Positions 1 through 64,000 of a DNA stretch of 64,000 bases are shown one piece after another. The notes beneath the pieces are model-generated. The model did no database searches. It was not told the DNA's origin and worked only from the letters and a program-made list of their open reading frames with translations. Made by a program: the position numbers and the translations under genes. The first letter of the stretch is position 1. Each line of letters starts with the position of its first letter. Source of the DNA: Cryobacterium sp. PH29-G1 (GTDB taxonomy: Bacteria > Actinomycetota > Actinomycetes > Actinomycetales > Microbacteriaceae); the NCBI RefSeq assembly GCF_030063365.1, contig NZ_JASISY010000004.1:124001-188000 (forward strand), in the 5' to 3' direction.

Positions 1-368
1 ATGTCGATGATCTGTTTGCCGAGCGGCATGAGCGCGACCGGGATCAGCTTGAAGTTGGCGATTCCAAACGGGATGCCGATGATCGTCACGCACAACGCGA
101 TACCGGAGAGCAGATGCTCGAGGGCGATCCACCAGCCGGCCAGCACCACCCAGATGACGTTGCCGAGAAAAGAGCCGACGCCGGCCGTGGGCGTGGGAAC
201 CACGGTCTTGCCGAACGGCCAGAGCGCGTAGACGCCGATGCGCGCCGCCGCGATTCCCCAAGGAATGGTGACGATGAGCACGCACATGATGAGCGCCGCG
301 AGCATGTAGCCAAGGAACAGCCAGAAGCCCGAGAACACGAACCAGATGATGTTGAGGAGGGTCTTCAT
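1..368 (-). CDS. YccF-domain inner membrane protein, 3' end cut by window edge
   Basis: An open frame starts at an ATG (base 368) and runs off the left edge, so about 122 N-terminal residues are visible. It begins MKTLLNIIWFVFSGFWLFLG and has two halves, each with hydrophobic segments around IVTIPWGIAAARIG and TIIGIPFGIANFKL. That duplicated T-I-x-G/W-I-P-F/W-G-I pattern is the signature of the YccF (DUF307) family of small membrane proteins. The family's function is unknown; in enterobacteria it is linked to a YccS-type transporter. It would span the cytoplasmic membrane several times. No partner gene is visible here. The family call is firm; nothing more can be said about its role. Confidence 0.85.
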   Translation of the reverse strand, partial: MKTLLNIIWFVFSGFWLFLGYMLAALIMCVLIVTIPWGIAAARIGVYALWPFGKTVVPTPTAGVGSFLGNVIWVVLAGWWIALEHLLSGIALCVTIIGIPFGIANFKLIPVALMPLGKQIID

Positions 369-442
369 GATGGTCCTATCCTGTCAGATCGCGGTGCTTG
401 CGGCCTGGCCAGAACTCCCGCGCCGCACGCTAGGCGGGGGCT

Positions 443-491
443 GCGCCAGTGCGCGGGAGTTGCGCCGCGCGCACTGGCGCAACTCCCGCGC
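443..491. repeat. Overlapping alternative inverted repeats between convergently read genes
   Basis: Bases 451-466 (GCGCGGGAGTTGCGCC) are repeated perfectly inverted at 476-491, leaving a 9-nt loop. A second perfect 12-bp inverted repeat, 443-454 (GCGCCAGTGCGC) with 469-480, uses overlapping bases, so the two hairpins exclude each other. A further partial copy of one arm (AACTCCCGCGC) lies at 413-423. There is no T-run on either side. It could be a REP-like palindrome. Confidence 0.7.
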
Positions 492-536
492 GCACCGACG
501 TCGCCGCGACATTACCGCGAACGGGTGGTTTCAGGC

Positions 537-1184
537 TTAGGCGGATGTGAAGTTTGTCGTGACGGCGAGAAAGAGCACACCGACGATCACAACGTTGGTG
601 ATCACACTGGCCCAGAAGGCCGAGCGAAAACTTGCTTTCGTCGTCTTGTGGTGAAAAAGCTGTTGGGCCAGAATCGCTCCCGGCCAGCCGCAGGCAAGGC
701 CCAACACCAGAAGAGTGCTCTCCGAAACACGCCAACGCCCCGCGACGGCAGCGGACTTGTCCGCGGCGTAGAAGAAGAAGCAGACGAGACTCATCACGGC
801 GTAGCACCCCGCGACCCAGATCGGCAGCGGATGGAATGAGTCGAGAACGAGGTAACCGGCGACGAACGCGACGATGGCGAGATAGCTCCGTGCACCGAAC
901 TTTTTTCGCGCGCCGCGGCGCCGATTTTTGTCGGTTCTCGTGAACGGTCCAGCTGCCGCAGGGGACGGCGTGCGCACGCGCGTTGCCCGACTCTTGCCCT
1001 CGGCCGTGAATTCAACGTCGAACGTGAGCGACATACCCAGGCGAGGCCGATCCGAACCTTGCGGAAAGGCCTTGATGTGCACGAAGGCCGCCTTGCCACC
1101 CGTCGTCGGGGAGATAAACCCGAAACCGCGTTCGTCGTTCCACGAGGTGAGAACACCGGCAATGCGCTCAGCCCTGGCAACCAT
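537..1184 (-). CDS. Cold-shock domain fused to DUF1294 membrane domain
   Basis: The 215-aa protein has an N-terminal cold-shock/OB fold (about residues 5-70, with GVLTSWNDERGFGFISP and AAFVHIKAF, matching the RNP-1-type GFGFI and FVH elements). A basic linker (KNRRRGARKKF) follows, then a hydrophobic C-terminal DUF1294 domain (about 95-210) with transmembrane segments around YLAIVAFVAGYLVL, GCYAVMSLVCFFFYAADK and ITNVVIVGVLFLAV. This CSD-DUF1294 fusion is a known architecture and would place a nucleic-acid-binding domain on the cytoplasmic face of the membrane. Its role is unknown. It stands alone; the next gene on the same strand ends about 90 bp upstream of its start. Confidence 0.85.
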   Translation of the reverse strand: MVARAERIAGVLTSWNDERGFGFISPTTGGKAAFVHIKAFPQGSDRPRLGMSLTFDVEFTAEGKSRATRVRTPSPAAAGPFTRTDKNRRRGARKKFGARSYLAIVAFVAGYLVLDSFHPLPIWVAGCYAVMSLVCFFFYAADKSAAVAGRWRVSESTLLVLGLACGWPGAILAQQLFHHKTTKASFRSAFWASVITNVVIVGVLFLAVTTNFTSA

Positions 1185-1272
1185 GGTTCGAGCCTAGTGC
1201 CGACCTGGCCGGGTCACAGCGAGAGGCTGCTGTGGCGCACAGGGCTCCGGATGTGTCGAGAACTCGCTTGGT

Positions 1273-1752
1273 TCAGCGGGCATCCAGTCGGGCGGTGACC
1301 TCGGGCGGAAAGCCGCCGGTCGAGATGGGGCTCCAGCGCGTGGGAGTGATGCGAATCAATGATTTGTTCTGAATGGCCATCGCCTCGCGATACTCGGCCC
1401 AGTTTGAATGCTCGCCGGAGATGCTGCGAAAGTACTCGACCAAACCATCAGCGGCTTCGGGCATGTGCAGAACCTCGGCGTCACCGTCGACCTGAATCCA
1501 GGCTCCGTCCCAGTCATCCGACAAAACGAGAACGGATGCCCGAGGGTCCCGCTCAAGGTTGCGGGTCTTCGCCCGGGCCGGATACGACGAGATCACGATG
1601 TGTCCGGCCTGGTCGACGCCGCCCGAAACGGGGGAGATCTGCGGGCGACCATCGAGGCGCATGGTGGCCAGCAGCAGGTGGTGGCGTGGCCGCACGAAGT
1701 CGAGCATGCCACTGCGATTCACGTCGGTATTGGTTGCACTAGTTCGAGCCAT
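1273..1752 (-). CDS. PPOX-class, probably F420-dependent oxidoreductase
   Basis: The 159-aa protein has the pyridoxamine-5'-phosphate-oxidase-like split-barrel pattern: an N-terminal LLLATMRLDGRPQISPVSGGVDQ strand pair, HIVISSYPARAKTRNLERDPRASVLVL in the middle and an acidic W-I-Q-V-D-G-D-A-E-V strand. Length and motifs resemble the actinobacterial F420-binding Rv1155-type group rather than true PdxH. It would act in the cytoplasm on an unknown substrate; the cofactor (F420, FMN or haem) cannot be settled from sequence alone. It is divergent from the acyl-CoA genes that start at 1898. Confidence 0.8.
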   Translation of the reverse strand: MARTSATNTDVNRSGMLDFVRPRHHLLLATMRLDGRPQISPVSGGVDQAGHIVISSYPARAKTRNLERDPRASVLVLSDDWDGAWIQVDGDAEVLHMPEAADGLVEYFRSISGEHSNWAEYREAMAIQNKSLIRITPTRWSPISTGGFPPEVTARLDAR

Positions 1753-1897
1753 GGTGCAAGGCTACGCGAGGACACCGTTTGTGCGCGGTGCGCAGCCGAC
1801 GCTCATCGAGCCGTCGCTAGACTGAGGCACATTGCCCAGCTCGATGTGCGCATCGACCCCCTGCATTGACAACCGCATCGACGCGGAAAGGTCTGTT

Positions 1898-3052
1898 ATG
1901 CCCAGCACTGACTCGATCGACAGCCCCTCGAACAGCGCGGCGGCATCCGCTCTCACCGAGCCAGATGTGTTGCTGGAGCGCGATGGAACGCTGGCCCGCA
2001 TTATTCTGAATCGCCCGAAGGCGCTCAACGCCCTGACCCACCCGATGATTTGCGAGATCGCCGCTGCCCTCACCGAGTGGGCCGACGACCCGGAGGTGCA
2101 CACCGTGCTGCTCACCGGCCGGGGCGATCGTGCCCTGTGTGCCGGCGGCGATATCGTCTCGATCTACCGTGACGCGCGCACTAATCCCGACGAGAACGCA
2201 CAATTCTGGGCCGACGAGTACACGTTGAACGCCCAGATCAAGCGGTATGCCAAACCCTTCGTGGCCCTGATGGACGGCATCGTGCTCGGCGGGGGAGTGG
2301 GCGTGAGCGGCCACGCCTCACACCGGGTCGTGACCGAACGCACCAAACTCGGCATGCCCGAGACCACCATTGGTTTCGTGCCCGACGTCGGCGGAACCTA
2401 CCTCTACTCGCGCACTCCCGGTGAGCTCGGCACCCACCTCGCCCTCACCGGCGCGACCATGACCGGCGCGGATGCCATCGCACTCGGCCTCGCCGACAGC
2501 TTCGTCGACGGGGCCCGCCGCGACGTACTGGTCGACGCCCTCAAACGGATGCCTGCCGCCCTCGCCATCGCCCAGCACGTCTCGACCGTGCCGCCGGCAC
2601 CACTGCTGGCCGAACGCGACTGGATTGACGAGTGCTACGCCGGAAACGATCTGCCTACGATCCTGGAACGGTTGCAGTCATCTCCCGTTGCCGCAGCGAA
2701 CGAAGCCGCCGCCGCGATCCTGGCCAAGTCGCCGACCGCCGTCACGGTCACCCTCGAATCCCTGCGCCGTGCCCGCGACCTCGGCAGCTTGGAAGAGGTG
2801 CTCGAACAGGAATACCGGGTCTCGTTGCGCATGGTGGCCGGAGCCGACCTGATCGAGGGCATTCGTGCCCAGGTCATCGACAAGGACCGCAACCCGGTGT
2901 GGCGGCCCAACACCATTGACGCGGTGACCGACGCCGACGTGCAGGCGCACTTCGCCTCGTTGGGGGAGCGCGAACTACGCCTCCCCCGCGCGAACATAGG
3001 CGACAACGAACCCAACCAGCACGACTCCACCGAACGAGAGGCCACCGCGTGA
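1898..3052 (+). CDS. 3-hydroxyisobutyryl-CoA hydrolase / enoyl-CoA hydratase-like protein
   Basis: The 384-aa crotonase-fold protein is longer than typical enoyl-CoA hydratases (about 260 aa) and matches the 3-hydroxyisobutyryl-CoA hydrolase subgroup, which releases free acid from the CoA thioester in valine breakdown. Visible motifs are [14 protein letters not shown], the oxyanion segment ALCAGGDI, the second loop [13 protein letters not shown], and the catalytic-region [19 protein letters not shown]. The start at 1898 is preferred over an upstream in-frame ATG at 1832 because GGAAAG lies 7 nt before it and the extra 22 residues are unlike the family. It overlaps the next gene by 4 bp, indicating translational coupling. 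Substrate is inferred from family only. Confidence 0.85.
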
Positions 3053-3861
3053 GCGACTCCCAGACCGATGCAAACCCGACCGACGCCGACACCTACGAGA
3101 ATATTCTGCTCGAACGCAACGGTCGTGTGGGTATCATCACGCTCAATCGGCCCAAGGCACTGAACGCCCTCAACTTCGCCACGATGCAGGACGTGGTCGG
3201 TGCCGCCACCCGGCTCGACGCCGACCCGGAGATCGGCGCGATCATCATCACCGGCTCCGAACGAGCTTTCGCGGCCGGCGCCGATATTAAAGAGATGTCG
3301 ACCATGAGCTACATGGACATGTACCTCAACGACTGGTTCGCCGGCTGGGACCGCCTCGCCGCCGTGCGCACCCCCGTCATCGCCGCCGTCTCCGGCCACG
3401 CCCTCGGTGGCGGCTGCGAACTGGCCCTGATCTGCGACTTCATCATTGCCTCCGACACCGCCACCTTCGGCCAGCCCGAGATCAAGCTCGGCGTCATTCC
3501 GGGCATGGGCGGATCCCAACGCCTGACCCGTGCTGTCGGCAAGGCCAAGGCCATGGAGATGATCCTCACCGGTCGTACCATCGGAGCCGTCGAAGCCGAA
3601 CGGGCCGGCCTCGTGTCGCGCATCGTTCCGGCTGCCGAACTGCTCGAGGACGCACTCAAGACCGCGACGACGATCGCCGCCAAGTCGGCGCCGATCGCGA
3701 TGCTCGCCAAGGAGGTCGTGAACGCGGCGTACGAATCGCAGCTGAGCGCCGGCATCCACTTGGAACGTCGTCTGTTTCACTCCGTGTTTGCCACGGACGA
3801 CCAGAGCGAGGGCATGGCCGCCTTCATCGAGAAGCGACCCGCGGTGTTCACCAACCGCTAG
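3049..3861 (+). CDS. Enoyl-CoA hydratase (crotonase family)
   Basis: The 270-aa protein starts at GTG in a GTGA overlap with the upstream hydrolase. It has the standard crotonase features: [15 protein letters not shown], oxyanion-hole segments [11 protein letters not shown] and [17 protein letters not shown], and the two glutamates in [20 protein letters not shown] expected for water addition across 2-enoyl-CoA. The C-terminal [11 protein letters not shown] is typical of short-chain enoyl-CoA hydratases. It probably supplies fatty-acid or branched-chain amino acid oxidation together with its neighbour. Its stop overlaps by 4 nt the stop of the convergent response regulator. Confidence 0.92.
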
Positions 3862-4571
3862 CCGGCACTCTTCCAGCGGTACTCGTTTTCGGGCCGCCCC
3901 GGCGTGCCGTATCGGGGTGCACGCAGCACCAGACCCTTGTCGGCGAGATACTCCAGATAGCGCCGCGCCGTGACGCGCGAAAGCCCAAGTGGCTCCATCA
4001 GCTCACTCGCCGACACCGGCGCGGCGTGCGCCTGCAGGTACGCGACCAGGGAATCGAGCGTTGAATTGGCCACACCCTTCGGCCGAGCAATATCGGTCGG
4101 CGCACGCAGGCTCGCAAACGCGTGATCAACGCCCGACTGCGTCACAACGGATGCCTGCCCGTTCAATTCGGCCCGAAAGTCCCGGTAACTGGATAGTTTC
4201 GTGGCGAAGGTCGAATACGTGAATGGCTTGATCAGGTACTGCACGACTCCGGCCGCGATCGCTCCGCGCACGTTCTCGAGGTCGCGCACCGCGGTGATGG
4301 CAATGATGTCCGTGGCCAGGCCGGCCGCACGGATGCGCCGGCTCACGTCTAGCCCGTGGCTGTCGGGGAGGTTCATGTCCATGAGCACGAGGTCGATCGG
4401 CGTGCCGGCCGAGGCGGCAGCGACGACCTGACGAAATGCGTCCTGCCCGGTTCCGGCTGTGCCGACGAGTTCGAAACCGGCCAGCCGACCCACATACACG
4501 GCGTGCGCTTCGGCCGCGAGCGGTTCGTCTTCGACGACAAGGACGCGAATGAGCGGCACGGCCTCAGGCAT
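3858..4571 (-). CDS. CitB/DcuR-type response regulator
   Basis: The 237-aa protein has a receiver domain at about residues 8-130 ([18 protein letters not shown] with the acidic pocket, phospho-acceptor Asp in [16 protein letters not shown], switch residue in IIAITAVRD, and Lys in YLIKPF). The C-terminal winged-helix-like part contains [25 protein letters not shown], as in CitB, DpiA and DcuR. An ATG 31 codons upstream is possible, but ATG 4571 overlaps the kinase stop by 8 bp and gives the usual family N-terminus. It should bind DNA near dctA when phosphorylated by the kinase encoded just upstream. Confidence 0.9.
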
Positions 4572-6240
4572 GATCGACCGCCGTGGGCGTGGGCACCGTG
4601 GGGGACACCGGACCGGGGTCGGCCGGGATCGCGACGGTGAAGACGGCTCCGTCACGGCGCCCAATGGTGAGGGTGCCGCCGAGCCGGGTGACCGCCTGGC
4701 GAACCAGGGCGAGGCCGAGGCCCCGGCCGCCGATCGACCGGCCCGGCACCGTAACGGCGTCGCCCTTGGTGCTGAAGCCGAGGCGCAGCACGTCGTCGAT
4801 CACCTCGGGTGCCACTCCGGCGCCGCTGTCGGCGACTTCGATCACCACGGCCTGCTCGGTTGAGGAGACGCTCACCGATACCCGGCGGGGGTCCTCGCCG
4901 GCCGCCGCCGCATCCAGCGCGTTGTCGACCAGATTGCCCAATACCGTCACGAGGTCCTGAACCGACAGCCCCGACTGGGCGAGCGTGCCCGAGGCGGTGA
5001 CGGTGAGGGCGATGCCGAGTTCATTGGCCTGCGTTGATTTACCCATGATCAGGGCGCTGATCACCGGTTCGTCCACCGAACCGAGAATCTCGTCGGCGAG
5101 TTGCTGGCTCAGCTCGAGGTCTTTCGTGGCGAACTCGAGGGCCTGCTCGGTGCGACCCAGTTCCATCAGCGACACGATCGTGTGCAGCCGATTGGAATGT
5201 TCGTGGGTTTGGGCCCGCAACGCGTCGGAGAGAGTCTGCATCGACTGCAACTCGCTGCCGAGGGTCTGCAGGTCGGTGTGGTCGCGAATGGTCGCGACGA
5301 ATCCCATCGGCGTTGACTTGCCACCATCGGCCGAGGTGGAGGACGCCGGCTCCTGGTTCACTACGAGTACCCGCGTACCGGTCAGGTGTATCTCGTCGTG
5401 GGCGGTACGGCCGCTGCGCAGCAACTCACCCAGGCTGGGCGGCAGGCTCAGATCGGTGAGCGTGGGCGCCAGCTCGGTGCTGCCCATGGCGGGCCGTGGC
5501 GGAATGCCGAGCAGCCGGGCCGCTTGATCGTTGTAGAGCACGATATCGCCGTGCAGGTCGACCAATACCAGACCTTCCCGCACCGAGTGCAGCACCGAGT
5601 CGTAATACACGAAGAGTTGCGCCAGACGTTCCGGTCCCCAGCCGAGAGTGACCCGCCGCAAGTAGCGCCCGAGCAGCCAGGTCACCACCGATCCCGATGC
5701 GAGCAGTCCGAGGGCCAGCCCGAGCACCGACGGCAGGCGGGCATTCAGAGCGATGGTGATGTTCGAGGTTGTGGTACCGACCGCTACGAGTGCGCGCACG
5801 GTGCCGTCGGCATCTCGCACCGGCACGACCGCACGAACGGATGGCCCGAGCGTGCCCGTACTGGTTTCGGTGAAGGCCGTTCCGGATAGTGCCGGTTCAA
5901 TCGCACCGATGTAATCGTTACCGATCTCCGATTCGGTGGGATGGGTCCATCGGGTGCGGTCCGGGGCCATGATCGTGATGAAGTCGAGCCCGGCGTCGTC
6001 GGTCAGCTCCAGGGCATAGGGCTGCAGCGAACTGCTCGGGTCGGCCGATTCGCTCGCCGCGAGCACCAGGGGACTATCGGCAATGGCGGTGGCGACGGCG
6101 AGCATCCGATCGCTGGTCTCCTCAAAACCTTGGTCGCGGGCGTCTACAAAGAACGCGGTGCCAACGAAAACGGCCATGACCACGATGAACAATGCGTGCG
6201 CGAAAAAGAGGCGTCGGGCGATGCTCCATTCCGTTCGCAC
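4564..6240 (-). CDS. CitA/DcuS-family sensor histidine kinase
   Basis: The 558-aa membrane kinase has a TM helix at about residues 8-30, an extracytoplasmic PAS-like sensor domain (about 35-165, with RTRWTHPTESEIG and the RAVVPVRDADGTVRALVAVG strand typical of CitA/DcuS), a second TM at about 170-190, and a cytoplasmic PAS (LVLVDLHGDIVLYNDQAARLLG). The SpoOB-type histidine box is THEHSNRLHTIVSLMELG. ATP-binding N-box NLVDNALDAA and G-boxes VADSGAGV and GGRGLGLALVRQ follow. Members sense C4-dicarboxylates or citrate. It is divergent from dctA across 132 bp, so it probably regulates that transporter; the ligand is inferred. Confidence 0.92.
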   Translation of the reverse strand: MRTEWSIARRLFFAHALFIVVMAVFVGTAFFVDARDQGFEETSDRMLAVATAIADSPLVLAASESADPSSSLQPYALELTDDAGLDFITIMAPDRTRWTHPTESEIGNDYIGAIEPALSGTAFTETSTGTLGPSVRAVVPVRDADGTVRALVAVGTTTSNITIALNARLPSVLGLALGLLASGSVVTWLLGRYLRRVTLGWGPERLAQLFVYYDSVLHSVREGLVLVDLHGDIVLYNDQAARLLGIPPRPAMGSTELAPTLTDLSLPPSLGELLRSGRTAHDEIHLTGTRVLVVNQEPASSTSADGGKSTPMGFVATIRDHTDLQTLGSELQSMQTLSDALRAQTHEHSNRLHTIVSLMELGRTEQALEFATKDLELSQQLADEILGSVDEPVISALIMGKSTQANELGIALTVTASGTLAQSGLSVQDLVTVLGNLVDNALDAAAAGEDPRRVSVSVSSTEQAVVIEVADSGAGVAPEVIDDVLRLGFSTKGDAVTVPGRSIGGRGLGLALVRQAVTRLGGTLTIGRRDGAVFTVAIPADPGPVSPTVPTPTAVDHA

Positions 6241-6372
6241 TACCGATCCCCTCGTGAACTATGAACAGTATGACCGCAACCGTGCGCGAACGGCGCGCAG
6301 CGACCAGTGTGGATCTCCAGCAGCATCCGGACCCGTGGTGGGCCAGGTTAAGCCTAGACATAGGAGTCTGAC

Positions 6373-7776
6373 ATGGCATCGACGCCATCAACCCGCAGCA
6401 AAGTCACTAAGAAGTCCAAACCCAAAAAGAAACTCGACTCGTCGCACTACCTCTACATGGCCGTCATTATCGCGGTCATCCTGGGTATTGTGGTCGGTCT
6501 GGTCTGGGGCGGGCCGGAAGGCTTCGCGGTTTCCCTCAAGCCGCTCGGTGACCTGTTCATCGCCCTGATCAAGATGATGATCGCCCCGATCATCTTCTGC
6601 ACGATCATTCTCGGCATCGGATCGATTGCCAAGGCAGCAACGGTCGGCAAGATCGGCGGCCTGGCCCTCGGCTACTTTCTGATCATGTCTACCTTCGCGC
6701 TGGGCATCGGCCTGGTCGTGGGAAACCTGATTCACCCGGGTGAGGGCATCAACCTCACGGATGCCACGTTCAAGGCCACCGAATCCGCCGACACCCAGTC
6801 ATTCCTGCTCGGGATCGTACCCTCCACACTGTTCTCGTCGCTGACCAGCGGCAACATCCTGCAGACGCTTCTCGTGGCGCTCATTGCCGGATTCGCCCTG
6901 CAGAAGATGGGCGCGGCAGGAAAGCCGATTCTTGAGGGCATCGCCCACGTGCAGGCCCTGGTCTTCCGCATTCTGATCATGGTCATGTGGCTGGCCCCGA
7001 TCGGTGCCTTCGGTGCGATCGCGGCGGTCGTCGGTGCCACCGGCATCCAAGCCGTGATCAGCCTCTTCACCCTCATGGCGGCTTTCTACATCACCTGCAT
7101 CATCTTCATCGTGGTCATTCTCGGTGGACTACTCAAGCTCGTCACCGGCGTGAACATCTTCAAGCTGATGCGCTACCTCGGCCGTGAATACCTGCTGATC
7201 TTCTCCACCTCGTCGTCGGAAGCGGCGCTGCCGCGACTGATCGCCAAAATGGAACACCTCGGCGTGTCCAAGCCCGTCGTCGGCGTGACCGTGCCCACCG
7301 GATACTCGTTCAACCTCGACGGCACCGCGATTTATCTCACCATGGCCTCGCTGTTCATCGCCAACGCGCTCGGCCAGCCGCTCGCCCTCGGCGAGCAGAT
7401 TGGCCTGCTCGTCTTCATGATCATCGCGAGCAAGGGTGCCGCCGGAGTCTCCGGCGCCGGCCTCGCCACACTGGCTGCCGGCCTGCAGGCCCACGCCCCG
7501 CAGCTCGTCGGCGGCGTCGGCTTCATCGTGGGCATCGACCGCTTCATGTCCGAGGCACGTGCCCTGACCAACTTCACCGGCAACGCCGTGGCGACGGTCA
7601 TGATCGGTTCGTGGACGAAAGAGCTCGACCGGGTGCAGGTTGACCGCGTGCTCGACAAGCTCGAACCGTTCGACGAGCACACCATGCTCTCGCACGGTCA
7701 CGTGAGCGTCGCCACCAGCCAGCGCACCGCTGAGAAGGCCGCACAGGTTGAGGTGTTGGAACGCGCATCGGTATAA
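6373..7776 (+). CDS. dctA: C4-dicarboxylate/cation symporter (DAACS family)
   Basis: The 467-aa integral membrane transporter takes up succinate, fumarate or malate with a cation. Family signatures are all present: the re-entrant loop serine region FSTSSSEAALPRLIAKME, VPTGYSFNLDGTAIYLTMASLF, and the substrate-binding SEARALTNFTGNAVATVMI. A lysine-rich N-terminal tail (SKVTKKSKPKKK) precedes the first helix. AGGAG at 6363-6367 supports the ATG. It is divergent from the CitA/CitB-like kinase and regulator, the classic arrangement for dicarboxylate-induced transport, and is followed by a terminator. Substrate choice among dicarboxylates is not decidable here. Confidence 0.92.
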   Translation: MASTPSTRSKVTKKSKPKKKLDSSHYLYMAVIIAVILGIVVGLVWGGPEGFAVSLKPLGDLFIALIKMMIAPIIFCTIILGIGSIAKAATVGKIGGLALGYFLIMSTFALGIGLVVGNLIHPGEGINLTDATFKATESADTQSFLLGIVPSTLFSSLTSGNILQTLLVALIAGFALQKMGAAGKPILEGIAHVQALVFRILIMVMWLAPIGAFGAIAAVVGATGIQAVISLFTLMAAFYITCIIFIVVILGGLLKLVTGVNIFKLMRYLGREYLLIFSTSSSEAALPRLIAKMEHLGVSKPVVGVTVPTGYSFNLDGTAIYLTMASLFIANALGQPLALGEQIGLLVFMIIASKGAAGVSGAGLATLAAGLQAHAPQLVGGVGFIVGIDRFMSEARALTNFTGNAVATVMIGSWTKELDRVQVDRVLDKLEPFDEHTMLSHGHVSVATSQRTAEKAAQVEVLERASV

Positions 7777-7800
7777 ATCGCGGGTATTAGAATCGCGATA

Positions 7801-7845
7801 AGGGTGTCGCCCGGAGGAATCCTCCCGGGCGGCACCCCTGTTTTT
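7801..7845 (+). terminator. Rho-independent terminator after dctA
   Basis: A GC-rich stem (AGGGTGTCGCCCGG paired with CCCGGGCGGCACCCCT, with small bulges) is followed by TTTTT at 7841-7845, 25 nt after the dctA stop codon. Confidence 0.8.
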
Positions 7846-7896
7846 ATGGGTAGATTGCGATGTTCGGGCCCGCGTTCGAGACCAAAGTGGAATCTA

Positions 7897-7914
7897 ATTT
7901 CGGTCGACCGAAAT
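7897..7914. promoter_or_regulatory. 18-bp perfect palindrome upstream of proV, candidate operator
   Basis: ATTTCGGTCGACCGAAAT is a perfect palindrome in the 394-nt gap between dctA and proV (7777-8170). The gap otherwise holds the dctA terminator and no convincing gene; the AT-rich stretch just after the palindrome (TATGATTGTGTTACTATT) could hold a promoter. The site is well placed for an osmotic or betaine-responsive regulator, but no regulator is encoded next to it. Confidence 0.5.
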
Positions 7915-8170
7915 ATGATTGTGTTACTATTGATGCCGGTCTTACAACCCTTCACCAGGACGCGAACGCGTAGCCACCATTTGAGATGGAACGGCCGCAT
8001 TCGTATGGTGTGGCACCGACGGACGCGATCCCATGATTGCTCCAGCCCGCGCTGATTCAGTTTGCACTGCACATCGCGTTCGGGCCGCTCGGTACCTACC
8101 CGTCCGACAAGACAGCATTTCGCTTCGTCAGTCGTAAAATCGACTACGTACGGTGTGCACCGGAGAACGC

Positions 8171-9469
8171 GTGACCAATAGCAGTATTGATTCCATCGCC
8201 GTCAAGGCAGATCACTTGTATAAGGCCTTCGGGCGTCGCCCGCACGAGATTGTCAAGAAACTCAAGGCCGGCAAAAGCCGTGCCGACATCTCATCTCTGG
8301 GCATTGCGGCCGTTATCGACGCCTCCTTCGAGGTGAAGAAGGGCGAGATCTTCGTCGTTATGGGCCTGTCCGGCTCGGGCAAGTCGACACTCATTCGCAT
8401 GCTCAATGGGCTGTGGGACACCACCTCCGGCACGGTGACCATCGGTGGCACCGATATTACGGGCGTGTCCGCTCAGGAGCTGCGCGAGGTGCGTCGCAAG
8501 AGCATCTCCATGGTGTTTCAGCACTTCGCCCTGCTGCCGCACCGCACGGTGATCGACAACGTCGCCTACGGCCTGGAGATCCAGGGCATGGGTCGTGCGG
8601 AACGCCTCGCGAAAGCGCAGACCATCATCGACCTGGTCGGCCTCGCCGGCTGGGCCGACAACCTGCCGTCCGAGCTCTCCGGCGGAATGCAGCAGAGGGT
8701 CGGCCTCGGCCGGGCCCTCGCGGCTGACACCGACGTGCTGCTTATGGACGAGGCCTTCTCGGCGCTGGACCCGCTGATCCGCCGCGAAATGCAGGAGCAG
8801 CTCATCGAGCTGCAGGCCGCACTCGGCAAGACCATCATCTTCATCACCCACGACCTCAACGAGGCCATGTTCCTCGGCGACCGCATCGCCGTCATGCGCG
8901 ACGGCCGCATCGTGCAGATCGGCACCCCCGAGGAGATCCTCACCGATCCGGCCAACGACTATGTCGCCCAGTTCGTGCAGGATGTCGACCGCGCCCGGGT
9001 GCTCACGGCCGCGAGCGTGATGGAACCGGTACGCGCCGTGGTTACGACCAGCGGCGGCCCGCGTGCGGCGCTTCGCGTCATGCGCGAGTTTCAGACCTCC
9101 GTCGCCTTCGTGCTCAACCGCGACAACAGCTTCGTGGGAGTCGTGCGCGACAGCGACGTGCTTAAGCTCGTGAAGTCGGGCGAAACCGACCTGCGCAAAA
9201 TCATTATCGGCGACGCGTTCTCCGTCGGCCCGGACACCCCACTGGTTGACCTGGTCGAGCCCTCGGTTGAAAACGCCCAGGCGATCGCCGTCGTCGACGA
9301 GAAGAAGCGCCTCATCGGCGTCATTCCGCGGGTGACCCTGCTGGCCGCACTCGGCAACGTCAGCACCCAGACGGGTAGCCTGCCGACGATCGAACCGCGC
9401 TCGACCATCCCGTTGAGCGTGCTCGATGAAACCTTGAAAGAAACTGCCACGGAAGGATCTGAACTGTGA
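8171..9469 (+). CDS. proV: Glycine betaine/proline ABC importer, ATP-binding subunit
   Basis: The 432-aa ATPase contains Walker A GLSGSGKST, Q-loop FQHFALLPHRTV, signature LSGGMQQRVGLGRALA and Walker B LLMDEAFSALDP. After the ATPase (about residues 1-260) comes a tandem CBS region (ALRVMREFQTSVAFVLNRDNSFVGVV and QAIAVVDEKKRLIGVIPRV), the usual osmosensing or regulatory part of ProV/OpuAA. GTG at 8171 is preferred to GTG 8153 because GGAGA sits 5 nt before it. It overlaps proW by 4 bp. The complex energises uptake of compatible solutes at high osmolarity. Confidence 0.93.
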   Translation: MTNSSIDSIAVKADHLYKAFGRRPHEIVKKLKAGKSRADISSLGIAAVIDASFEVKKGEIFVVMGLSGSGKSTLIRMLNGLWDTTSGTVTIGGTDITGVSAQELREVRRKSISMVFQHFALLPHRTVIDNVAYGLEIQGMGRAERLAKAQTIIDLVGLAGWADNLPSELSGGMQQRVGLGRALAADTDVLLMDEAFSALDPLIRREMQEQLIELQAALGKTIIFITHDLNEAMFLGDRIAVMRDGRIVQIGTPEEILTDPANDYVAQFVQDVDRARVLTAASVMEPVRAVVTTSGGPRAALRVMREFQTSVAFVLNRDNSFVGVVRDSDVLKLVKSGETDLRKIIIGDAFSVGPDTPLVDLVEPSVENAQAIAVVDEKKRLIGVIPRVTLLAALGNVSTQTGSLPTIEPRSTIPLSVLDETLKETATEGSEL

Positions 9470-10377
9470 ACGACTTCCGCCTGCCCCTCGGTACCTGGGC
9501 GGAGGGCTTCGTTGACTGGATCACGAACACCTTCGGCTTTTTCTTCGACATCCTGCGCACCGTATTCAAGGGCGCCTTCGAGGGCGTTGACTTTCTACTC
9601 GTCTCGCCGCCCTTCTGGGTGATCATGATCCTCGCCGCAGCGCTGGCCTACGGGACCCGGGGGTGGAAATTCGCCGTCGGTACCGTTGTCGGGTTGACCC
9701 TGATCCTCGGCGTCAACCAGTGGGAAAACGCGATGGACACGCTCGCCCTGGTGCTGGTCGCCAGCGTTATCGCCATTGCGATCAGCGTTCCGCTGGGAAT
9801 CTTGGCGGCCAAATCATCGACCGCGTCGACCATCATTCGGCCGATCCTCGACTTCATGCAGACCATGCCGGCCTTCGTCTACCTGATTCCGGCGCTCATC
9901 CTGTTTAGGATCGGCGTTGTTCCCGGAATCGTCGCGACGATCATCTTCGCGATGGCACCGGGTGTGCGCCTGACCGAGCTGGGAATCCGCGGCGTTGACA
10001 AGGAAGTAGTTGAAGCCGGGCAAGCGTTCGGAGCGTCCCCGTGGCGTATCCTGCGTCAGATCCAGCTTCCGTTGGCGACCCCGACCATCATGGCGGGAAT
10101 CAACCAGGTCATTATGCTCTCGCTTTCGATGGTCGTCATCGCCGGCATGGTCGGAGCCGGCGGGCTCGGCGCGGAGGTTGTCGGCAGCCTGAACCGCATC
10201 GATGTCGGGCTCGGTTTCGAGGCCGGGCTCTCCGTGGTGATCCTCGCGATCTTCCTCGACCGCATTACGGCGTCGCTGGGCGATACGCAATCCACCGGCA
10301 TGTTCGGCACCCTTCGCCTGGCTATGCGTAACCGCAAGTCGGCGACCGCCGCGCCGGCCCAGCCCGCCCGGGTCTAA
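9466..10377 (+). CDS. proW: Glycine betaine/proline ABC importer, permease subunit
   Basis: The 303-aa multi-span membrane protein starts at GTG in a 4-bp overlap with proV. The BPD-transporter EAA-type loop appears as VVEAGQAFGASPWRILRQIQLPLATPTI, the site that docks on ProV. The segment LDFMQTMPAFVYLIPALILFRIGVVPGIVATIIFAMAPGVR is typical of ProW/OpuAB; its parts are read at about residues 125-165. It forms the transmembrane channel for betaine uptake and is followed after 116 nt by the binding-protein gene. Confidence 0.93.
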   Translation: MNDFRLPLGTWAEGFVDWITNTFGFFFDILRTVFKGAFEGVDFLLVSPPFWVIMILAAALAYGTRGWKFAVGTVVGLTLILGVNQWENAMDTLALVLVASVIAIAISVPLGILAAKSSTASTIIRPILDFMQTMPAFVYLIPALILFRIGVVPGIVATIIFAMAPGVRLTELGIRGVDKEVVEAGQAFGASPWRILRQIQLPLATPTIMAGINQVIMLSLSMVVIAGMVGAGGLGAEVVGSLNRIDVGLGFEAGLSVVILAIFLDRITASLGDTQSTGMFGTLRLAMRNRKSATAAPAQPARV

Positions 10378-10394
10378 CCGGCATTCCCAGACTT

Positions 10395-10438
10395 ACGGAT
10401 GTATTCGCATCCGTTCCACCTGTACGGCTTTTGCCGTA
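10395..10438 (+). promoter_or_regulatory. Two small hairpins in the proW-proX gap
   Basis: ACGGATG/CATCCGT (10395-10401 with 10408-10414) and TACGGC/GCCGTA (10423-10428 with 10433-10438, TTTT loop) are perfect short inverted repeats. Such hairpins can stabilise the 3' end of proVW mRNA or partly terminate it so that proX is made in excess. No function is shown by the sequence itself. Confidence 0.45.
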
Positions 10439-10493
10439 TGCACCACGAGTCAACCCCCAGTCACCCACAGCAGGTGGCACGAAAGGAAGACAT

Positions 10494-11390
10494 ATGAAAA
10501 CCCGTTCGAAATCCATCTTCGCCCTCGGAGCCGTTGGCGTTCTGGCCCTCAGCGGCTGCGCCGGCTCCGCCGACGCCGAAACCGTCGGCAACGGCAACGA
10601 CGACCAGAAAGACATCAGCATCGCAGTCTTCAACGGCTGGGACGAGGGCGTCGCGTCCTCCGAGCTGTGGAAAGCCATTCTCGACGAGAAGGGCTACAAC
10701 GCCGAGCTGGAATATGCGGATGTCGCCCCCGTGTTCTCGGGGCTCTCCACCGGAGACTACGACTTCACCCTCGACGTCTGGGCGCCCGACACCCACGCGA
10801 CGTACATCGACAAGTACAAGGACGGCATCACCGACCTCGGCGCGTGGAACGATGAAGCTTCGCTCACGATCGCTGTGAACGAAGATGCCCCCATCGATTC
10901 CCTGACCGAGCTGGCCGCGAACGCGGACCTGTTCAACAACCGCATCGTGGGCATCGAGCCCGGCGCCGGCCTGACCAAGGCCGTGACCGAGAAGGTCATC
11001 CCGACCTACGGCCTGGAGGGCATGGAATTCCTGACCTCGTCGACGGCAGCCATGCTTACCGAGTTGACCGCCGCAACGGATAACGGCGAGAACATCGTCG
11101 TCACCCTGTGGCAGCCGCACTGGGTTTACAGCGCCCTCCCCCTCAAGAACCTTGAGGACCCTGAGGGTGCACTCGGCGACGCTGAGGGCCTCCACGCCTA
11201 CGGCAAGTCCGAATTCAAGACTGACTTCCCGCAGGCCGCCGAATGGCTCGGTAACTACAAGATGGACCTGGACCAGCTCGGCTCGCTCGAGAACGCCATG
11301 TTCGTCGAGTATGACGGAGACGACTTCGGACCGATCGTCGCGAAGTGGATCGAAGACAACCAGGAATACGTGGACAGCCTCACCAGCTAG
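10494..11390 (+). CDS. proX: Glycine betaine-type substrate-binding lipoprotein, copy 1
   Basis: The 298-aa protein begins MKTRSKSIFALGAVGVLALS and has a lipobox LSGC, so it should be lipid-anchored outside the membrane. The mature part is an OpuAC-type betaine-binding fold: IAVFNGWDEGVASSELWKAI, the aromatic-rich DVWAPDTHATYIDKY and VVTLWQPHWVYSALPLKNL supply candidate aromatic-cage residues. GAAAGGAAG lies 4 nt before ATG 10494; an in-frame GTG or ATG further upstream lacks a ribosome site. It completes the proVWX set. A second, very similar gene follows. Confidence 0.92.
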   Translation: MKTRSKSIFALGAVGVLALSGCAGSADAETVGNGNDDQKDISIAVFNGWDEGVASSELWKAILDEKGYNAELEYADVAPVFSGLSTGDYDFTLDVWAPDTHATYIDKYKDGITDLGAWNDEASLTIAVNEDAPIDSLTELAANADLFNNRIVGIEPGAGLTKAVTEKVIPTYGLEGMEFLTSSTAAMLTELTAATDNGENIVVTLWQPHWVYSALPLKNLEDPEGALGDAEGLHAYGKSEFKTDFPQAAEWLGNYKMDLDQLGSLENAMFVEYDGDDFGPIVAKWIEDNQEYVDSLTS

Positions 11391-11404
11391 TCACGCTCCG
11401 TAGG

Positions 11405-11435
11405 GAAGGCCTGTGTCAGTTTGGCACAGGCCTTC
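11405..11435 (+). terminator. Hairpin between the two proX copies
   Basis: GAAGGCCTGTG (11405-11415) pairs perfectly with CACAGGCCTTC (11425-11435) across a 9-nt loop, 15 nt after the first proX. No long T-run follows, so termination may be partial. Confidence 0.6.
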
Positions 11436-11491
11436 TGTACGTCCCGGCACCGCTGCATCGGGCGCGGTGTCGGGTGAGGTGCAACATGTGC

Positions 11492-11511
11492 TGCCACGTC
11501 GACACGTGGCA
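11492..11511. promoter_or_regulatory. Palindrome just upstream of second proX
   Basis: TGCCACGT-CGAC-ACGTGGCA is an 8+8 bp perfect inverted repeat ending 14 nt before the start codon, next to the ribosome-binding sequence GAGGGGAAA. It could be an operator or an RNA hairpin controlling the second binding protein. Confidence 0.45.
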
Positions 11512-11525
11512 CGAGGGGAAATCTT

Positions 11526-12422
11526 ATGAAGAATCGTTCTAAATCAATATTCGCGTTGGGAGCGGTCGGAGTTTTGGCCCTCACCGGCTGCGCCGCCTCC
11601 GGCGAGACCGAGACCGTCGGCAATGGCAACGACGACCAGAAGGACATGTCGATCGCCGTGTTCAACGGCTGGGATGAAGGCGTTGCCGCCTCCGAACTGT
11701 GGAAGGCCATTCTCGATGAGAAGGGCTACAACGTCGAGCTTGAGTACGCTGACGTCGCCCCGGTGTATTCCGGCCTGTCGACCGGTGACTACGACCTGAG
11801 CCTGGACGTGTGGCTGCCGGTCACCCACGCGAGCTATATCGAGCAATACGGCGATGACATGATCGACCTCGGCACCTGGAACGAGGAATCCCGCAACGCC
11901 ATTGCCGTGAATGCGGATGCCCCGATCGACTCGCTGGAGGAGCTTGCGGCCAACGCCGACCTGTTCGGCAACCGCATCGTGGGCATTGAGCCCGGTGCCG
12001 GTCTCACCAAGGCAACGACCGAGAACGTGATTCCGGGATATGGCCTGGAAGACATGGAATACCTGACCTCGTCGACGGCGGCCATGCTCGTTGAGCTGCA
12101 GACGGCCACCGACAACGGCGAGAACATCGTTGTGACGTTGTGGGAGCCGCACTGGGCCTACGGCGTGTTCCCGCTCAAAAACCTTGAGGACCCGCAGGGC
12201 GCTCTCGGCGGCGTGGAGAGCATTCACTCGTATGCCAAGAGTGATTTCAAGACCGACTTTCCGACGGCAGCCGGTTGGATCGAGAGTTTCGACATGGACC
12301 TCGACACGCTGTACTCGCTCGAGAATGCCATGTTCGTCGACTATGACGGCCAGGACTACGGACCGATCGTCGCCCAGTGGATCGAAGACAACCAGGAGTA
12401 CGTGGACGGCCTCACCAGCTAG
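11526..12422 (+). CDS. Glycine betaine-type substrate-binding lipoprotein, copy 2
   Basis: The 298-aa protein has the same length as copy 1, the same signal peptide (MKNRSKSIFALGAVGVLALT, lipobox LTGC) and near-identical sequence through most of the mature part (for example DISIAVFNGWDEGV against DMSIAVFNGWDEGV). Differences cluster around the ligand region: DVWAPDTHATYIDKYKDG becomes DVWLPVTHASYIEQYGDD, and WQPHWVYSALP becomes WEPHWAYGVFP. It is a tandem duplication that probably shares the ProVW membrane complex but may bind another quaternary amine. Whether it is a proX or a choline/carnitine-type receptor is not decidable. Confidence 0.9.
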   Translation: MKNRSKSIFALGAVGVLALTGCAASGETETVGNGNDDQKDMSIAVFNGWDEGVAASELWKAILDEKGYNVELEYADVAPVYSGLSTGDYDLSLDVWLPVTHASYIEQYGDDMIDLGTWNEESRNAIAVNADAPIDSLEELAANADLFGNRIVGIEPGAGLTKATTENVIPGYGLEDMEYLTSSTAAMLVELQTATDNGENIVVTLWEPHWAYGVFPLKNLEDPQGALGGVESIHSYAKSDFKTDFPTAAGWIESFDMDLDTLYSLENAMFVDYDGQDYGPIVAQWIEDNQEYVDGLTS

Positions 12423-12444
12423 TCACGTCGTGTGCGTACAGAAT

Positions 12445-12468
12445 GGCCCGCGTCCTTGGACGCGGGCC
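12445..12468. terminator. Bidirectional terminator after the proX pair
   Basis: GGCCCGCGTCC-TT-GGACGCGGGCC is an 11-bp perfect stem followed by GTTCGTTT, between the convergent proX copy 2 and DUF1801 gene. Confidence 0.8.
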
Positions 12469-12490
12469 GTTCGTTTAACGTCTAGTCAAG

Positions 12491-12955
12491 CTAGGCGGCT
12501 TCGAGCTCGCGCACCTGCTGCAGCCAGCCGTCGAACAGTGCGTCGTCGAAGTCGTCAACACCGCGCAGCTTGTACTCGCTCATTTCGGCCGAGCCGCTCG
12601 CGTTGAGCTTGCCCGAGTCATCGGTGATGGCTTGACCGCGCCAGAACAACACGGTGACAAAGGTGGGGTACGCCTTGAAACCGGCGACCGGCAGCTCGTC
12701 GTCAAGCCAGACCGGATGCCCGTGCCACAGTTCCGTCGACGTCTCCGGCAGACCCAGATCAAACTTCTCGCGAAGCAGACCGACGACGCTCGCGAGCGGC
12801 TCGGTGGGAGTGGCCACGTATTCGTCGATGTTCGTCGGCTTCGCGGTGGCCGCAACAGTGGCGACGGTGGGGGCGGCGACGTGGAATTCCGTGGGGGAAG
12901 CAGCGGGGGTAGACGTGGGAGCGACTGTGGATGTCAGGGGAATAGCCTCTTTCAA
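12491..12955 (-). CDS. DUF1801 domain protein
   Basis: The 154-aa frame ends in a DUF1801-like domain (about residues 40-150: KPTNIDEYVATPTEP, ELWHGHPVWL, GFKAYPTFVTVLFWRGQAI, and a C-terminal GWLQQVRELEAA). DUF1801 proteins include YdhG/YdeI-type frataxin-like folds; function in actinobacteria is unknown. The first start after the upstream in-frame stop is TTG at 12955, which gives a 40-residue Ala/Thr/Pro/Val-rich leader not expected for the family, so the start is uncertain. It shares a bidirectional terminator with the upstream convergent gene. Confidence 0.7.
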   Translation of the reverse strand: MKEAIPLTSTVAPTSTPAASPTEFHVAAPTVATVAATAKPTNIDEYVATPTEPLASVVGLLREKFDLGLPETSTELWHGHPVWLDDELPVAGFKAYPTFVTVLFWRGQAITDDSGKLNASGSAEMSEYKLRGVDDFDDALFDGWLQQVRELEAA

Positions 12956-13070
12956 GTAGGGAGTTCAGACCCGACACGGTGCCGGGCAGGTTGTGCCTTC
13001 CCTTCACACTCTCACGGATTTTTCCTGCGCGGCTGGGCGTCCATTCAGGAACGTGCTGTGGCCTGCGTGC

Positions 13071-13111
13071 AAAAAGGCGCCGCCGTCGACCCGAAAGTCG
13101 ACAGCGGCGCC
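13071..13111 (-). terminator. Rho-independent terminator of the FKBP lipoprotein gene
   Basis: On the minus strand a 15-bp stem (one G-U pair; arms 13076-13090 and 13097-13111) is followed by TTTTT, 14 nt after the stop codon. Confidence 0.85.
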
Positions 13112-13124
13112 CGTGCTGCGGAGA

Positions 13125-14123
13125 TTATGCGGCGGGTGTCGTACCCACGATGTCGACGACGAACACGAGGGTGTCCGTGCCGGTGATGCCGGCCGAATCA
13201 TTGCCGGCTTCGCCGTAGCCTTCGGCCGGCGGCAAAACAGCGAGCACCTGGGAGCCGACGGTTTGGCCGACGAGCGCCGCGCCGAATCCGGGAACAACCT
13301 GGCTGGTGACGAAGGTGACCGGTCCCACGGTGGTCCAGGACGAGTCGAAGGTTTCGCCGGTACCCCAGATCACTCCGGTGTATTCGACCGAAACAGTGTC
13401 GCCGTCGGCGACCACGGCCCCGTCGCCCAATTTCAGGGTGGAGATCTGCAAGTCGGTCGGCGGGTCGGTCTTGGGGATGGTGATGGTCGGAGCGCCGTCG
13501 TCGGCGAGTTTCACGGTGGGCATACCGTCTATGACCGGCTGGTCCTCGCCGTCGGCACGGTCGGCGAGCTTGGTGACGGAGATGACGTCGATGACGAACA
13601 CCACCGAGTCGCCCGCAGCGATTCCGATATCGGATGCGCCGGTGTCGCCGAAAGCATCGTCGGTCGTGCTGACGGCGACGATGCGATCGCCTTCAACGGA
13701 GCAATTGACGGCGCGCACCAGGCCGGCGAGGAAGGTTTCGCCGACCGTGATTGTTTCGCTGGTGCCGTCGGTCGGGTAGGTCGTTTCCTGCACGACGGCG
13801 CCGGTGGTTCCGTTGTAGACCGAGAGCGACGCCTCAACGAGAGCTCCGCCGCTCGCTTCAGTCTTGCCGGAACCCTCGATAGCCACGGTGCGCTGGGTCG
13901 ACGACGGCTCGAGCGGCTCGGCAAAGTCAACGGTGGGCACTGCCCCGAAATCGCCGCTCACCTTGACGGCGTCCGACACATCGCCGGGTGCGGTGCACTC
14001 GGCGTAGGCGGCGTCGGTCGCTGCCGCATCCGTTGCTGTGGGGGTGGGTGTATCGCTGCTGCCACAGGCGGTCAGCGCGAGCGTCAAGCCCACAATGGTC
14101 AAGAGCGCGGGGATTTTCGACAC
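13125..14123 (-). CDS. FKBP-type peptidyl-prolyl isomerase lipoprotein
   Basis: The 332-aa protein starts at GTG 14123 (AAAGAGG ribosome site) with a signal peptide and lipobox LTAC near residue 20, so it is probably an exported lipoprotein. The C-terminal 110 residues are a clear FKBP domain (GDTVSVEYTGVIWGTGETFDSSW, VVPGFGAALVGQTVGSQVLAVLPPAEGYG, TLVFVVDIV). The region at about residues 45-200 resembles a second, degenerate FKBP repeat (SETITVGETFLAGLVRAVNC, DSVVFVIDVISV). It would speed prolyl isomerisation in exported proteins. It stands alone with its own terminator. Confidence 0.9.
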   Translation of the reverse strand: MSKIPALLTIVGLTLALTACGSSDTPTPTATDAAATDAAYAECTAPGDVSDAVKVSGDFGAVPTVDFAEPLEPSSTQRTVAIEGSGKTEASGGALVEASLSVYNGTTGAVVQETTYPTDGTSETITVGETFLAGLVRAVNCSVEGDRIVAVSTTDDAFGDTGASDIGIAAGDSVVFVIDVISVTKLADRADGEDQPVIDGMPTVKLADDGAPTITIPKTDPPTDLQISTLKLGDGAVVADGDTVSVEYTGVIWGTGETFDSSWTTVGPVTFVTSQVVPGFGAALVGQTVGSQVLAVLPPAEGYGEAGNDSAGITGTDTLVFVVDIVGTTPAA

Positions 14124-14289
14124 GAAGCCTCTTTCGAGAATGTACCTGACATGCAGGCAATGATCTGGGGATGTCTGCTGGCGCGAACGGCCAGTCACCT
14201 ACTCTGCCACGGGTCGGCTATGAACCGGCTGAATGAGCGGATGGCGCGGCGCGAATAATGGGGAATTCTCGGTGTGCGCGCGGTGCGAA

Positions 14290-14883
14290 TCAGTCGTCGA
14301 GACCGCGCGCGACGAGGGCCTCGCCGAGGGCATCCGCTGCGTAGAGCGAACGCACGACCACCGGAACGGCGATGGACATGAGCGAGCCCCGCGTGCCACG
14401 CGCTGTGCGAGCTTCCATGACCTCGCGCACAATGTCGGCGACCAACGGAATGCAGCGAATGGTGAGGGCCACGAGCAGCCCCACCCGGTCGGCGTCGATG
14501 AATCGGCGGAACGGACGCAGCAGGGTCTGGAATGCAAGGAGCACCGCGGTGACCGTTGTCGTCATCGTGAACAGGGCCGCCAGGGCCACCGCTACGAGCA
14601 GCCGGCCGGCCATGAGAGCGGCGACCAACCAGCCGGACAGGAATCCTTGGATGGGTAGCGCCACCACCAGGATGAGCAGGATGGGGGCGATCTGAGCCGT
14701 GGCAGCCCGCAGCGGAACCCGCGCGACGACAAACAACAGCACGACACCGGCTGCGGCGCCCCCCACGACACGCAGGTCGGGTGACAGGCCGATCACCACA
14801 ATGCAGAGGGAAAGCAGCACCAACTTGAGCAGGGTGGGTGCTCGATGCACGAACGAGGTGCCCGGGCTGTACAGCCCGATCAT
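14290..14883 (-). CDS. bioN: Biotin ECF transporter, transmembrane T component
   Basis: The 197-aa protein begins MIGLYSPGTSFVHRAPTLLK and carries the CbiQ/EcfT core: several TM helices and the coupling segments VREVMEARTARGTRGS and ADALGEALVARGLDD, whose A-R-G boxes dock on the ATPase. It follows bioM and bioY on the same strand, identifying it as BioN. A start 38 codons upstream would overlap bioM by 74 bp and include a repeated SDRSH peptide, so ATG 14883 is preferred. It couples ATP hydrolysis by BioM to biotin uptake by BioY. Confidence 0.9.
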   Translation of the reverse strand: MIGLYSPGTSFVHRAPTLLKLVLLSLCIVVIGLSPDLRVVGGAAAGVVLLFVVARVPLRAATAQIAPILLILVVALPIQGFLSGWLVAALMAGRLLVAVALAALFTMTTTVTAVLLAFQTLLRPFRRFIDADRVGLLVALTIRCIPLVADIVREVMEARTARGTRGSLMSIAVPVVVRSLYAADALGEALVARGLDD

Positions 14884-14885
14884 GG

Positions 14886-14930
14886 GCGACCTGTCACTGT
14901 GCGACCTGTCACTGTGCGACCGGTCACTGC
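14886..14930. repeat. 15-bp tandem repeat, three units, at the bioM-bioN junction
   Basis: The unit GCGACCTGTCACTGT occurs at 14886-14900 and 14901-14915, and with two changes at 14916-14930. The third unit overlaps the bioM stop codon, so the 3' end of bioM appears copied twice into the bioM-bioN spacer. Confidence 0.8.
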
Positions 14931-15604
14931 ACGAGGTCGCGGTAGGTGGCCAGGGCCTGCGCGGGCGCGCCGTCGGCGGCGACTTCACCCGCTTCAATGA
15001 CGATCACGCGGTCGAAGTCCTCGACCAGGTGCAAATGATGCGTGACGACAATGACCTGTTGGGGGAGCGTGTGCAGCAACTCACCGATGCGCCGGGCATT
15101 GCGGGCATCGAGCAGGGTGGTTGGTTCGTCGGCGACGATGGTGGCCGGCTCCGCCACGAGCACGGCGGCCAGGGCGAGCAGCTGCTTCTGCCCACCCGAG
15201 AGGCGGTGCGCCGGGTGATCGGCGTGCGCCGCCAGCCCGAATTGTTCCAGCGCGGCCGCGGTGCGCTCGGCAATCTCCGCGGGGGAGAGGCCGCGGCGGC
15301 GCAGTGTGAACGCCACGTCTTCCTGCACGGTGGGCATCACAATTTGGTTGTCCGGATTGGTGAAAATGAATCCCACCCGGCGGCGCACCTCGCGGGCCCG
15401 ACGGGCCACGTTCAGCCCGTCGACGGTTACCGTGCCGCTCGTGGGTGTGACGAGCCCATTGATCATGCGCACGAGTGTCGACTTGCCAGAGCCGTTCGCA
15501 CCGATGATTCCGATGCGGTGCTCGGTGAGGGTCAGATTCACGTCCCGCAGTACCGTGCGGTCACCGAAGGACTGCGACACGGCTTCGAAGTGGATGGTGC
15601 TCAC
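14924..15604 (-). CDS. bioM: Biotin ECF transporter, ATP-binding A component
   Basis: The 226-aa ABC ATPase has Walker A GIIGANGSGKSTLV, the ECF-type Q-loop GFIFTNPDNQIVMPTV, signature LSGGQKQLLALAAVL, Walker B TIVADEPTTLLD and H-loop VIVVTHHLH. The F-x-N-P-D-N-Q-I motif is characteristic of ECF-transporter ATPases. It uses a GTG start and lies between bioY (upstream) and bioN (downstream), so it energises the dedicated biotin transporter. Confidence 0.92.
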   Translation of the reverse strand: MSTIHFEAVSQSFGDRTVLRDVNLTLTEHRIGIIGANGSGKSTLVRMINGLVTPTSGTVTVDGLNVARRAREVRRRVGFIFTNPDNQIVMPTVQEDVAFTLRRRGLSPAEIAERTAAALEQFGLAAHADHPAHRLSGGQKQLLALAAVLVAEPATIVADEPTTLLDARNARRIGELLHTLPQQVIVVTHHLHLVEDFDRVIVIEAGEVAADGAPAQALATYRDLVQ

Positions 15605-15623
15605 GCGACGTTTTCCCGCCTGT

Positions 15624-16232
15624 CTAATTTCTGGCCGTGCGACGTTGCGGCGGCGTGATCAGGCCAGGGTAGGCCCGGTGCACCTGACTGGCGACCAGCA
15701 CGGTCACAACGACCTTGATCAGGTCTCCGGGCAGAAACGCAACGTTCAGGCCGAGCGCCGTCCACAGCGGCAAAGCAAGGTTCATGGCCATGACGGGGAT
15801 GCCGATGAGGTACACGGCGACGATGCCGCCGAGGATCGTGGCACCGAGGGCAGGCAGAAATGAGTATTTCGGCATCAGTCGAGCCGTGAGATATCCGGTG
15901 ACGAACGCACCGAACAGGTAACCGTAGAGATACCCGGCCGCCGGGCTGACGGTGAACACACCGATGCCGCCGCGCCCACCGGCCAGCAGGGGGAGCCCCA
16001 GCAGGGTCAATACGAGAAACAGCAGCACGGCGAGGCTGCCCTTGCGCGGGCCGAGTACGGCCCCGGCAAGCATCACACCGAGGCTCTGCATGGTGATGGG
16101 TACCGGACCGATATTAAGCGGTCCGGGTAGGCCGAGCGCTGCGATGAGGGCAGCGAAGATGGCGATTTGGGCCAGATCGCGGGCGGGCAGGATGCGCCGC
16201 GTCGGGGCGGTGGCGCGAACGGGATCGGTCAT
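15624..16232 (-). CDS. bioY: Biotin ECF transporter substrate-binding S component
   Basis: The 202-aa polytopic protein matches BioY: ARDLAQIAIFAALIAALGL, the loop PVPITMQSLGVMLAGAVLG, GGRGGIGVFTVSPAAGYLYGYLFGAFVTGYL and the C-terminal FLPGDLIKVVVTVLVA. It captures biotin in the membrane and is the first gene of the bioY-bioM-bioN operon, which implies the organism imports biotin. The 98-nt space to the upstream GH15 gene shows no obvious biotin-regulator palindrome. Confidence 0.93.
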   Translation of the reverse strand: MTDPVRATAPTRRILPARDLAQIAIFAALIAALGLPGPLNIGPVPITMQSLGVMLAGAVLGPRKGSLAVLLFLVLTLLGLPLLAGGRGGIGVFTVSPAAGYLYGYLFGAFVTGYLTARLMPKYSFLPALGATILGGIVAVYLIGIPVMAMNLALPLWTALGLNVAFLPGDLIKVVVTVLVASQVHRAYPGLITPPQRRTARN

Positions 16233-16330
16233 GGTTTCAAATCTAGAATTCGGGGCGTACCGGCCGCTGAAGAATACCTACAACGAATGGGCACGAACTG
16301 TAGAGGATCGCGTTTTGCGGCGGTCTTGCG

Positions 16331-16400
16331 CTAGCCGTCGGTCGAGCTGGTCGACACCAGATTGGGCACGGTGGTCTCGACCGGCTCGACCACCGGCTCC
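16331..16400. repeat. REP-like repeat read as the C-terminus of the GH15 protein
   Basis: The 3' end of the GH15 gene contains a near-palindrome (GGTGGTCTCGA, 16370-16380; TCGACCACC, 16386-16394) and a related GGTCGAGCTGGTCGAC string at 16340-16355. It is translated as VEPVVEPVETT. From memory, similar tails recur on unrelated actinobacterial proteins. Confidence 0.5.
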
Positions 16401-18181
16401 ACCGGGGACGACCAGCGGGCCACGATCGCATCCGCTGCTCGCACCAGTGCCAGGTGCGAGAGCGCCTGCGGAAAGTTGCCCACCTGATGACCGTTGGCCA
16501 CGTCGTATTCCTCCGAGAGCAGCCCGACATCGTTCACGAATCCCATGAGCAGGTTGATGAGCGCATCGGCGTCATCGAGGCGACCAGACCGGGCATACTG
16601 CTCGACCAACCAGAACGAACAGGCCAGAAACGGATGCTCGCCCGGCGGCAGCCCGTCGACCTCGGCGTGCGTGCGGTAGCGCAACAGCAGTCCGTCGTGC
16701 ATGAGATCGTTCTCGATCGCGGCAACGGTGCCGAGCATGCGCGGATCGGTGGGGGCGCAGAAGCCGACCTGCGGCAGCACGAGGAGGGAGGCATCCACTT
16801 GGGTGCTGCCATAGAACTGCACGTAGCTGTTTCGATTCGCGTCGAAGCCCCGAGTCTCGATGTCGGCGCGCACCTCGTCGCGCAGGGCTTTCCACCGCTC
16901 GAGCGGACCGTCGAGGCCGCACTCCTCGATGCCGCGCACCGCCCGATCAAAGGCAGCCCAGACCATCACACGCGAGTGGGTGAACTCCCGCGCCTGGCCG
17001 CGCACCTCCCAGATGCCCTGGTCGGGGCGGCGCCAGTTCTCTTCGAGAAACTTCATGAGTGCACGTTGCAACGGCCAGGAGAACTCATCTTCGTGCACGC
17101 CGGCGGCGCGGGCGGCGTGCAGGGCCACCATGACCTCGCCGATCACATCGGACTGAAACTGGTCGACCGCTCCATTGCCCACCCGCACGGGGGAGGCGCC
17201 GTTGTACCCGGGCAGGGTGGTGACCTCGTGTTCGGGCAGGTAACGCTCGCCGGAGAGGCCGTACATGATCTGCACGTCCCCCGGGTCGCCGGCAATGGCG
17301 CGCAGCAGCCAGGCGCGCCAGTTGCCGGCCTCTCCCTCGTAGCCGTGGCTGAGGAGTACCTCCAGGGTGAGTGAGGCGTCGCGCAGCCAGACGTAGCGGT
17401 AGTCCCAGTTGCGGCTGCCGCCGAACTTCTCGGGCAGCGACGTCGTTGCGGCGGCCACAATGCCACCGGTCTGCTCGTGGGTCAGCGCTCGCAGCACGAG
17501 CAATGAGCGCACGACCTGGGCGCGGAGAGGCCCCTCGTGGCTGCAACTCGATGCCCAGTCCTGCCACCAGGCGCAGGTAGAAGCATAGGCGGCATCAATA
17601 TCGATGGCCGCGGGGATCTCTCGGTGCGAGGGGTACCAGGTCATTTGTGCATCAACGGTCTCGCCGGCAGCAACGTCGAAGTGCGAGACGTGTCGATGGT
17701 CGGAGGCGCGCAGGGCCGGGCCGCGCACCACGATGGCGTCTGGACCGGCGATCGCGATGAGGCCGCGCACGGGCTCGCCCTTCAGCTGTCGTACCCACGG
17801 CACGATCGAGGCATAGCCGAAGCGAAATCGCAGATCCTGGGTCATGTGCACCGTGCCACTGATTCCACGCACACGACGCACGAGGTCGGCTCGGCCATCG
17901 CCGTGCGGCATGAAATCGAGAACCTCCACCTGACCGGTGGTCGTGGTCCACACGGTAGACAGCACGAAGGTATCAGCGTGATAGCTGCGGGTCGCGATGG
18001 CCTCGTCGTCGGCCGGGGCGAGCAGCCACCGGCCGTGGTTCTCGTCGCCGAGCAGCGCGCCGAACATTGACGCGGAGTCGTAACGCGGCAAGCAGAGCCA
18101 GTCGATGCTGCCGTCTATGCCCACGAGGGCTGCCGTGTGGCAGTCGCTGATGAGCGCGTAATCCTCAATGGGGAGAGCCAT
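16331..18181 (-). CDS. Glycoside hydrolase family 15 protein (glucoamylase/trehalase-like)
   Basis: The 616-aa GH15 protein has an N-terminal beta-sandwich beginning IEDYALISDCHTAALVGIDG and a catalytic (alpha/alpha)6 barrel (about residues 225-590) with GGSRNWDYRYVWLRDASLT, the general-acid region GIWEVRG, and LLSEEYD with GNFPQALSHLALV holding the second carboxylate. Actinobacterial relatives of this length include trehalases as well as glucoamylases. A trehalose-synthesis gene lies 1.1 kb away, so trehalose turnover is a fair inference. There is no signal peptide. The last about 25 residues (PVVEPVETTV...) are low-complexity and lie in a repeat. Confidence 0.88.
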   Translation of the reverse strand: MALPIEDYALISDCHTAALVGIDGSIDWLCLPRYDSASMFGALLGDENHGRWLLAPADDEAIATRSYHADTFVLSTVWTTTTGQVEVLDFMPHGDGRADLVRRVRGISGTVHMTQDLRFRFGYASIVPWVRQLKGEPVRGLIAIAGPDAIVVRGPALRASDHRHVSHFDVAAGETVDAQMTWYPSHREIPAAIDIDAAYASTCAWWQDWASSCSHEGPLRAQVVRSLLVLRALTHEQTGGIVAAATTSLPEKFGGSRNWDYRYVWLRDASLTLEVLLSHGYEGEAGNWRAWLLRAIAGDPGDVQIMYGLSGERYLPEHEVTTLPGYNGASPVRVGNGAVDQFQSDVIGEVMVALHAARAAGVHEDEFSWPLQRALMKFLEENWRRPDQGIWEVRGQAREFTHSRVMVWAAFDRAVRGIEECGLDGPLERWKALRDEVRADIETRGFDANRNSYVQFYGSTQVDASLLVLPQVGFCAPTDPRMLGTVAAIENDLMHDGLLLRYRTHAEVDGLPPGEHPFLACSFWLVEQYARSGRLDDADALINLLMGFVNDVGLLSEEYDVANGHQVGNFPQALSHLALVRAADAIVARWSSPVEPVVEPVETTVPNLVSTSSTDG

Positions 18182-18252
18182 CAGACCATCCTGTCAGCGG
18201 CCGGGTGAGAATTGGCTCAGTATCGGCCGGCGGCCATGCACCATGCCGCTAG

Positions 18253-18272
18253 GAGACGAGACGAGACGAGAC
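18253..18272. repeat. Pentanucleotide tandem repeat (GAGAC)4
   Basis: Four GAGAC units lie just downstream of the next minus-strand gene; a related GACGAGACGGGCC string is repeated at about 18264 and 18285. Confidence 0.7.
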
Positions 18273-18278
18273 GGGCCG

Positions 18279-18782
18279 TCAGGCGACGAGACGGGCCGAA
18301 GCGAGCGTCGCCGACGCTTTTTCGATCCAGGCAGCGGATGCCGCATCCAGGTCGTCATCGTGTGCTCGCGCTGCTTCGATCAAAGCGGCCTCGATCGGAG
18401 CGGCCTCGATCAAAGCGGTACCTCTCGAAGCGGGATCAGCGGTCGTGCTCTCGATCGCGGCCGGCTCATTCCAAGTCGATATCGGCGCCGGAGTCCACGA
18501 CAGCGCGGTCGGCTCGCCACTGGTCTCACCGCGCAGAGCGGCCTGCTCGGTGGTGATCGCATCGGTCAGTTCGAGAGCGATTTCGCGGGCCTTCAGCCCG
18601 TGAAAGATAACCTCGGTGTCGTCGGTACTGCGGGCCACCAAAGTCCACGCGCCGTGCTCGCCGACCAGCGTTTGAAGCTTGTCATGTAGCAGCTCGAAGA
18701 TCTGCTCGTCACGCAACACCGGAGCGGGGGCGACGGTCAGTGCTGCGCTCGCGGCCAAACGTCGGCGTCGACGACCAAACAT
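18279..18782 (-). CDS. Conserved-looking protein of unknown function, Ala/Glu-rich
   Basis: The 167-aa frame is supported by a good ribosome site (GAAAGGGG before ATG 18782) and coding-like base use. The N-terminus is basic (MFGRRRRRLAAS); a compact region DEQIFELLHDKLQTLVGEHGAWTLVARSTDDTEVIFHGLKAREIALEL looks folded and is read at about residues 24-75; the C-terminal third is Ala/Glu-rich. Within it a 15-bp DNA unit (18377-18419) repeats three times and encodes ALIEAAPIEAALIEAA. I do not recognise the family. It lies between the GH15 and OtsAB genes. Confidence 0.65.
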   Translation of the reverse strand: MFGRRRRRLAASAALTVAPAPVLRDEQIFELLHDKLQTLVGEHGAWTLVARSTDDTEVIFHGLKAREIALELTDAITTEQAALRGETSGEPTALSWTPAPISTWNEPAAIESTTADPASRGTALIEAAPIEAALIEAARAHDDDLDAASAAWIEKASATLASARLVA

Positions 18783-18901
18783 GACAAACCCCTTTCAGGT
18801 GCGAAGCGTGCAGCCGGAACCAGCCACTCAGCCTATTTTCGGTGACAAACTACCGACTCGCCGCCGGACACGCCGCCGGACCCACCGATTGGGTACCGAA
18901 A

Positions 18902-19090
18902 TCAGCTCTCAATTTCACGTTTGTTCGCGTCTTCAATGACGGTGCCGATGGCGACGGCGGCGCTCAGCGCCCAGCCGATCCACAACATCACCAGTCGCCA
19001 GTCACGGGGACCGTGCCGTGTGGCCTGCACGGTGTTCCATCCGCCGGCGACGACGCCGATCATTGCACTGCTGAATACGAACTTTCGCAT
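18902..19090 (-). CDS. Small membrane protein of unknown function
   Basis: The 62-aa protein begins MRKFVFSSAMIGVVAGGWN and has two hydrophobic segments (residues 3-20 and about 35-52, VMLWIGWALSAAVAIGTVI). A strong ribosome site (CCGGAGG, 6 nt before the ATG) argues that it is real. It is divergent from otsAB across 220 nt. No family recognised. Confidence 0.6.
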   Translation of the reverse strand: MRKFVFSSAMIGVVAGGWNTVQATRHGPRDWRLVMLWIGWALSAAVAIGTVIEDANKREIES

Positions 19091-19310
19091 GTAAACCTCC
19101 GGCGTTATGTTTCCCGCACTAAGTTACCCGGTATCGGCGTGAGCGTGGTCGAGATCGCATGGGCACCACCCGGACGGGCCCCGAACGGCCAGGGCCGCAC
19201 TGGTAACCTTGATCGGCAAGATAGGTGTGCACCTCGGGTGCGCCCGGAACGGATGATCCATTACCTCTTCAGCCGAATCCACACGGTCCCAGACTGACCC
19301 CGCCCTGCTT

Positions 19311-21521
<2,211 letters not shown>

Positions 21522-21593
21522 GCTGTCCCTCTGAGCACGCACCTCCGCCCGAGCTGAACCACAGGTGGCCTGCGAGGTTCTAGACTCGGACAC

Positions 21594-23288
21594 ATGTCTG
21601 AGATCGATGTGAAGCCCCGTAGCCGCGACGTCACCGACGGGATCGAGGCCACCACGTCTCGTGGAATGCTCCGTGCTGTCGGCATGGGCGACGCCGATTG
21701 GGACAAGCCCCAGATCGGAATTGCGAGCTCGTGGAACGAGATCACGCCGTGCAACCTATCCCTGGATCGCCTGGCCCAGGCCGCCAAGGAGGGCGTGCAC
21801 TCCGGTGGCGGCTACCCGCTGCAGTTCGGAACCATCTCCGTCTCCGACGGAATCTCGATGGGCCACGAGGGCATGCACTTTTCCCTGGTCTCCCGTGAAG
21901 TGATCGCCGACTCGGTTGAGGTCGTTATGCAGGCCGAACGCCTCGACGGCTCCGTGCTGCTGGCCGGCTGCGACAAATCGCTGCCCGGCATGCTCATGGC
22001 CGCCGCTCGCCTCGACCTCGCGAGTGTCTTCCTCTACGCCGGATCGATTGCGCCGGGCTGGGTCAAGCTCAGCGACGGTACCGAAAAAGACATCACCATC
22101 ATCGACTCCTTTGAAGCCGTCGGCGCCGTCAAGGCCGGCCGCATGAGCGAAGCGGATGCCAAGCGCATCGAATGCGCATTCGCTCCGGGCGAAGGCGCCT
22201 GCGGTGGCATGTACACCGCCAACACCATGGCCAGTGTCGCGGAAGCCCTCGGAATGAGCTTGCCCGGTTCGGCGAGCCCGGCATCCGCCGACCGTCGCCG
22301 CGACTACTTCGCGCACCGCTCCGGCGAGGCCGTCGTCAACATGCTTCGCCTCGGCATCACCGCGCGCGACATTCTCACCCGCAAGGCGTTCGAGAATGCC
22401 ATCGCCGTGGCCATGGCCTTCGGCGGTTCGACCAACGTCGTGCTGCACCTGCTCGCCATCGCCCGCGAGGCGGAGGTTGAGCTCGACCTCGACGACTTCA
22501 ACCGCATCGGCGACAAGGTGCCGCACATCGGCGACCTGAAGCCGTTCGGCAAGTACGTCATGAACGATGTCGACCGTCAGGGCGGTGTTCCCGCGGTGAT
22601 GCGGGCGCTGCTCGAAGCCGGCCTCATCCACGGCGACGCGCTCACCGTCACCGGCAAGACCGTGGCCGAGAACCTGGCCGAGATCGACCCGCCCGCGCTC
22701 GACGGCGAGGTGCTGCGCACCCTCGACAACCCCATTCACAAGAGCGGTGGTATCACCATCCTCAAGGGAACATTCGCGCCCGAAGGTGCCGTGGTGAAGA
22801 CCGCCGGATTCGATGCCGCCGTGTTCGAAGGCCCGGCTCGGGTGTTCGAGCGTGAACGCGCCGCAATGGACGCGCTGACCGAGGGAAAGATCTACAAGGG
22901 TGACGTTGTCATCATCCGTTATGAAGGCCCCAAGGGTGGGCCGGGCATGCGCGAGATGCTCTCGATCACTGCCGCCATCAAGGGCGCAGGCCTCGGCTCC
23001 GATGTACTACTATTAACGGACGGTCGATTCTCAGGCGGCACAACCGGACTGTGTATCGGCCACATAGCACCCGAAGCGGTGGACGCAGGTCCAATTGCCT
23101 TCGTGCGCGATGGGGATCTGATACGGGTCGATATCGCAGCTCGCACGCTTGACCTACTGGTCGCACCTGCGCAGCTGGCCGCCCGCCGAGATGGCTGGGC
23201 GCCTCTTCCCCCGCGCTATACCCGTGGCGTACTCGCGAAGTACTCGAAGCTCGTGCATTCCGCGGCTGAAGGCGCCATCACCGGCTAG
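21594..23288 (+). CDS. ilvD: Dihydroxy-acid dehydratase
   Basis: The 564-aa enzyme dehydrates 2,3-dihydroxy-isovalerate and its methylvalerate analogue in valine and isoleucine synthesis. Fe-S ligands appear in [12 protein letters not shown] and [14 protein letters not shown], and the C-terminal [21 protein letters not shown] is canonical. It heads the ilvD-ilvB-ilvN-ilvC series. Codons 470-527 (bases 23001-23174) switch to many A/T-ending codons, including a TTA and several CTA, unlike the rest of the gene, although the protein sequence there stays normal. Confidence 0.95.
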
Positions 23289-23356
23289 CTTTTGTGCCCG
23301 GCGGGCACACTGTTACATGTCGAAACGACCGATTTCGAAGTAGGGATTTAACGACC

Positions 23357-25150
23357 ATGACCACGGAAACCACGCCCGTGCCCTCGGCCCCCGCGTCTGC
23401 GGAACCGGAGATGCTCACCGGTTCGGGTGCGATCATTCGCACGCTCGAGCTGCTCGGCGTCACCGATGTCTTCGGCATTCCCGGCGGTGCCGTCATTCCG
23501 CTCTACGACGAGCTCATGACGCAGAACAAGATCCGCCACATTCTGGTGCGTCACGAACAGGGTGCCGGCCACGCCGCCGAGGGCTATGCCTCGGCTACCG
23601 GTCGCGTCGGCGTGGCGATTGCCACGAGCGGGCCCGGAGCCACCAACCTCGTCACGGCGATAGCGGATGCCTACATGGACTCCGTTCCGCTGCTCGCGAT
23701 CACCGGCCAGGTGTTCTCAACCTCGATGGGAACGGACGCCTTCCAGGAGGCCGACATCATCGGCATCACCATGCCGATCACCAAGCATTCCTTCCTCGCC
23801 CGCCGCGCCGAAGAAATTCCGGCCGCGATCGCCTCGGCCTATCACATCGCCTCGACCGGGCGCCCCGGTCCGGTGCTCGTGGACATCACCAAGGACGCGC
23901 AGCAGAACCTGGCGCCGTTCATCTGGCCACCCCAGCTCGACCTGCCCGGATACCGCCCGATCGTCAAGGCCCACGGCAAGCAGGTGCAGGCGGCAGCCCA
24001 GCTACTGCTGAACGCGAAGAAGCCCGTGCTCTACGTCGGTGGTGGTGTCATTCGTGCCCACGCCTCGCCCGAGTTGCTCGCACTGGCGGAAGCGACCGGC
24101 GCGCCGGTGGTCACCACGCTCATGGCCCGCGGAGCTTTTCCCGACTCGCACCCGCAGCACCTCGGCATGCCGGGCATGCACGGCACGGTTCCGGCCGTGC
24201 TCGCGCTGCAGGAGAGCGACCTCATCATTTCGTTCGGAGCACGCTTCGACGACCGGGTAACCGGAAAGATCAGCGAATTCGCACCGAACGCGAAGATCGT
24301 GCACGTTGACGTCGACCCGGCGGAGATCTCCAAGATCCGTGTGGCCGACGTACCCATCGTCGGTGATGCCAAGGACGTCATTGCCGACCTGACTTTGGCC
24401 TGGGCTGACGCAGCCCAGGGCGCCGCGCCGGACACCACCGAATGGTGGACGTACCTGCACGGTCTGAAGGCGGAGTTCCCGCTCGGTTTCACCGAGCCCA
24501 CCGATGGCTTGCTGGCCCCGCAGTACGTGATCCAGCGCATCGGCGAGCTCACCGGCCCCGAGGCGGTGTACGCGGCCGGTGTCGGCCAGCACCAGATGTG
24601 GGCGGCGCAGTACATCAAGTACGAGCGCCCCAACTCCTGGCTCAACTCCGGCGGCGCCGGCACCATGGGCTACTCCGTGCCGGCCGCCATGGGCGCCAAG
24701 GTCGCCGAACCCGACCGCGTGGTCTGGTCGATCGACGGCGACGGCTGCTTCCAGATGACCAATCAGGAACTCGCCACCTGCACGATCAACAAGATCCCGA
24801 TCAAGGTCGCGATCATCAACAATTCCTCGCTCGGCATGGTGCGGCAGTGGCAGTCGCTGTTCTACGACGGACGCCACTCCTTCACCGACCTCAACACCGG
24901 TCACGGCACCGCCATGGTGCCCGACTTCGTCAAAATGGCGGATGCCTATGGCGCGCTCGGTATTCGGGTCACGAGCAAGGACCAGGTTGATGACGCCATC
25001 AAACTGGCCCTCGCCACCAACGACCGCCCGGTCGTTATCGACTTCATCGTGAGCCCTGGCGCCATGGTGTGGCCGATGGTGCCGCAGGGTGTCAGCAACA
25101 GTTTCGTTCAGTACGCCAAAGACCACGCACCGACCTGGGGAGAAGAGTAA
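23357..25150 (+). CDS. ilvB: Acetolactate synthase, large catalytic subunit
   Basis: The 597-aa ThDP enzyme condenses pyruvate with pyruvate or 2-oxobutyrate. It shows [20 protein letters not shown], the catalytic Glu region [32 protein letters not shown], and the ThDP motif [17 protein letters not shown] ending in [15 protein letters not shown] 23357 is chosen over an in-frame GTG at 23294 because the family starts near here. It is 68 nt after ilvD and 2 nt before ilvN, so the subunits are co-expressed. Confidence 0.96.
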
Positions 25151-25152
25151 CC

Positions 25153-25662
25153 GTGACGAGCCACGTTCTGAGTCTGCTGGTTGAAGACAAGCCCGGCCTG
25201 CTCACGCGCGTCGCCGGCCTGTTCGCGCGTCGCGGCTTCAATATTGAAAGTCTCGCCGTCGGGCACAGCGAGATCCCCGGCCTGTCCCGCATCACGATTC
25301 TCGTCGACGTCGAAGACGTGCCGCTCGAGCAGGTGACCAAGCAGCTGAACAAGCTGATCAACGTCATCAAGATTGTGGAGTTGGACGGCGCGCAGTCGGT
25401 GCAGCGCGATCACCTGTTGATCAAGGTCAAGGTCGACAACTCGACCCGCTCCCAGGTGCTCGAAGCGGTCAATCTGTTTCGCGCCCGCGTCGTCGATGTC
25501 TCCACGGATGCCGTCGTCATCGAGGTCACCGGGGGAGCGGGCAAGACCCAGGCGCTGCTGCGGGTGCTCGAGCCGTTCGGTATTCGCGAGCTCGCCCAGT
25601 CCGGTCTGCTCGCCATCGGCCGCGGATCCAAGTCCATCACCGAACGAGTCTTCAAAAACTAA
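25153..25662 (+). CDS. ilvN: Acetolactate synthase, small regulatory subunit
   Basis: The 169-aa protein starts at GTG two bases after the ilvB stop. The N-terminal ACT domain (SHVLSLLVEDKPGLLTRVAGLFARRGFNIESLAVG; residues 3-38) binds valine for feedback inhibition; the C-terminal half (RDHLLIKVKVDNSTRSQVLEAVNLFRARVVDVS, about residues 82-115) matches the ALS_ss_C domain. It stabilises and regulates IlvB. No oddities. Confidence 0.95.
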   Translation: MTSHVLSLLVEDKPGLLTRVAGLFARRGFNIESLAVGHSEIPGLSRITILVDVEDVPLEQVTKQLNKLINVIKIVELDGAQSVQRDHLLIKVKVDNSTRSQVLEAVNLFRARVVDVSTDAVVIEVTGGAGKTQALLRVLEPFGIRELAQSGLLAIGRGSKSITERVFKN

Positions 25663-26733
<1,071 letters not shown>

Positions 26734-26753
26734 CGACACCCGCTTAACCGGGT

Positions 26754-26785
26754 AGAAGGGGCCCTCGATTTCGGGGGTCCCTTCT
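26754..26785 (+). terminator. Hairpin after ilvC
   Basis: Arms 26754-26768 and 26771-26785 form 15 consecutive pairs (two G-U) around a TT loop, 20 nt after the ilvC stop. No T-run follows. Confidence 0.75.
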
Positions 26786-26847
26786 GCTGTCGATGACGCC
26801 CTGTGTTGATAACACCGCAGTAACGCCACCGGGTGTGCACTCTTCCC

Positions 26848-27765
26848 ATGAGGGCAGCGGGCCGAATTATCGTGCTGGCGGCAGCCTGCGCTGCCCTGCT
26901 CCCCGCGTGTGCCGGTCCTGGCCAGAGCGACGCCCGCATCGATGCCGGGAGCGGTTCTGGCGTGACCGCTGCTCCGGACAACGGCGACACCGCCGCTGAC
27001 CTCGTAACCGCTGACCCCGGTCGCGCCGACCCGGGCATCGCCGACCCGGGCACCGCAGGCCCCCGACCGCCCGGTCCGGCGGCACCCGACGACCCTGGTG
27101 CCGAGGGGACCACCGTTTTGTGGCTTCCCATCGGACCGGTGAGCCCGAGCGATCCGCCCCCGAACTTCTGGTACTCCCTGCTGCAGAACCGGGACTGCGA
27201 GTTGCTCGCCGCCAACGATACGAGCGCTGACCCGCTCTGGAGCGCGGCCAGCGCACTGTGCACGGCGGTCGTGACCGACAATGCGCAGGACTGGACCCGC
27301 GGGACCACGCAGCTCACCGCCGTACCGGCCCCGGCCGCCACCGACTGTCTGGGGCGAGCCGTGTACACGACGCTCACCGCCATCGCCGAAGCCCACCGCC
27401 GCAATCCGGCAGAACGCCTGGACCCGGTCGCGCCCGGCGCCGGCACGGCCTGCCCACTCGGCCTCGACGGGGTGTCCAGCAGCGGGATCAACAGCCCCGA
27501 TCCAGACCCGCACACCTCGGTCTGCGGCGGTGCGGAACTGCTGTTGGCCGGCCGATTCCTGGTCGTTGACCGCGTCGAGGTCGGCGGCAGGAGCGTCGAT
27601 GTGCGGCGGGCCGGCGAAAACAGTTTCTTCTTCATCACCCCGGCGTCCAGCTCCGGTGTGCAGGAGATCACCGCCTGGGGCCCGGACGGTCGGCTGCCGG
27701 GCACGGCCACGATCACGGTCGACGGCGACCCGGCGACCTGCTCCGCGACCGGATCAGGGCAGTGA
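26848..27765 (+). CDS. Probable secreted lipoprotein of unknown function
   Basis: The 305-aa protein starts MRAAGRIIVLAAACAALLPA and has a lipobox LPAC near residue 21, so it should be exported and lipid-anchored. A Pro/Asp-rich spacer follows with short repeats (ADPGRADPGIADPGTAGP). The globular part has six or more Cys residues (NRDCELLAA, SALCTAVV, ATDCLGRAV, ACPLGL, SVCGGAEL, ATCSATG), suggesting disulphides. The C-terminus (VEVGGRSVDVRRAGENSFFF, EITAWGPDGRLPGTATITVDG) looks beta-rich. Family not recognised. It overlaps the next gene by 4 bp. Confidence 0.7.
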   Translation: MRAAGRIIVLAAACAALLPACAGPGQSDARIDAGSGSGVTAAPDNGDTAADLVTADPGRADPGIADPGTAGPRPPGPAAPDDPGAEGTTVLWLPIGPVSPSDPPPNFWYSLLQNRDCELLAANDTSADPLWSAASALCTAVVTDNAQDWTRGTTQLTAVPAPAATDCLGRAVYTTLTAIAEAHRRNPAERLDPVAPGAGTACPLGLDGVSSSGINSPDPDPHTSVCGGAELLLAGRFLVVDRVEVGGRSVDVRRAGENSFFFITPASSSGVQEITAWGPDGRLPGTATITVDGDPATCSATGSGQ

Positions 27766-28703
27766 GACGCCCTCATCGCCGACGCGCGCGTGCTGCCGAC
27801 GCGCGTGCTGCCGACGCGCGCGACCCCGACGAGCCCGATCAGGCGGTAGCCGGGGAGGCCACGCCGTGGGTGAAAGCGGTCACGGTCATCTCCGCCATCG
27901 GACCCCCCGTGACGGTCGTCACCGCCCTCCTGCTCTACTTCGGCTGGGCGCGCACCGACAGCCAGGCACGGGCGATGGGGCTCGACGTGAGCCTGTTCGG
28001 CTACAGCCCGCAGGACTACATCCTGCGCAGCATCAATTCCCTGTTCCTGCCGCTCATCGTTCTGCTCGGGCTGGGCGTCGCGGTCACCGGCATCCGGCGA
28101 GCCCTGGGCCGACGCGCGGATGGCGAGCGCGGTCGAGAAACGGTGCGCCGGGGCGCGGGCGTCGTGGCCGTGGCCGCCGCCGTGGTCGCGGTCGGGCTAC
28201 TCATCCTCGTGCTGACCCGCCCGCTAGACAGCCACGTGTACGTTCCCTATGCCCTGGCCGCCCTGGTCTGGCTCGTCGCGGATGCCACCCGCCTTCGCCG
28301 GCGGGCCGCTGCCCGCGCCGCCCTCACCCGGGAACAGCGCGCCGTGGAGACCACGCTGGTTCTGTGCATCGTCACGTTGCTGCTGTTCTGGGGCACCGCC
28401 GATTTCGCGCAGACCGTCGGGCGCTCGCTCGCGGCCCGGTACGAGCAGTCCGTCGGTACGCTGCCGCGCGCCGAACTCGTCAGCCCGCACCGCCTGGCCA
28501 TCAATTCCCCCGGCGTCACCGAGCGGTCCGTGGGCACAGCGGATGCCCCGCTCTACCGCTATTCCGGGCTGCGGCTGCTGGTGCTCAGCAACGGCCGGTT
28601 CTTCTTTCTGCACGACGGGTGGACCCTGGCGCGCGGCCGGATCGTGATCGTGCCGGATGACGGCGCCGTGCACTTCGAATTCGGAAACGGACCGGCGCCG
28701 TAG
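27762..28703 (+). CDS. Polytopic membrane protein of unknown function
   Basis: The 313-aa protein starts at GTG in a 4-bp overlap with the lipoprotein gene. The N-terminus is basic and repetitive (RARAADARAADARD, from a 15-bp DNA repeat), then five hydrophobic helices (near VISAIGPPVTVVTALLLYFG, LFLPLIVLLGLGVAVTG, VVAVAAAVVAVGLLILVL, YALAALVWLVA, TLVLCIVTLLLFWGTADF). The C-terminal 110 residues are soluble-looking (LLVLSNGRFFFLHDGWTLA). Family not recognised. Coupling to the lipoprotein suggests a joint function at the cell surface. Confidence 0.7.
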   Translation: MRRPHRRRARAADARAADARDPDEPDQAVAGEATPWVKAVTVISAIGPPVTVVTALLLYFGWARTDSQARAMGLDVSLFGYSPQDYILRSINSLFLPLIVLLGLGVAVTGIRRALGRRADGERGRETVRRGAGVVAVAAAVVAVGLLILVLTRPLDSHVYVPYALAALVWLVADATRLRRRAAARAALTREQRAVETTLVLCIVTLLLFWGTADFAQTVGRSLAARYEQSVGTLPRAELVSPHRLAINSPGVTERSVGTADAPLYRYSGLRLLVLSNGRFFFLHDGWTLARGRIVIVPDDGAVHFEFGNGPAP

Positions 28704-28730
28704 TCCGGCCCGGTGTGGAAGGCTGGGCGG

Positions 28731-29384
28731 ATGGCATCAGGGAACAGAGTCCGGCGCGCCTGCGCGACAGCCGCCATGGTCGGGGTGGTGTTGTACGTGC
28801 TCATCGACGTGGTGTTGCAGTTTCTGCCGCCGCATTACAGCCCGATCAGCGACGCCGAGAGCAACCTCGCCGTCGGTCCGTATGGCTGGATCATGAACAT
28901 CAACTTTTTGGGCCGCGCGGCATTCTGCGTCGCCGTCGTCATCGCGATTCTCCTCACCGCGCGGGTGCTGGTGCCCGAGCGTCGGGATCCGATGCTCGGC
29001 CTGGGGCTCGTGCTGTTGCTCGTGGGGGGAGCCAGCTCGGCTGTGCTCGCCTTTTTTCCCACCGATGTCAGTACCTCCCACGAAAGCACGTTGCAGACGT
29101 CAACCCAGGTCGGCGCTGTGCATCTCGCCGTCGCGTCCTTCGGCTTCGTCACGGCTCTCGTCGCGATCGTGCTGCTGACACTCTGGCTGCGTGTGAACCG
29201 GGTCTTGCCGCACGTACTGCCGTGGGCGACCGCGTTCGCCGCACTCACCCTCACCGGCCTGCTTCTCGTCGTCGCGGCGAGCCAATGGCTGCCCGGGGTC
29301 GTCGGTCTCGCTGAACGCATTGCGCTGGTCGGAATTCTGGGCTGGACCTTTTCGGTGAGCGCCGGCACGGTAACGCCTCGGTAA
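28731..29384 (+). CDS. DUF998-family membrane protein
   Basis: The 217-aa protein starts at ATG 28731 (GGAAGG 7 nt upstream). It has about six TM segments and the DUF998 pattern: an N-terminal ATAAMVGVVLYVLIDVVLQF, YSPISDAESNLAVGPYGWIM, GASSAVLAFFPTDVSTSHES and a C-terminal ERIALVGILGWTF. Function of the family is unknown. It follows the previous gene by 27 nt and precedes the subtilase gene by 52 nt. Confidence 0.75.
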   Translation: MASGNRVRRACATAAMVGVVLYVLIDVVLQFLPPHYSPISDAESNLAVGPYGWIMNINFLGRAAFCVAVVIAILLTARVLVPERRDPMLGLGLVLLLVGGASSAVLAFFPTDVSTSHESTLQTSTQVGAVHLAVASFGFVTALVAIVLLTLWLRVNRVLPHVLPWATAFAALTLTGLLLVVAASQWLPGVVGLAERIALVGILGWTFSVSAGTVTPR

Positions 29385-29436
29385 CGCGGCGCGTGGCATT
29401 CTCGCCTCAAGAATTTTTTTCTGAGAGGAGAAGCGC

Positions 29437-30675
29437 ATGCTGGAACCTGAAGATTTCGCGAGCGGAGGCGGTGAGCGACAGGGGAACGGCCCCGAGACGA
29501 CGGGTCGTTTCATCGTGGTCTTCGACGACGACGTCACCGATCCCGGAGAGGTTCTGCGCACGGCGGCGGGACTATCGGACGTTGCGAATTCGCGTGATTT
29601 CGCCGACCAGGCGGTGGACCCGTCGAAGACCGGCATCGCCGACGCCACCGTCTTCGCCACGCTCGGCATCGCCGTGGTCGAGGCCGACCCGAACCAATTC
29701 GCGGCCCTGCGGGACGCAGCAGGAACCGGCGACCGCCGGATCCAATCCGTGTCCCCGGAACTGGTGCACCATGCCCTGCTCGACACGGCCGCGCGCACCA
29801 CGGTTGCGGCACCGAGAATCTTTCAGGATTCCACGGACTTCACCTGGGGGTTGCAGGCGACACAGGTCCCCACCTCCGGCTTCACCGGGCTCGGCATCAA
29901 GCTCGCGGTGCTCGACACGGGTTTCGATGCCGCACACCCCGACTTCTCGGGACGCGGTGTCACCATGCAGTCGTTCATTGCCGGGGAGACCGCTCAGGAC
30001 GGTCACGGGCACGGAACGCACTGCATCGGCACCTCCTCCGGCCCGAAGTCTCCTGCTGCCGGACCCCGGTATGGGATCGCGTTCGAAGCGGACATTCTGG
30101 CCGGTAAAGTGCTCAGCAACCTCGGATCAGGAACCGACGGCGGCATCATCGCCGGGATAAATTGGGCCGTCGCAAACGGATGTGCCATCATCTCGATGTC
30201 GCTGGGAGCCGACGTACCCCAAGTGCACCCGCCGTACGTCGCGGCCGGCCGCCGAGCACTCGACCTGGGGTCCCTCATCATCGCCGCGGCGGGCAACAAC
30301 GCTGATCGCATGAATTTCGACTACGGCTTCGTCGGCCCGCCGGCCAACAGCCCTTACATCTCGGCCGTCGCGGCACTCAACCAGCAGCTGGACATGGCAT
30401 TTTTCTCGGCGCGAAGCCTGCCGGTGAACGGCGGTCAAGTGGATGTCGCGGGGCCCGGCTGGCAGGTCTACTCCTCCTGGATTCTCCCCACGGCCTACCG
30501 CATCATTAGCGGGACCAGCATGGCAACGCCGCACGTGGCCGGACTCGCCGTCTTGTGGGCGCAAGCGACGGGGTACCGTGGTCGGGAATTGTGGGCCACG
30601 ATGGCGCAGGACGGTCGACGGTTGCGGGAGCCATCGTTCGACGTCGGAACCGGCCTGTTGCAGGCACCACAGTGA
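29437..30675 (+). CDS. S8-family serine peptidase (subtilase) without obvious signal peptide
   Basis: The 412-aa protease has the full subtilisin triad: Asp in LAVLDTGFDAAHPDF, His in GHGHGTHCIGTSSG and Ser in ISGTSMATPHVAGLAVLW, with the oxyanion Asn in AAAGNNADRM. The first about 125 residues (FIVVFDDDVTDPGEVL..., VEADPNQFAAL) resemble a propeptide-like region, but no signal peptide precedes it, so it may act inside the cell or leave by another route. GAGAGGAG supports ATG 29437. A small protein resembling an I9 inhibitor/propeptide is encoded 22 nt downstream. Confidence 0.9.
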   Translation: MLEPEDFASGGGERQGNGPETTGRFIVVFDDDVTDPGEVLRTAAGLSDVANSRDFADQAVDPSKTGIADATVFATLGIAVVEADPNQFAALRDAAGTGDRRIQSVSPELVHHALLDTAARTTVAAPRIFQDSTDFTWGLQATQVPTSGFTGLGIKLAVLDTGFDAAHPDFSGRGVTMQSFIAGETAQDGHGHGTHCIGTSSGPKSPAAGPRYGIAFEADILAGKVLSNLGSGTDGGIIAGINWAVANGCAIISMSLGADVPQVHPPYVAAGRRALDLGSLIIAAAGNNADRMNFDYGFVGPPANSPYISAVAALNQQLDMAFFSARSLPVNGGQVDVAGPGWQVYSSWILPTAYRIISGTSMATPHVAGLAVLWAQATGYRGRELWATMAQDGRRLREPSFDVGTGLLQAPQ

Positions 30676-30697
30676 TCCTGGAAGCCGGAGGTGACCG

Positions 30698-30931
30698 GTG
30701 ATTTCCGTCAGCATCGTCGTCGACGACTCCCACACGGCCGGGATCGTTGACGTCGCCGCGCGGCTGCGTGCGGCCGGAATGTCGGTCGAGAACGTGCTCG
30801 ACACGGTCGGAATCATCACCGGATCAGTCTCGGAGCAGCAGCTGGGCGCACTGGGCCGTGTGGAGGGCGTGGAATCCGTCGATCGCGACCGGCAGGTGCA
30901 CCTGCCGCCGCCGGAGGACGACGTGCAGTAG
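30698..30931 (+). CDS. Small I9-like protein, possible partner of the subtilase
   Basis: The 77-aa protein has a GTG start and good ribosome site (GGAGGTG). The pattern SIVVDDSHTAGIVDVAARL, GMSVENVLDTVGIITGSVS, QLGALGRVEGVESVDRDRQV is the beta-alpha-beta layout of peptidase inhibitor I9/subtilisin propeptides, where the strand V-E-G-V-E-S-V-D-R-D precedes the cleavage site. Similar short proteins are often labelled ketohydroxyglutarate aldolase, which nothing here supports. Its place directly after a subtilase suggests an intermolecular inhibitor or folding chaperone; this is inference. Confidence 0.7.
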   Translation: MISVSIVVDDSHTAGIVDVAARLRAAGMSVENVLDTVGIITGSVSEQQLGALGRVEGVESVDRDRQVHLPPPEDDVQ

Positions 30932-31146
30932 CGGTCGGAAGAAAGAGTGGACATCGACTGCCCGGCCGTGCCGGGAAGCGGACGGTAGCTATCTCGACGA
31001 GAGCGGCCGCCGTTCTCGGGCTGTTCGTGCCGGTTCGGCTCAACGGCACGTCCGCATCGTTGCTCACCAACCCCGATCGGGGGCCTTAGGGTGGGGAAGG
31101 TGCCCCGGGATCCGGCGCACCTCACGACGACGTCAGGACCCTGTAC

Positions 31147-32445
31147 ATGAGCTCCCAAGGAAACTCCGGCGACGGTCTCGCCGTCGCTGATCCGGCTGTT
31201 GCAGACGGCCCCCTGCCCAAGTGGAAGATCGTCGGCCCCGGACTCGTCGTCGCCGCGACCGGAGTCGGGGCCGCCGACATGGTCGCCACCCTCGTGGCCG
31301 GCTCGCGCTACGGTTATGCCCTGCTGTGGGCGGTCATCCTCGGCGTGATCCTCAAGATCGTGCTGGTCGAGGGCGCCGGCCGGTTCACGCTCGCCACCGG
31401 CAAGACCATTTTTGAGGGCTGGCGCACCCTCGGTAAGTGGACCACCTGGTACTTCGGCCCGTACATCATGCTGTGGGGCTTCGTCTACGGTGCTACGGCG
31501 ATGTCGTCGGCCGCACTGCCGCTGGCGGCGCTGTTCCCGGTCTTTCCGCTGCCGGTCTGGGCCGTCGCGATGGGCCTCGCCGGACTGGCCATGGTCTGGT
31601 TCGGGCGCTATGCCATCTTCGAGAAGGTCACCGCTGCCCTCGTGGGCATCATGTTCATCACCGTCGTCGGCCTGGCCGTCATCGCCGTACCCGACTTTCC
31701 GGCCATGCTGCGCGGTCTCGTGCCGATGATTCCCGAAGGCGGCGTGCTCTACACACTCGCCCTCGCCGGCGGCGTCGGCGGTACCATCACCCTGGCTGCC
31801 TACGGCTACTGGCTGCGCGAAAAGGGCTGGTCCACTCCGCGCTGGATGAAAGTCATGCGCATCGACAACCGCATGGCCTACGTCATGACCGGAATCTTCG
31901 TCGTCGCCATGCTTATCGTGGGCGCCGAAGTCGTCGCAGCCGCCGGCATCACGCTGAGCGCCGGCGACAAGGGCCTCGTCGACCTGTCGACGGTGCTCAA
32001 TGAAAAGTACGGCGTCGTCGTCGGTACCGGGTTTCTGGTGGGCTTCTGGGCGGCATCCTTCTCGTCGATCATCGGCGTGTGGAACGGCGTGAGCCTCATG
32101 TTCGCCGATTTCTGGGGCAACATGCGCGGCAAGAAGTCCGGCCACCCTGACACGCTGGTCGGTGGTAAATACTTCAAGTTCTACCTGTTGTGGCTCACCT
32201 TTCCGCCGATGATTTTGTTTCTGCTCGGTTCGCCGATCGGGCTCATCCTCGCCTATGGCGTGCTCGGCTCGCTGTTCATGCCCTTTCTCGCCATCACCCT
32301 GCTCGGCCTGCTCAACAGCAAACGTGTGCCGAAGGAATGGCGCAACAAGTGGTTCACCAACATTGCCCTCGGTATCTGCGCGTTGCTCTTCATCGTGCTG
32401 GGCGTGCAGCAGCTGATCACGGCGCTCACGCCCGTGTTCGGTTAG
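31147..32445 (+). CDS. Nramp-related transporter with altered metal-site motifs
   Basis: The 432-aa protein has about 11 hydrophobic helices and the overall Nramp pattern (start KWKIVGPGLVVAATGVGAADM; GYALLWAVILGVILKIVLVEGAGRFTLATG; inner helices FVYGATAMSSAALPLAALFP). In characterised Mn/Fe transporters TM1 has D-P-G-N and TM6 has M-P-H; here the equivalents are T-G-V-G-A-A-D-M and GGVGGTITLAAYGYW, so canonical metal ligands are missing. It probably moves another ion or solute. The 215-nt gap before it (30932-31146) shows no gene. Confidence 0.75.
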   Translation: MSSQGNSGDGLAVADPAVADGPLPKWKIVGPGLVVAATGVGAADMVATLVAGSRYGYALLWAVILGVILKIVLVEGAGRFTLATGKTIFEGWRTLGKWTTWYFGPYIMLWGFVYGATAMSSAALPLAALFPVFPLPVWAVAMGLAGLAMVWFGRYAIFEKVTAALVGIMFITVVGLAVIAVPDFPAMLRGLVPMIPEGGVLYTLALAGGVGGTITLAAYGYWLREKGWSTPRWMKVMRIDNRMAYVMTGIFVVAMLIVGAEVVAAAGITLSAGDKGLVDLSTVLNEKYGVVVGTGFLVGFWAASFSSIIGVWNGVSLMFADFWGNMRGKKSGHPDTLVGGKYFKFYLLWLTFPPMILFLLGSPIGLILAYGVLGSLFMPFLAITLLGLLNSKRVPKEWRNKWFTNIALGICALLFIVLGVQQLITALTPVFG

Positions 32446-32528
32446 TTTCAGCGGTTTGTTTCAGCGGTTAGGGCCGCAATCGGTGCCCCGATCGGGCACC
32501 GATCGCGGCAACCGGATACTCTGGGGAA

Positions 32529-33065
32529 ATGAACCCGACACGCGACAACGATGCGCTGAACTGGGCCGGTGATGACGATCCAAGTCTGACCCCCGGAGGC
32601 GCCGAACGGGATGCTCCCGAACCGCGTGGTCTGCCCGAAGGGTGGACCATTCCGCAGCAACCGACCTCGGGGCAGCACCCGGCCGATACCGTGCAGACGG
32701 CCGCCACCGACACCGATACCGGCACGGATATCGACGAAGCGACGGATGCCGACGGCGCCGAACCCGAGTCAGCCCCCAGCTCGGTGGCACTGGTCGGCAT
32801 GGGGATCCTGGCCGGCGTGTATCTGCTGTACACGATCGGGTGGTTCATCGGGGTCGCCCGCATGGAGAAGCCGATCAGTGACCCCGTTGCCGAATTCATG
32901 TTCTCACTCGGCGCCTGGCTGGCCGTGGCAGCGCCCCTGATCTGGTTCGGAGTCACCTATTGGCTCACGACGAGCCACCCGCGTGCCCGACTGGCCTGGT
33001 TGCTGTTCGGCGTCATCGTGCTCGCTCCATTGCCATTCATCGTCGGATCGGGAGCAGGCTCATGA
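32529..33065 (+). CDS. Membrane protein of unknown function, acidic N-terminus
   Basis: The 178-aa protein has a long acidic, Thr/Asp-rich N-terminal tail (residues 1-85, with TDTDTGTDIDEATDADGAE) and three hydrophobic helices (SSVALVGMGILAGVYLLYTIG, AEFMFSLGAWLAVAAPLIWFG, LAWLLFGVIVLAPLPFIVG; first starting near residue 85). TGGGGAA lies before the ATG. It overlaps the next gene by 4 bp. Family unknown; similar tail-plus-three-helix proteins occur in relatives, from memory. Confidence 0.7.
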   Translation: MNPTRDNDALNWAGDDDPSLTPGGAERDAPEPRGLPEGWTIPQQPTSGQHPADTVQTAATDTDTGTDIDEATDADGAEPESAPSSVALVGMGILAGVYLLYTIGWFIGVARMEKPISDPVAEFMFSLGAWLAVAAPLIWFGVTYWLTTSHPRARLAWLLFGVIVLAPLPFIVGSGAGS

Positions 33066-33469
33066 GTGACGCAGGCACCATCGACTCCGGCGGCAGCATC
33101 CGCTCGGGTGGCAGCAGCGAAGCCGGCGCACCGACGGCGACCCGTCGCCGACCGCCGCGCTGGCTGCTGCTCACAATCGCGGCTTTCTTCGCCCTGTTCT
33201 ACGCCTACGACATCTGGGAAGCCATCGGCAACCTGGTCGGGCTCAACCTGCAGGCCCAGTCCCTCGACACCCAACTGAGCGTTTTCGGCTGGGCTGTGCT
33301 CATTGTCGGGGTGCTGCTGCCGGTCGTGGTCTACGCCATCGCGTACCGGCTCGGACAAAACCGGGCCTTCGGCGTGCAGGCGCTGACCCTGCTGGTGGGG
33401 CTCTGCGCGGTCGCGGCCATCTCGATCAACATGGCCGCCGTCTTCGGCTTTGCACGGTTGATCGTCTAG
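33062..33469 (+). CDS. Membrane protein of unknown function
   Basis: The 135-aa protein starts at ATG in an ATGA overlap. A Gly/Ser-rich then basic N-terminus (ATRRRPPRW) precedes three hydrophobic helices (LLLTIAAFFALFYAYDIWEA, FGWAVLIVGVLLPVVVYAIAY, ALTLLVGLCAVAAISINMAA). It forms a two-gene unit with the preceding membrane protein, located between the transporter and serA. Family not recognised. Confidence 0.7.
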   Translation: MSDAGTIDSGGSIRSGGSSEAGAPTATRRRPPRWLLLTIAAFFALFYAYDIWEAIGNLVGLNLQAQSLDTQLSVFGWAVLIVGVLLPVVVYAIAYRLGQNRAFGVQALTLLVGLCAVAAISINMAAVFGFARLIV

Positions 33470-33610
33470 TCCCGGACGGCCGGCACCCCACCCGGTGGAG
33501 TCGGTCTGTTACGCCGCTGCTTCGAGGACTATGGTGCAGCCGGTAGGGTGGAATACGAATAGCGCACTTTCTCGCGCCACCGAACCATGCTATCTAAGGA
33601 TCCGATTTTA

Positions 33611-35203
33611 TTGTCGAAGCCCGTCGTCCTGATCGCCGAAGAACTTTCTCCCGCCACCGTCGATGCCCTCGGGCCCGACTTTGACATTCACAACGTCGAC
33701 GGCACGGATCGCTCCGCGCTGTTCGCCGAGCTTGCCACTGCGCAGGCAGTTTTGGTGCGTTCCGCCACCAAAATGGATGCCGAAGCTATCGCCGCTGCGC
33801 CCTTTCTGAAGGTCATCGCCCGTGCGGGCGTCGGCCTCGACAACGTTGATATCAAGGCCGCCACCGCGGCCGGCGTTATGGTCGTCAACGCTCCCACCTC
33901 CAACATCATCTCGGCCGCCGAGCTGACCGTTGGACACATCCTGAGCCTGGCCCGTCACATTCCGGCCGCCTCCGGCGCGCTGGCCGATGGCCAGTGGAAG
34001 CGCTCCAAGTACACCGGCGTCGAGCTGTACGAGAAGACCATCGGCATCATCGGCCTCGGCCGGATCGGTGCGCTCATCACCGCCCGCATGCAGGCGTTCG
34101 GGACCAACGTCATCGCCTACGACCCCTACATCACCTCGGCCCGCGCCCAGCAGCTCGGCGTGACCCCGGTCAGCCTCGACGAGCTGCTCGCGCAGTCCGA
34201 CTTCGTCACGATCCACATGCCGAAGACCCCCGAGACCACCGGCATGATCGGTGCCGCCCAGCTCAAAATGATGAAGCCGACCGCGTTCGTCGTCAACGTC
34301 GCCCGCGGCGGACTCATCGATGAAGAGGCGCTGCACGAGGCCCTCCTCGCCGGCACCATCGCCGGTGCCGGCCTCGACGTGTTCGTCAGCGAACCGCCGA
34401 CCGGGTCGCCGCTGCTCGGACTCGAGAACATCATCACCACGCCGCACCTCGGTGCCTCGACCGATGAAGCTCAGGAAAAAGCGGGAGTGTCCGTGGCCAA
34501 GTCCGTGCGCCTCGCGCTCTCGGGTGAGCTCGTTCCCGACGCGGTCAACGTGGCCGGTGGCGTCATCGACTCGTACGTGCGCCCCGGCATCCCGCTGGTC
34601 GAGAAGCTGGGTCAGGTGTTCTCCGGCCTCGCCGCACACAGCCCGCTCACGAGCGTGGACATCGAGGTGCACGGTGAACTGGTCGAGTACGACGTGAGCG
34701 TGCTCAAGCTCGCCGCGCTCAAGGGCATCTTTACCAACGTTGTCAGCGAAACCGTTTCGTATGTCAACGCTCCGCTGTTGGCCGAGCAGCGCGGAGTGAG
34801 TGTGCGCATGCTCACCGACGCCGAATCGCCCGACTACCGCAACGTCATCACCCTGCGAGGCGCCCTCGCCGATGGCTCGCAGGTCTCCGTCTCGGGTACC
34901 CTCACCGGTACCAAGCAGATTGAGAAGATCGTCGGAATCAACGGCTACGACGTGGAAGTGCCGTTCGCGAAAAACCTCATCGTCATGATTTACGCTGACC
35001 GCCCCGGAATCGTTGCCGTCTACGGCCGTGAATTCGGCGAGGCCAACATCAATATCGCCGGTATGCAGGTCGCCCGCGACGTGGCCGGCGGCAAGGCACT
35101 CAGCGTGCTCACGGTTGATTCCGAGGTTCCGGCCGGGCTGCTCGCCTCGGTGCGCGCCGCGATCGACGCCGAGATCATGGTGGAGATCGACCTCACCGAG
35201 TAA
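33611..35203 (+). CDS. serA: D-3-phosphoglycerate dehydrogenase, first step of serine synthesis
   Basis: The 530-aa enzyme oxidises 3-phosphoglycerate with NAD+. It shows the NAD-binding IGLGRIGALITARMQAF, catalytic-region ARGGLIDEEALHEAL and PHLGASTDEAQEKA, then an intervening substrate-binding domain and a C-terminal ACT domain (NLIVMIYADRPGIVAVYGREF) that senses serine; this long form is typical of actinobacteria. TTG 33611 is preferred to ATG 33587 because AAGGA lies 10 nt upstream and family proteins begin with MSKPVVLIAEEL-like sequence. A strong terminator follows. Confidence 0.94.
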   Translation: MSKPVVLIAEELSPATVDALGPDFDIHNVDGTDRSALFAELATAQAVLVRSATKMDAEAIAAAPFLKVIARAGVGLDNVDIKAATAAGVMVVNAPTSNIISAAELTVGHILSLARHIPAASGALADGQWKRSKYTGVELYEKTIGIIGLGRIGALITARMQAFGTNVIAYDPYITSARAQQLGVTPVSLDELLAQSDFVTIHMPKTPETTGMIGAAQLKMMKPTAFVVNVARGGLIDEEALHEALLAGTIAGAGLDVFVSEPPTGSPLLGLENIITTPHLGASTDEAQEKAGVSVAKSVRLALSGELVPDAVNVAGGVIDSYVRPGIPLVEKLGQVFSGLAAHSPLTSVDIEVHGELVEYDVSVLKLAALKGIFTNVVSETVSYVNAPLLAEQRGVSVRMLTDAESPDYRNVITLRGALADGSQVSVSGTLTGTKQIEKIVGINGYDVEVPFAKNLIVMIYADRPGIVAVYGREFGEANINIAGMQVARDVAGGKALSVLTVDSEVPAGLLASVRAAIDAEIMVEIDLTE

Positions 35204-35221
35204 AGCTGATCAGAACGGATG

Positions 35222-35260
35222 CGAGTGGGCGCCTGCCAGTCAGGTGCCCACTCGTTTTTT
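35222..35260 (+). terminator. Rho-independent terminator after serA
   Basis: CGAGTGGGCGCCTG pairs with CAGGTGCCCACTCG (one G-U) around a 5-nt loop, followed by TTTTTT. Confidence 0.9.
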
Positions 35261-35315
35261 CTTGCCGCGAACTTTTAACGGCCTGCGGCTCGGCGGGGTT
35301 CGTTCGCCCGAATTC

Positions 35316-35882
35316 TTAGGGGCGCGGCAGCAGCCGGTCGATGACGCCGATCAGGCGGTCCATGGCCGCGCCGTCCTCCGCGCGGAGGTCGTTCTCCGCG
35401 AGCGAGGAATTTACGTACAACCCGTCACTGATGAGCATGATGGCCTGAGCCGTATCCGGGTCGTGAACGGCGTCTTCAATGACCTGCAGCCAGCGGCGAC
35501 GAATATCGGACAGGACTTGCATGGCGCGTAAGTCGCGCCCCTGGGCGAGGCGGGAGCCGGCGATATAGGCACGATCCAGCGGGCTGCCGGTGTGCACCGA
35601 GGTGCGAATGAGGTAGTCGATCGGGCCGGCCGGGGCGGTACGAATATTCTCGGCGTCTTCGTTGGCGAGCGCATCGAGCCGAGCGAGCATCCCGTCGATG
35701 AGGGCATCCTTCGATGCGAAGTGATAGAGCAGGCCCCCCTTGGACACCGCGGCGGCGGCGGCGACGGCGTCAAGCGTTGCCGACCGTTCCCCGCCCTCGA
35801 CCAGCAACTCCGCAAAGGCGTCAAGAAGTCGATCCCGGGTGGGAACGGTGAGGTCAGGCGCAGATTTTGGCATAGGGGCCAT
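35316..35882 (-). CDS. TetR-family repressor, probably of the adjacent efflux pump
   Basis: The 188-aa protein has an N-terminal TetR helix-turn-helix (RDRLLDAFAELLVEGGERSATLDAVAAAAAVSKGGLLYHFASKDALIDGML; read at about residues 17-65) and a divergent ligand domain. Starts at GTG 35894, ATG 35882 or ATG 35873 are all possible and none has a clear ribosome site. It is divergent from the MFS transporter, with an imperfect inverted repeat between them, the usual layout for a drug-responsive repressor. Confidence 0.88.
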   Translation of the reverse strand: MAPMPKSAPDLTVPTRDRLLDAFAELLVEGGERSATLDAVAAAAAVSKGGLLYHFASKDALIDGMLARLDALANEDAENIRTAPAGPIDYLIRTSVHTGSPLDRAYIAGSRLAQGRDLRAMQVLSDIRRRWLQVIEDAVHDPDTAQAIMLISDGLYVNSSLAENDLRAEDGAAMDRLIGVIDRLLPRP

Positions 35883-35931
35883 GGTAACGAACACGCAGAC
35901 TGTCGGTGAAGCGCGGAGGGCTGACTCGACA

Positions 35932-35955
35932 ACTATACCGTCTAGCCGGTACAGT
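35932..35955. promoter_or_regulatory. Candidate TetR operator between regulator and efflux gene
   Basis: ACTATACCG (35932-35940) and CGGTACAGT (35947-35955) form a 9-bp inverted repeat with one mismatch and a 6-nt centre, in the shared promoter region. Confidence 0.6.
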
Positions 35956-36024
35956 GGAATTCGGTTCGACCCGTCGAGTCGAGCGCTCCGTATTCAAGAT
36001 GTAACCGAGAAAGTGAACGAGATC

Positions 36025-37707
36025 GTGTCTGCCCCCGTCGTCCCGACCAATTCCATTGTGCTGCCCGGCCCCGCCCGAGCGTTTGCCGCCGAGGGCGGCG
36101 CCGTGCCGAACGCCGCGGCTTCCGGCACGGCGGTTTCGGGCGCGTCGATCGCCGGTGCGGCGACTGCCGGTGTGTCGTCACGGGGTGCTGGGGCATCCGC
36201 TGCGGCATCCGCTGTATCGACGGTGCACGACCGTCGACGCTGGTGGGCGCTGGTCGTGCTCATGCTGCCGGTGTTGCTGGTCTCCATCGATAACACCGTG
36301 CTCAACTTCGCTCTTCCGGCAATCTCGGAGGCCACGAAACCCACCGGCGTGCAGTTGCTGTGGATGGTCGACATCTACCCGCTCGTGCTGGCCGGTCTGC
36401 TCGTTGCCATGGGCAACGTCGGTGACCGTATCGGGCGGCGACGCCTGCTGCTCATCGGATCGGTGGGATTCGGTGCGGTCTCGGTCGCGGCGGCATTTTC
36501 GCCGAGCATTGAATGGCTCATCCTCGCTCGGGCAGTGCTCGGCTTTTTCGGTGCGATGCTGATGCCGTCGACCCTGTCGCTGTTGCGCTCGACCTTCACC
36601 GATCGAAACCAGCGCCGGCTGGCAATCGCCATCTGGGCGACCGGGTTTGCCGCCGGAAGTGCGCTCGGGCCCGTTGTCGGCGGGATCCTGCTGGAGCACT
36701 TCGCCTGGGGCTCCGTCTTCCTGCTCGCGGTGCCGCTCCTGCTTCCGCTGGTCGTGCTCGCGCCCCTGCTCGTGACCGAATCGCGCGACCCGAACCCCGG
36801 TCGCGTCGATGTGCTGAGCATTGTGCTGACCCTGGCCACCATGCTGCCGATCGTGTACGGCATCAAGGCGGTCGCCGAAAACGGACCGACCGCACTGGCG
36901 CTGGCGCCGATCGCGGTGGGACTCGCGCTGGGAGTCTGGTTCGTTCGACGTCAGTTGCGCCTGCCCAACCCGATGCTCGACATGGGCCTTTTTCGCCTGG
37001 GTGCCTTCAGCGGCGCCGTGGTGATCAACCTGCTGAGCGTTACTGCCCTGGTCGGATGCCTGTTCTTCGTGTCGCAGCACCTGCAACTCGTGCTCGGTCT
37101 GTCACCGCTTGCGGCCGGCCTTGTTCTCGTGCCCGGGCTCGCCGCGATGATCATCGCCGGGCTGGCCATCGTGCCGATCGCCCGTCGGGTGCGGCCCTCA
37201 CGGCTGGTGCCGATCGGACTGTTCATTTCCGCCACCGGATTCGGGGCCATCGCCATCTCGGGCGGGCAGATCGACGCACCGGGCGTTGCGATCGCTTTCG
37301 TGCTGCTCGGCATCGGAATCGGCGCGGCCGAGACAGTCTCGAACGAGCTGATCATCGCCAACGCTCCCGCTGACAAGGCGGGCGCGGCATCCGCTGTTTC
37401 GGAAACCGCCTACGAACTCGGGGCGGTGCTGGGTACCGCGGTACTCGGCACCATTCTCACCGCGTCGTACCGGAGCGCCGTCGTGCTGCCCGACTCCCTC
37501 ACTCGCGCCCAGGAACATGCCGCGGGGGAGACGCTCGGCGGAGCGGTTGCCGTGGCCCAGCAGCTGTCTGGCGGCACAGCCGATGCCCTGCTGCAATCGG
37601 CGCGACACGCCTTCGACAGCGGCGTCGGCCTCGCCGCATGGATCGGAGTAGCCCTCGTGCTGAGCGCCGCCCTCGTTGCCGTGATCGCCCTGCGGCGCGC
37701 CCGCTAG
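36025..37707 (+). CDS. DHA2-type MFS drug efflux transporter
   Basis: The about 560-aa protein has an Ala/Gly/Ser-rich N-terminal tail, then about 14 TM helices as in EmrB/QacA. Motifs are D1-like LVSIDNTVLNFALPAI, motif A GNVGDRIGRRRLLLIG, and motif C region WATGFAAGSALGPVVGGILL. It should export cationic or lipophilic compounds by proton antiport. The start is uncertain: GTG 36025 or GTG 36013; longer frames run back through the TetR promoter and are unlikely. Substrate unknown. Confidence 0.88.
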   Translation: MSAPVVPTNSIVLPGPARAFAAEGGAVPNAAASGTAVSGASIAGAATAGVSSRGAGASAAASAVSTVHDRRRWWALVVLMLPVLLVSIDNTVLNFALPAISEATKPTGVQLLWMVDIYPLVLAGLLVAMGNVGDRIGRRRLLLIGSVGFGAVSVAAAFSPSIEWLILARAVLGFFGAMLMPSTLSLLRSTFTDRNQRRLAIAIWATGFAAGSALGPVVGGILLEHFAWGSVFLLAVPLLLPLVVLAPLLVTESRDPNPGRVDVLSIVLTLATMLPIVYGIKAVAENGPTALALAPIAVGLALGVWFVRRQLRLPNPMLDMGLFRLGAFSGAVVINLLSVTALVGCLFFVSQHLQLVLGLSPLAAGLVLVPGLAAMIIAGLAIVPIARRVRPSRLVPIGLFISATGFGAIAISGGQIDAPGVAIAFVLLGIGIGAAETVSNELIIANAPADKAGAASAVSETAYELGAVLGTAVLGTILTASYRSAVVLPDSLTRAQEHAAGETLGGAVAVAQQLSGGTADALLQSARHAFDSGVGLAAWIGVALVLSAALVAVIALRRAR

Positions 37708-37781
37708 GCCACCCGGGCCGTTCGGCGGCCGAAAATCTCCGAGGCAACGGTTCGAGCGCGTGCGCAACCTCGGCGTTTTTC

Positions 37782-38141
37782 ATGACACTCCGTGCTGCCA
37801 GTGTCTGGAACGGGCGTGTCGCGAAAATCACCGAGCGGGAGTCTGGTCTGCACCTGCGACGGCCACCCCACGCCAATCCGTCCCAGAATGTCGATGCTGC
37901 CGGCAAGCCCGTGCACATTCACTGGACCGCTGTGCGCTGCGAGGATGCCGGACACTCCTGGCTCGTCTCCCCGATAAATGCGGTCTGGCAAGCCATCCAC
38001 GGCCTTGATGAAGAAAATGCGATCGCGTGCCTCGAGTCCGCGGTGCACGATAATTTCCTCACCGTCGACCAGGTTCAGGAAATCTGCCGGGCTGCTCTGG
38101 CACGGTTGCAGCCGGCCAGGCCGCACAGGGCCCGGCCGTGA
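37782..38141 (+). pseudogene. Remnant of an AbiEi/DUF559-type protein
   Basis: A 119-codon fragment with HIHWTAVRCEDAGHSWLVSP, AVWQAIHGLDEENAIACLES and AVHDNFLTVDQVQEICRA resembles the central part of actinobacterial proteins that join an AbiEi-type antitoxin domain to a DUF559 (Vsr-like) nuclease. The N-terminal helix-turn-helix and the nuclease half are missing, and base use is less biased than in neighbours. The 608-nt space 37708-38315 holds only this remnant, a 10-bp direct repeat (AACGGCTCCG near 38140 and 38159) and the leader of the ABC operon. Confidence 0.5.
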
Positions 38142-38315
38142 ACGGCTCCGAGTTTATGAACGGCTCCGCGTGCACCCCCGGATGCGCAGATAGCGGATGC
38201 CAGGCTTGCCGAGCGGTTGCGTGGGCGAGATTCCAGGGAATGCGCGGGGCCGGCATCCGCTTAGGCTTAGAGAGAGAATGAACAGCCCCGCATCAACTGA
38301 AAAGAGAACGTTGTC

Positions 38316-39995
38316 ATGCGCATTCGCGCCCACGCTCCCGCACGTACTCGCACCCCCTGGATCACCGCCGTGGCGTTGGCCTCGGTCGTCCTGCTCGCCG
38401 GGTGCACCAGCTCGCCCACCACGTCGGCGAACGCCTCGGGGGAGCTCACCTACGCGATCTCGGGGGGAACCCTGAGCAGCGGCAAAATGGACATTCATTC
38501 CTCGGCCTTTCAGGTGACCGCACTGGTTATGCGCAACTCGTTCGATTCGCTCGTGTACCAGCAGACCGATGGCACTTTTGTGCCGTGGCTGGCGAAGTCC
38601 TGGCAGATCTCCGACGACGGCCTGCACTACACCTTCACGCTGCGCGATGACGTGACCTTTCACAATGGCGAAAAGTTCAACGCTGCCGCGGTCGTTGCGA
38701 ACTTCGACCACGTTGTCGCCCCCGAGACCGCGTCGGCCGACGCAGCCAGCCTGATCGGCTATGCCGAGACCGGCGGGTTTTATGCGGGCGCGGTGGCCGA
38801 GGACGAGTTCACCGTTCGCGTGGACTTCACCCAGCCCTACGCGCCATTTTTGCAGGCCGTCAGCACTGCAAAGCTGGGTTTCTACGCTCCTGACGTGCTG
38901 GCGAACAAGGCCGCAGAATTACCGGCCGGCGGCCCGGACATCTCGGTGGGCACGGGACCGTACACCCTGACCTCGTACACTCCCGATCAGGAGATCGTCT
39001 TCACGGCCAACCCGGACTACAACTGGGCTCCCGAGGGCAGCGCTCATCAGGGGCCGCCCGAGATTGAGACGCTCAGGTTTCGAATCCTGCCCGAATCAGC
39101 GGTGCGCACCGGGGCCCTCACGAGCGGCGAGGCCCAGATCGCCAGCGATATCGCCCCCAACACGGTCGGCCAGATCAGCGACGACTTCACGGTTGAGAAG
39201 GCCGCCATCCCCGGCCTGCCGTATTCCCTGTTTTTGAACGAGAAGAACAGCACCGCGGGCGGCAACGGTGTCTTCGCCGATGTCAACGTGCGCCGGGCCT
39301 TCGCCCTCGCCATCGACATCGACCCGGCGGTCCAGACGATTTATCAGGATCAGGTTGAACGGGCCTGGAGCATCCTTTCTCCGACCACACCGGATGCCTA
39401 CGACGCCACTCTCGAAGACAGCTGGTCGTTCGACCCGGACGCGGCCAACGCCCTGCTCGACGAAGCCGGATGGGTCGAGCGCGATTCCGACGGTTATCGC
39501 GTGAAGGATGGCAACCGGCTCAGCGCCCGCTGGATCGCCTGGACTCCCGTCTCCGACGCGAACGCGAGCCTCGGCGATGTCGTGCAGTCTGACCTCAAAC
39601 AGGTCGGTTTCGAGATCGTGCGCGACAATCTGGAGGTGGCGTCGTACTACGGCGAGTTCGAGAAGCGCAGCTATGATCTGTCGGACTGGAGCTTTCCGAG
39701 CGTGGATGCCGACGTGTTGCGGGCCCACCTGCACACCGGCGGGTACAAGAACGGCGCCTCGGTGAGTGACCCCACCGTTGACGCCCTGCTCGATGGAGCC
39801 GTCGCCGCCAGTGATCCGGCCGTGCGTGCTGACCTCTACGCCCAGCTGCAGCAGTGGAATGCCGAGCAGGTGGCGATCCTTCCGATTTCGGTATCGTCGG
39901 CGATCACCGCTTACAGCAGCGCCATTACCGGGCTGAGTTTTGACCTGTACGGACAGCCGCTGTTCTACGGTGCGTCGCTCGAAAGCGCCGACTGA
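38316..39995 (+). CDS. Peptide/nickel-type ABC importer, substrate-binding lipoprotein
   Basis: The 559-aa protein has a signal peptide with lipobox LAGC (near residue 29) and the SBP_bac_5 fold: FDSLVYQQTDGTFVPWLAKSW, YTFTLRDDVTFHNGEKFNA, VGTGPYTLTSYTPDQEIVF, VRRAFALAIDIDPAVQ and ATW-like C-terminal YDLSDWSFPSVDADVL. Family members bind peptides, nickel chelates or opines. It heads a four-gene operon with two permeases and a fused ATPase. Ligand not deducible. Confidence 0.92.
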   Translation: MRIRAHAPARTRTPWITAVALASVVLLAGCTSSPTTSANASGELTYAISGGTLSSGKMDIHSSAFQVTALVMRNSFDSLVYQQTDGTFVPWLAKSWQISDDGLHYTFTLRDDVTFHNGEKFNAAAVVANFDHVVAPETASADAASLIGYAETGGFYAGAVAEDEFTVRVDFTQPYAPFLQAVSTAKLGFYAPDVLANKAAELPAGGPDISVGTGPYTLTSYTPDQEIVFTANPDYNWAPEGSAHQGPPEIETLRFRILPESAVRTGALTSGEAQIASDIAPNTVGQISDDFTVEKAAIPGLPYSLFLNEKNSTAGGNGVFADVNVRRAFALAIDIDPAVQTIYQDQVERAWSILSPTTPDAYDATLEDSWSFDPDAANALLDEAGWVERDSDGYRVKDGNRLSARWIAWTPVSDANASLGDVVQSDLKQVGFEIVRDNLEVASYYGEFEKRSYDLSDWSFPSVDADVLRAHLHTGGYKNGASVSDPTVDALLDGAVAASDPAVRADLYAQLQQWNAEQVAILPISVSSAITAYSSAITGLSFDLYGQPLFYGASLESAD

Positions 39996-40008
39996 GCACC
40001 AACCGCCC

Positions 40009-40971
40009 ATGAAGAACTCGGAACAGCACACGTCGGGGCTGCGCCGACGCACCCTGTTCGGGCGCCTCGGCGGCATGGTGCTGGTGGTCTGGGGCGCGGC
40101 AACCGTGGGGTTCCTGGCCTTGCGCCTTGTACCCGGTGACCCGGTCGACGTCATGCTGGGTGTGCACGCCGATGTCAGCGAGTCGGTGCGCGAGTCGGTG
40201 CGCGCCGACTGGGGCCTCGCCGATCCGCCGATCATGCAATACCTCGCCTACCTCGGGCGGCTCGTGCGCGGCGACCTCGGCACCTCCTACCGGCTGCAGA
40301 GCCCGGTGGCCGACATCATCGGGGCCCAGCTCGTTCCCACCGTGGCGCTCATGACCCTCGCCTTGGCCGTTGCGCTGGTACTCGCCGCCGGTTCGGCGCT
40401 GCTGGCCCGCGGTGCGCGCAGCCGGGCGTTGTTGTCGATGCTGGAACTGTTTGCCGTCTCATCTCCGACATTTTGGACCGGCCTCGTCTTGATCTCGATC
40501 TTCGGCTTCGGCCTGGGCTGGTTTCCGGTGGTGGCCACCGGGGGGATCGCCGCGCTGGTGCTGCCGGCGGTGACGCTGGCGCTGCCCGTGGCCGGGATCA
40601 TCAGCCAGGTGTTTCGGCAGGGGTTGGACGCGGCATCCGCTCTGCCCTTTGTCGACACTGTGCGCGCTCGGGGTGCAACCCACGCCCGGCTGGTCGTACG
40701 GCACACGCTGCGGCATGCCGCCGCGAACAGCGTCACGCTCACCGGCTACATCGTCGGTTCGCTGCTCGGCGGCTCGGTGCTGGTCGAGACCGTTTTCGCC
40801 CGCCCCGGTCTGGGGCGCGTGGCGCTGAACGCCATCATCAACCGGGACATACCGATCGTGCTCGGCATTATTGTGCTGGCCGCCGTGGTGTTCTCCATCG
40901 TCAATCTGCTCGTTGACCTGCTGGCCGACCGGATCGACCCGCGCCTTACGGCGCCGGCGGTGTATTCGTGA
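40009..40971 (+). CDS. ABC importer permease, DppB-like
   Basis: The 320-aa membrane protein has the DppB layout: an N-terminal helix VLVVWGAATVGFLALRLVPGDPVDVMLG with the R-x-x-P-G-D-P motif (about residues 22-50), YLGRLVRGDLGTSYRLQSPV, and the coupling loop DTVRARGATHARLVVRHTLRHA. ATG 40009 is 13 nt after the binding-protein gene. It overlaps the next permease by 4 bp and forms half of the transmembrane channel. Confidence 0.92.
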   Translation: MKNSEQHTSGLRRRTLFGRLGGMVLVVWGAATVGFLALRLVPGDPVDVMLGVHADVSESVRESVRADWGLADPPIMQYLAYLGRLVRGDLGTSYRLQSPVADIIGAQLVPTVALMTLALAVALVLAAGSALLARGARSRALLSMLELFAVSSPTFWTGLVLISIFGFGLGWFPVVATGGIAALVLPAVTLALPVAGIISQVFRQGLDAASALPFVDTVRARGATHARLVVRHTLRHAAANSVTLTGYIVGSLLGGSVLVETVFARPGLGRVALNAIINRDIPIVLGIIVLAAVVFSIVNLLVDLLADRIDPRLTAPAVYS

Positions 40972-41801
40972 GCGGGGTGTTCGGGCAGCGAACGCTCCAA
41001 CGCCGGGTGCCGGCGTTGTTGGCCGCCGCGTTTCTGCTGCTGCTCGTGATGAGCGCCGTGGCACCGGCACTGTTCACCTCGGCGGATCCGTTGCAGACCG
41101 ACGTGGCGGCCGCCCTGCTGCAGCCCAGCCGGCACCATCCGTTCGGCACTGACCAGGCCGGCCGGGATGTCTTCTCCCGCGTTCTCTACGGATCGCGCTA
41201 TTCGCTCGTGATCGGTTTCGGGGCAACCGCCATTGCCCTGGCCATCGGTCTCGCTGTCGGAGCGGCCGCGGCTTCGATGCGTCGATTCGGTGACGGTGTG
41301 CTGTCGCGGGCGATTGAGATCGTGATGGCTTTTCCCGAGTTTCTGCTCGCGCTGATCGTTATTGCCATTATCGGACCGGGCGAGTCGAGCCTGCTCATCG
41401 CCGTGGCCATCGCGGTGATGCCCGCCTATGCCCGGGTCGCCCGGGTGCAGACCCTCGTGGTGCGCCGAGCCGGATATATCGAAGCGGCCCGCACCCTCGG
41501 GGTGGCGCGCACCTCCACCCTGCTGCGGCACATCATTCCCAATACTCTCGGCCCGCTGCTGGCGATGGCGACCATGGGGGTCGGCACGGCCATCGCCGCC
41601 GGCGCCGGACTCAGCTTTCTGGGACTTGGACCGAAACCTCCCACGCCGGAGTGGGGACTCATCCTCTCGGAGGGGCGCAATTTTCTAGCGACCGCCTGGT
41701 GGATCGCGGTGTTCCCCGGCCTGGTGATCACCGCCACCGTGATCGCGACCAGCCTGCTCGGCCGCCACCTGCAGTTTGTGAGTGCGGGGCGCCGCCCATG
41801 A
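40968..41801 (+). CDS. ABC importer permease, DppC-like
   Basis: The 277-aa membrane protein starts at GTG in a 4-bp overlap. It shows the DppC hallmarks HPFGTDQAGRDVFSRVLYGSR and the coupling loop YIEAARTLGVARTSTLLRHIIPN, plus GAGLSFLGLGPKPPTPEWG. It is the second half of the channel. It overlaps the ATPase gene by 4 bp (ATGA). Confidence 0.93.
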   Translation: MSGVFGQRTLQRRVPALLAAAFLLLLVMSAVAPALFTSADPLQTDVAAALLQPSRHHPFGTDQAGRDVFSRVLYGSRYSLVIGFGATAIALAIGLAVGAAAASMRRFGDGVLSRAIEIVMAFPEFLLALIVIAIIGPGESSLLIAVAIAVMPAYARVARVQTLVVRRAGYIEAARTLGVARTSTLLRHIIPNTLGPLLAMATMGVGTAIAAGAGLSFLGLGPKPPTPEWGLILSEGRNFLATAWWIAVFPGLVITATVIATSLLGRHLQFVSAGRRP

Positions 41802-43369
41802 TCGAGGTGCGCAACCTGCGTGTTGACCTGCCCGGCACCCGCGGCCCCGCCGTTGACGGCATCTCCCTGTCGATCGCCCCGGGCGAGTGCCTGGCCATTG
41901 TCGGTGAATCCGGGGCCGGCAAGTCCATGCTGGCCCGCACGCTGCTCGGGCTGACCCCGGCCGGCGCCGCGATCACCGCCGACGAACTCAGCGTGAACGG
42001 GGTTGACGTTCGAGGCCTCGGGGAGGCCGGCTGGCGCGCCCTGCGCGGAGCATCCATCGCTTTGGTCAGTCAGGACGCCCTCGTTGCCCTCGACCCGCTG
42101 CGCCGGGTGGGGCGCGAGATCGCCGAACCGTTCGAGGTGCACGAGAAGCGGATGCCGCGCCTCGAGCGCGACCAGCGGGTGCAGCGTCTGTTGCAGCGGG
42201 TGGCCGTGCCCGAGCCTCTGCTGCGCGCAGGCCAGTTCGCGCACGAGCTCTCGGGCGGACTGCGCCAGCGAGCGCTGATCGCCTCGGCTCTGGCGGCGAA
42301 TCCGGCGATACTCATCGCCGACGAACCGACCACGGCCCTCGACGTAACCGTGCAGGCGCAGATTCTGCGTCTGCTGGCCGAGCTGAAGGCATCCGGTATC
42401 GCCGTCTTGCTGATCAGCCACGACCTCCTCGTCGTCGCTGAGCTTGCCGACCGAATCGCCGTGATGCAGCGCGGTCGATTTGTCGAGGTGGCCCCGGCGG
42501 CCACCCTGCTGGCCGACCCGCAGCACCCGTACACCCGCGAGCTGCTCGCGGCGGCGCCGTCGAACCGGCCGCGCGCGGCGGCGGCACCGGCAGCCCCGAC
42601 CGGCGCCACCCCGCTCCTATCGGCGCGTTCCCTCATGAAGTCTTACGGGCGGGGAGTGCGCGCCGTCGACGACGTGTCGTTCGACCTTTTTGCCGGGGGC
42701 ACCGTGGGAATCGTGGGAGAGTCCGGCTCGGGAAAAACCACCGTCGCGAAACTGTTGCTCGGTATTGACGAGACCGACAGCGGCACCGTGCTGCTCGATG
42801 ACAAGCCGTGGAGCGGCGTGAGCGAATCGAGGCGGCGCGCTCGCCGCGGCCAGATTCAGCTGATCCACCAGGATTCGCTCGGTACGTTCGACCCGCGCTA
42901 CTCGGCACAGCGAATTCTCGCCGAGGCTACCGGGCTCGACTCCGCCGTCACCCGCGCCGGGCGACCGGCGCGAATCCACGAACTGTTCGACCAGGTCGAG
43001 CTGCCCCGGGCTTTGCTGGCTCGCCGCGCACAGGAACTCTCCGGCGGTCAGCGTCAGCGGCTGGCTATTGCCCGGGCGCTGGCACGCCGGCCTCGTGTAC
43101 TCGTGCTGGACGAGCCCGTCTCGGCGCTGGACGTGCTGATTCAGTCACACGTGCTCGACCTGCTGGCCACACTGCGGGAGCGGATGGGGCTGGCCATGGT
43201 GTTCATCTCGCATGACCTGGCCGTCGTGCGCGGTCTCTGTGACCAAGTACTCGTCATGAAGGAGGGGCGGGTCGTCGAGCAGGGGGCCACCGAGACCATC
43301 TTTCGACTCCCGCAGCATGCCTTTACCCGGCAGCTGCTCGCGGCGGCCCGCCTCGTCGAACAGGCCTAA
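41798..43369 (+). CDS. Fused DppD-DppF-type ABC ATPase
   Basis: The 523-aa protein has two complete ATPase halves. The first (about 1-260) has Walker A VGESGAGKSMLA, signature ELSGGLRQRALIAS and Walker B AILIADEPTTALDV. The second (about 275-523) has Walker A VGESGSGKTTVAKLLLG, signature ELSGGQRQRLAIARAL and Walker B VLVLDEPVSALDV. Such fusions replace separate D and F subunits in many actinobacterial peptide importers. The stop overlaps that of the convergent DUF6458 gene. Confidence 0.93.
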   Translation: MIEVRNLRVDLPGTRGPAVDGISLSIAPGECLAIVGESGAGKSMLARTLLGLTPAGAAITADELSVNGVDVRGLGEAGWRALRGASIALVSQDALVALDPLRRVGREIAEPFEVHEKRMPRLERDQRVQRLLQRVAVPEPLLRAGQFAHELSGGLRQRALIASALAANPAILIADEPTTALDVTVQAQILRLLAELKASGIAVLLISHDLLVVAELADRIAVMQRGRFVEVAPAATLLADPQHPYTRELLAAAPSNRPRAAAAPAAPTGATPLLSARSLMKSYGRGVRAVDDVSFDLFAGGTVGIVGESGSGKTTVAKLLLGIDETDSGTVLLDDKPWSGVSESRRRARRGQIQLIHQDSLGTFDPRYSAQRILAEATGLDSAVTRAGRPARIHELFDQVELPRALLARRAQELSGGQRQRLAIARALARRPRVLVLDEPVSALDVLIQSHVLDLLATLRERMGLAMVFISHDLAVVRGLCDQVLVMKEGRVVEQGATETIFRLPQHAFTRQLLAAARLVEQA

Positions 43370-43617
43370 AGGTCGTCGATCGAGTTCTCTCGGCGGGTGA
43401 CCTGCTCGCCGTGCACAGGATCGGCGATCGTGCGGGTCGTGCTCACGCTGTTGCGGCGTCGTGTCATCAGGATGATGCCGAGAATCACCACGAACGCGCC
43501 GGCGGCCAGCAGTATGTAGCCCACCAGCTGCAGGTCGACTCCGGTGACGGTCACGTCGACGGCCCACACCAGGATGGCGCCGACGACCAACAGAAAGATT
43601 CCTAGTCCGATGCTCAT
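43366..43617 (-). CDS. DUF6458 family small membrane protein
   Basis: The 83-aa protein starts MSIGLGIFLLVVGAILVWAV and has two TM helices (residues 3-20 and about 32-50), then TRRRNSVSTTRTIADPVHGE. That layout is the actinobacterial DUF6458 family, function unknown. ATG 43617 is preferred to a start 20 codons upstream because it gives the family N-terminus. It is divergent from leuB. Confidence 0.85.
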   Translation of the reverse strand: MSIGLGIFLLVVGAILVWAVDVTVTGVDLQLVGYILLAAGAFVVILGIILMTRRRNSVSTTRTIADPVHGEQVTRRENSIDDL

Positions 43618-43731
43618 GATCTGCTGCTTTCTGTAAATGATGCCCGCTGGGGAACAGCCTAGGCACTTCGGCGACAAAGGTAAGGTTTGACTATACGCAT
43701 TTCAAGTGTTTGTTGAATGGTTCGGAGCCGC

Positions 43732-44808
43732 ATGTCTCGTACGATCAAACTCGCAGTCATTCCCGGAGACGGGATTGGACCGGAAGTTGTCGCTGAGGCG
43801 ATGAAGGTGCTCGGCACCGTCACCGCCCGCGAAGATATCACGATCGAGACGAGTACGTTTCAATTGGGTGCCGCGCGGTTCCTCGAAACCGGTGATGTGC
43901 TCACCGACGGTGATCTTGCGTCCATCCAGCAGCACGACGCCATCCTGCTCGGTGCCGTCGGCGGAGTTCCCGGCGACCCGCGCCTCAAAGACGCGAACAT
44001 TGAGCGGGGGTTGCTGCTCGGCCTGCGCTTTGCGCTCGATCACTATGTCAACCTGCGGCCCTGCACGATCTACCCCGGCGTGGCGAGCCCGCTCGCCGCT
44101 CCCGGTGTGGTCGACTTCGTCGTCGTGCGCGAGGGAACCGAGGGCCCCTACGTGGGCAACGGCGGCGCCATCCGCCGCGGCACCCCGCAGGAAGTGGCCA
44201 ACGAGGTGTCCGTGAACACCGCCTACGGGGTGGAGCGCGTCGTGCGCTATGCCTTCGAGGTGGCGCAGGGGCGTGAACGTAAGCGGCTCACCCTCGTGCA
44301 CAAGACCAACGTGCTCGTTTTCGCCGGCAGCCTGTGGCAGCGCATCGTGAACGAGGTTGCGGCGGAGTATCCCGAGGTCGCGGTGGATTACCTGCACGTC
44401 GACGCGGCGACCATCTTCTTCGTGACGAATCCGAGTAGATTTGATGTCGTCGTCACGGATAACCTCTTCGGCGACATCCTCACCGACCTGGCTGCAGCGA
44501 TCAGCGGCGGCATCGGCCTGGCGGCCTCCGGCAATATCAACCCGACGGGCCGCTTTCCCAGCATGTTCGAGCCCGTACACGGCTCGGCACCCGATATCGC
44601 CGGCCAACAACTCGCCGACCCGACCGCGGCCATCCTCTCGGTGGCGCTGTTGCTCGATCACCTCGGGCTGACGGATGCCGCGGCTCGCGTTAACGCGGCG
44701 GTGGCCGATGACCTGCTGCGCCGCACCGAGAACGCCCCGGTTCGTCGGAGCACCGCTGAAGTGGGAGACGCCATCGTGACCCTTTTGACAGACAAGGTAC
44801 TGAAATGA
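43732..44808 (+). CDS. leuB: 3-isopropylmalate dehydrogenase
   Basis: The 358-aa enzyme oxidises 3-isopropylmalate in leucine synthesis. It shows IAV-like [18 protein letters not shown], the substrate arginines around [30 protein letters not shown], the catalytic Lys in LVHKTNV, and metal-binding [20 protein letters not shown] followed by NAD-binding [16 protein letters not shown] precedes ATG 43732. It overlaps ilvE by 4 bp, joining the leucine pathway to the final transamination. Confidence 0.95.
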
Positions 44809-45917
44809 GCAACACCGAATCCACCACCAGCTACCCGCTGAGCTTCGCCCTCACGCCGTCAACCGATGCGCGCGCCGAAGCTGAACGCGAAGAGATTCTT
44901 GCCGACCCGGGTTTCGGCAAACACTTCACCGACCACATGGTCACCATCGACTGGTCGGTGGACGCCGGCTGGCACGATGCGCGCGTCACCCCGTATGGCC
45001 CGCTGATGCTCGACCCCGCCTCCTCGGTGCTGCACTACGGCCAGGAGATCTTCGAGGGCCTCAAGGCCTACCGGCACGCCGACCAGTCGATTTGGACCTT
45101 CCGGCCCGAGAAGAATGCCCAGCGGCTGCAGCGTTCAGCGCACCGCCTGGCGCTGCCCGAACTGTCGGTCGAAGACTTCATCGAATCGGTCAGGCAGATG
45201 ATCGCCGTTGACGGTGCCTGGGTGCCGTCCGCCCCCGAGACCAGCCTGTATTTGCGCCCGTTCATGATCGCCAACGAGAGCTTTCTGGGCGTGCGCGCCG
45301 CCCACCGGGTGAGTTTCTACGTGATCGCGAGCCCGGCCGGCGCCTACTTCGCCGACGGCGTCGCCCCGGTGAAAATTTGGCTGTCGACCGAGTACTCCCG
45401 CGCCGGCCGCGGCGGTACTGGCGCCGCGAAGTGCGGTGGCAACTACGCCGCCTCGCTGTTGCCGCAGATGGAAGCCTACGAGAACGGCTGCGCGCAGGTG
45501 CTCTTTCTCGACGGTGAATCCGGCAGCCACGTCGACGAGTTGGGCGGCATGAACGTGTTCTTCGTGCACGGTTCCGACACGCTCGTGACGCCGCGCCTCA
45601 CCGGATCCATTCTGGAAGGCGTGACCCGCGACAGCATCATGCAGCTCGCCCGCGACCGCGGTATGACCGTGGAAGAGCGCGACGTGACGCTGGGGGAGTG
45701 GCGTGAGGGGGTGGCATCCGGTGCCATCACCGAGGTCTTCGCCTGCGGAACCGCAGCGGTGGTCACCCCGATCGGCCAGCTCAAGGGCAAGGACTTCACG
45801 ATTGGCGAAGCGGATGCCCCGGCCGGCGCGATCACGCTGTCGCTGCGCCAGGAGCTCACGGACATTCAGTACGGCCGCGTGCCCGACCGGCACGGCTGGC
45901 TGACCCGCCTCGACTGA
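44805..45917 (+). CDS. ilvE: Branched-chain amino acid aminotransferase
   Basis: The 370-aa class IV PLP enzyme interconverts branched-chain 2-oxo acids and amino acids. It shows [40 protein letters not shown], the PLP-binding Lys region [18 protein letters not shown], and [11 protein letters not shown]. Length fits the actinobacterial type. ATGA overlap with leuB indicates coupled translation. Confidence 0.95.
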
Positions 45918-45977
45918 CGTAAACTGAACCTTTTGGCCCCGCTTGACGGCGCGGGCCACAACAGGCGGGAACGACAC

Positions 45978-46718
45978 GTGAAGATCGCACGCTACAGCTA
46001 TCAGGGCGCCATCGCGTTCGGCATTGTTGACGACGATGAACTGGTCGTACTCACGAGCGACCCGATGTTCGCCGGATTCGACACCACCGGCGACCGGGTC
46101 GCGCTGGCCGAGGTGAAACTCCTCGCGCCGGTGATTCCCCGGTCGAAGATCGTGGCGGTGCAGAGCAGCGCGGCCGAGCCGGCGTTCGTGCTGAAGCCCA
46201 ACACCGCCGTCGTCGGCCCTGGCGATGCGATCGTGCTGCCCGCTGCGTCGGAGCGGGTCGAGGTCGATGGCCAGCTCGCAATCATCATCGGCAAGATTGC
46301 CAAGAACGTCACGGCAGCGGATGCCGCGAGCCGCGTCTTCGGCTACACCGTCGCGACGGTCGTCTCCGCGGCCGACCTCGCCGAACGAGATGCCACCCGG
46401 GCCGGCGCCTTCGACACCTTTTTGCCGCTCGGGCCGATCATTGAAACCGACTTCGACGACGCGGCCACGCCGTTGCGCGGTCTCATCAACGACGAAGAAT
46501 TTCAGGCCGTGGAGCTCGGCAACGATGATTCCACGCCCACCGAGGACACCGTCGCGGCCCTCGTCGCGTTCGCCTCGAGCGTGTTCACTCTGCTGCCCGG
46601 CGACGTAATTCTGGCCGGTCCGATGGACACCGCCGCCGCGGTCGTCGACGGCGACACGGTCACGATGTCGATCGCCGGCATCGGAACCCTCGTGAACTCG
46701 GTGGTTCGCCCGGCCTAA
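45978..46718 (+). CDS. Fumarylacetoacetate hydrolase family protein
   Basis: The 246-aa protein starts at GTG 45978 (AGGCGGGA upstream). The FAH fold is seen in KIARYSYQGAIAFGIVDDDE, VDGQLAIIIGKIAKNVTAADAASRVFGYTVAT, RAGAFDTFLPLGPIIETDFDD and LLPGDVILAGPMDT. Members cleave or decarboxylate 2-oxo acids such as oxaloacetate or acylpyruvates. Substrate is unknown. It lies 60 nt after ilvE and is followed by a long hairpin. Confidence 0.88.
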   Translation: MKIARYSYQGAIAFGIVDDDELVVLTSDPMFAGFDTTGDRVALAEVKLLAPVIPRSKIVAVQSSAAEPAFVLKPNTAVVGPGDAIVLPAASERVEVDGQLAIIIGKIAKNVTAADAASRVFGYTVATVVSAADLAERDATRAGAFDTFLPLGPIIETDFDDAATPLRGLINDEEFQAVELGNDDSTPTEDTVAALVAFASSVFTLLPGDVILAGPMDTAAAVVDGDTVTMSIAGIGTLVNSVVRPA

Positions 46719-46758
46719 GGTGTGAGGTCCCCCGCGCACGGTGTGGGGCCCTCCGCGT

Positions 46759-46822
46759 CGGGCCCACCTTATGCAACGGGGCCCGTGATAGATCGTGGGC
46801 CCAGTTGCATAAGGTGGGCCCG
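46759..46822. repeat. Long REP-like palindrome, copy A
   Basis: Arms 46759-46777 (CGGGCCCACCTTATGCAAC) and 46804-46822 are a perfect 19-bp inverted repeat; inside, GGGCCC (46779-46784) pairs with GGGCCC (46797-46802) around a 12-nt loop. The whole can form one long stem with a single mismatch. It lies between convergent genes and may double as a terminator. A related element is at 51530. Confidence 0.8.
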
Positions 46823-46864
46823 GGTGCGCGAGTGGCTGCGCGCGCGTGTGTGCGGTGGCGGGGC

Positions 46865-47470
46865 TCAGCGGCTGGAGCCCGGGAACCAGGCTCTGACCTG
46901 GTTCGATGCGGTGTTCAGCAAGGCAATCGCTTCGGTTCGGTTGACCCGGGCTATCAGCATGGCGCTCATTGACAAGGATGCCAGGGTGCGCACGCGCTCC
47001 TCGAGCACGGCATCCGCTGAATGCTCAGCATCGGAGGCCGCCAGGAGCGCGTGCCGGAGCGCAGCCGACAGTTCGATGCGGTAACCCTCCACGACCGCTC
47101 GGGTCGGATCGTCGTGGGCGGCGAGGCCGGCGGCGCAATTAACGAGCAGGCAGCCGGTTTGCACGGAGTCGGGCGCCTGCGTGGCCGTGGCCACAGCGAG
47201 GCTGCCGAAATAGTCCAGCAGGGCCGAGGCATCCGTGGTGCCGGCGCGCAGCACGGCTAGCCGGGGTCGGATGACCGTCTCGAGATAGTCGGTGACCGCG
47301 GCGTCGAAGAGACCGCGTTTGCTGCCGAAGGCGTGGTACAGGCTGGAGCGTCCGAGGCCCGTGGCCGCTTCCAGATCGGCCAGGGACGCTGCCTCGTAGC
47401 CCTTGTCCCAGAACAGGTCTCGTGCAGCTTGCACGACCACGCCGTTGTCGAAGGTCTGTAGGCGCCCCAT
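46865..47470 (-). CDS. TetR/AcrR-family regulator
   Basis: The 201-aa protein starts MGRLQTFDNGVVVQAARDLF with a TetR helix-turn-helix (EAASLADLEAATGLGRSSLYHAFGSKRGLFDAAV; about residues 25-58). A conserved Cys in SVQTGCLLVNCA could sense electrophiles, as in some reductase-controlling TetR proteins, but this is inference. GGAGTGG precedes ATG 47470. It is divergent from a quinone/alkenal-reductase-like gene that it probably controls. Confidence 0.88.
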   Translation of the reverse strand: MGRLQTFDNGVVVQAARDLFWDKGYEAASLADLEAATGLGRSSLYHAFGSKRGLFDAAVTDYLETVIRPRLAVLRAGTTDASALLDYFGSLAVATATQAPDSVQTGCLLVNCAAGLAAHDDPTRAVVEGYRIELSAALRHALLAASDAEHSADAVLEERVRTLASLSMSAMLIARVNRTEAIALLNTASNQVRAWFPGSSR

Positions 47471-47491
47471 GTCCACTCCTTGAATCGTGTC

Positions 47492-47547
47492 TGACGATCG
47501 GTCAATTTTGTGTACCGATAGGTCCACTATATAGTAAAACGATCGTT
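47492..47547. promoter_or_regulatory. Candidate operators between TetR and reductase genes
   Basis: TGAC-GATCG-GTCA (47492-47504) and the 10-bp palindrome AACGATCGTT (47538-47547) share a CGATCG core and lie in the divergent promoter region; TATATAG at about 47527-47533 could be part of a promoter. Confidence 0.5.
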
Positions 47548-47571
47548 ACAAAACTAGCAGAGGAGCCCACC

Positions 47572-48606
47572 ATGGCGACATCCACCATCAGTACCCAGAT
47601 CCAGCTCGTGAACCGTCCGGTCGGCTGGCCAACGCATGCGGACTTCCGCACCGTGACCGTTGACCTGCCCGAGCTTGCGGCCGGCCAGATTCGGGTCGCC
47701 AACGAATTCATCTCCGTCGACCCGTACATGCGCGGCCGGATGAATGACGCGAAGAGCTACGTGCCGCCGTTCGTTCTCGGCGAGACCATGGGCGGCGGGG
47801 CGGTCGGCCGCGTCGTCGCTTCCGCCGACGACGCATTCGCCGTCGGCGATGTCGTGACCCACGGCTACGGCTGGCGCGACCTGGTTCAGGAAGACTCCGC
47901 CGGATTCCGAGTTGTTCCTGAACTCCCCGGAATCTCCCTCTCCGCCTACCTCGGCGTGCTCGGCATGACCGCCCTCACCGCCTACGTCGGCCTGCTCGAG
48001 ATCGCCAAGCTCAAGGAGGGCGACACCGTATTCGTCTCCGGCGCCGCTGGCGCCGTGGGCAGCATGGTGGGCCAGATCGCGCGGCTCAAGGGCGCCAAGC
48101 GCGTGATCGGCTCCGCTGGATCAGCCGAAAAGGTGGCCCTGCTCACGAGCAAGTACGGCTTCGATGCCGCGTTTAACTACAAGGATGGTGCCATCAAGGA
48201 CCAGCTCGCCGCCGCGGCCCCCGAGGGTATCGACGTGTACTTCGACAACGTCGGAGGCGAGCACCTCGAGGCGGCCCTCGCCTCGTTCAACGACGGCGGA
48301 CGCGCGGCCCTGTGCGGCGCCATCTCCCTCTACAACAGCACGGACACTCCGGTCGGTCCGACCAACATGATGAACATCGTCACCCGCGGCCTGACCCTCA
48401 CCGGCTTCACGCTCGGCAACTACTGGAATCACCTTCCGGCGTTCACCGCTGAAATGACTGCCTGGCTCACCGCGGGCCAGATCGTCTTCGATGAGACCGT
48501 CGTTGACGGCGTCGACAACACCATCGACGCGTTCCTCGGCCTGATGCGCGGTGAGAACACCGGCAAGATGGTCGTTCGCACCGGTGAGCTCGTACCGGCG
48601 CTCTGA
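47572..48606 (+). CDS. Zinc-independent NADP-dependent oxidoreductase (MDR superfamily)
   Basis: The 344-aa protein is of the prostaglandin-reductase/curcumin-reductase group: NRPVGWPTHADFRTVTVDLP, VDPYMRGRMNDAKSYVPPF, and NADPH-binding VFVSGAAGAVGSMVGQIARL. It lacks zinc ligands of alcohol dehydrogenases. Such enzymes reduce alpha,beta-unsaturated carbonyls. AGAGGAG supports ATG 47572. It is divergent from the TetR gene and followed by a DJ-1/PfpI-like gene, suggesting an electrophile-defence pair. Confidence 0.9.
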   Translation: MATSTISTQIQLVNRPVGWPTHADFRTVTVDLPELAAGQIRVANEFISVDPYMRGRMNDAKSYVPPFVLGETMGGGAVGRVVASADDAFAVGDVVTHGYGWRDLVQEDSAGFRVVPELPGISLSAYLGVLGMTALTAYVGLLEIAKLKEGDTVFVSGAAGAVGSMVGQIARLKGAKRVIGSAGSAEKVALLTSKYGFDAAFNYKDGAIKDQLAAAAPEGIDVYFDNVGGEHLEAALASFNDGGRAALCGAISLYNSTDTPVGPTNMMNIVTRGLTLTGFTLGNYWNHLPAFTAEMTAWLTAGQIVFDETVVDGVDNTIDAFLGLMRGENTGKMVVRTGELVPAL

Positions 48607-48657
48607 CTCAAATCAACCCGCACGTCTTACCCACCACGTCACCTTCAAGGAGAATTC

Positions 48658-49365
48658 ATGACCCACGTACTTTTCGTGGTCAGCGCCGCTGACCACTGGA
48701 CCCTCAACGACGGCACCCTGCACCCCACCGGGTATTGGGCCGAGGAACTCGCCGAGCCGCACCGCCTGTTCACCGAGGCCGGATACCAGATCAGCATTGG
48801 CACGCCCGGCGGCGTGGCCCCGACGATCGACGCGGTCAGCCTGCGCGCCGATGCTGCCGGGGGAGAGGAGCGCGCGGCACAGATCGTCGACTACATCGCG
48901 ACCATCTCCAAACAGCTCGACTCGCCGCTCAGTCTCGACGACATCAACGTCGGCGACTATGACGTGGTCTTCTACCCGGGCGGTCACGGCCCGATGGAAG
49001 ACCTCGCCGTCGACGCTGTCTCCGGGAGCATTCTCACCGAGGCGCTCGACAGCGGTCGCATCCTCGGCGTGCTCTGCCACGCCCCGGCTGCCCTGCTCGC
49101 GGCCAAGCGGGCCGACGACAGCTGGCCCTTCGCCGGCTATCGGATGACCGGCTTCACCGACGCCGAAGAGGTACTCGGTGGCCTGGCCCCGAAGGCTCCG
49201 TGGCTCGTGCAGAGCCGACTGGTGGAACTGGGCGCCGACTTCGTGGCCGGAGAATCGTTCGCGCCGCACATGGAGATTGACCGCAACCTGTACACCGGGC
49301 AGAACCCGGCCTCCTCGGCCGCTCTCGCCGGAGCGATCATCCAGGCTGTCGCCGACAAGGCATAG
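48658..49365 (+). CDS. DJ-1/PfpI-family protein (type 1 glutamine amidotransferase fold)
   Basis: The 235-aa protein has the nucleophile-elbow Cys in GVLCHAPAALL and the acidic partner in FYPGGHGPMEDLAVD, as in HchA/glyoxalase III-like members. The N-terminus HVLFVVSAADHWTLNDGTLH with GYWAEELAEPHRLF is typical of that subgroup. It may handle methylglyoxal or glycated products. AAGGAG lies 5 nt before the ATG, 52 nt after the reductase gene, so the two are probably co-transcribed. Confidence 0.88.
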   Translation: MTHVLFVVSAADHWTLNDGTLHPTGYWAEELAEPHRLFTEAGYQISIGTPGGVAPTIDAVSLRADAAGGEERAAQIVDYIATISKQLDSPLSLDDINVGDYDVVFYPGGHGPMEDLAVDAVSGSILTEALDSGRILGVLCHAPAALLAAKRADDSWPFAGYRMTGFTDAEEVLGGLAPKAPWLVQSRLVELGADFVAGESFAPHMEIDRNLYTGQNPASSAALAGAIIQAVADKA

Positions 49366-49410
49366 TCAGGGCTGATGGCAGGTCGGGCCTGGGCCGCGAC
49401 GGACCAACGG

Positions 49411-50487
49411 TCAGTCGCGGCGCAGGGCCGCCAGGGCCAGTGCCACGTCATCCTCGTCATTGAAGAGGTGAAACGCCACCCTGGCCCGCCCGGCTCGGCC
49501 GGAAGCCGTGATTCCCGCTGCGGTGAGCCGCGCGAGGTCGCGGCCGCCGGCATCCGGCCAGCTGATGATGGCCTGGTCGTGACGGGGCAGGTCGAGACCG
49601 TCGCACAGTGCATCGCCCAGCCCCGCATTGTGGGCGCGCACCTCGGCCAGGTCGAGGCTGCGGAACAGGTCGATGGCTGGTTCGGCTCCGACCCAGGCCG
49701 GCCAGGCCGGCGACACGTCGAACCGGCGAGCATCAGCGGCGAGCATCATGGCCGGGCCGTAACAGGATGCCCATAGGTCATCTCCCGCGTACCAGCCGGC
49801 ATTGATCGGGTTGAGTTGCCCGGCGAATGTGTCGGTGACCGTGAAGAAGGCGACGCCGCGAGGCGCGCCGAGCCACTTGTAGCTGTGGCAGATGGTCGCA
49901 TCGAAGACCGACGCGTCGACCGGCATCCACCCGGTGGCCTGAGTCGTGTCGCACAGGGTGAAGGTGTGGGTGCTCGCGGCCGCGGCGCGAATAGCGGCGC
50001 TGTCGGCGAGACGTCCGGTAGCGGACTGAACGAGAGAGAAAGCCACCAGCCAGGTGTTCTCGGTCAAACTCGCGGCCAGATCGTCCAGCTCCACCTGCCG
50101 CACGGTCACCCCGCGGTACGCCTGCGCCAGAAACGGAAACACCATGGAGCTGAAATCGCCGATCGGCAACACGACTTCGGCACCGTCGGGGATGCTGGCG
50201 GCCACCATGCCGGCCATCACCGAGGTCTGCGAGCCGATCGCCACCCGATCGGGCGTTACCTGGACCAGGTCGGCGTAACCGGCGCGCACGCGTTCGACCA
50301 CGGCACCGTAGCGGGAGGCGCAGGCCTCTCCGCGGGCCCAGACCTCGGTGTCGGCGCGCATCGCGGCGATCGTGTCGATCGTGGGCAGCCCGAGCGTGCA
50401 CGAGGCCAGGTAGCCGCGGCCGGCGGTATAGCGGGTGCGGGCTTCCGCAAGGCTGACGGTGGTCGTGCGTGCCGGTGCGGTGGTCAT
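49411..50487 (-). CDS. Class V aminotransferase-like PLP enzyme
   Basis: The 358-aa protein has the fold-type I class V pattern: ASCTLGLPTIDTIAAMRADT, RVAIGSQTSVMAGMVAASI, Asp partner in TLCDTTQATGWMPVDAS, and PLP Lys in CHSYKWLGAPRGVAFF. Relatives include kynureninase- and cysteine-desulphurase-like enzymes; the substrate is unknown. ATG 50487 is preferred to one 8 codons upstream. It is divergent from a LysR regulator, which probably controls it. Confidence 0.85.
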   Translation of the reverse strand: MTTAPARTTTVSLAEARTRYTAGRGYLASCTLGLPTIDTIAAMRADTEVWARGEACASRYGAVVERVRAGYADLVQVTPDRVAIGSQTSVMAGMVAASIPDGAEVVLPIGDFSSMVFPFLAQAYRGVTVRQVELDDLAASLTENTWLVAFSLVQSATGRLADSAAIRAAAASTHTFTLCDTTQATGWMPVDASVFDATICHSYKWLGAPRGVAFFTVTDTFAGQLNPINAGWYAGDDLWASCYGPAMMLAADARRFDVSPAWPAWVGAEPAIDLFRSLDLAEVRAHNAGLGDALCDGLDLPRHDQAIISWPDAGGRDLARLTAAGITASGRAGRARVAFHLFNDEDDVALALAALRRD

Positions 50488-50543
50488 CCCTCCAGTGTGA
50501 CCACCGTTCATTCATGCAACAACGGCCAGTACTCGATGCAATA

Positions 50544-50560
50544 CATAAGCCCGGGTTATG
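50544..50560. promoter_or_regulatory. Candidate LysR-type binding site
   Basis: CATAA-GCCCGGG-TTATG is a 5+5 bp inverted repeat with 7-nt centre ending 8 nt before the LysR start, in the 81-nt divergent promoter region. Confidence 0.45.
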
Positions 50561-50568
50561 ATTTCCCC

Positions 50569-51513
50569 ATGATCCCACTGCCAGGACAGGGCCCCGACCT
50601 CGACGCGCACGCCCTCGCGGTCGTGCGAGCGGTGCACGAGCACGGCTCGATCACCGCTGCCGCGGCCGCCCTGGGCTATAGCCAGCCGGCCGTGAGCCAG
50701 CAGCTCAAGCGACTCGAGCAACGGCTCGGGCTCGCCGTGGTCGAGCGCGTGGGACGTGGCGTGCGTCTCACTGAAGCAGGCCTGGTGCTGGCCCGGCACG
50801 CCGTAACCATAGCAACGGCACTCGATGCCGCGGCGGGGGAGATCGCCGAGCTGCAGGGGCTGCGCTCCGGTCTGGTACGTCTCGTGGCGTTCCCGTCGGC
50901 ATCCGCTACCCTCGTGCCGACTCTGCTCGCGCGCATGAAGGCGCGGCACGCCCAAATCAACATCACCTACCTGGAGGCCGAGCCGCCCGAAGCTGTCGCC
51001 GCCGTGCGGGAAAACCGCGCCGACCTGGCCGTCACCTTCAGCTACCCGGGTGACCGGATCGATCCGCACCGGGAGAGCGCCCAGGGGCTGCGGGTGACGA
51101 CCCTGCGCCGGGAGGAGATGATGCTCGTGCTGCCGGCGGGGCATGGGTTGGCCGGCCGGGAGTCCGACGCGGTCGACCTGGGCGAGCTCGCCGAGGAGAG
51201 CTGGGTGGCCGGCTGCCCGCGCTGCCGCGGCCATCTGCTCGACCTCTGTGATCGCCGCGGATTCGCACCGCGCATCTCCTACGAGACCGACAACGTGGCC
51301 GCCGTGTTCGGTCTGGTCGAGGCGGGCATCGGGGTGGCGCTGTTGCCGGCGCTCGCGATCGAGTCGGTCGGTCTGCGCGCGGGAGTGGTGATTCGCGCCA
51401 CCAGCGGCCGGGACCATCGCACTCTGCACGCGGTGACCGCGGCCGGTGCCGAGCGGGTACCGGCGCTCGCCGCCGCTCTGCGTGCTCTGGTTGCGCTCTC
51501 GGCGCCGGAATAG
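50569..51513 (+). CDS. LysR-family transcriptional regulator
   Basis: The 314-aa protein has the LysR winged helix at residues 8-67 (LAVVRAVHEHGSITAAAAALGYSQPAVSQQLKRLE, RGVRLTEAGLVL) and a type-2 periplasmic-binding-like effector domain (about 95-310). ATG 50569 gives the normal N-terminus; the frame is open far upstream but runs antisense through the aminotransferase gene. It is expected to activate the divergent gene in response to an amino or oxo acid. Confidence 0.9.
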   Translation: MIPLPGQGPDLDAHALAVVRAVHEHGSITAAAAALGYSQPAVSQQLKRLEQRLGLAVVERVGRGVRLTEAGLVLARHAVTIATALDAAAGEIAELQGLRSGLVRLVAFPSASATLVPTLLARMKARHAQINITYLEAEPPEAVAAVRENRADLAVTFSYPGDRIDPHRESAQGLRVTTLRREEMMLVLPAGHGLAGRESDAVDLGELAEESWVAGCPRCRGHLLDLCDRRGFAPRISYETDNVAAVFGLVEAGIGVALLPALAIESVGLRAGVVIRATSGRDHRTLHAVTAAGAERVPALAAALRALVALSAPE

Positions 51514-51529
51514 ATGCGCTTCCGCCGCC

Positions 51530-51574
51530 CGGGCCCACCTTGTGCAAGCGGGCCAAATTTAGAAGGTGGGCCCG
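51530..51574. repeat. REP-like palindrome, copy B
   Basis: Arms CGGGCCCACCTT (51530-51541) and AAGGTGGGCCCG (51563-51574) are perfectly inverted. The left arm continues GTGCAAG, matching copy A at 46759 in 17 of 19 positions; the right arm is shortened. It sits between the LysR gene and gltX. Confidence 0.75.
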
Positions 51575-51638
51575 CTTTCCGGGCCCAGGCCCGGAACGCA
51601 AACAAGTACGTGGGCGCGCTCAACTAGAATCATGAGTA

Positions 51639-53162
51639 ATGTCTGACACCACTGCACACCCGTTTTCTACCGCCACCGGAACCGACGTTCGCGTGCGGTT
51701 CTGCCCCTCGCCGACCGGAACGCCCCACGTGGGCCTCGTTCGCACCGCCATGTTCAACTGGGCCTACGCCCGGCACACCGGCGGCACGATGATCTTCCGC
51801 ATCGAAGACACCGACGCCGCCCGCGACAGCGAAGAGAGCTTTCTGCAGCTGGTCGAGGCCATGCGGTGGCTGGGCCTGAACTGGGACGAAGGCGTCGACG
51901 TGGGCGGCCCGCAGGCGCCGTATCGCCAGTCGGAGCGCTACGACATCTACCGCGGTGTCATCGACAAGCTCAAGGCCAGCGGCCACATCTACGAGAGCTT
52001 CGTCACTGGCGAGGAGATCGAGACCCGTAACCGCGACCTGGGCCGCGACCCCAAGATGGGCTACGACAACTTCGAGCGGGATCTCACCGAAGAGCAGAAG
52101 GCCGCCTACCGTGCCGAGGGCCGGTCCCCGGCGCTGCGCCTGCGCGTGCCCGACACCGAGCTTTCCTTCGACGACCTCGTGCGTGGCGAGATCACCTTCC
52201 CGGCCGGCTCGTTCAGCGACTTCGTGGTGGTGCGCCCGAACGGGCATCCGCTCTACCCCTTCGTCAACCCGGTCGATGATGCGCTCATGGGCGTCACGCA
52301 CGTGCTGCGCGGCGAAGACCTGCTCTCGTCGACCCCGCGCCAGATCGCGCTCTACCACGCGCTCATCGACATTGGTGTGACCACCTTCATTCCGCGCTTC
52401 GGCCACCTGCCCTACGTCATGGGCGACAAAAACAAGAAGCTCTCCAAGCGTGACGCCGAGGCCAACCTGTTTCTGCACCGCGACCGCGGATTCATCCCCG
52501 AGGGTTTGCTCAACTACCTCGCCCTGCTCGGATGGTCGCTCTCGCACGACCGCGACGTGTTCTCGATCGACGAGTTCACGGCCGCGTTCGACGTGGTCAA
52601 CGTCAACCCGAACCCGGCCCGGTTCGACCTGAAGAAGGCCGAGTCGATCAACGGCGACCACATCCGCCAGCTTGAGGCCGCCGACTTCGCTGCACGCCTG
52701 GTTCCCTACCTGGTGACCGCCGGCGTGCTGGGCGAGACTCCGAGTGAGTCCGAACTCGCGCTGCTCGCCCAGGGCGCCCCGCTCATCCAGGAGCGCATCG
52801 CGGTGCTCGGTGAAGCCCCCGCCATGCTCGGTTTTCTGTTCACCACCGGCGCTGACCTGGTTCTCGAAGCGGATGCCGTTGCCTCGCTCCCGCAGAACGC
52901 CGCCGAAATTCTCGGCGCAAGTCGCACCGCGCTGGCGAGAATTCCGGCAGCGGAATGGACCACGGACCGGGTGCACACCCTGCTGGCTGAGACGCTCGTT
53001 GAGGGCCTCGGGCTCAAGCCGCGTGTCGCCTTCGGTCCGCTGCGCGTGGCGCTGTCGGGCCGCAAGATCTCGCCGCCGCTGTTTGAGTCCATGGAAATTC
53101 TCGGGCAGGCCGAGACGCTGGACCGTCTCGATCGAGCCCTGGCGGTAACGACAGCCGCTTGA
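51639..53162 (+). CDS. gltX: Glutamyl-tRNA synthetase
   Basis: The 507-aa class I synthetase has the HIGH-type motif in [20 protein letters not shown] and the KMSKS-type motif in [13 protein letters not shown]. It charges tRNA-Glu and, if the organism uses the amidotransferase route usual for actinobacteria, also tRNA-Gln. The C-terminal anticodon-binding domain (about 340-507) is complete. A short hairpin follows, then the tRNA-Gln gene. Confidence 0.96.
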
Positions 53163-53190
53163 GTCGTCAGCTCACTCGGGCGGCAACGCG

Positions 53191-53206
53191 CCGAGGAATA
53201 CCTCGG
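53191..53206 (+). terminator. Short hairpin after gltX
   Basis: CCGAGG-AATA-CCTCGG followed by TTTGG; weak terminator-like hairpin. Confidence 0.5.
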
Positions 53207-53207
53207 T

Positions 53208-53237
53208 TTGGCCTCTGTGGCCCGAGTGGGCTAGGCT
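53208..53237 (+). promoter_or_regulatory. Likely promoter of tRNA-Gln
   Basis: TTGGCC (53208-53213) and TAGGCT (53232-53237) are separated by 18 nt; the tRNA begins 30 nt further on. Confidence 0.55.
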
Positions 53238-53267
53238 ACTACTCGGCCCGATCTTCGGATTAGGCAT

Positions 53268-53339
53268 TGGGGTATGGTGTAATTGGCAACACGGATGATT
53301 CTGGTTCATTTGTTCTTGGTTCGAGTCCAGGTACCCCAG
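53268..53339 (+). tRNA. tRNA-Gln, anticodon CTG
   Basis: A full cloverleaf can be drawn: acceptor TGGGGTA/TACCCCA, D stem GTGT/ACAC, anticodon stem GATGA/TCATT around loop TTCTGGT (anticodon CTG at 53301-53303), T stem CTTGG/CCAGG around TTCGAGT, discriminator G. No CCA is encoded. Its 3' half, from 53306 on, is repeated imperfectly at 59838-59872, marking it as the attachment site of the following island. Confidence 0.93.
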
Positions 53340-53535
53340 CACTAAAAGGCGCAGGATTCCGCGGCGAAATCGACCATCGCCCACCCTGTGGAACAGGCCC
53401 AAAAGGGGCCAAATTACCACAAACCACACCACAAACCCCCTCGGGGATTGTTTGGTCGTTGTTGTGCCCGGCCCCGTACGGGACTGTCCCGACCTGATCG
53501 GGCTGCTCACGGCCTCCGTGGTGCACCTGTCGTGT

Positions 53536-53730
53536 ATGGACGCGACGACGCAAATCACACCCACGTTTCTCACCCAGCGCGAACTGGCGGAACTGCTCAG
53601 AATGCCCGAGCGCACACTCGAGGACTGGCGCCTGATGCAGACTGGGCCGCCCTATATCAAGCTCGGCCGGCTCGTTCGGTATGACGTGCAGGACGTACTG
53701 ACCTGGGTACACGAACACCGCCGTGGTTAG
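53536..53730 (+). CDS. Excisionase-like small HTH protein
   Basis: The 64-aa protein is a single MerR-like winged helix: FLTQRELAELLRMPERTLED, then GPPYIKLGRLVRYDVQDVLTWV. This is the AlpA/Xis helix_turn_helix_17 pattern typical of excisionases next to integrases. ATG 53536 is chosen for the family N-terminus. It overlaps the integrase by 8 bp. It would bend DNA and set the direction of recombination. Confidence 0.8.
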   Translation: MDATTQITPTFLTQRELAELLRMPERTLEDWRLMQTGPPYIKLGRLVRYDVQDVLTWVHEHRRG

Positions 53731-54928
53731 GCCGCAGATTGCGGCTGGGGAAGTGGGCTCTGTCGACGTGCAGCAATTGGCGAACGGCAGGTATCGTGCC
53801 CGCGGCACTAGCCGTGACGACAGCGGGGCCCGGCATCGCCACGCAGTGACGGCTGATTCCCGCGACGATGCCATCGCCGAAATCCATCGACAAGCGAGGG
53901 CGATGGGTACCGGCGGTGCCGGAAACCTCTCACCGTCGAGCACGGTCGCTGACGCGGTGGAGCTCTGGCTGTCACAGGTGCTCACCCGCGCCAAAGCTGG
54001 CAGCCTGTCGTACTCGACCTACGAATCGTATGAGACCACCGCCCGCGTCATCATTGTGCCGCGGTGCGGGGGAGTGCGGCTTGAACACCTGACCGTCGGT
54101 CGCTGCGATCGCATCCTGCAGCGAATTCTGGAGGAGGAGACGATCTCGAAAGCCAGTCGTGCGCGTGCGGTGCTGAGTCTCGTGTGTGGCTACGCCGTGC
54201 GCGACGACGCTCTTATGCAGAACCCCGTGCGCGACGTACAACGCCTGCCAATGTCCTTGCGCAAGGAATCCGCCCTCACGCCCGCGCAGATCACGGCCAT
54301 TCGTGGGCGCATGCAAGTGTGGCGGCTTACCCGCGACGATGGCCCTCGGCCCAACTACCGTGCCCTCATCGACGGAATGGACATCATGATCGGCACCTCT
54401 CTGCGTGTCGGTGAATGCATCGGTTTGCGCCGCTGTGACGTTGACATGACGACCCTGCCGCCGACCCTCATCGTGAGCGGCACGATCGTGAGCACCAAAG
54501 CGCAGGGAACGCACCGCAAGAATTCGCCCAAGCGGTCTCGGCAACGGAGGAGTATCGCGCTGCCGTCGATGGCCGCCGCGGCCGTGCGGCGCCGGCTGGC
54601 GCTTGCCGAACCCGACCCAGAGGCGTTCCTTTTCCCCACACGAACTGGCCGCTCGCTAAGCGTCAGCAACTACGAGCACCTGCTCCGCGCATTCGTCGAA
54701 GATGAGCGCTCTCACCTTGTTGGCCTGGGCGTTGACGTCGATGAATACACGACGCACATGTACCGGCGCACCGCTGCCACGCTGATCGAGCGGGCGGGCG
54801 GAATAACGCTGGCCTCGCGACTTCTCGGCCACGCAAACGAGCAGACCACGCGCAACAGCTATGTGGTCACGGCCGACATGGTCGACCCGGTGACAGCGGA
54901 GATTCTTGATGAGGTGCTCGGCGGGTGA
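53723..54928 (+). CDS. int: Tyrosine-recombinase integrase
   Basis: The 401-aa integrase has an arm-binding N-terminus (RYRARGTSRDDSGARHRHAV), a core-binding SAM-like domain (about 75-165), and a catalytic domain with Arg in IGTSLRVGECIGLRRCDV, His-x-x-Arg in HMYRRTAATLI, His in LLGHANEQTT and the nucleophile Tyr in RNSYVVTADM. It starts at GTG inside the excisionase gene. It should recombine at the tRNA-Gln 3' end. Confidence 0.93.
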   Translation: MVRPQIAAGEVGSVDVQQLANGRYRARGTSRDDSGARHRHAVTADSRDDAIAEIHRQARAMGTGGAGNLSPSSTVADAVELWLSQVLTRAKAGSLSYSTYESYETTARVIIVPRCGGVRLEHLTVGRCDRILQRILEEETISKASRARAVLSLVCGYAVRDDALMQNPVRDVQRLPMSLRKESALTPAQITAIRGRMQVWRLTRDDGPRPNYRALIDGMDIMIGTSLRVGECIGLRRCDVDMTTLPPTLIVSGTIVSTKAQGTHRKNSPKRSRQRRSIALPSMAAAAVRRRLALAEPDPEAFLFPTRTGRSLSVSNYEHLLRAFVEDERSHLVGLGVDVDEYTTHMYRRTAATLIERAGGITLASRLLGHANEQTTRNSYVVTADMVDPVTAEILDEVLGG

Positions 54929-55400
54929 GCGATCTCAGTGTTCAGAGGATGGGCACGGATTAACCAAGAAGACTTTCTTCGGAAGACCGCACTCATGGAA
55001 CCCAGGCGCACAGATTAGGACGCTCCGCAATGCCCGGCAGAGACCACGTCTCGAAACCTGTGGGCTGCGAGACATTTTGACGAGACAGAGCTATGATGCG
55101 CGGTTGTGCAGCGCGACAGGAGCTGCATCCCTTGCGTGGACTGGGATGAGGTCATAGTTACCTGAAGGCAGCAGACGAGGCAGCGTGTCTCGGTACTTTC
55201 GTGGCCCATATAACCCCTAGCTGGACGACGGCCAGAGACTCGAATTCGGGTCCGTAAGACGCATATGAGCGGGATTTCCCTACGGGCAGGGTAAATGCGA
55301 CAAACTTGCTCAGGCGTGCGGTGGCGCCCAGCCTCGGCGGGGCTATTCCCGTTGACGGTCCGACTTGCGGGCGTTCGGATTGGCAACTCTGTTATAGAGA
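54929..55400. other. Intergenic stretch in the island without a convincing gene
   Basis: No reading frame here has a ribosome site or recognisable motifs. Base use is less GC-rich than the core chromosome. It may be remnant DNA of lost island genes. Confidence 0.5.
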
Positions 55401-55444
55401 TGTACTAGTAACGTGATACATTTAATGTACTTCGTGAGTAGTAC
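55401..55444. promoter_or_regulatory. Operator-like inverted repeats before the membrane/GntR pair
   Basis: GTACT-N8-AGTAC (55427-55444) is a perfect split palindrome and TGTA-N12-TACA (55401-55420) a looser one; another GTACT is at 55402. The AT-rich region is a good place for a promoter. YtrA-type GntR regulators commonly bind such GTACT/AGTAC sites next to their own operon. Confidence 0.6.
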
Positions 55445-55468
55445 AATTTTCACCGTCGAAAGGGCGCG

Positions 55469-56389
55469 ATGTCTTTTTTGCTCGTCTGGTTCGTTTTCCG
55501 TTCGATGATCCTTGGCGTGCTGGCTGGGGCGGTGTGGTGGCTGGTTCAGGGCCGCACAAGCCGACTGCCCTCGGGGCCGGTCGCGTCTCTCACTGCAGTT
55601 GGGGTGGGCGTCGCCTTGCTTGCGGATATCCTGGTGCGTTTGATGGTTGGTGGGACGACGGCCTTCCAACTCCCGCGGCCAGACGAACTAGCTCGATGGT
55701 TGGTGGATGCGCGCTTCGTGTTGCCTCTCCTGTTGGGGATCGGTGCCGTGAGCATTCTCGCGTTTCCGCTACCCACTCACGCTTCGCGAGGGAGCGCTAG
55801 CTTGGCTCGCCGTACACCGTTCAGCTTCGGCCGGGGATGGTGGTTCATCGGCGTCATCATTATCATCGGTGCCGTTCTCGCTCTCACCGTCGCCGCGGGT
55901 ATGGCTTCCGAGCCGGACGAGCAAGGTTTCTGGCGCATCCTCGTTGTCGACACCGGCGTCGGCGGGGGTTCCACCACCATTTATGGGTGGTACTACTCTC
56001 GGCCGGCCTTGGTACTGGTGGCTGCTCTGGCGGCGGTGACCGTCGTCGCGCTGTGGCTGATCGCTCGGCCACCGGTCGGAGTCGACGAGGCTAACGATGT
56101 TCAGCTGCGCCGCCTGCGCACCCTGAATATTCTTGCGGTCGCATCCGGTGCCCTCCTGGTGCATCTGGGCGGAATCCTTTCTTCCTTGGCTGGAACGGCG
56201 TTTTTCAACGGCGGTGTGCGGACGGGAAACGGCGGATGGATGGTTTTCGGTACCCCCTTCGCGGCTCTTGAGCCGGCACTCTCCCTCGCAGGCATCGCCG
56301 TCACGGCTCTCGGATACGCGCTCTGGGTCGGTGTTTTGCTCTCCGCGATACCTGCACGCCGCAGAGTCCGTGCCTTGGTTCGCGCATGA
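55469..56389 (+). CDS. Polytopic membrane protein, island cargo
   Basis: The 306-aa protein has about seven hydrophobic segments (for example FVFRSMILGVLAGAVWWLV, FVLPLLLGIGAVSILAFPL, WWFIGVIIIIGAVLALTVAAG, LVLVAALAAVTVVALWLIA). AAAGG precedes the ATG. No ATPase is encoded beside it, unlike classical YtrA operons. It overlaps the GntR gene by 4 bp, so the regulator probably controls its level. Family not recognised. Confidence 0.75.
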   Translation: MSFLLVWFVFRSMILGVLAGAVWWLVQGRTSRLPSGPVASLTAVGVGVALLADILVRLMVGGTTAFQLPRPDELARWLVDARFVLPLLLGIGAVSILAFPLPTHASRGSASLARRTPFSFGRGWWFIGVIIIIGAVLALTVAAGMASEPDEQGFWRILVVDTGVGGGSTTIYGWYYSRPALVLVAALAAVTVVALWLIARPPVGVDEANDVQLRRLRTLNILAVASGALLVHLGGILSSLAGTAFFNGGVRTGNGGWMVFGTPFAALEPALSLAGIAVTALGYALWVGVLLSAIPARRRVRALVRA

Positions 56390-56748
56390 TGATTTCCTTG
56401 GGGGGATCGGCACCCGCCGCGGAACAGATCCGCGATCAGATCCGCGGACTCATCGCTGCGGGCAGCCTTGGAGCGGACGAACGGCTTCCGTCCGTCCGGC
56501 AACTTGCCAAGGACCTCGGCGTCGCCCCCGGAACTGTAGCGAAGGCATACAAAACCCTCGAATCCGAGCGCTACCTCCACACCCGCACCGGAGGCGGAAC
56601 CCGCGTCAGCGCAACGGCATCGGCCACTCCGCGCACCGTGGTGGATGCCGCCCGAAACCTCGCCGACGCCAGCATTCGCGCCCAGATCGACCTCGAAGAA
56701 GCAACCCGACTGCTCCGCGCAATCTGGCCACCCCTCCCAAGCGTGTAG
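56386..56748 (+). CDS. YtrA-subfamily GntR regulator
   Basis: The 120-aa protein has a GntR winged helix at residues 10-75 (AAEQIRDQIRGLIAAGSL, LPSVRQLAKDLGVAPGTVAKAYKTLE) and a short C-terminal helical tail instead of an effector domain, as in the YtrA group. It starts at ATG in an ATGA overlap with the membrane protein gene. It probably represses the pair through the GTACT/AGTAC sites upstream. Confidence 0.9.
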   Translation: MMISLGGSAPAAEQIRDQIRGLIAAGSLGADERLPSVRQLAKDLGVAPGTVAKAYKTLESERYLHTRTGGGTRVSATASATPRTVVDAARNLADASIRAQIDLEEATRLLRAIWPPLPSV

Positions 56749-56842
56749 TGATCATTGCCACCGATTCGATCTCGCTTCCCGTCAAGGTTCGGTCTGCGGG
56801 ACTCTGGCCTTTTCAGGTCAACGGTTCGTGGGCTTCGTCGTG

Positions 56843-57145
56843 TCAGGCGATAGCCTCGAAGTGAAGTCGGAGTCCGAGGGCGTGGGACACCTTGATGATG
56901 GTAGCCAGGCTCGGGTTTCCCTCCGCGGACAGCGCCTTGTAGAGACCTTCTCGGCTCATCCCAGCTTGCCGCGCGATCTGGCTGAAGTTGCGTGACCGTG
57001 CGATGGACCCCAGAGCCCGGGCGATAACCGTCGGGTCATCGTCGCCCTCCTCAATGACTGCCTCCAGGTAGGCGGCAACGTCTTCAACGGTGTTGAGGTA
57101 ATTCGCCGCATCGAAGGGGGAGAAGGTTTCGGCGTCAGTGCTCAT
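56843..57145 (-). CDS. HigA-like antitoxin
   Basis: The 100-aa protein has FDAANYLNTVEDVAAYLEAVIEEGDDDP followed by a Cro/CI-type helix-turn-helix (RNFSQIARQAGMSREGLYKAL, PSLATIIKVSHALGLRL; about residues 50-98), the standard addiction-module antidote. ATG 57145 is chosen because it overlaps the ancestral toxin stop in ATGA; a longer frame exists only because of that toxin's other frame. It would neutralise the toxin and repress the pair. Confidence 0.88.
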   Translation of the reverse strand: MSTDAETFSPFDAANYLNTVEDVAAYLEAVIEEGDDDPTVIARALGSIARSRNFSQIARQAGMSREGLYKALSAEGNPSLATIIKVSHALGLRLHFEAIA

Positions 57146-57456
57146 TCGTGTGCTCCTTGCGTGCGGTGCCAAGTGTCGGCGATCGTGTGCGCGGCCCTTA
57201 TGTCCGCATTCTGGGTTGATTTGTCTCAACCGGTCAGTAGTAAAACCAGACGGTCACCTTCGCGTAAGAAGTACACGCGGTATCCAGGGCCGTAGTTGAT
57301 GCGCAATTCGGAGACGCCACGGGCGACTGGCTTGACGTCTCCGGGGTTGCCAGCGGCTAACCGGTCTATCCGGATGAGCACGCGTGCGACCGCACGACGG
57401 TCCTTCAGCTTCTGTAGCCAGGTGTCGAATGTAGCCGACGTGACGACCTCAACCAT
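57142..57456 (-). pseudogene. HigB/RelE-like toxin interrupted by a premature TGA
   Basis: The frame from ATG 57456 reads a Gp49-like/HigB toxin (FDTWLQKLKDRRAVARVLIRI, GVSELRINYGPGYRVYFLRE, LVLLLTG) and stops after 76 residues at TGA 57226-57228. The same frame then continues D-K-S-T-Q-N-A-D-I and on for 27 residues to a TGA that overlaps the antitoxin ATG. Family toxins read G-D-K-S-T-Q at this point, so a Gly codon (GGA) has become TGA. The shortened toxin lacks the C-terminal helix and is probably inactive or weak. Confidence 0.85.
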
Positions 57457-57510
57457 GTGTCAACTTTAGTTGACAACTAGGCATCGGGGCAAGCGTCCCA
57501 CAGGGATTCC

Positions 57511-57538
57511 CGTTGCCGGACCAGCTAGTCCGGCAACG
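57511..57538. terminator. Hairpin downstream of the serine recombinase
   Basis: CGTTGCCGGAC (57511-57521) is perfectly inverted at 57528-57538 around CAGCTA. It lies between the recombinase stop and the toxin start on the same strand; no T-run. Confidence 0.55.
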
Positions 57539-57560
57539 AGAGCCCAGGTGAGAGTTCTTC

Positions 57561-58145
57561 TTAGCGTCCTGAGTCAGACTGACGTTGGATTGTGCGATAG
57601 ACGGTCGACCGCGCGACGTTGAAAAGCTCCGCCAATTCCGCGCTGGAATGAAGCCCGGCGTTGTGTACTTCTATCAAGTGTTTCTGCTGCGCCACCGAGA
57701 GTTTGGGCTGCTTGCCGCGCAGATGCCCTTTCGCTTTGGCCACCTGCATTTCCTCCCGCGTTCTGGCGCGAATCAGATCCGACTCGAACTCGGCGACCAT
57801 GGCCAGGACGTTGAAGAGGAGGCGTCCGACGGGGTCGTTTGGATCGTGTACGGCGCCGCCGATGCTGAGCATGACGTCTTTGGCCGTGAGCTCGTCGATG
57901 ATGTCTTTCGCGTCCCGGAGCGAGCGTGCGAGTCTGTCGAGTTTGGCGACGACGAGGGTGTCTCCGGCACGGCAGGCGGCCAGCGCTTCGCGAAGCCCGG
58001 GCCGGGCTCGGTTCGTTCCGGTCAGACCGTGATCGGTGTAGATCAGTGACGATCTAACGCCCAGTCGTTCCAGGGCGTTTTGTTGGGCGGTGAGGTCTTG
58101 TTCCTCTGTGGAAACGCGTGCGTATCCAATTAGTAATCCATCCAT
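57561..58145 (-). CDS. Small serine recombinase (resolvase/invertase)
   Basis: The 194-aa protein has the catalytic N-domain LLIGYARVSTEEQDLTAQQ with nucleophile Ser in R-V-S-T, conserved Arg residues in VVAKLDRLARSLRD, the helix E region LLFNVLAMVAEFESDLIRART, and a C-terminal helix-turn-helix (HSSAELAELFNVARSTVYRTI). It is complete and could catalyse inversion or resolution. No matching inverted sites were found beside it. It is probably a remnant of a transposon inserted in the island. Confidence 0.93.
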   Translation of the reverse strand: MDGLLIGYARVSTEEQDLTAQQNALERLGVRSSLIYTDHGLTGTNRARPGLREALAACRAGDTLVVAKLDRLARSLRDAKDIIDELTAKDVMLSIGGAVHDPNDPVGRLLFNVLAMVAEFESDLIRARTREEMQVAKAKGHLRGKQPKLSVAQQKHLIEVHNAGLHSSAELAELFNVARSTVYRTIQRQSDSGR

Positions 58146-59119
58146 GCTGAAACCATCCCGCTCGGCTCAAAGTGAGTCAACAATCGTCGTACTCGGTGCC
58201 CCTGCCGGGCATCTCAGGTGAACCGTCGACGCGAGTAGTTTCGCTCGTTGCATTGCCCGCTGGGCGTCTTCGTTTAGGGTTCCTAAGCGCCACTTCCCCG
58301 AGGCGTCGGATCCTCGGCGGATCGGCAGCGAATCTTCGTCGGTGGACGCCCGTCATACATGCGCCCGACTCGCCCGCAGCCACGCTGGTCTCAGGGTGAA
58401 ACAATGGCTCCATCCAACCCACCTACGACGCGTTCGAGGGGACGTGGGACGTGCAGCGCGCAGCGCCACCGGAGTCCGCCTGCTGGACCGAGTCCGAGGA
58501 CTTGAGTGGTACCCCGCACTGGGAGAAAAAGTCAGACGGCTACGAAGTCGCTTTTTTCGCAAAGAACTCCCGGTTCGATATGGACGAGGACTGGGTGACT
58601 ACCGTTGAACGCTACGCCCGAGTCTGGACGATAACCTTCCCTGCCACCAGCTTCGACCCGGATTACGACTTGTTCACCGATGGGGCCCAAGTCGCTGGAC
58701 TGGGTGACAGCGACCAATTGCAGGTTGACCACAGCGGATGCTCGAACCGCCGCCCGCATCGCGAGCCTGCGCATCGCGGCCTCGCTCGAATCTCCTGACG
58801 TGGTAGACCAATCGGTTCATCGGGCGCTCTCGTAGTCGGTAGCGATGGAAGGACCGAGCAGACATGGCCCCTCCGAAGACCGGTGCTGGACGAGGCGGAA
58901 ACCACGCCGGCCGACTGATTGAGCTCCTAAGGCGTCTATGCGCTCGGGGCTTGCGAGGACCGACCTCTAATGCGTTGCCCCCCGCGTTCACGGCGATCCC
59001 GGCCGTGAACAGATGCGCAATCATGGGTAGGCTCGACGAGGTGCGTTTGCAGAACTTGTCGACGTGCTGCTCGGCGGGCAATGTCTCGTCGCGCTCGGCC
59101 TGAACGTGAAGGAAACACC
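58146..59119. other. Gene-poor stretch with one fragmentary reading frame
   Basis: About 970 nt with no complete convincing gene. A plus-strand frame from 58397 to 58798 reads TYDAFEGTWDVQ, HWEKKSDGYEVAFFAKNSRF and RVWTITFPATSFDPDYDLF, which looks coding, but it lacks a start codon after its upstream stop and ends in a basic out-of-character tail; it is probably a gene fragment of unknown family. The rest shows nothing I can support. Confidence 0.45.
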
Positions 59120-59581
59120 GTGTCTGATCACGCAAGAATCCAAGGGCACACCGTAACCCGCACCGTGCACATCGAAGCCTCCCGCGCGCGCGTTTGGAAG
59201 GCACTGACCGACCCCAAGGTCATGGTCACGTGGTTTGGCGACGGTGTGGAGTTCGCCGCGCTTGAGCCCGGTGCTACAGGCCGCATCGACTGGGATGACT
59301 ACGGCAGCTTCCCGATTGAAATTACCGAGGTGGTGCCCGACGGCTCGTTCGGCTTCCGTTGGTCGGGAATCCCCGCCGAACAGCTCGACGAGTACTCGAC
59401 GCGCGTGCGCTTCACCATCGCCGATGCCGGTTCCGGGACGGATGTCACGGTGATCGAATCGGGCTTCGACACACTCCCCGGCGGTACCCGCTACCGTCGC
59501 GAACGTCTTGAGCAGAACCGAGAGGGCTGGGACGTCGAACTCGACGAGCTCGCGGTCCTCTTCGAGGGTGTCACTGAGTAG
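59120..59581 (+). CDS. SRPBCC/AHSA1-family protein
   Basis: The 153-aa protein starts at GTG 59120 (GAAGGAAAC before it). It matches the activator-of-Hsp90-like START superfamily: VTRTVHIEASRARVWKALTDPKVMVTWFGDGVEF, IDWDDYGSFPIEITEVVPDGSFGFRW and a C-terminal REGWDVELDELAVLF helix. Such proteins bind hydrophobic ligands; in actinobacteria they often follow an ArsR regulator, which is absent here. It is the last gene of the island. Confidence 0.88.
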   Translation: MSDHARIQGHTVTRTVHIEASRARVWKALTDPKVMVTWFGDGVEFAALEPGATGRIDWDDYGSFPIEITEVVPDGSFGFRWSGIPAEQLDEYSTRVRFTIADAGSGTDVTVIESGFDTLPGGTRYRRERLEQNREGWDVELDELAVLFEGVTE

Positions 59582-59837
59582 TTCACGATTTCGGGGGAGT
59601 CGCTCGTCGAGTTGGCCACGTTGCTCGGCCGGTAGCCGATAAGGGCTGCCTTGCCGGTGTCGTGACGAGCCACCATCGGGCGATTCAATGTGACCATAAA
59701 CGCACCATAAACCCCAAAATCTGACCAGATTCAGGCCGTATCTCGCCGTACGGCGCGTACAGTAAACCCCATGAGAACCGCGGAATTCCGCGGAAGTCTG
59801 CCCCATATGCAGGTGCGCACCACCACCCCGACGCCTA
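59582..59837. other. Non-coding right end of the island
   Basis: About 255 nt with no gene. ACGCACCATAAACCCC-type A/T-richer sequence differs from the core chromosome. It leads into the right attachment repeat. Confidence 0.4.
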
Positions 59838-59872
59838 TCATTTTGCTTTTGTTTCGAGTCAGGTACCCCAGC
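59838..59872. repeat. Right attachment-site remnant (imperfect tRNA-Gln 3' copy)
   Basis: The 35 bases match tRNA-Gln 53306-53340: TCATTT start, TTCGAGTC core, then AGGTACCCCAGC identical; one C of the T stem is missing and the middle has a few changes. It therefore cannot rebuild a fully normal T stem, which argues for drift since integration. Confidence 0.8.
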
Positions 59873-59877
59873 TGTAA

Positions 59878-59912
59878 CCCCTGAGTTTCCGCGAACACTC
59901 AGGGGCTTTTTT
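59878..59912 (+). terminator. Strong terminator, probably the original tRNA-Gln terminator
   Basis: CCCCTGAGT (59878-59886) pairs with ACTCAGGGG (59897-59905), followed by CTTTTTT. It lies 5 nt after the right repeat, where the tRNA would have ended before integration. The native tRNA now has no such hairpin directly downstream. Confidence 0.85.
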
Positions 59913-59969
59913 GTCCAGACGGATAGTACAGATGATGGATAGCCCTGCCATCTCGCCACGAGCCAGAAT

Positions 59970-60389
59970 CTAGATCTGCGCCTCGGCCTCGAGGTTTTTC
60001 AGTGCTGCGCGCAGGCGGGTATCGGCGTCGGTGGCGACCTCTTGAATGGCCGAGGAGTCGCTGAGCTGCACCATTGTCTGCGGATCAATTGTCTGGACCA
60101 CGGTCGCGGTGGCATCGGGCCCACGCCGAATGACAACATTGCACGGCAGTAGTAGGCCCATGTCCGGTTCGGCGGTGAGGGCCTGTTGGGCGAGCGTGGG
60201 ATTACAGACGCCGAGAATGACGTAGTCGCCGAGAGCCTGAGCACTTTCGATCCCCAGCTTGGCTTCAAACGTGGACCGAATGTTGATTTCGGAGAGGACG
60301 CCGAAGCCCTGTTCAGCCAATAATTCTCGAGTTCGCTGCACCGCTTCTTCGTAGGGCAGGGCGACTGTGACGGTATGTGCGTAAGTCAT
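59970..60389 (-). CDS. DUF302 family protein
   Basis: The 139-aa protein shows the DUF302 pattern: HTVTVALPYEEAVQRTRELLAEQGFGVLSEIN, AQALGDYVILGVCNPTLAQQAL, LLLPCNVVIRR and a C-terminal TRLRAALKNLE helix. The Cys residues in V-C-N-P and P-C-N-V are typical. Function unknown. It is the first chromosomal gene beyond the island. Confidence 0.9.
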   Translation of the reverse strand: MTYAHTVTVALPYEEAVQRTRELLAEQGFGVLSEINIRSTFEAKLGIESAQALGDYVILGVCNPTLAQQALTAEPDMGLLLPCNVVIRRGPDATATVVQTIDPQTMVQLSDSSAIQEVATDADTRLRAALKNLEAEAQI

Positions 60390-60590
60390 AGGGTCTCCAA
60401 TGATTGTTTCGTTGATTGAGCGACAATAACAGCCTGTATGCGACCGGCATCAGTTCGCTTCGATGATGCCGATCACTTTTCGGTATTCATGGTTGACGAT
60501 GGGGCGGCGATGCACCGTGGTGACGGTGATCCCCGAGGGATGGGTGCATTAGGTTCTTCCGCTGCGGGTGGGCCTGTGGTTCGATAGATC

Positions 60591-61532
60591 ATGGTGACGA
60601 AAATGCCGCCCGATGTGGCGGAGAACCTGATCGTTTTCAAGACAGCGTTGGCCGAGGTCGTGCCGTCGAAGGATTCCTCCGATCTTTTGGTCGCGACCTG
60701 GAATCTTCGTGCATTCGGAGATCTCACGGCTAAGTGGCACGCGAAACCGGGGGACTCTCCAGTGAGAGACTGGTACTCCGTCGCGTGCATCGCACAGGTC
60801 GTCTCACGGTTTGATGTGATCGCAGTTCAGGAAGTGCGGCGCAACACAACGGCCCTGCAGTTTCTGCTCGAGCAACTCGGCGACAACTGGCGGGTGATCG
60901 TCTCTGACGTCACCGAAGGTGGTCCGGGCAACGGGGAACGGCTGACGTTTCTATACGACTCGACTCGCGTTCAGCCGTCGGGACTGGTGGGCGAGATCGT
61001 GCTGCCGGCAACGGTTGAGGGCCCCGCCGAACAATTTGCCCGAACGCCGTACGCCGCCAGTTTCGTGCGCGGATCCGCGGAGTTCACCTTGACCACGCTG
61101 CACGTGATCTGGGGCGCTGACCCGCGTGCGCGACTGCCGGAGATCACGGCGTTCGCTGAGTGGATGCGTGACTGGGCGGACCGGACCGACCGCTGGAACC
61201 AGAACCTCCTCGTGCTGGGTGATTTCAACCTCGACCGTATTGGGGATCCGTTGTTCGAGGCGTTCGTGTCGACTGGACTGTGGCCTCCCACCGAACTGAA
61301 CGCCATACCGCGGACGGTGTTCGACAATGACACGGCGAAGCACTTTTATGATCAGATCGCCTGGTTCTCCGACCCCGACGGGGAATCCCTGTTGACCTCG
61401 CTGACCTACACTCGGCGCGCTGGTTCGTTCGATTTTCTGCCGCACCTGCTGGGCGGCCTAACCCGCGCGGAGACATCCTGGCGCATCTCCGACCACTATC
61501 CGTTGTGGGTCGAATTCCATCTGGCTCCGTGA
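60591..61532 (+). CDS. Endonuclease/exonuclease/phosphatase-family protein
   Basis: The 313-aa protein has the EEP fold: VATWNLRAFGDL, catalytic Glu in IAVQEVRRN, TLHVIWG, Asp-x-Asn in LVLGDFNLDRIGD, and terminal SDHYPLWVEF. There is no signal peptide. Members hydrolyse phosphodiesters in DNA, RNA or lipids; the substrate is not deducible. No ribosome site is clear, so ATG 60591 or ATG 60603 may be used. The 201-nt gap before it shows no gene. Confidence 0.88.
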   Translation: MVTKMPPDVAENLIVFKTALAEVVPSKDSSDLLVATWNLRAFGDLTAKWHAKPGDSPVRDWYSVACIAQVVSRFDVIAVQEVRRNTTALQFLLEQLGDNWRVIVSDVTEGGPGNGERLTFLYDSTRVQPSGLVGEIVLPATVEGPAEQFARTPYAASFVRGSAEFTLTTLHVIWGADPRARLPEITAFAEWMRDWADRTDRWNQNLLVLGDFNLDRIGDPLFEAFVSTGLWPPTELNAIPRTVFDNDTAKHFYDQIAWFSDPDGESLLTSLTYTRRAGSFDFLPHLLGGLTRAETSWRISDHYPLWVEFHLAP

Positions 61533-61590
61533 AGCACCCAACTCAGCGCCGCCTTCCCCGCTCTGCACCGACCCGAACGCCTCCGGTGGC

Positions 61591-61630
61591 GACGGGCGGC
61601 GACGGGCGGCGACGGGCGGCGACGGGCGGC
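61591..61630. repeat. Tandem repeat, four perfect 10-bp units
   Basis: GACGGGCGGC is repeated exactly four times between convergent genes. Such short arrays often vary in copy number among strains. Confidence 0.95.
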
Positions 61631-61637
61631 TCGGTAT

Positions 61638-61859
61638 CTAATCGACTGCTGGTGATCGAACGATGATGTCGCCGGGAGTGCAGTCGAGGGCGGCGCAGAT
61701 CGCGTTGAGGGTGGTGAAACGAATGGCCTTGGCGTGATTATTTTTCAACAGTGACAGGTTCACCGTTGAAATGCCGGTGCGTCGGGACAGTTCGGTCAGC
61801 GTCATCCCCTGGGCGGTGAGCTCGTGTTCGAGGGTGATTACGATCGTTCCGAAAGACAT
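61638..61859 (-). CDS. YozG-type XRE transcriptional regulator
   Basis: The 73-aa protein is a single Cro/CI helix-turn-helix (GMTLTELSRRTGISTVNLSLL) with the C-terminal AIRFTTLNAICAALDCTPGDI typical of the YozG/HTH_26 group. Its ATG shares one base with the stop of the upstream membrane protein gene (TAATG), so the two are coupled. It probably regulates the pair. Confidence 0.9.
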   Translation of the reverse strand: MSFGTIVITLEHELTAQGMTLTELSRRTGISTVNLSLLKNNHAKAIRFTTLNAICAALDCTPGDIIVRSPAVD

Positions 61860-62509
61860 TAGACGATACCGTCGGCATCCGTGGCGAAGCGGCTCAGTCG
61901 GGCCAAGGCGAGAGCCGTGAGCAGCACCAGGAATCCGGCTACGACGGGCAGCGGATCCAGGCCAACGAGAAATCCTGGCTCAAGCCAGTACTGTTCGTCG
62001 GCATAGACTGCGGACCCCGCGAATACGGCCGCGTCGGCGGCGAGCGCAGCGGTAATTACGGATCCGATCATGATGACCAGGCCCGACGCCCCGACCATGC
62101 CGGCGAGGAATGACCAGCGCAGTCGTCCGGTGAGTACCAGGACGCAGGCGACGATGATGGGCAAAACGGTCAGAACGGCCATGATCAGAGCCGCCCATTC
62201 CGCTGTGACGAAACTGTTCACCACATCGGTGGGGAGCCCCGTGACGGTGGCGTCAATGAAACTTGTCGAAGCGGGGACTGCGTCTACGGCGGTCCAGCTG
62301 GCTACGGCATCCTCCATCGTGGAGGGCTGCATGGGAATTCTCGCCATTACCGTGCCGGTTGCGAGGTTCGCCAATGTGTCCGAATGCCAGAGCACGCCCA
62401 CGGTTCCAAAGAGCATTCCGCCGAGCCCGACGAGGCTGGCGATGGCAATGGTCAGGGGCGATCGTCGCAGGTTGGGCGACTGATTTGTTTTACGATTATC
62501 GTTGTGCAT
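61859..62509 (-). CDS. DUF2975-like membrane protein
   Basis: The 216-aa protein has four hydrophobic segments (LTIAIASLVGLGGMLFGTVGV, AALIMAVLTVLPIIVACVLVL, MVGASGLVIMIGSVITAALA, VVAGFLVLLTALALARL) with an extracytoplasmic loop after the first. The pairing with a YozG-type regulator and the end LSRFATDADGIV fit DUF2975. Starts upstream are possible, but ATG 62509 sits beside the operator-like repeats. Function unknown. Confidence 0.75.
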   Translation of the reverse strand: MHNDNRKTNQSPNLRRSPLTIAIASLVGLGGMLFGTVGVLWHSDTLANLATGTVMARIPMQPSTMEDAVASWTAVDAVPASTSFIDATVTGLPTDVVNSFVTAEWAALIMAVLTVLPIIVACVLVLTGRLRWSFLAGMVGASGLVIMIGSVITAALAADAAVFAGSAVYADEQYWLEPGFLVGLDPLPVVAGFLVLLTALALARLSRFATDADGIV

Positions 62510-62528
62510 GCCATAACGATAAGCGTAA
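62490..62528. promoter_or_regulatory. Paired operator-like sites around the DUF2975 start
   Basis: TTACGATTATCGTTG (62490-62504) and, on the other strand, TTACGCTTATCGTTA (62514-62528) are two copies of one 15-bp near-palindrome, one on each side of the start codon. They are likely binding sites for the downstream XRE regulator. Confidence 0.6.
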
Positions 62529-62686
62529 TGATTTGATCGTGCAACTCGTGCTCGCGGAACGGTGCGGGGCCGTGCAGGAGCGGCGAGCACGCAGCGGTCC
62601 GAGTGAATCTGGCTGGATTCACTGCCCTAGACTTCGAGCATGCCGCTCGATTCGACCCTCCTCGCCGGTAGTCCGGTACCCATCGG

Positions 62687-63589
62687 ATGAACGATCAGCG
62701 CCAGTCCCCGGCCGAGCGCCGCAGAGCCCTCGTCGCCAGCCGGTCGCACACGGTCTCGCCGGCTCGTAGCGAGAGTCGGCCCACCCCCTTTCACTCCGGT
62801 CTTCTGAATCTGGTCGGCGGCATCCTCGTATTGTCGGCGATGCTGCTACTGGCCGTACTCATCGCGGTCACCGCGCGGGGCGGCGAACTCAGGGACCTTG
62901 TTGGCGGCGCGAGCTGGGCAGACAACTTGGTGGCGGGCCCGATCATGATTCTGATGCTCGCCGCGGCGCCGCTGTTTCTGGCCTACTTTCAGCGCAGCGG
63001 GCACTGGTCAAGCCGGGAGCGCGGCTTCTTTCAAGGCGGCTCGAACGTGGTTGAGCTGCGGCCAGCTGCACTGTGGACCCGGTTTCTCTTCATCGGGCTG
63101 AGTTTTCTGGTGTGGGCTGCGCTCATCGCCGGGCCGGTTTACCTCGACATCACAGCGGATGCCTTCGCTCAAGCGAACGACAGCCTCTGGGTGGTGCTCG
63201 TATTGTATGGGGTGCTCGCGTCCGGCCTGGGCGCGGTGCTCGTCTTCTCACTGCTGAAACGACTCACCTATGACGGGCTCGCAGCTCGGTTCGGCGACCA
63301 GATCGTACCCGGCTCGCTGAGCCAGATATTCTGGCGCGCCCTGTCGTATCGATTCAGGTTTGAACTCTGGTTTGCCTTCGGCTTCGGTGCCATCCTCGGC
63401 ACGATTCCGCTCGTCTATCAATCTGCCGCTGACGCCTGCTACACGGCAACGTGTATCCCGGTTCCCGACCCGGCCTGGCAGGCCTGGATCCTCTGGATCG
63501 CCGTGTGCAGCGGGGCGCTCGCGCTGATCGGCAGCCTGAACGCGTGGCGAAGCGGCAAGTCCCTGTATAGCGGCGAGTCGGTCTCGTAG
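62687..63589 (+). CDS. Polytopic membrane protein of unknown function
   Basis: The 300-aa protein has a basic N-terminus (QSPAERRRALVASRS) and about six TM helices (LVGGILVLSAMLLLAVLIAV, AGPIMILMLAAAPLFLAYF, FLFIGLSFLVWAALIAGPVY, VVLVLYGVLASGLGAVLVFS, FGFGAILGTIPLVY, WILWIAVCSGALALIGSL). A pair of Cys residues in ACYTATC lies in the last outer loop. No family recognised. ATG 62687 lacks a strong ribosome site. Confidence 0.7.
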   Translation: MNDQRQSPAERRRALVASRSHTVSPARSESRPTPFHSGLLNLVGGILVLSAMLLLAVLIAVTARGGELRDLVGGASWADNLVAGPIMILMLAAAPLFLAYFQRSGHWSSRERGFFQGGSNVVELRPAALWTRFLFIGLSFLVWAALIAGPVYLDITADAFAQANDSLWVVLVLYGVLASGLGAVLVFSLLKRLTYDGLAARFGDQIVPGSLSQIFWRALSYRFRFELWFAFGFGAILGTIPLVYQSAADACYTATCIPVPDPAWQAWILWIAVCSGALALIGSLNAWRSGKSLYSGESVS

Positions 63590-63665
63590 CATCCGACTTC
63601 GCCGGCAATCCGGCGTAATATCCGTCACCCCACGGGCGCGGCGTGGGCCGGCGTAGAATCGGTCG

Positions 63666-64000
63666 ATGCATATCGACGCCGACGAGGTCACCGTCTGGTG
63701 GATCGATCAACTCGAGACCAGAGTGGACGAGGCTCGATTGGGTGCGCGGGAGAGGGTGCGGGCCGACTCGATGCCGTATTCGCCTGGCAGACGGGAATTC
63801 GTTGTTGGCGCGCTCCTGTTGCGGGCGGCCGTTGCTCGATTCAGCGGCCGTGATGCCGCGGACGTCGAGATCGATCGGAGTTGCCCGGACTGCACGCGCT
63901 GGCACGGTCGCCCGCGAGTGGTCGGGCGGGTCGACATTGAAGTTTCCGTGACCCACAGTGATGGCCTGATCGGCGTCGCCGTCGGCGGTGTCGGAACTCG
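63666..64000 (+). CDS. 4'-phosphopantetheinyl transferase superfamily protein, cut by window edge
   Basis: The frame from ATG 63666 runs off the right edge with 111 residues visible. It has RREFVVGALLLRAAVARFSG, the Sfp-type Cys/His element CPDCTRWHGRPRV, and VSVTHSDGLIGVAVGG, the A-x-S-H-S-like block that precedes the Mg-binding D-x-E. It would transfer phosphopantetheine from CoA to carrier proteins. The catalytic D-x-E and W-x-x-K-E-A motifs lie beyond the window. Confidence 0.85.
   Translation, partial: MHIDADEVTVWWIDQLETRVDEARLGARERVRADSMPYSPGRREFVVGALLLRAAVARFSGRDAADVEIDRSCPDCTRWHGRPRVVGRVDIEVSVTHSDGLIGVAVGGVGT

Follow-up and report, generated by a model that had tools for sequence, protein, structure and literature searches.

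In Cryobacterium sp. PH29-G1, an S8 subtilase without a visible signal peptide is followed on the same strand by a separate gene for a small protein with a predicted subtilisin-propeptide (I9-like) fold, and this gene pair recurs in several bacterial phyla. We interpret the pair as probably a two-gene cytosolic protease/inhibitor module, in which the small protein would be a dedicated inhibitor whose C-terminal tail lies uncleaved in the active site of the protease. The features of the pair and its surroundings within the window (the whole stretch of 64,000 nucleotides that was analysed) are collected in the table.

Table. Features of the protease/partner pair and neighbouring genes, in window coordinates.
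Feature	Position	Strand	Remarks
ilvC	25705-26733	+	
Three poorly characterised genes upstream of the protease	26833-27765, 27762-28703, 28713-29384	+	third is a DUF998 membrane protein
Putative ribosome-binding site of the protease, GAGAGGAG	29423-29430	+	6 nt before ATG; from sequence
S8 subtilase, 412 aa, pro-enzyme with its own predicted cis prodomain, no visible signal peptide	29437-30675	+	ATG to TGA
Predicted I9-like N-terminal prodomain of the protease, residues about 22-116	29500-29784	+	alignment of relatives; AlphaFold2 model
Catalytic domain, residues 132-412	29830-30672	+	mature subtilisins align from about residue 132
Catalytic Asp160	29914-29916	+	invariant in 22/22
Catalytic His192	30010-30012	+	invariant in 22/22
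Oxyanion-hole Asn287	30295-30297	+	invariant in 22/22
Catalytic Ser361	30517-30519	+	invariant in 22/22
Putative ribosome-binding site of the small gene, GGAGGTGA	30687-30694	+	own GGAGG; from sequence
Stand-alone predicted I9-like (propeptide-like) protein, 77 aa	30698-30931	+	GTG start, TAG stop
C-terminal tail of the small protein, residues 69-77 (LPPPEDDVQ)	30902-30928	+	structural alignment; register uncertain by one or two residues
Nramp transporter gene, downstream of the pair	31147-32445	+	

Evaluating the protease revealed the sequence features expected of a member of the S8 family. Pfam PF00082 (Peptidase_S8) covers residues 153-385 (E 7.7e-35; 121 bits against a cut-off of 21.8), and the predicted Asp/His/Ser triad together with the oxyanion-hole Asn is unchanged in all 22 aligned proteases, the Cryobacterium one counted among them. 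The first-pass annotation had described a full triad in a protease without a signal peptide, and both observations hold, the second as judged solely by hydropathy: a strongly hydrophobic N-terminal stretch is absent from all 22 proteases (maximum 19-residue Kyte-Doolittle mean of 1.12 within the first 60 residues). A type VII secretion mycosin was also considered and set aside, with TIGR03921 giving 97.4 bits against a cut-off of 278.75 and the protease N-terminus, by the same hydropathy measure, not being hydrophobic as a mycosin signal peptide would be.

Ahead of the catalytic domain, about 95 N-terminal residues (residues 22-116) are common to the aligned relatives. Structural alignment of the AlphaFold2 model of the entire protease (pLDDT 86.7, pTM 0.90) placed residues 23-412 on unprocessed pro-subtilisin E (Z 41.6, rmsd 3.1, 337 aligned), with ProN-Tk-SP and pro-Tk-subtilisin next in the ranking; Foldseek returned the same top two entries, and the alignment of mature subtilisins to the model starts only at about residue 132. 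The match to pro-subtilisin E points to two predicted prodomains per system, one in cis on the protease and a second in trans as the small protein. This contradicts the first-pass proposal that the propeptide had moved out of the protease and that the partner stands in for it: since the protease has a predicted prodomain of its own, the partner would be no substitute for a missing one and, for the same reason, the sequence does not explain the need for a second. Comparison of the partner alignment with the cis-prodomain alignment by hhalign gave a probability of 29 % (E 5.8e-4), which is too weak to derive the partner from the prodomain of this protease.

The small gene begins after a gap of 22 nt from the protease stop, and its position, length and own GGAGG agree with the first-pass description. 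The two genes would presumably be co-transcribed; a sigma-70 scan of 29300-31200 gave no site, which is of little weight here. A subtilisin-propeptide (I9) fold is predicted for the small protein from its model (pLDDT 84.1; secondary structure E2-8 H16-25 E29-34 E39-44 H46-52 E58-63). The six best Foldseek rows in the PDB were propeptides from subtilisin complexes, four of them titled Tk, with nothing at E <= 0.001 (best 1.5e-3), and the top VIA row was prosubtilisin 3cnq_P (Z 9.9, rmsd 2.8, 71 aligned). Subtilase prodomains or POIA1 (structure 1v5i, Z 7.8) made up 23 of the 24 best VIA rows, the remaining row being NapD, which tied at Z 9.2 but with an rmsd of 6.7 and which is not known to be related to subtilase propeptides. 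Foldseek and VIA thus both liken the small protein to I9, as its sequence pattern had initially suggested.

Sequence comparisons of the small protein were fainter. As a single sequence it had no Pfam match at E <= 1 and only chance-level matches in NCBIfam and among PDB sequences; Pfam PF05922 (Inhibitor_I9) gave a weak match in 3/22 members of its family (best E 0.035), and because its score falls short of the gathering score the small protein is not filed under PF05922. The family profile likewise found nothing significant among PDB sequences (best E 0.16), with 8 of the 30 listed matches being short chains named subtilase or subtilase propeptide, and identity between the Cryobacterium small protein and 21 others ranged from 18 to 61 %. 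When the profile was run on 296 genomes of the same phylum (at most 13-19 candidates per genome scored), it marked 14 places in 13 genomes, comprising the Cryobacterium copy, one further pair (genome G196) and 12 others, nine of which lay N-terminal to an S8 domain within one reading frame. The other three were two long frames lacking an S8 match and one histidine-kinase-like frame (by eye, taken as chance). These placements suggest, at the level of sequence, a relationship between the small protein and subtilase prodomains. The two long frames (L029 and L033, in genomes G218 and G314) carry a propeptide-like stretch and then a GVxVGVLSD motif, and are perhaps a divergent peptidase.

We assessed conservation of the pair in 39 loci, obtained from searches that recognise the subfamily of the Cryobacterium protease and drawn from Actinobacteria, Bacteroidota, a cyanobacterial MAG, Proteobacteria and Deinococcus (20 from a genome scan with protease peptides; Cryobacterium and genomes G003, G196 and G437; 12 plasmid-borne; three Bacteroidota genomes). 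The small gene lies downstream of the protease in 39/39, directly in 38 and past an intervening gene in one, so the pairing exceeds chance. Neither of the two outcomes that would have refuted the first-pass reading, a predicted structure unlike I9 and routine absence of the partner, was thus observed. The 20 scan loci include Blastococcus, Arthrobacter, Paeniglutamicibacter, Glutamicibacter, Nesterenkonia, Amycolatopsis, Granulicoccus and Chryseobacterium, as well as MAGs of a Brevibacterium, a Petrimonas, an Oscillatoria and a Bacteroidetes. Protease and partner are 4 to 225 nt apart in 18 of these and overlap in one, and in the last, from Glutamicibacter (L014), they are separated by an extra gene at 7120-7712 of that locus, which by eye we take to be RibD/dihydrofolate-reductase-like.

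Loci with other S8 proteases served as controls, and the profile recognised a partner in 0/78 of them (23 S8-bearing of 27 loci at E <= 0.1 and 55 more at E <= 0.05, counting frames outside the S8 frame), a figure to be read with the limited flanks, the likeness of several viral loci to one another and the chance that a very divergent partner escapes the profile. Nine whole genomes in which the pair was known to occur were searched with the profile, and in 9/9 its sole match was the copy beside the protease. Recovery by the profile was high, with 16 of 17 partners outside its alignment found at E <= 0.0034; the Vibrio partner (E 0.58) was assigned from place and pattern only. A second weak match in G003 (E 4.7e-4), within a 222-aa frame (L003), was taken as chance, and one row of alignment A2 (L007) begins at an arbitrary codon within its open frame. 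Across 22 loci, partner distances correlated with catalytic-domain distances (Mantel r 0.78, p 0.0001), a correlation that shared ancestry alone can produce.

The pair is a rare but widely scattered module. Among 60 genomes near that of Cryobacterium (own included), it was present in two, the same two that have a subfamily protease, other S8 matches there having other architectures. With at most 13-19 candidates per genome scored, the cis-prodomain profile matched in 3/396 genomes of the same phylum, own included, and in 5/296 of the Chryseobacterium phylum, counting the centre genome; no S8 match was present in one of these five (L082). Of 25 matched plasmid records, 16 were examined and nine left out (two Vibrio records whose search values equalled those of record H11, two from Streptomyces, and five outside the listing); the small gene accompanied all 12 subfamily proteases in these records and none of the four other S8 proteases.

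Several loci showed individual peculiarities. In genome G437, the gene upstream of the pair (L040, 176-1108) is by eye presumably a trypsin-like serine protease, and a gene downstream of the pair in Streptomyces (L042) carries the annotation 'serine protease'. On a Streptomyces avidinii plasmid (L045, one of the 39 loci), the protease reading frame is broken into two overlapping ones, the first annotated as a hypothetical protein and the other as an S8 peptidase, and the partner gene has an uninterrupted frame. In genome G709 the pair is followed in tandem by a further protease copy (L084, 4067-5527) whose catalytic Asp, Ser and oxyanion Asn are replaced (by eye) and whose I9-like prodomain is kept; the 2.5 kb downstream of this pseudoprotease held no I9-like frame recognised by the profile. 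As one case, a pseudoprotease lacking its own partner fits, in direction, a partner that would inhibit activity.

A further feature of the small protein is its C-terminal tail. In the structural alignment, its residue 70 corresponds to the final residue (77) of the BPN' prosegment (1spb_P) and to residue 69 of the Tk propeptide (3vv2), end residues that we take to be P1. Pro71 would therefore be P1', although other rows of the structural alignment move the register by one or two residues and the tail is low in model confidence (blocks of pLDDT 70 and 60). Across the family, 26/39 partners continue past the predicted P1, and 24 of these 26 have Pro at residue 71; Asp/Glu occurs at 73 in 23, Val/Ile at 76 in 23 and Gln at 77 in 21. 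Sixteen of the long tails agree throughout with the motif [LIV]-x-P-[PST]-[DE]-x-x-[VI]-Q and the other 10 deviate from it in at least one position; in two partners (L023 and L025) the chain extends beyond it. At residue 67 (P4), 36 partners have V, F, I, Y, M or W and three have a gap. Of the 13 short-ended partners, for which anchor residues were chosen by hand, 10 stop at the equivalent of residue 69-71 of the Cryobacterium protein and the others at 72, 73 and 78, while the Deinococcus and Vibrio partners end exactly at 70 with Ile, Leu or Met. Either kind of end, stopping at P1 or continuing across it by way of a proline, would suit a tail that lies in an active site. Cleavage before proline is not readily done by subtilisins, so a tail that runs past P1 with proline at P1' should resist cleavage.

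The neighbourhood of the pair offered little sign of a larger unit. The first-pass annotation had raised the possibility of a system including the three upstream genes, and this did not hold up: neither these genes nor the Nramp gene had a homologue at E <= 1e-3 around other pairs (many of these loci with about 1.5 kb of flank), and genomes of the same genus have them without the pair. In G010, G014 and G020 the DUF998 homologue lies about 170-270 nt before the Nramp gene and the pair is absent; in G013 about 0.9 kb separates the two, with no match to the pair; and in G017 the second upstream gene is directly before Nramp. In G003, a single contig carries ilvC, pieces of DUF998 and Nramp; DUF998 and Nramp are about 1.7 kb apart there, with no match to the pair, which sits on a different contig. 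From these arrangements, the pair resembles a unit whose insertion site varies. Three of the 12 plasmid records have a transposase gene downstream of the pair within the stretch examined, and plasmid pSEA2 of Vibrio alfacsensis (L048), typed with a MOBH relaxase, carries a divergent pair flanked by a DndB-annotated gene on one side and a DNA cytosine methyltransferase gene on the other. A scan of 135 script-chosen frames around 18 pairs, using PADLOC and Pfam at E <= 1e-10, found no widely shared neighbour family: PADLOC gave 35 families (mad2 in four frames, mad3 in two, the others listed in one each) and Pfam gave 144, each in at most three frames.

Defence and phage resources were also compared with the pair itself. 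The PADLOC 'subtilase' and IetS models matched the Cryobacterium protease (E 1e-20 and 1.6e-4), IetS matched the Vibrio and Chryseobacterium proteases at about 4e-11 and 5e-11, and PADLOC gave nothing for the small protein. A tblastn search of phages with the protease returned 34 records, all of which covered less than 80 % of the query; two small proteins searched in phages had only E 6 and E 3 matches; and no frame in 52 viral S8 loci was recognised by the small-protein profile at E <= 0.05. PHROG phrog_33046 (106 positions, unknown function) matched the small protein weakly (E 0.0028), possibly reflecting propeptide-like proteins in phages.

Bringing these observations together, we propose that the subtilase would be made as a zymogen whose N-terminal I9-like domain aids folding and blocks the enzyme, and that self-cleavage near the end of this cis domain would leave a protease active inside the cell. 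The free I9-like partner, made from the second gene, would then bind the same face of the mature enzyme with its C-terminal tail running through the active-site cleft. The tail of the common form would extend beyond P1 with its P1' proline and would not be cleaved; in the other form, the partner mostly ends at or next to P1 and would resemble a cleaved propeptide. The putative trigger for release would be a change in the inhibitor, the protease being freed once its inhibitor is outnumbered, degraded or lost.

The same inhibition at the molecular level could serve a different biological purpose, namely a toxin-antitoxin-like or abortive-infection module in which a labile inhibitor restrains a self-toxic protease, such that loss or destruction of the inhibitor (through plasmid loss, phage attack or stress) would lead to digestion of the cell. 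The patchy distribution of this linked gene pair (2/60 genomes), its different places in two genomes of one genus, the partly plasmid-borne occurrence with transposase genes nearby, the pSEA2 setting and the PADLOC matches all lean this way. However, the order is enzyme and then inhibitor, defence neighbours are not shared among the 135 frames scanned (no PADLOC family in more than four, no Pfam family in more than three), the PADLOC matches span the catalytic domain and could be given by any subtilase, and the phage searches found no copy of the subfamily, so that we hold this purpose to be rather doubtful. Somewhat bolder, and fairly unlikely in our estimation, is a widespread mobile module for proteolytic self-killing or stress switching, in which the cis lock would be spent on maturation, the trans proline-tail lock would last, and inhibitor loss would bring damage or dormancy.

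Other readings differ in what the small protein does. It could be a folding chaperone acting in trans, instead of or besides inhibiting, given that subtilisin prodomains are described as both chaperones and inhibitors (PMC6220982) and that the partner is always at hand; yet the protease has its own predicted prodomain at the pro-subtilisin position, and a P1' proline tail would be unnecessary for chaperoning, which makes this role unlikely. A vestigial duplicate or a protease substrate with no regulatory role would suit the divergent sequence (18-61 % identity) but agrees poorly with retention in 39/39 loci across phyla, even past an intervening gene (L014), and with the conserved proline tail; the correlated distances point the same way, though shared ancestry alone may suffice, and we consider such a role very improbable. 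A propeptide relocated out of the protease and provided in trans is suggested by a small I9-like gene adjoining a signal-less protease, and would be close to negligible as a reading given that residues 22-116 form a predicted cis I9-like prodomain, present in relatives too. A dedicated inhibitor within a cytosolic module, which would make the pair a protease/inhibitor switch as put forward in the first-pass annotation, is our preferred reading.

If so, a two-gene unit conserved in several bacterial phyla and combining a cis with a trans prodomain and bearing a tail from which the mode of inhibition can be predicted would be a simple system for testing cytosolic protease control. Genes of about 70-105 aa beside such S8 proteases, now annotated 'hypothetical protein', could be named, and the unit may also yield compact and specific inhibitors of subtilisins. 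Among the top-ranked matches in open full-text literature (subscription papers and preprints being outside this scope), no description of a bacterial pair of this kind was found. Already known are separate propeptide-like subtilase inhibitors and the bacterial intracellular-subtilisin inhibitor IPI, which has another fold and an unlinked gene.

Bacillus IPI/BsuPI is a reported inhibitor of Isp1 with an Ig-like fold, and, in completely sequenced genomes, the genes of its homologues are stated not to have a subtilisin gene nearby (PMC3901451). The likeness is that of a proposed dedicated inhibitor of an intracellular subtilisin (PMC3901451), whereas the partner here is predicted to be I9-like and lies downstream of its protease in 39/39. 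The small protein was accordingly not taken for IPI/BsuPI, its model having an alpha/beta propeptide fold and not an Ig-like one. The intracellular subtilisins (ISPs) of Bacillus resemble our protease in being signal-less subtilases that need cytosolic restraint, and in B. clausii ISP the proline of a LIPY/F motif shifts the scissile bond out of reach, so that a proline just after P1 avoids cleavage (PMC6220982). The ISP propeptide is typically 16-20 residues long (PMC6220982), in contrast to the predicted I9-like prodomain of about 95 residues here, and the proline tail here sits on a separate protein. The Cryobacterium protease was thus not classed as a Bacillus-type ISP; it has no signal peptide by hydropathy, and a short LIPY/F propeptide was not seen. 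Similar in design are the stand-alone propeptide-like subtilase inhibitors, namely POIA1, the yeast peptidase B inhibitor, Arabidopsis SPI-1, Toxoplasma MIC5 and Plasmodium SUB1-ProM, the last of which inhibits SUB1 (PMC6993865). As in this group, a small separate gene encodes a propeptide fold, predicted in our case, and as with SUB1-ProM the inhibitor gene adjoins that of its protease (PMC6993865). These named inhibitors are eukaryotic (PMC6993865), whereas the pair described here is bacterial, forms a two-gene unit without a visible signal peptide and, unlike that group, has as its common form a tail extending beyond the predicted P1 site and carrying proline at the P1' position.
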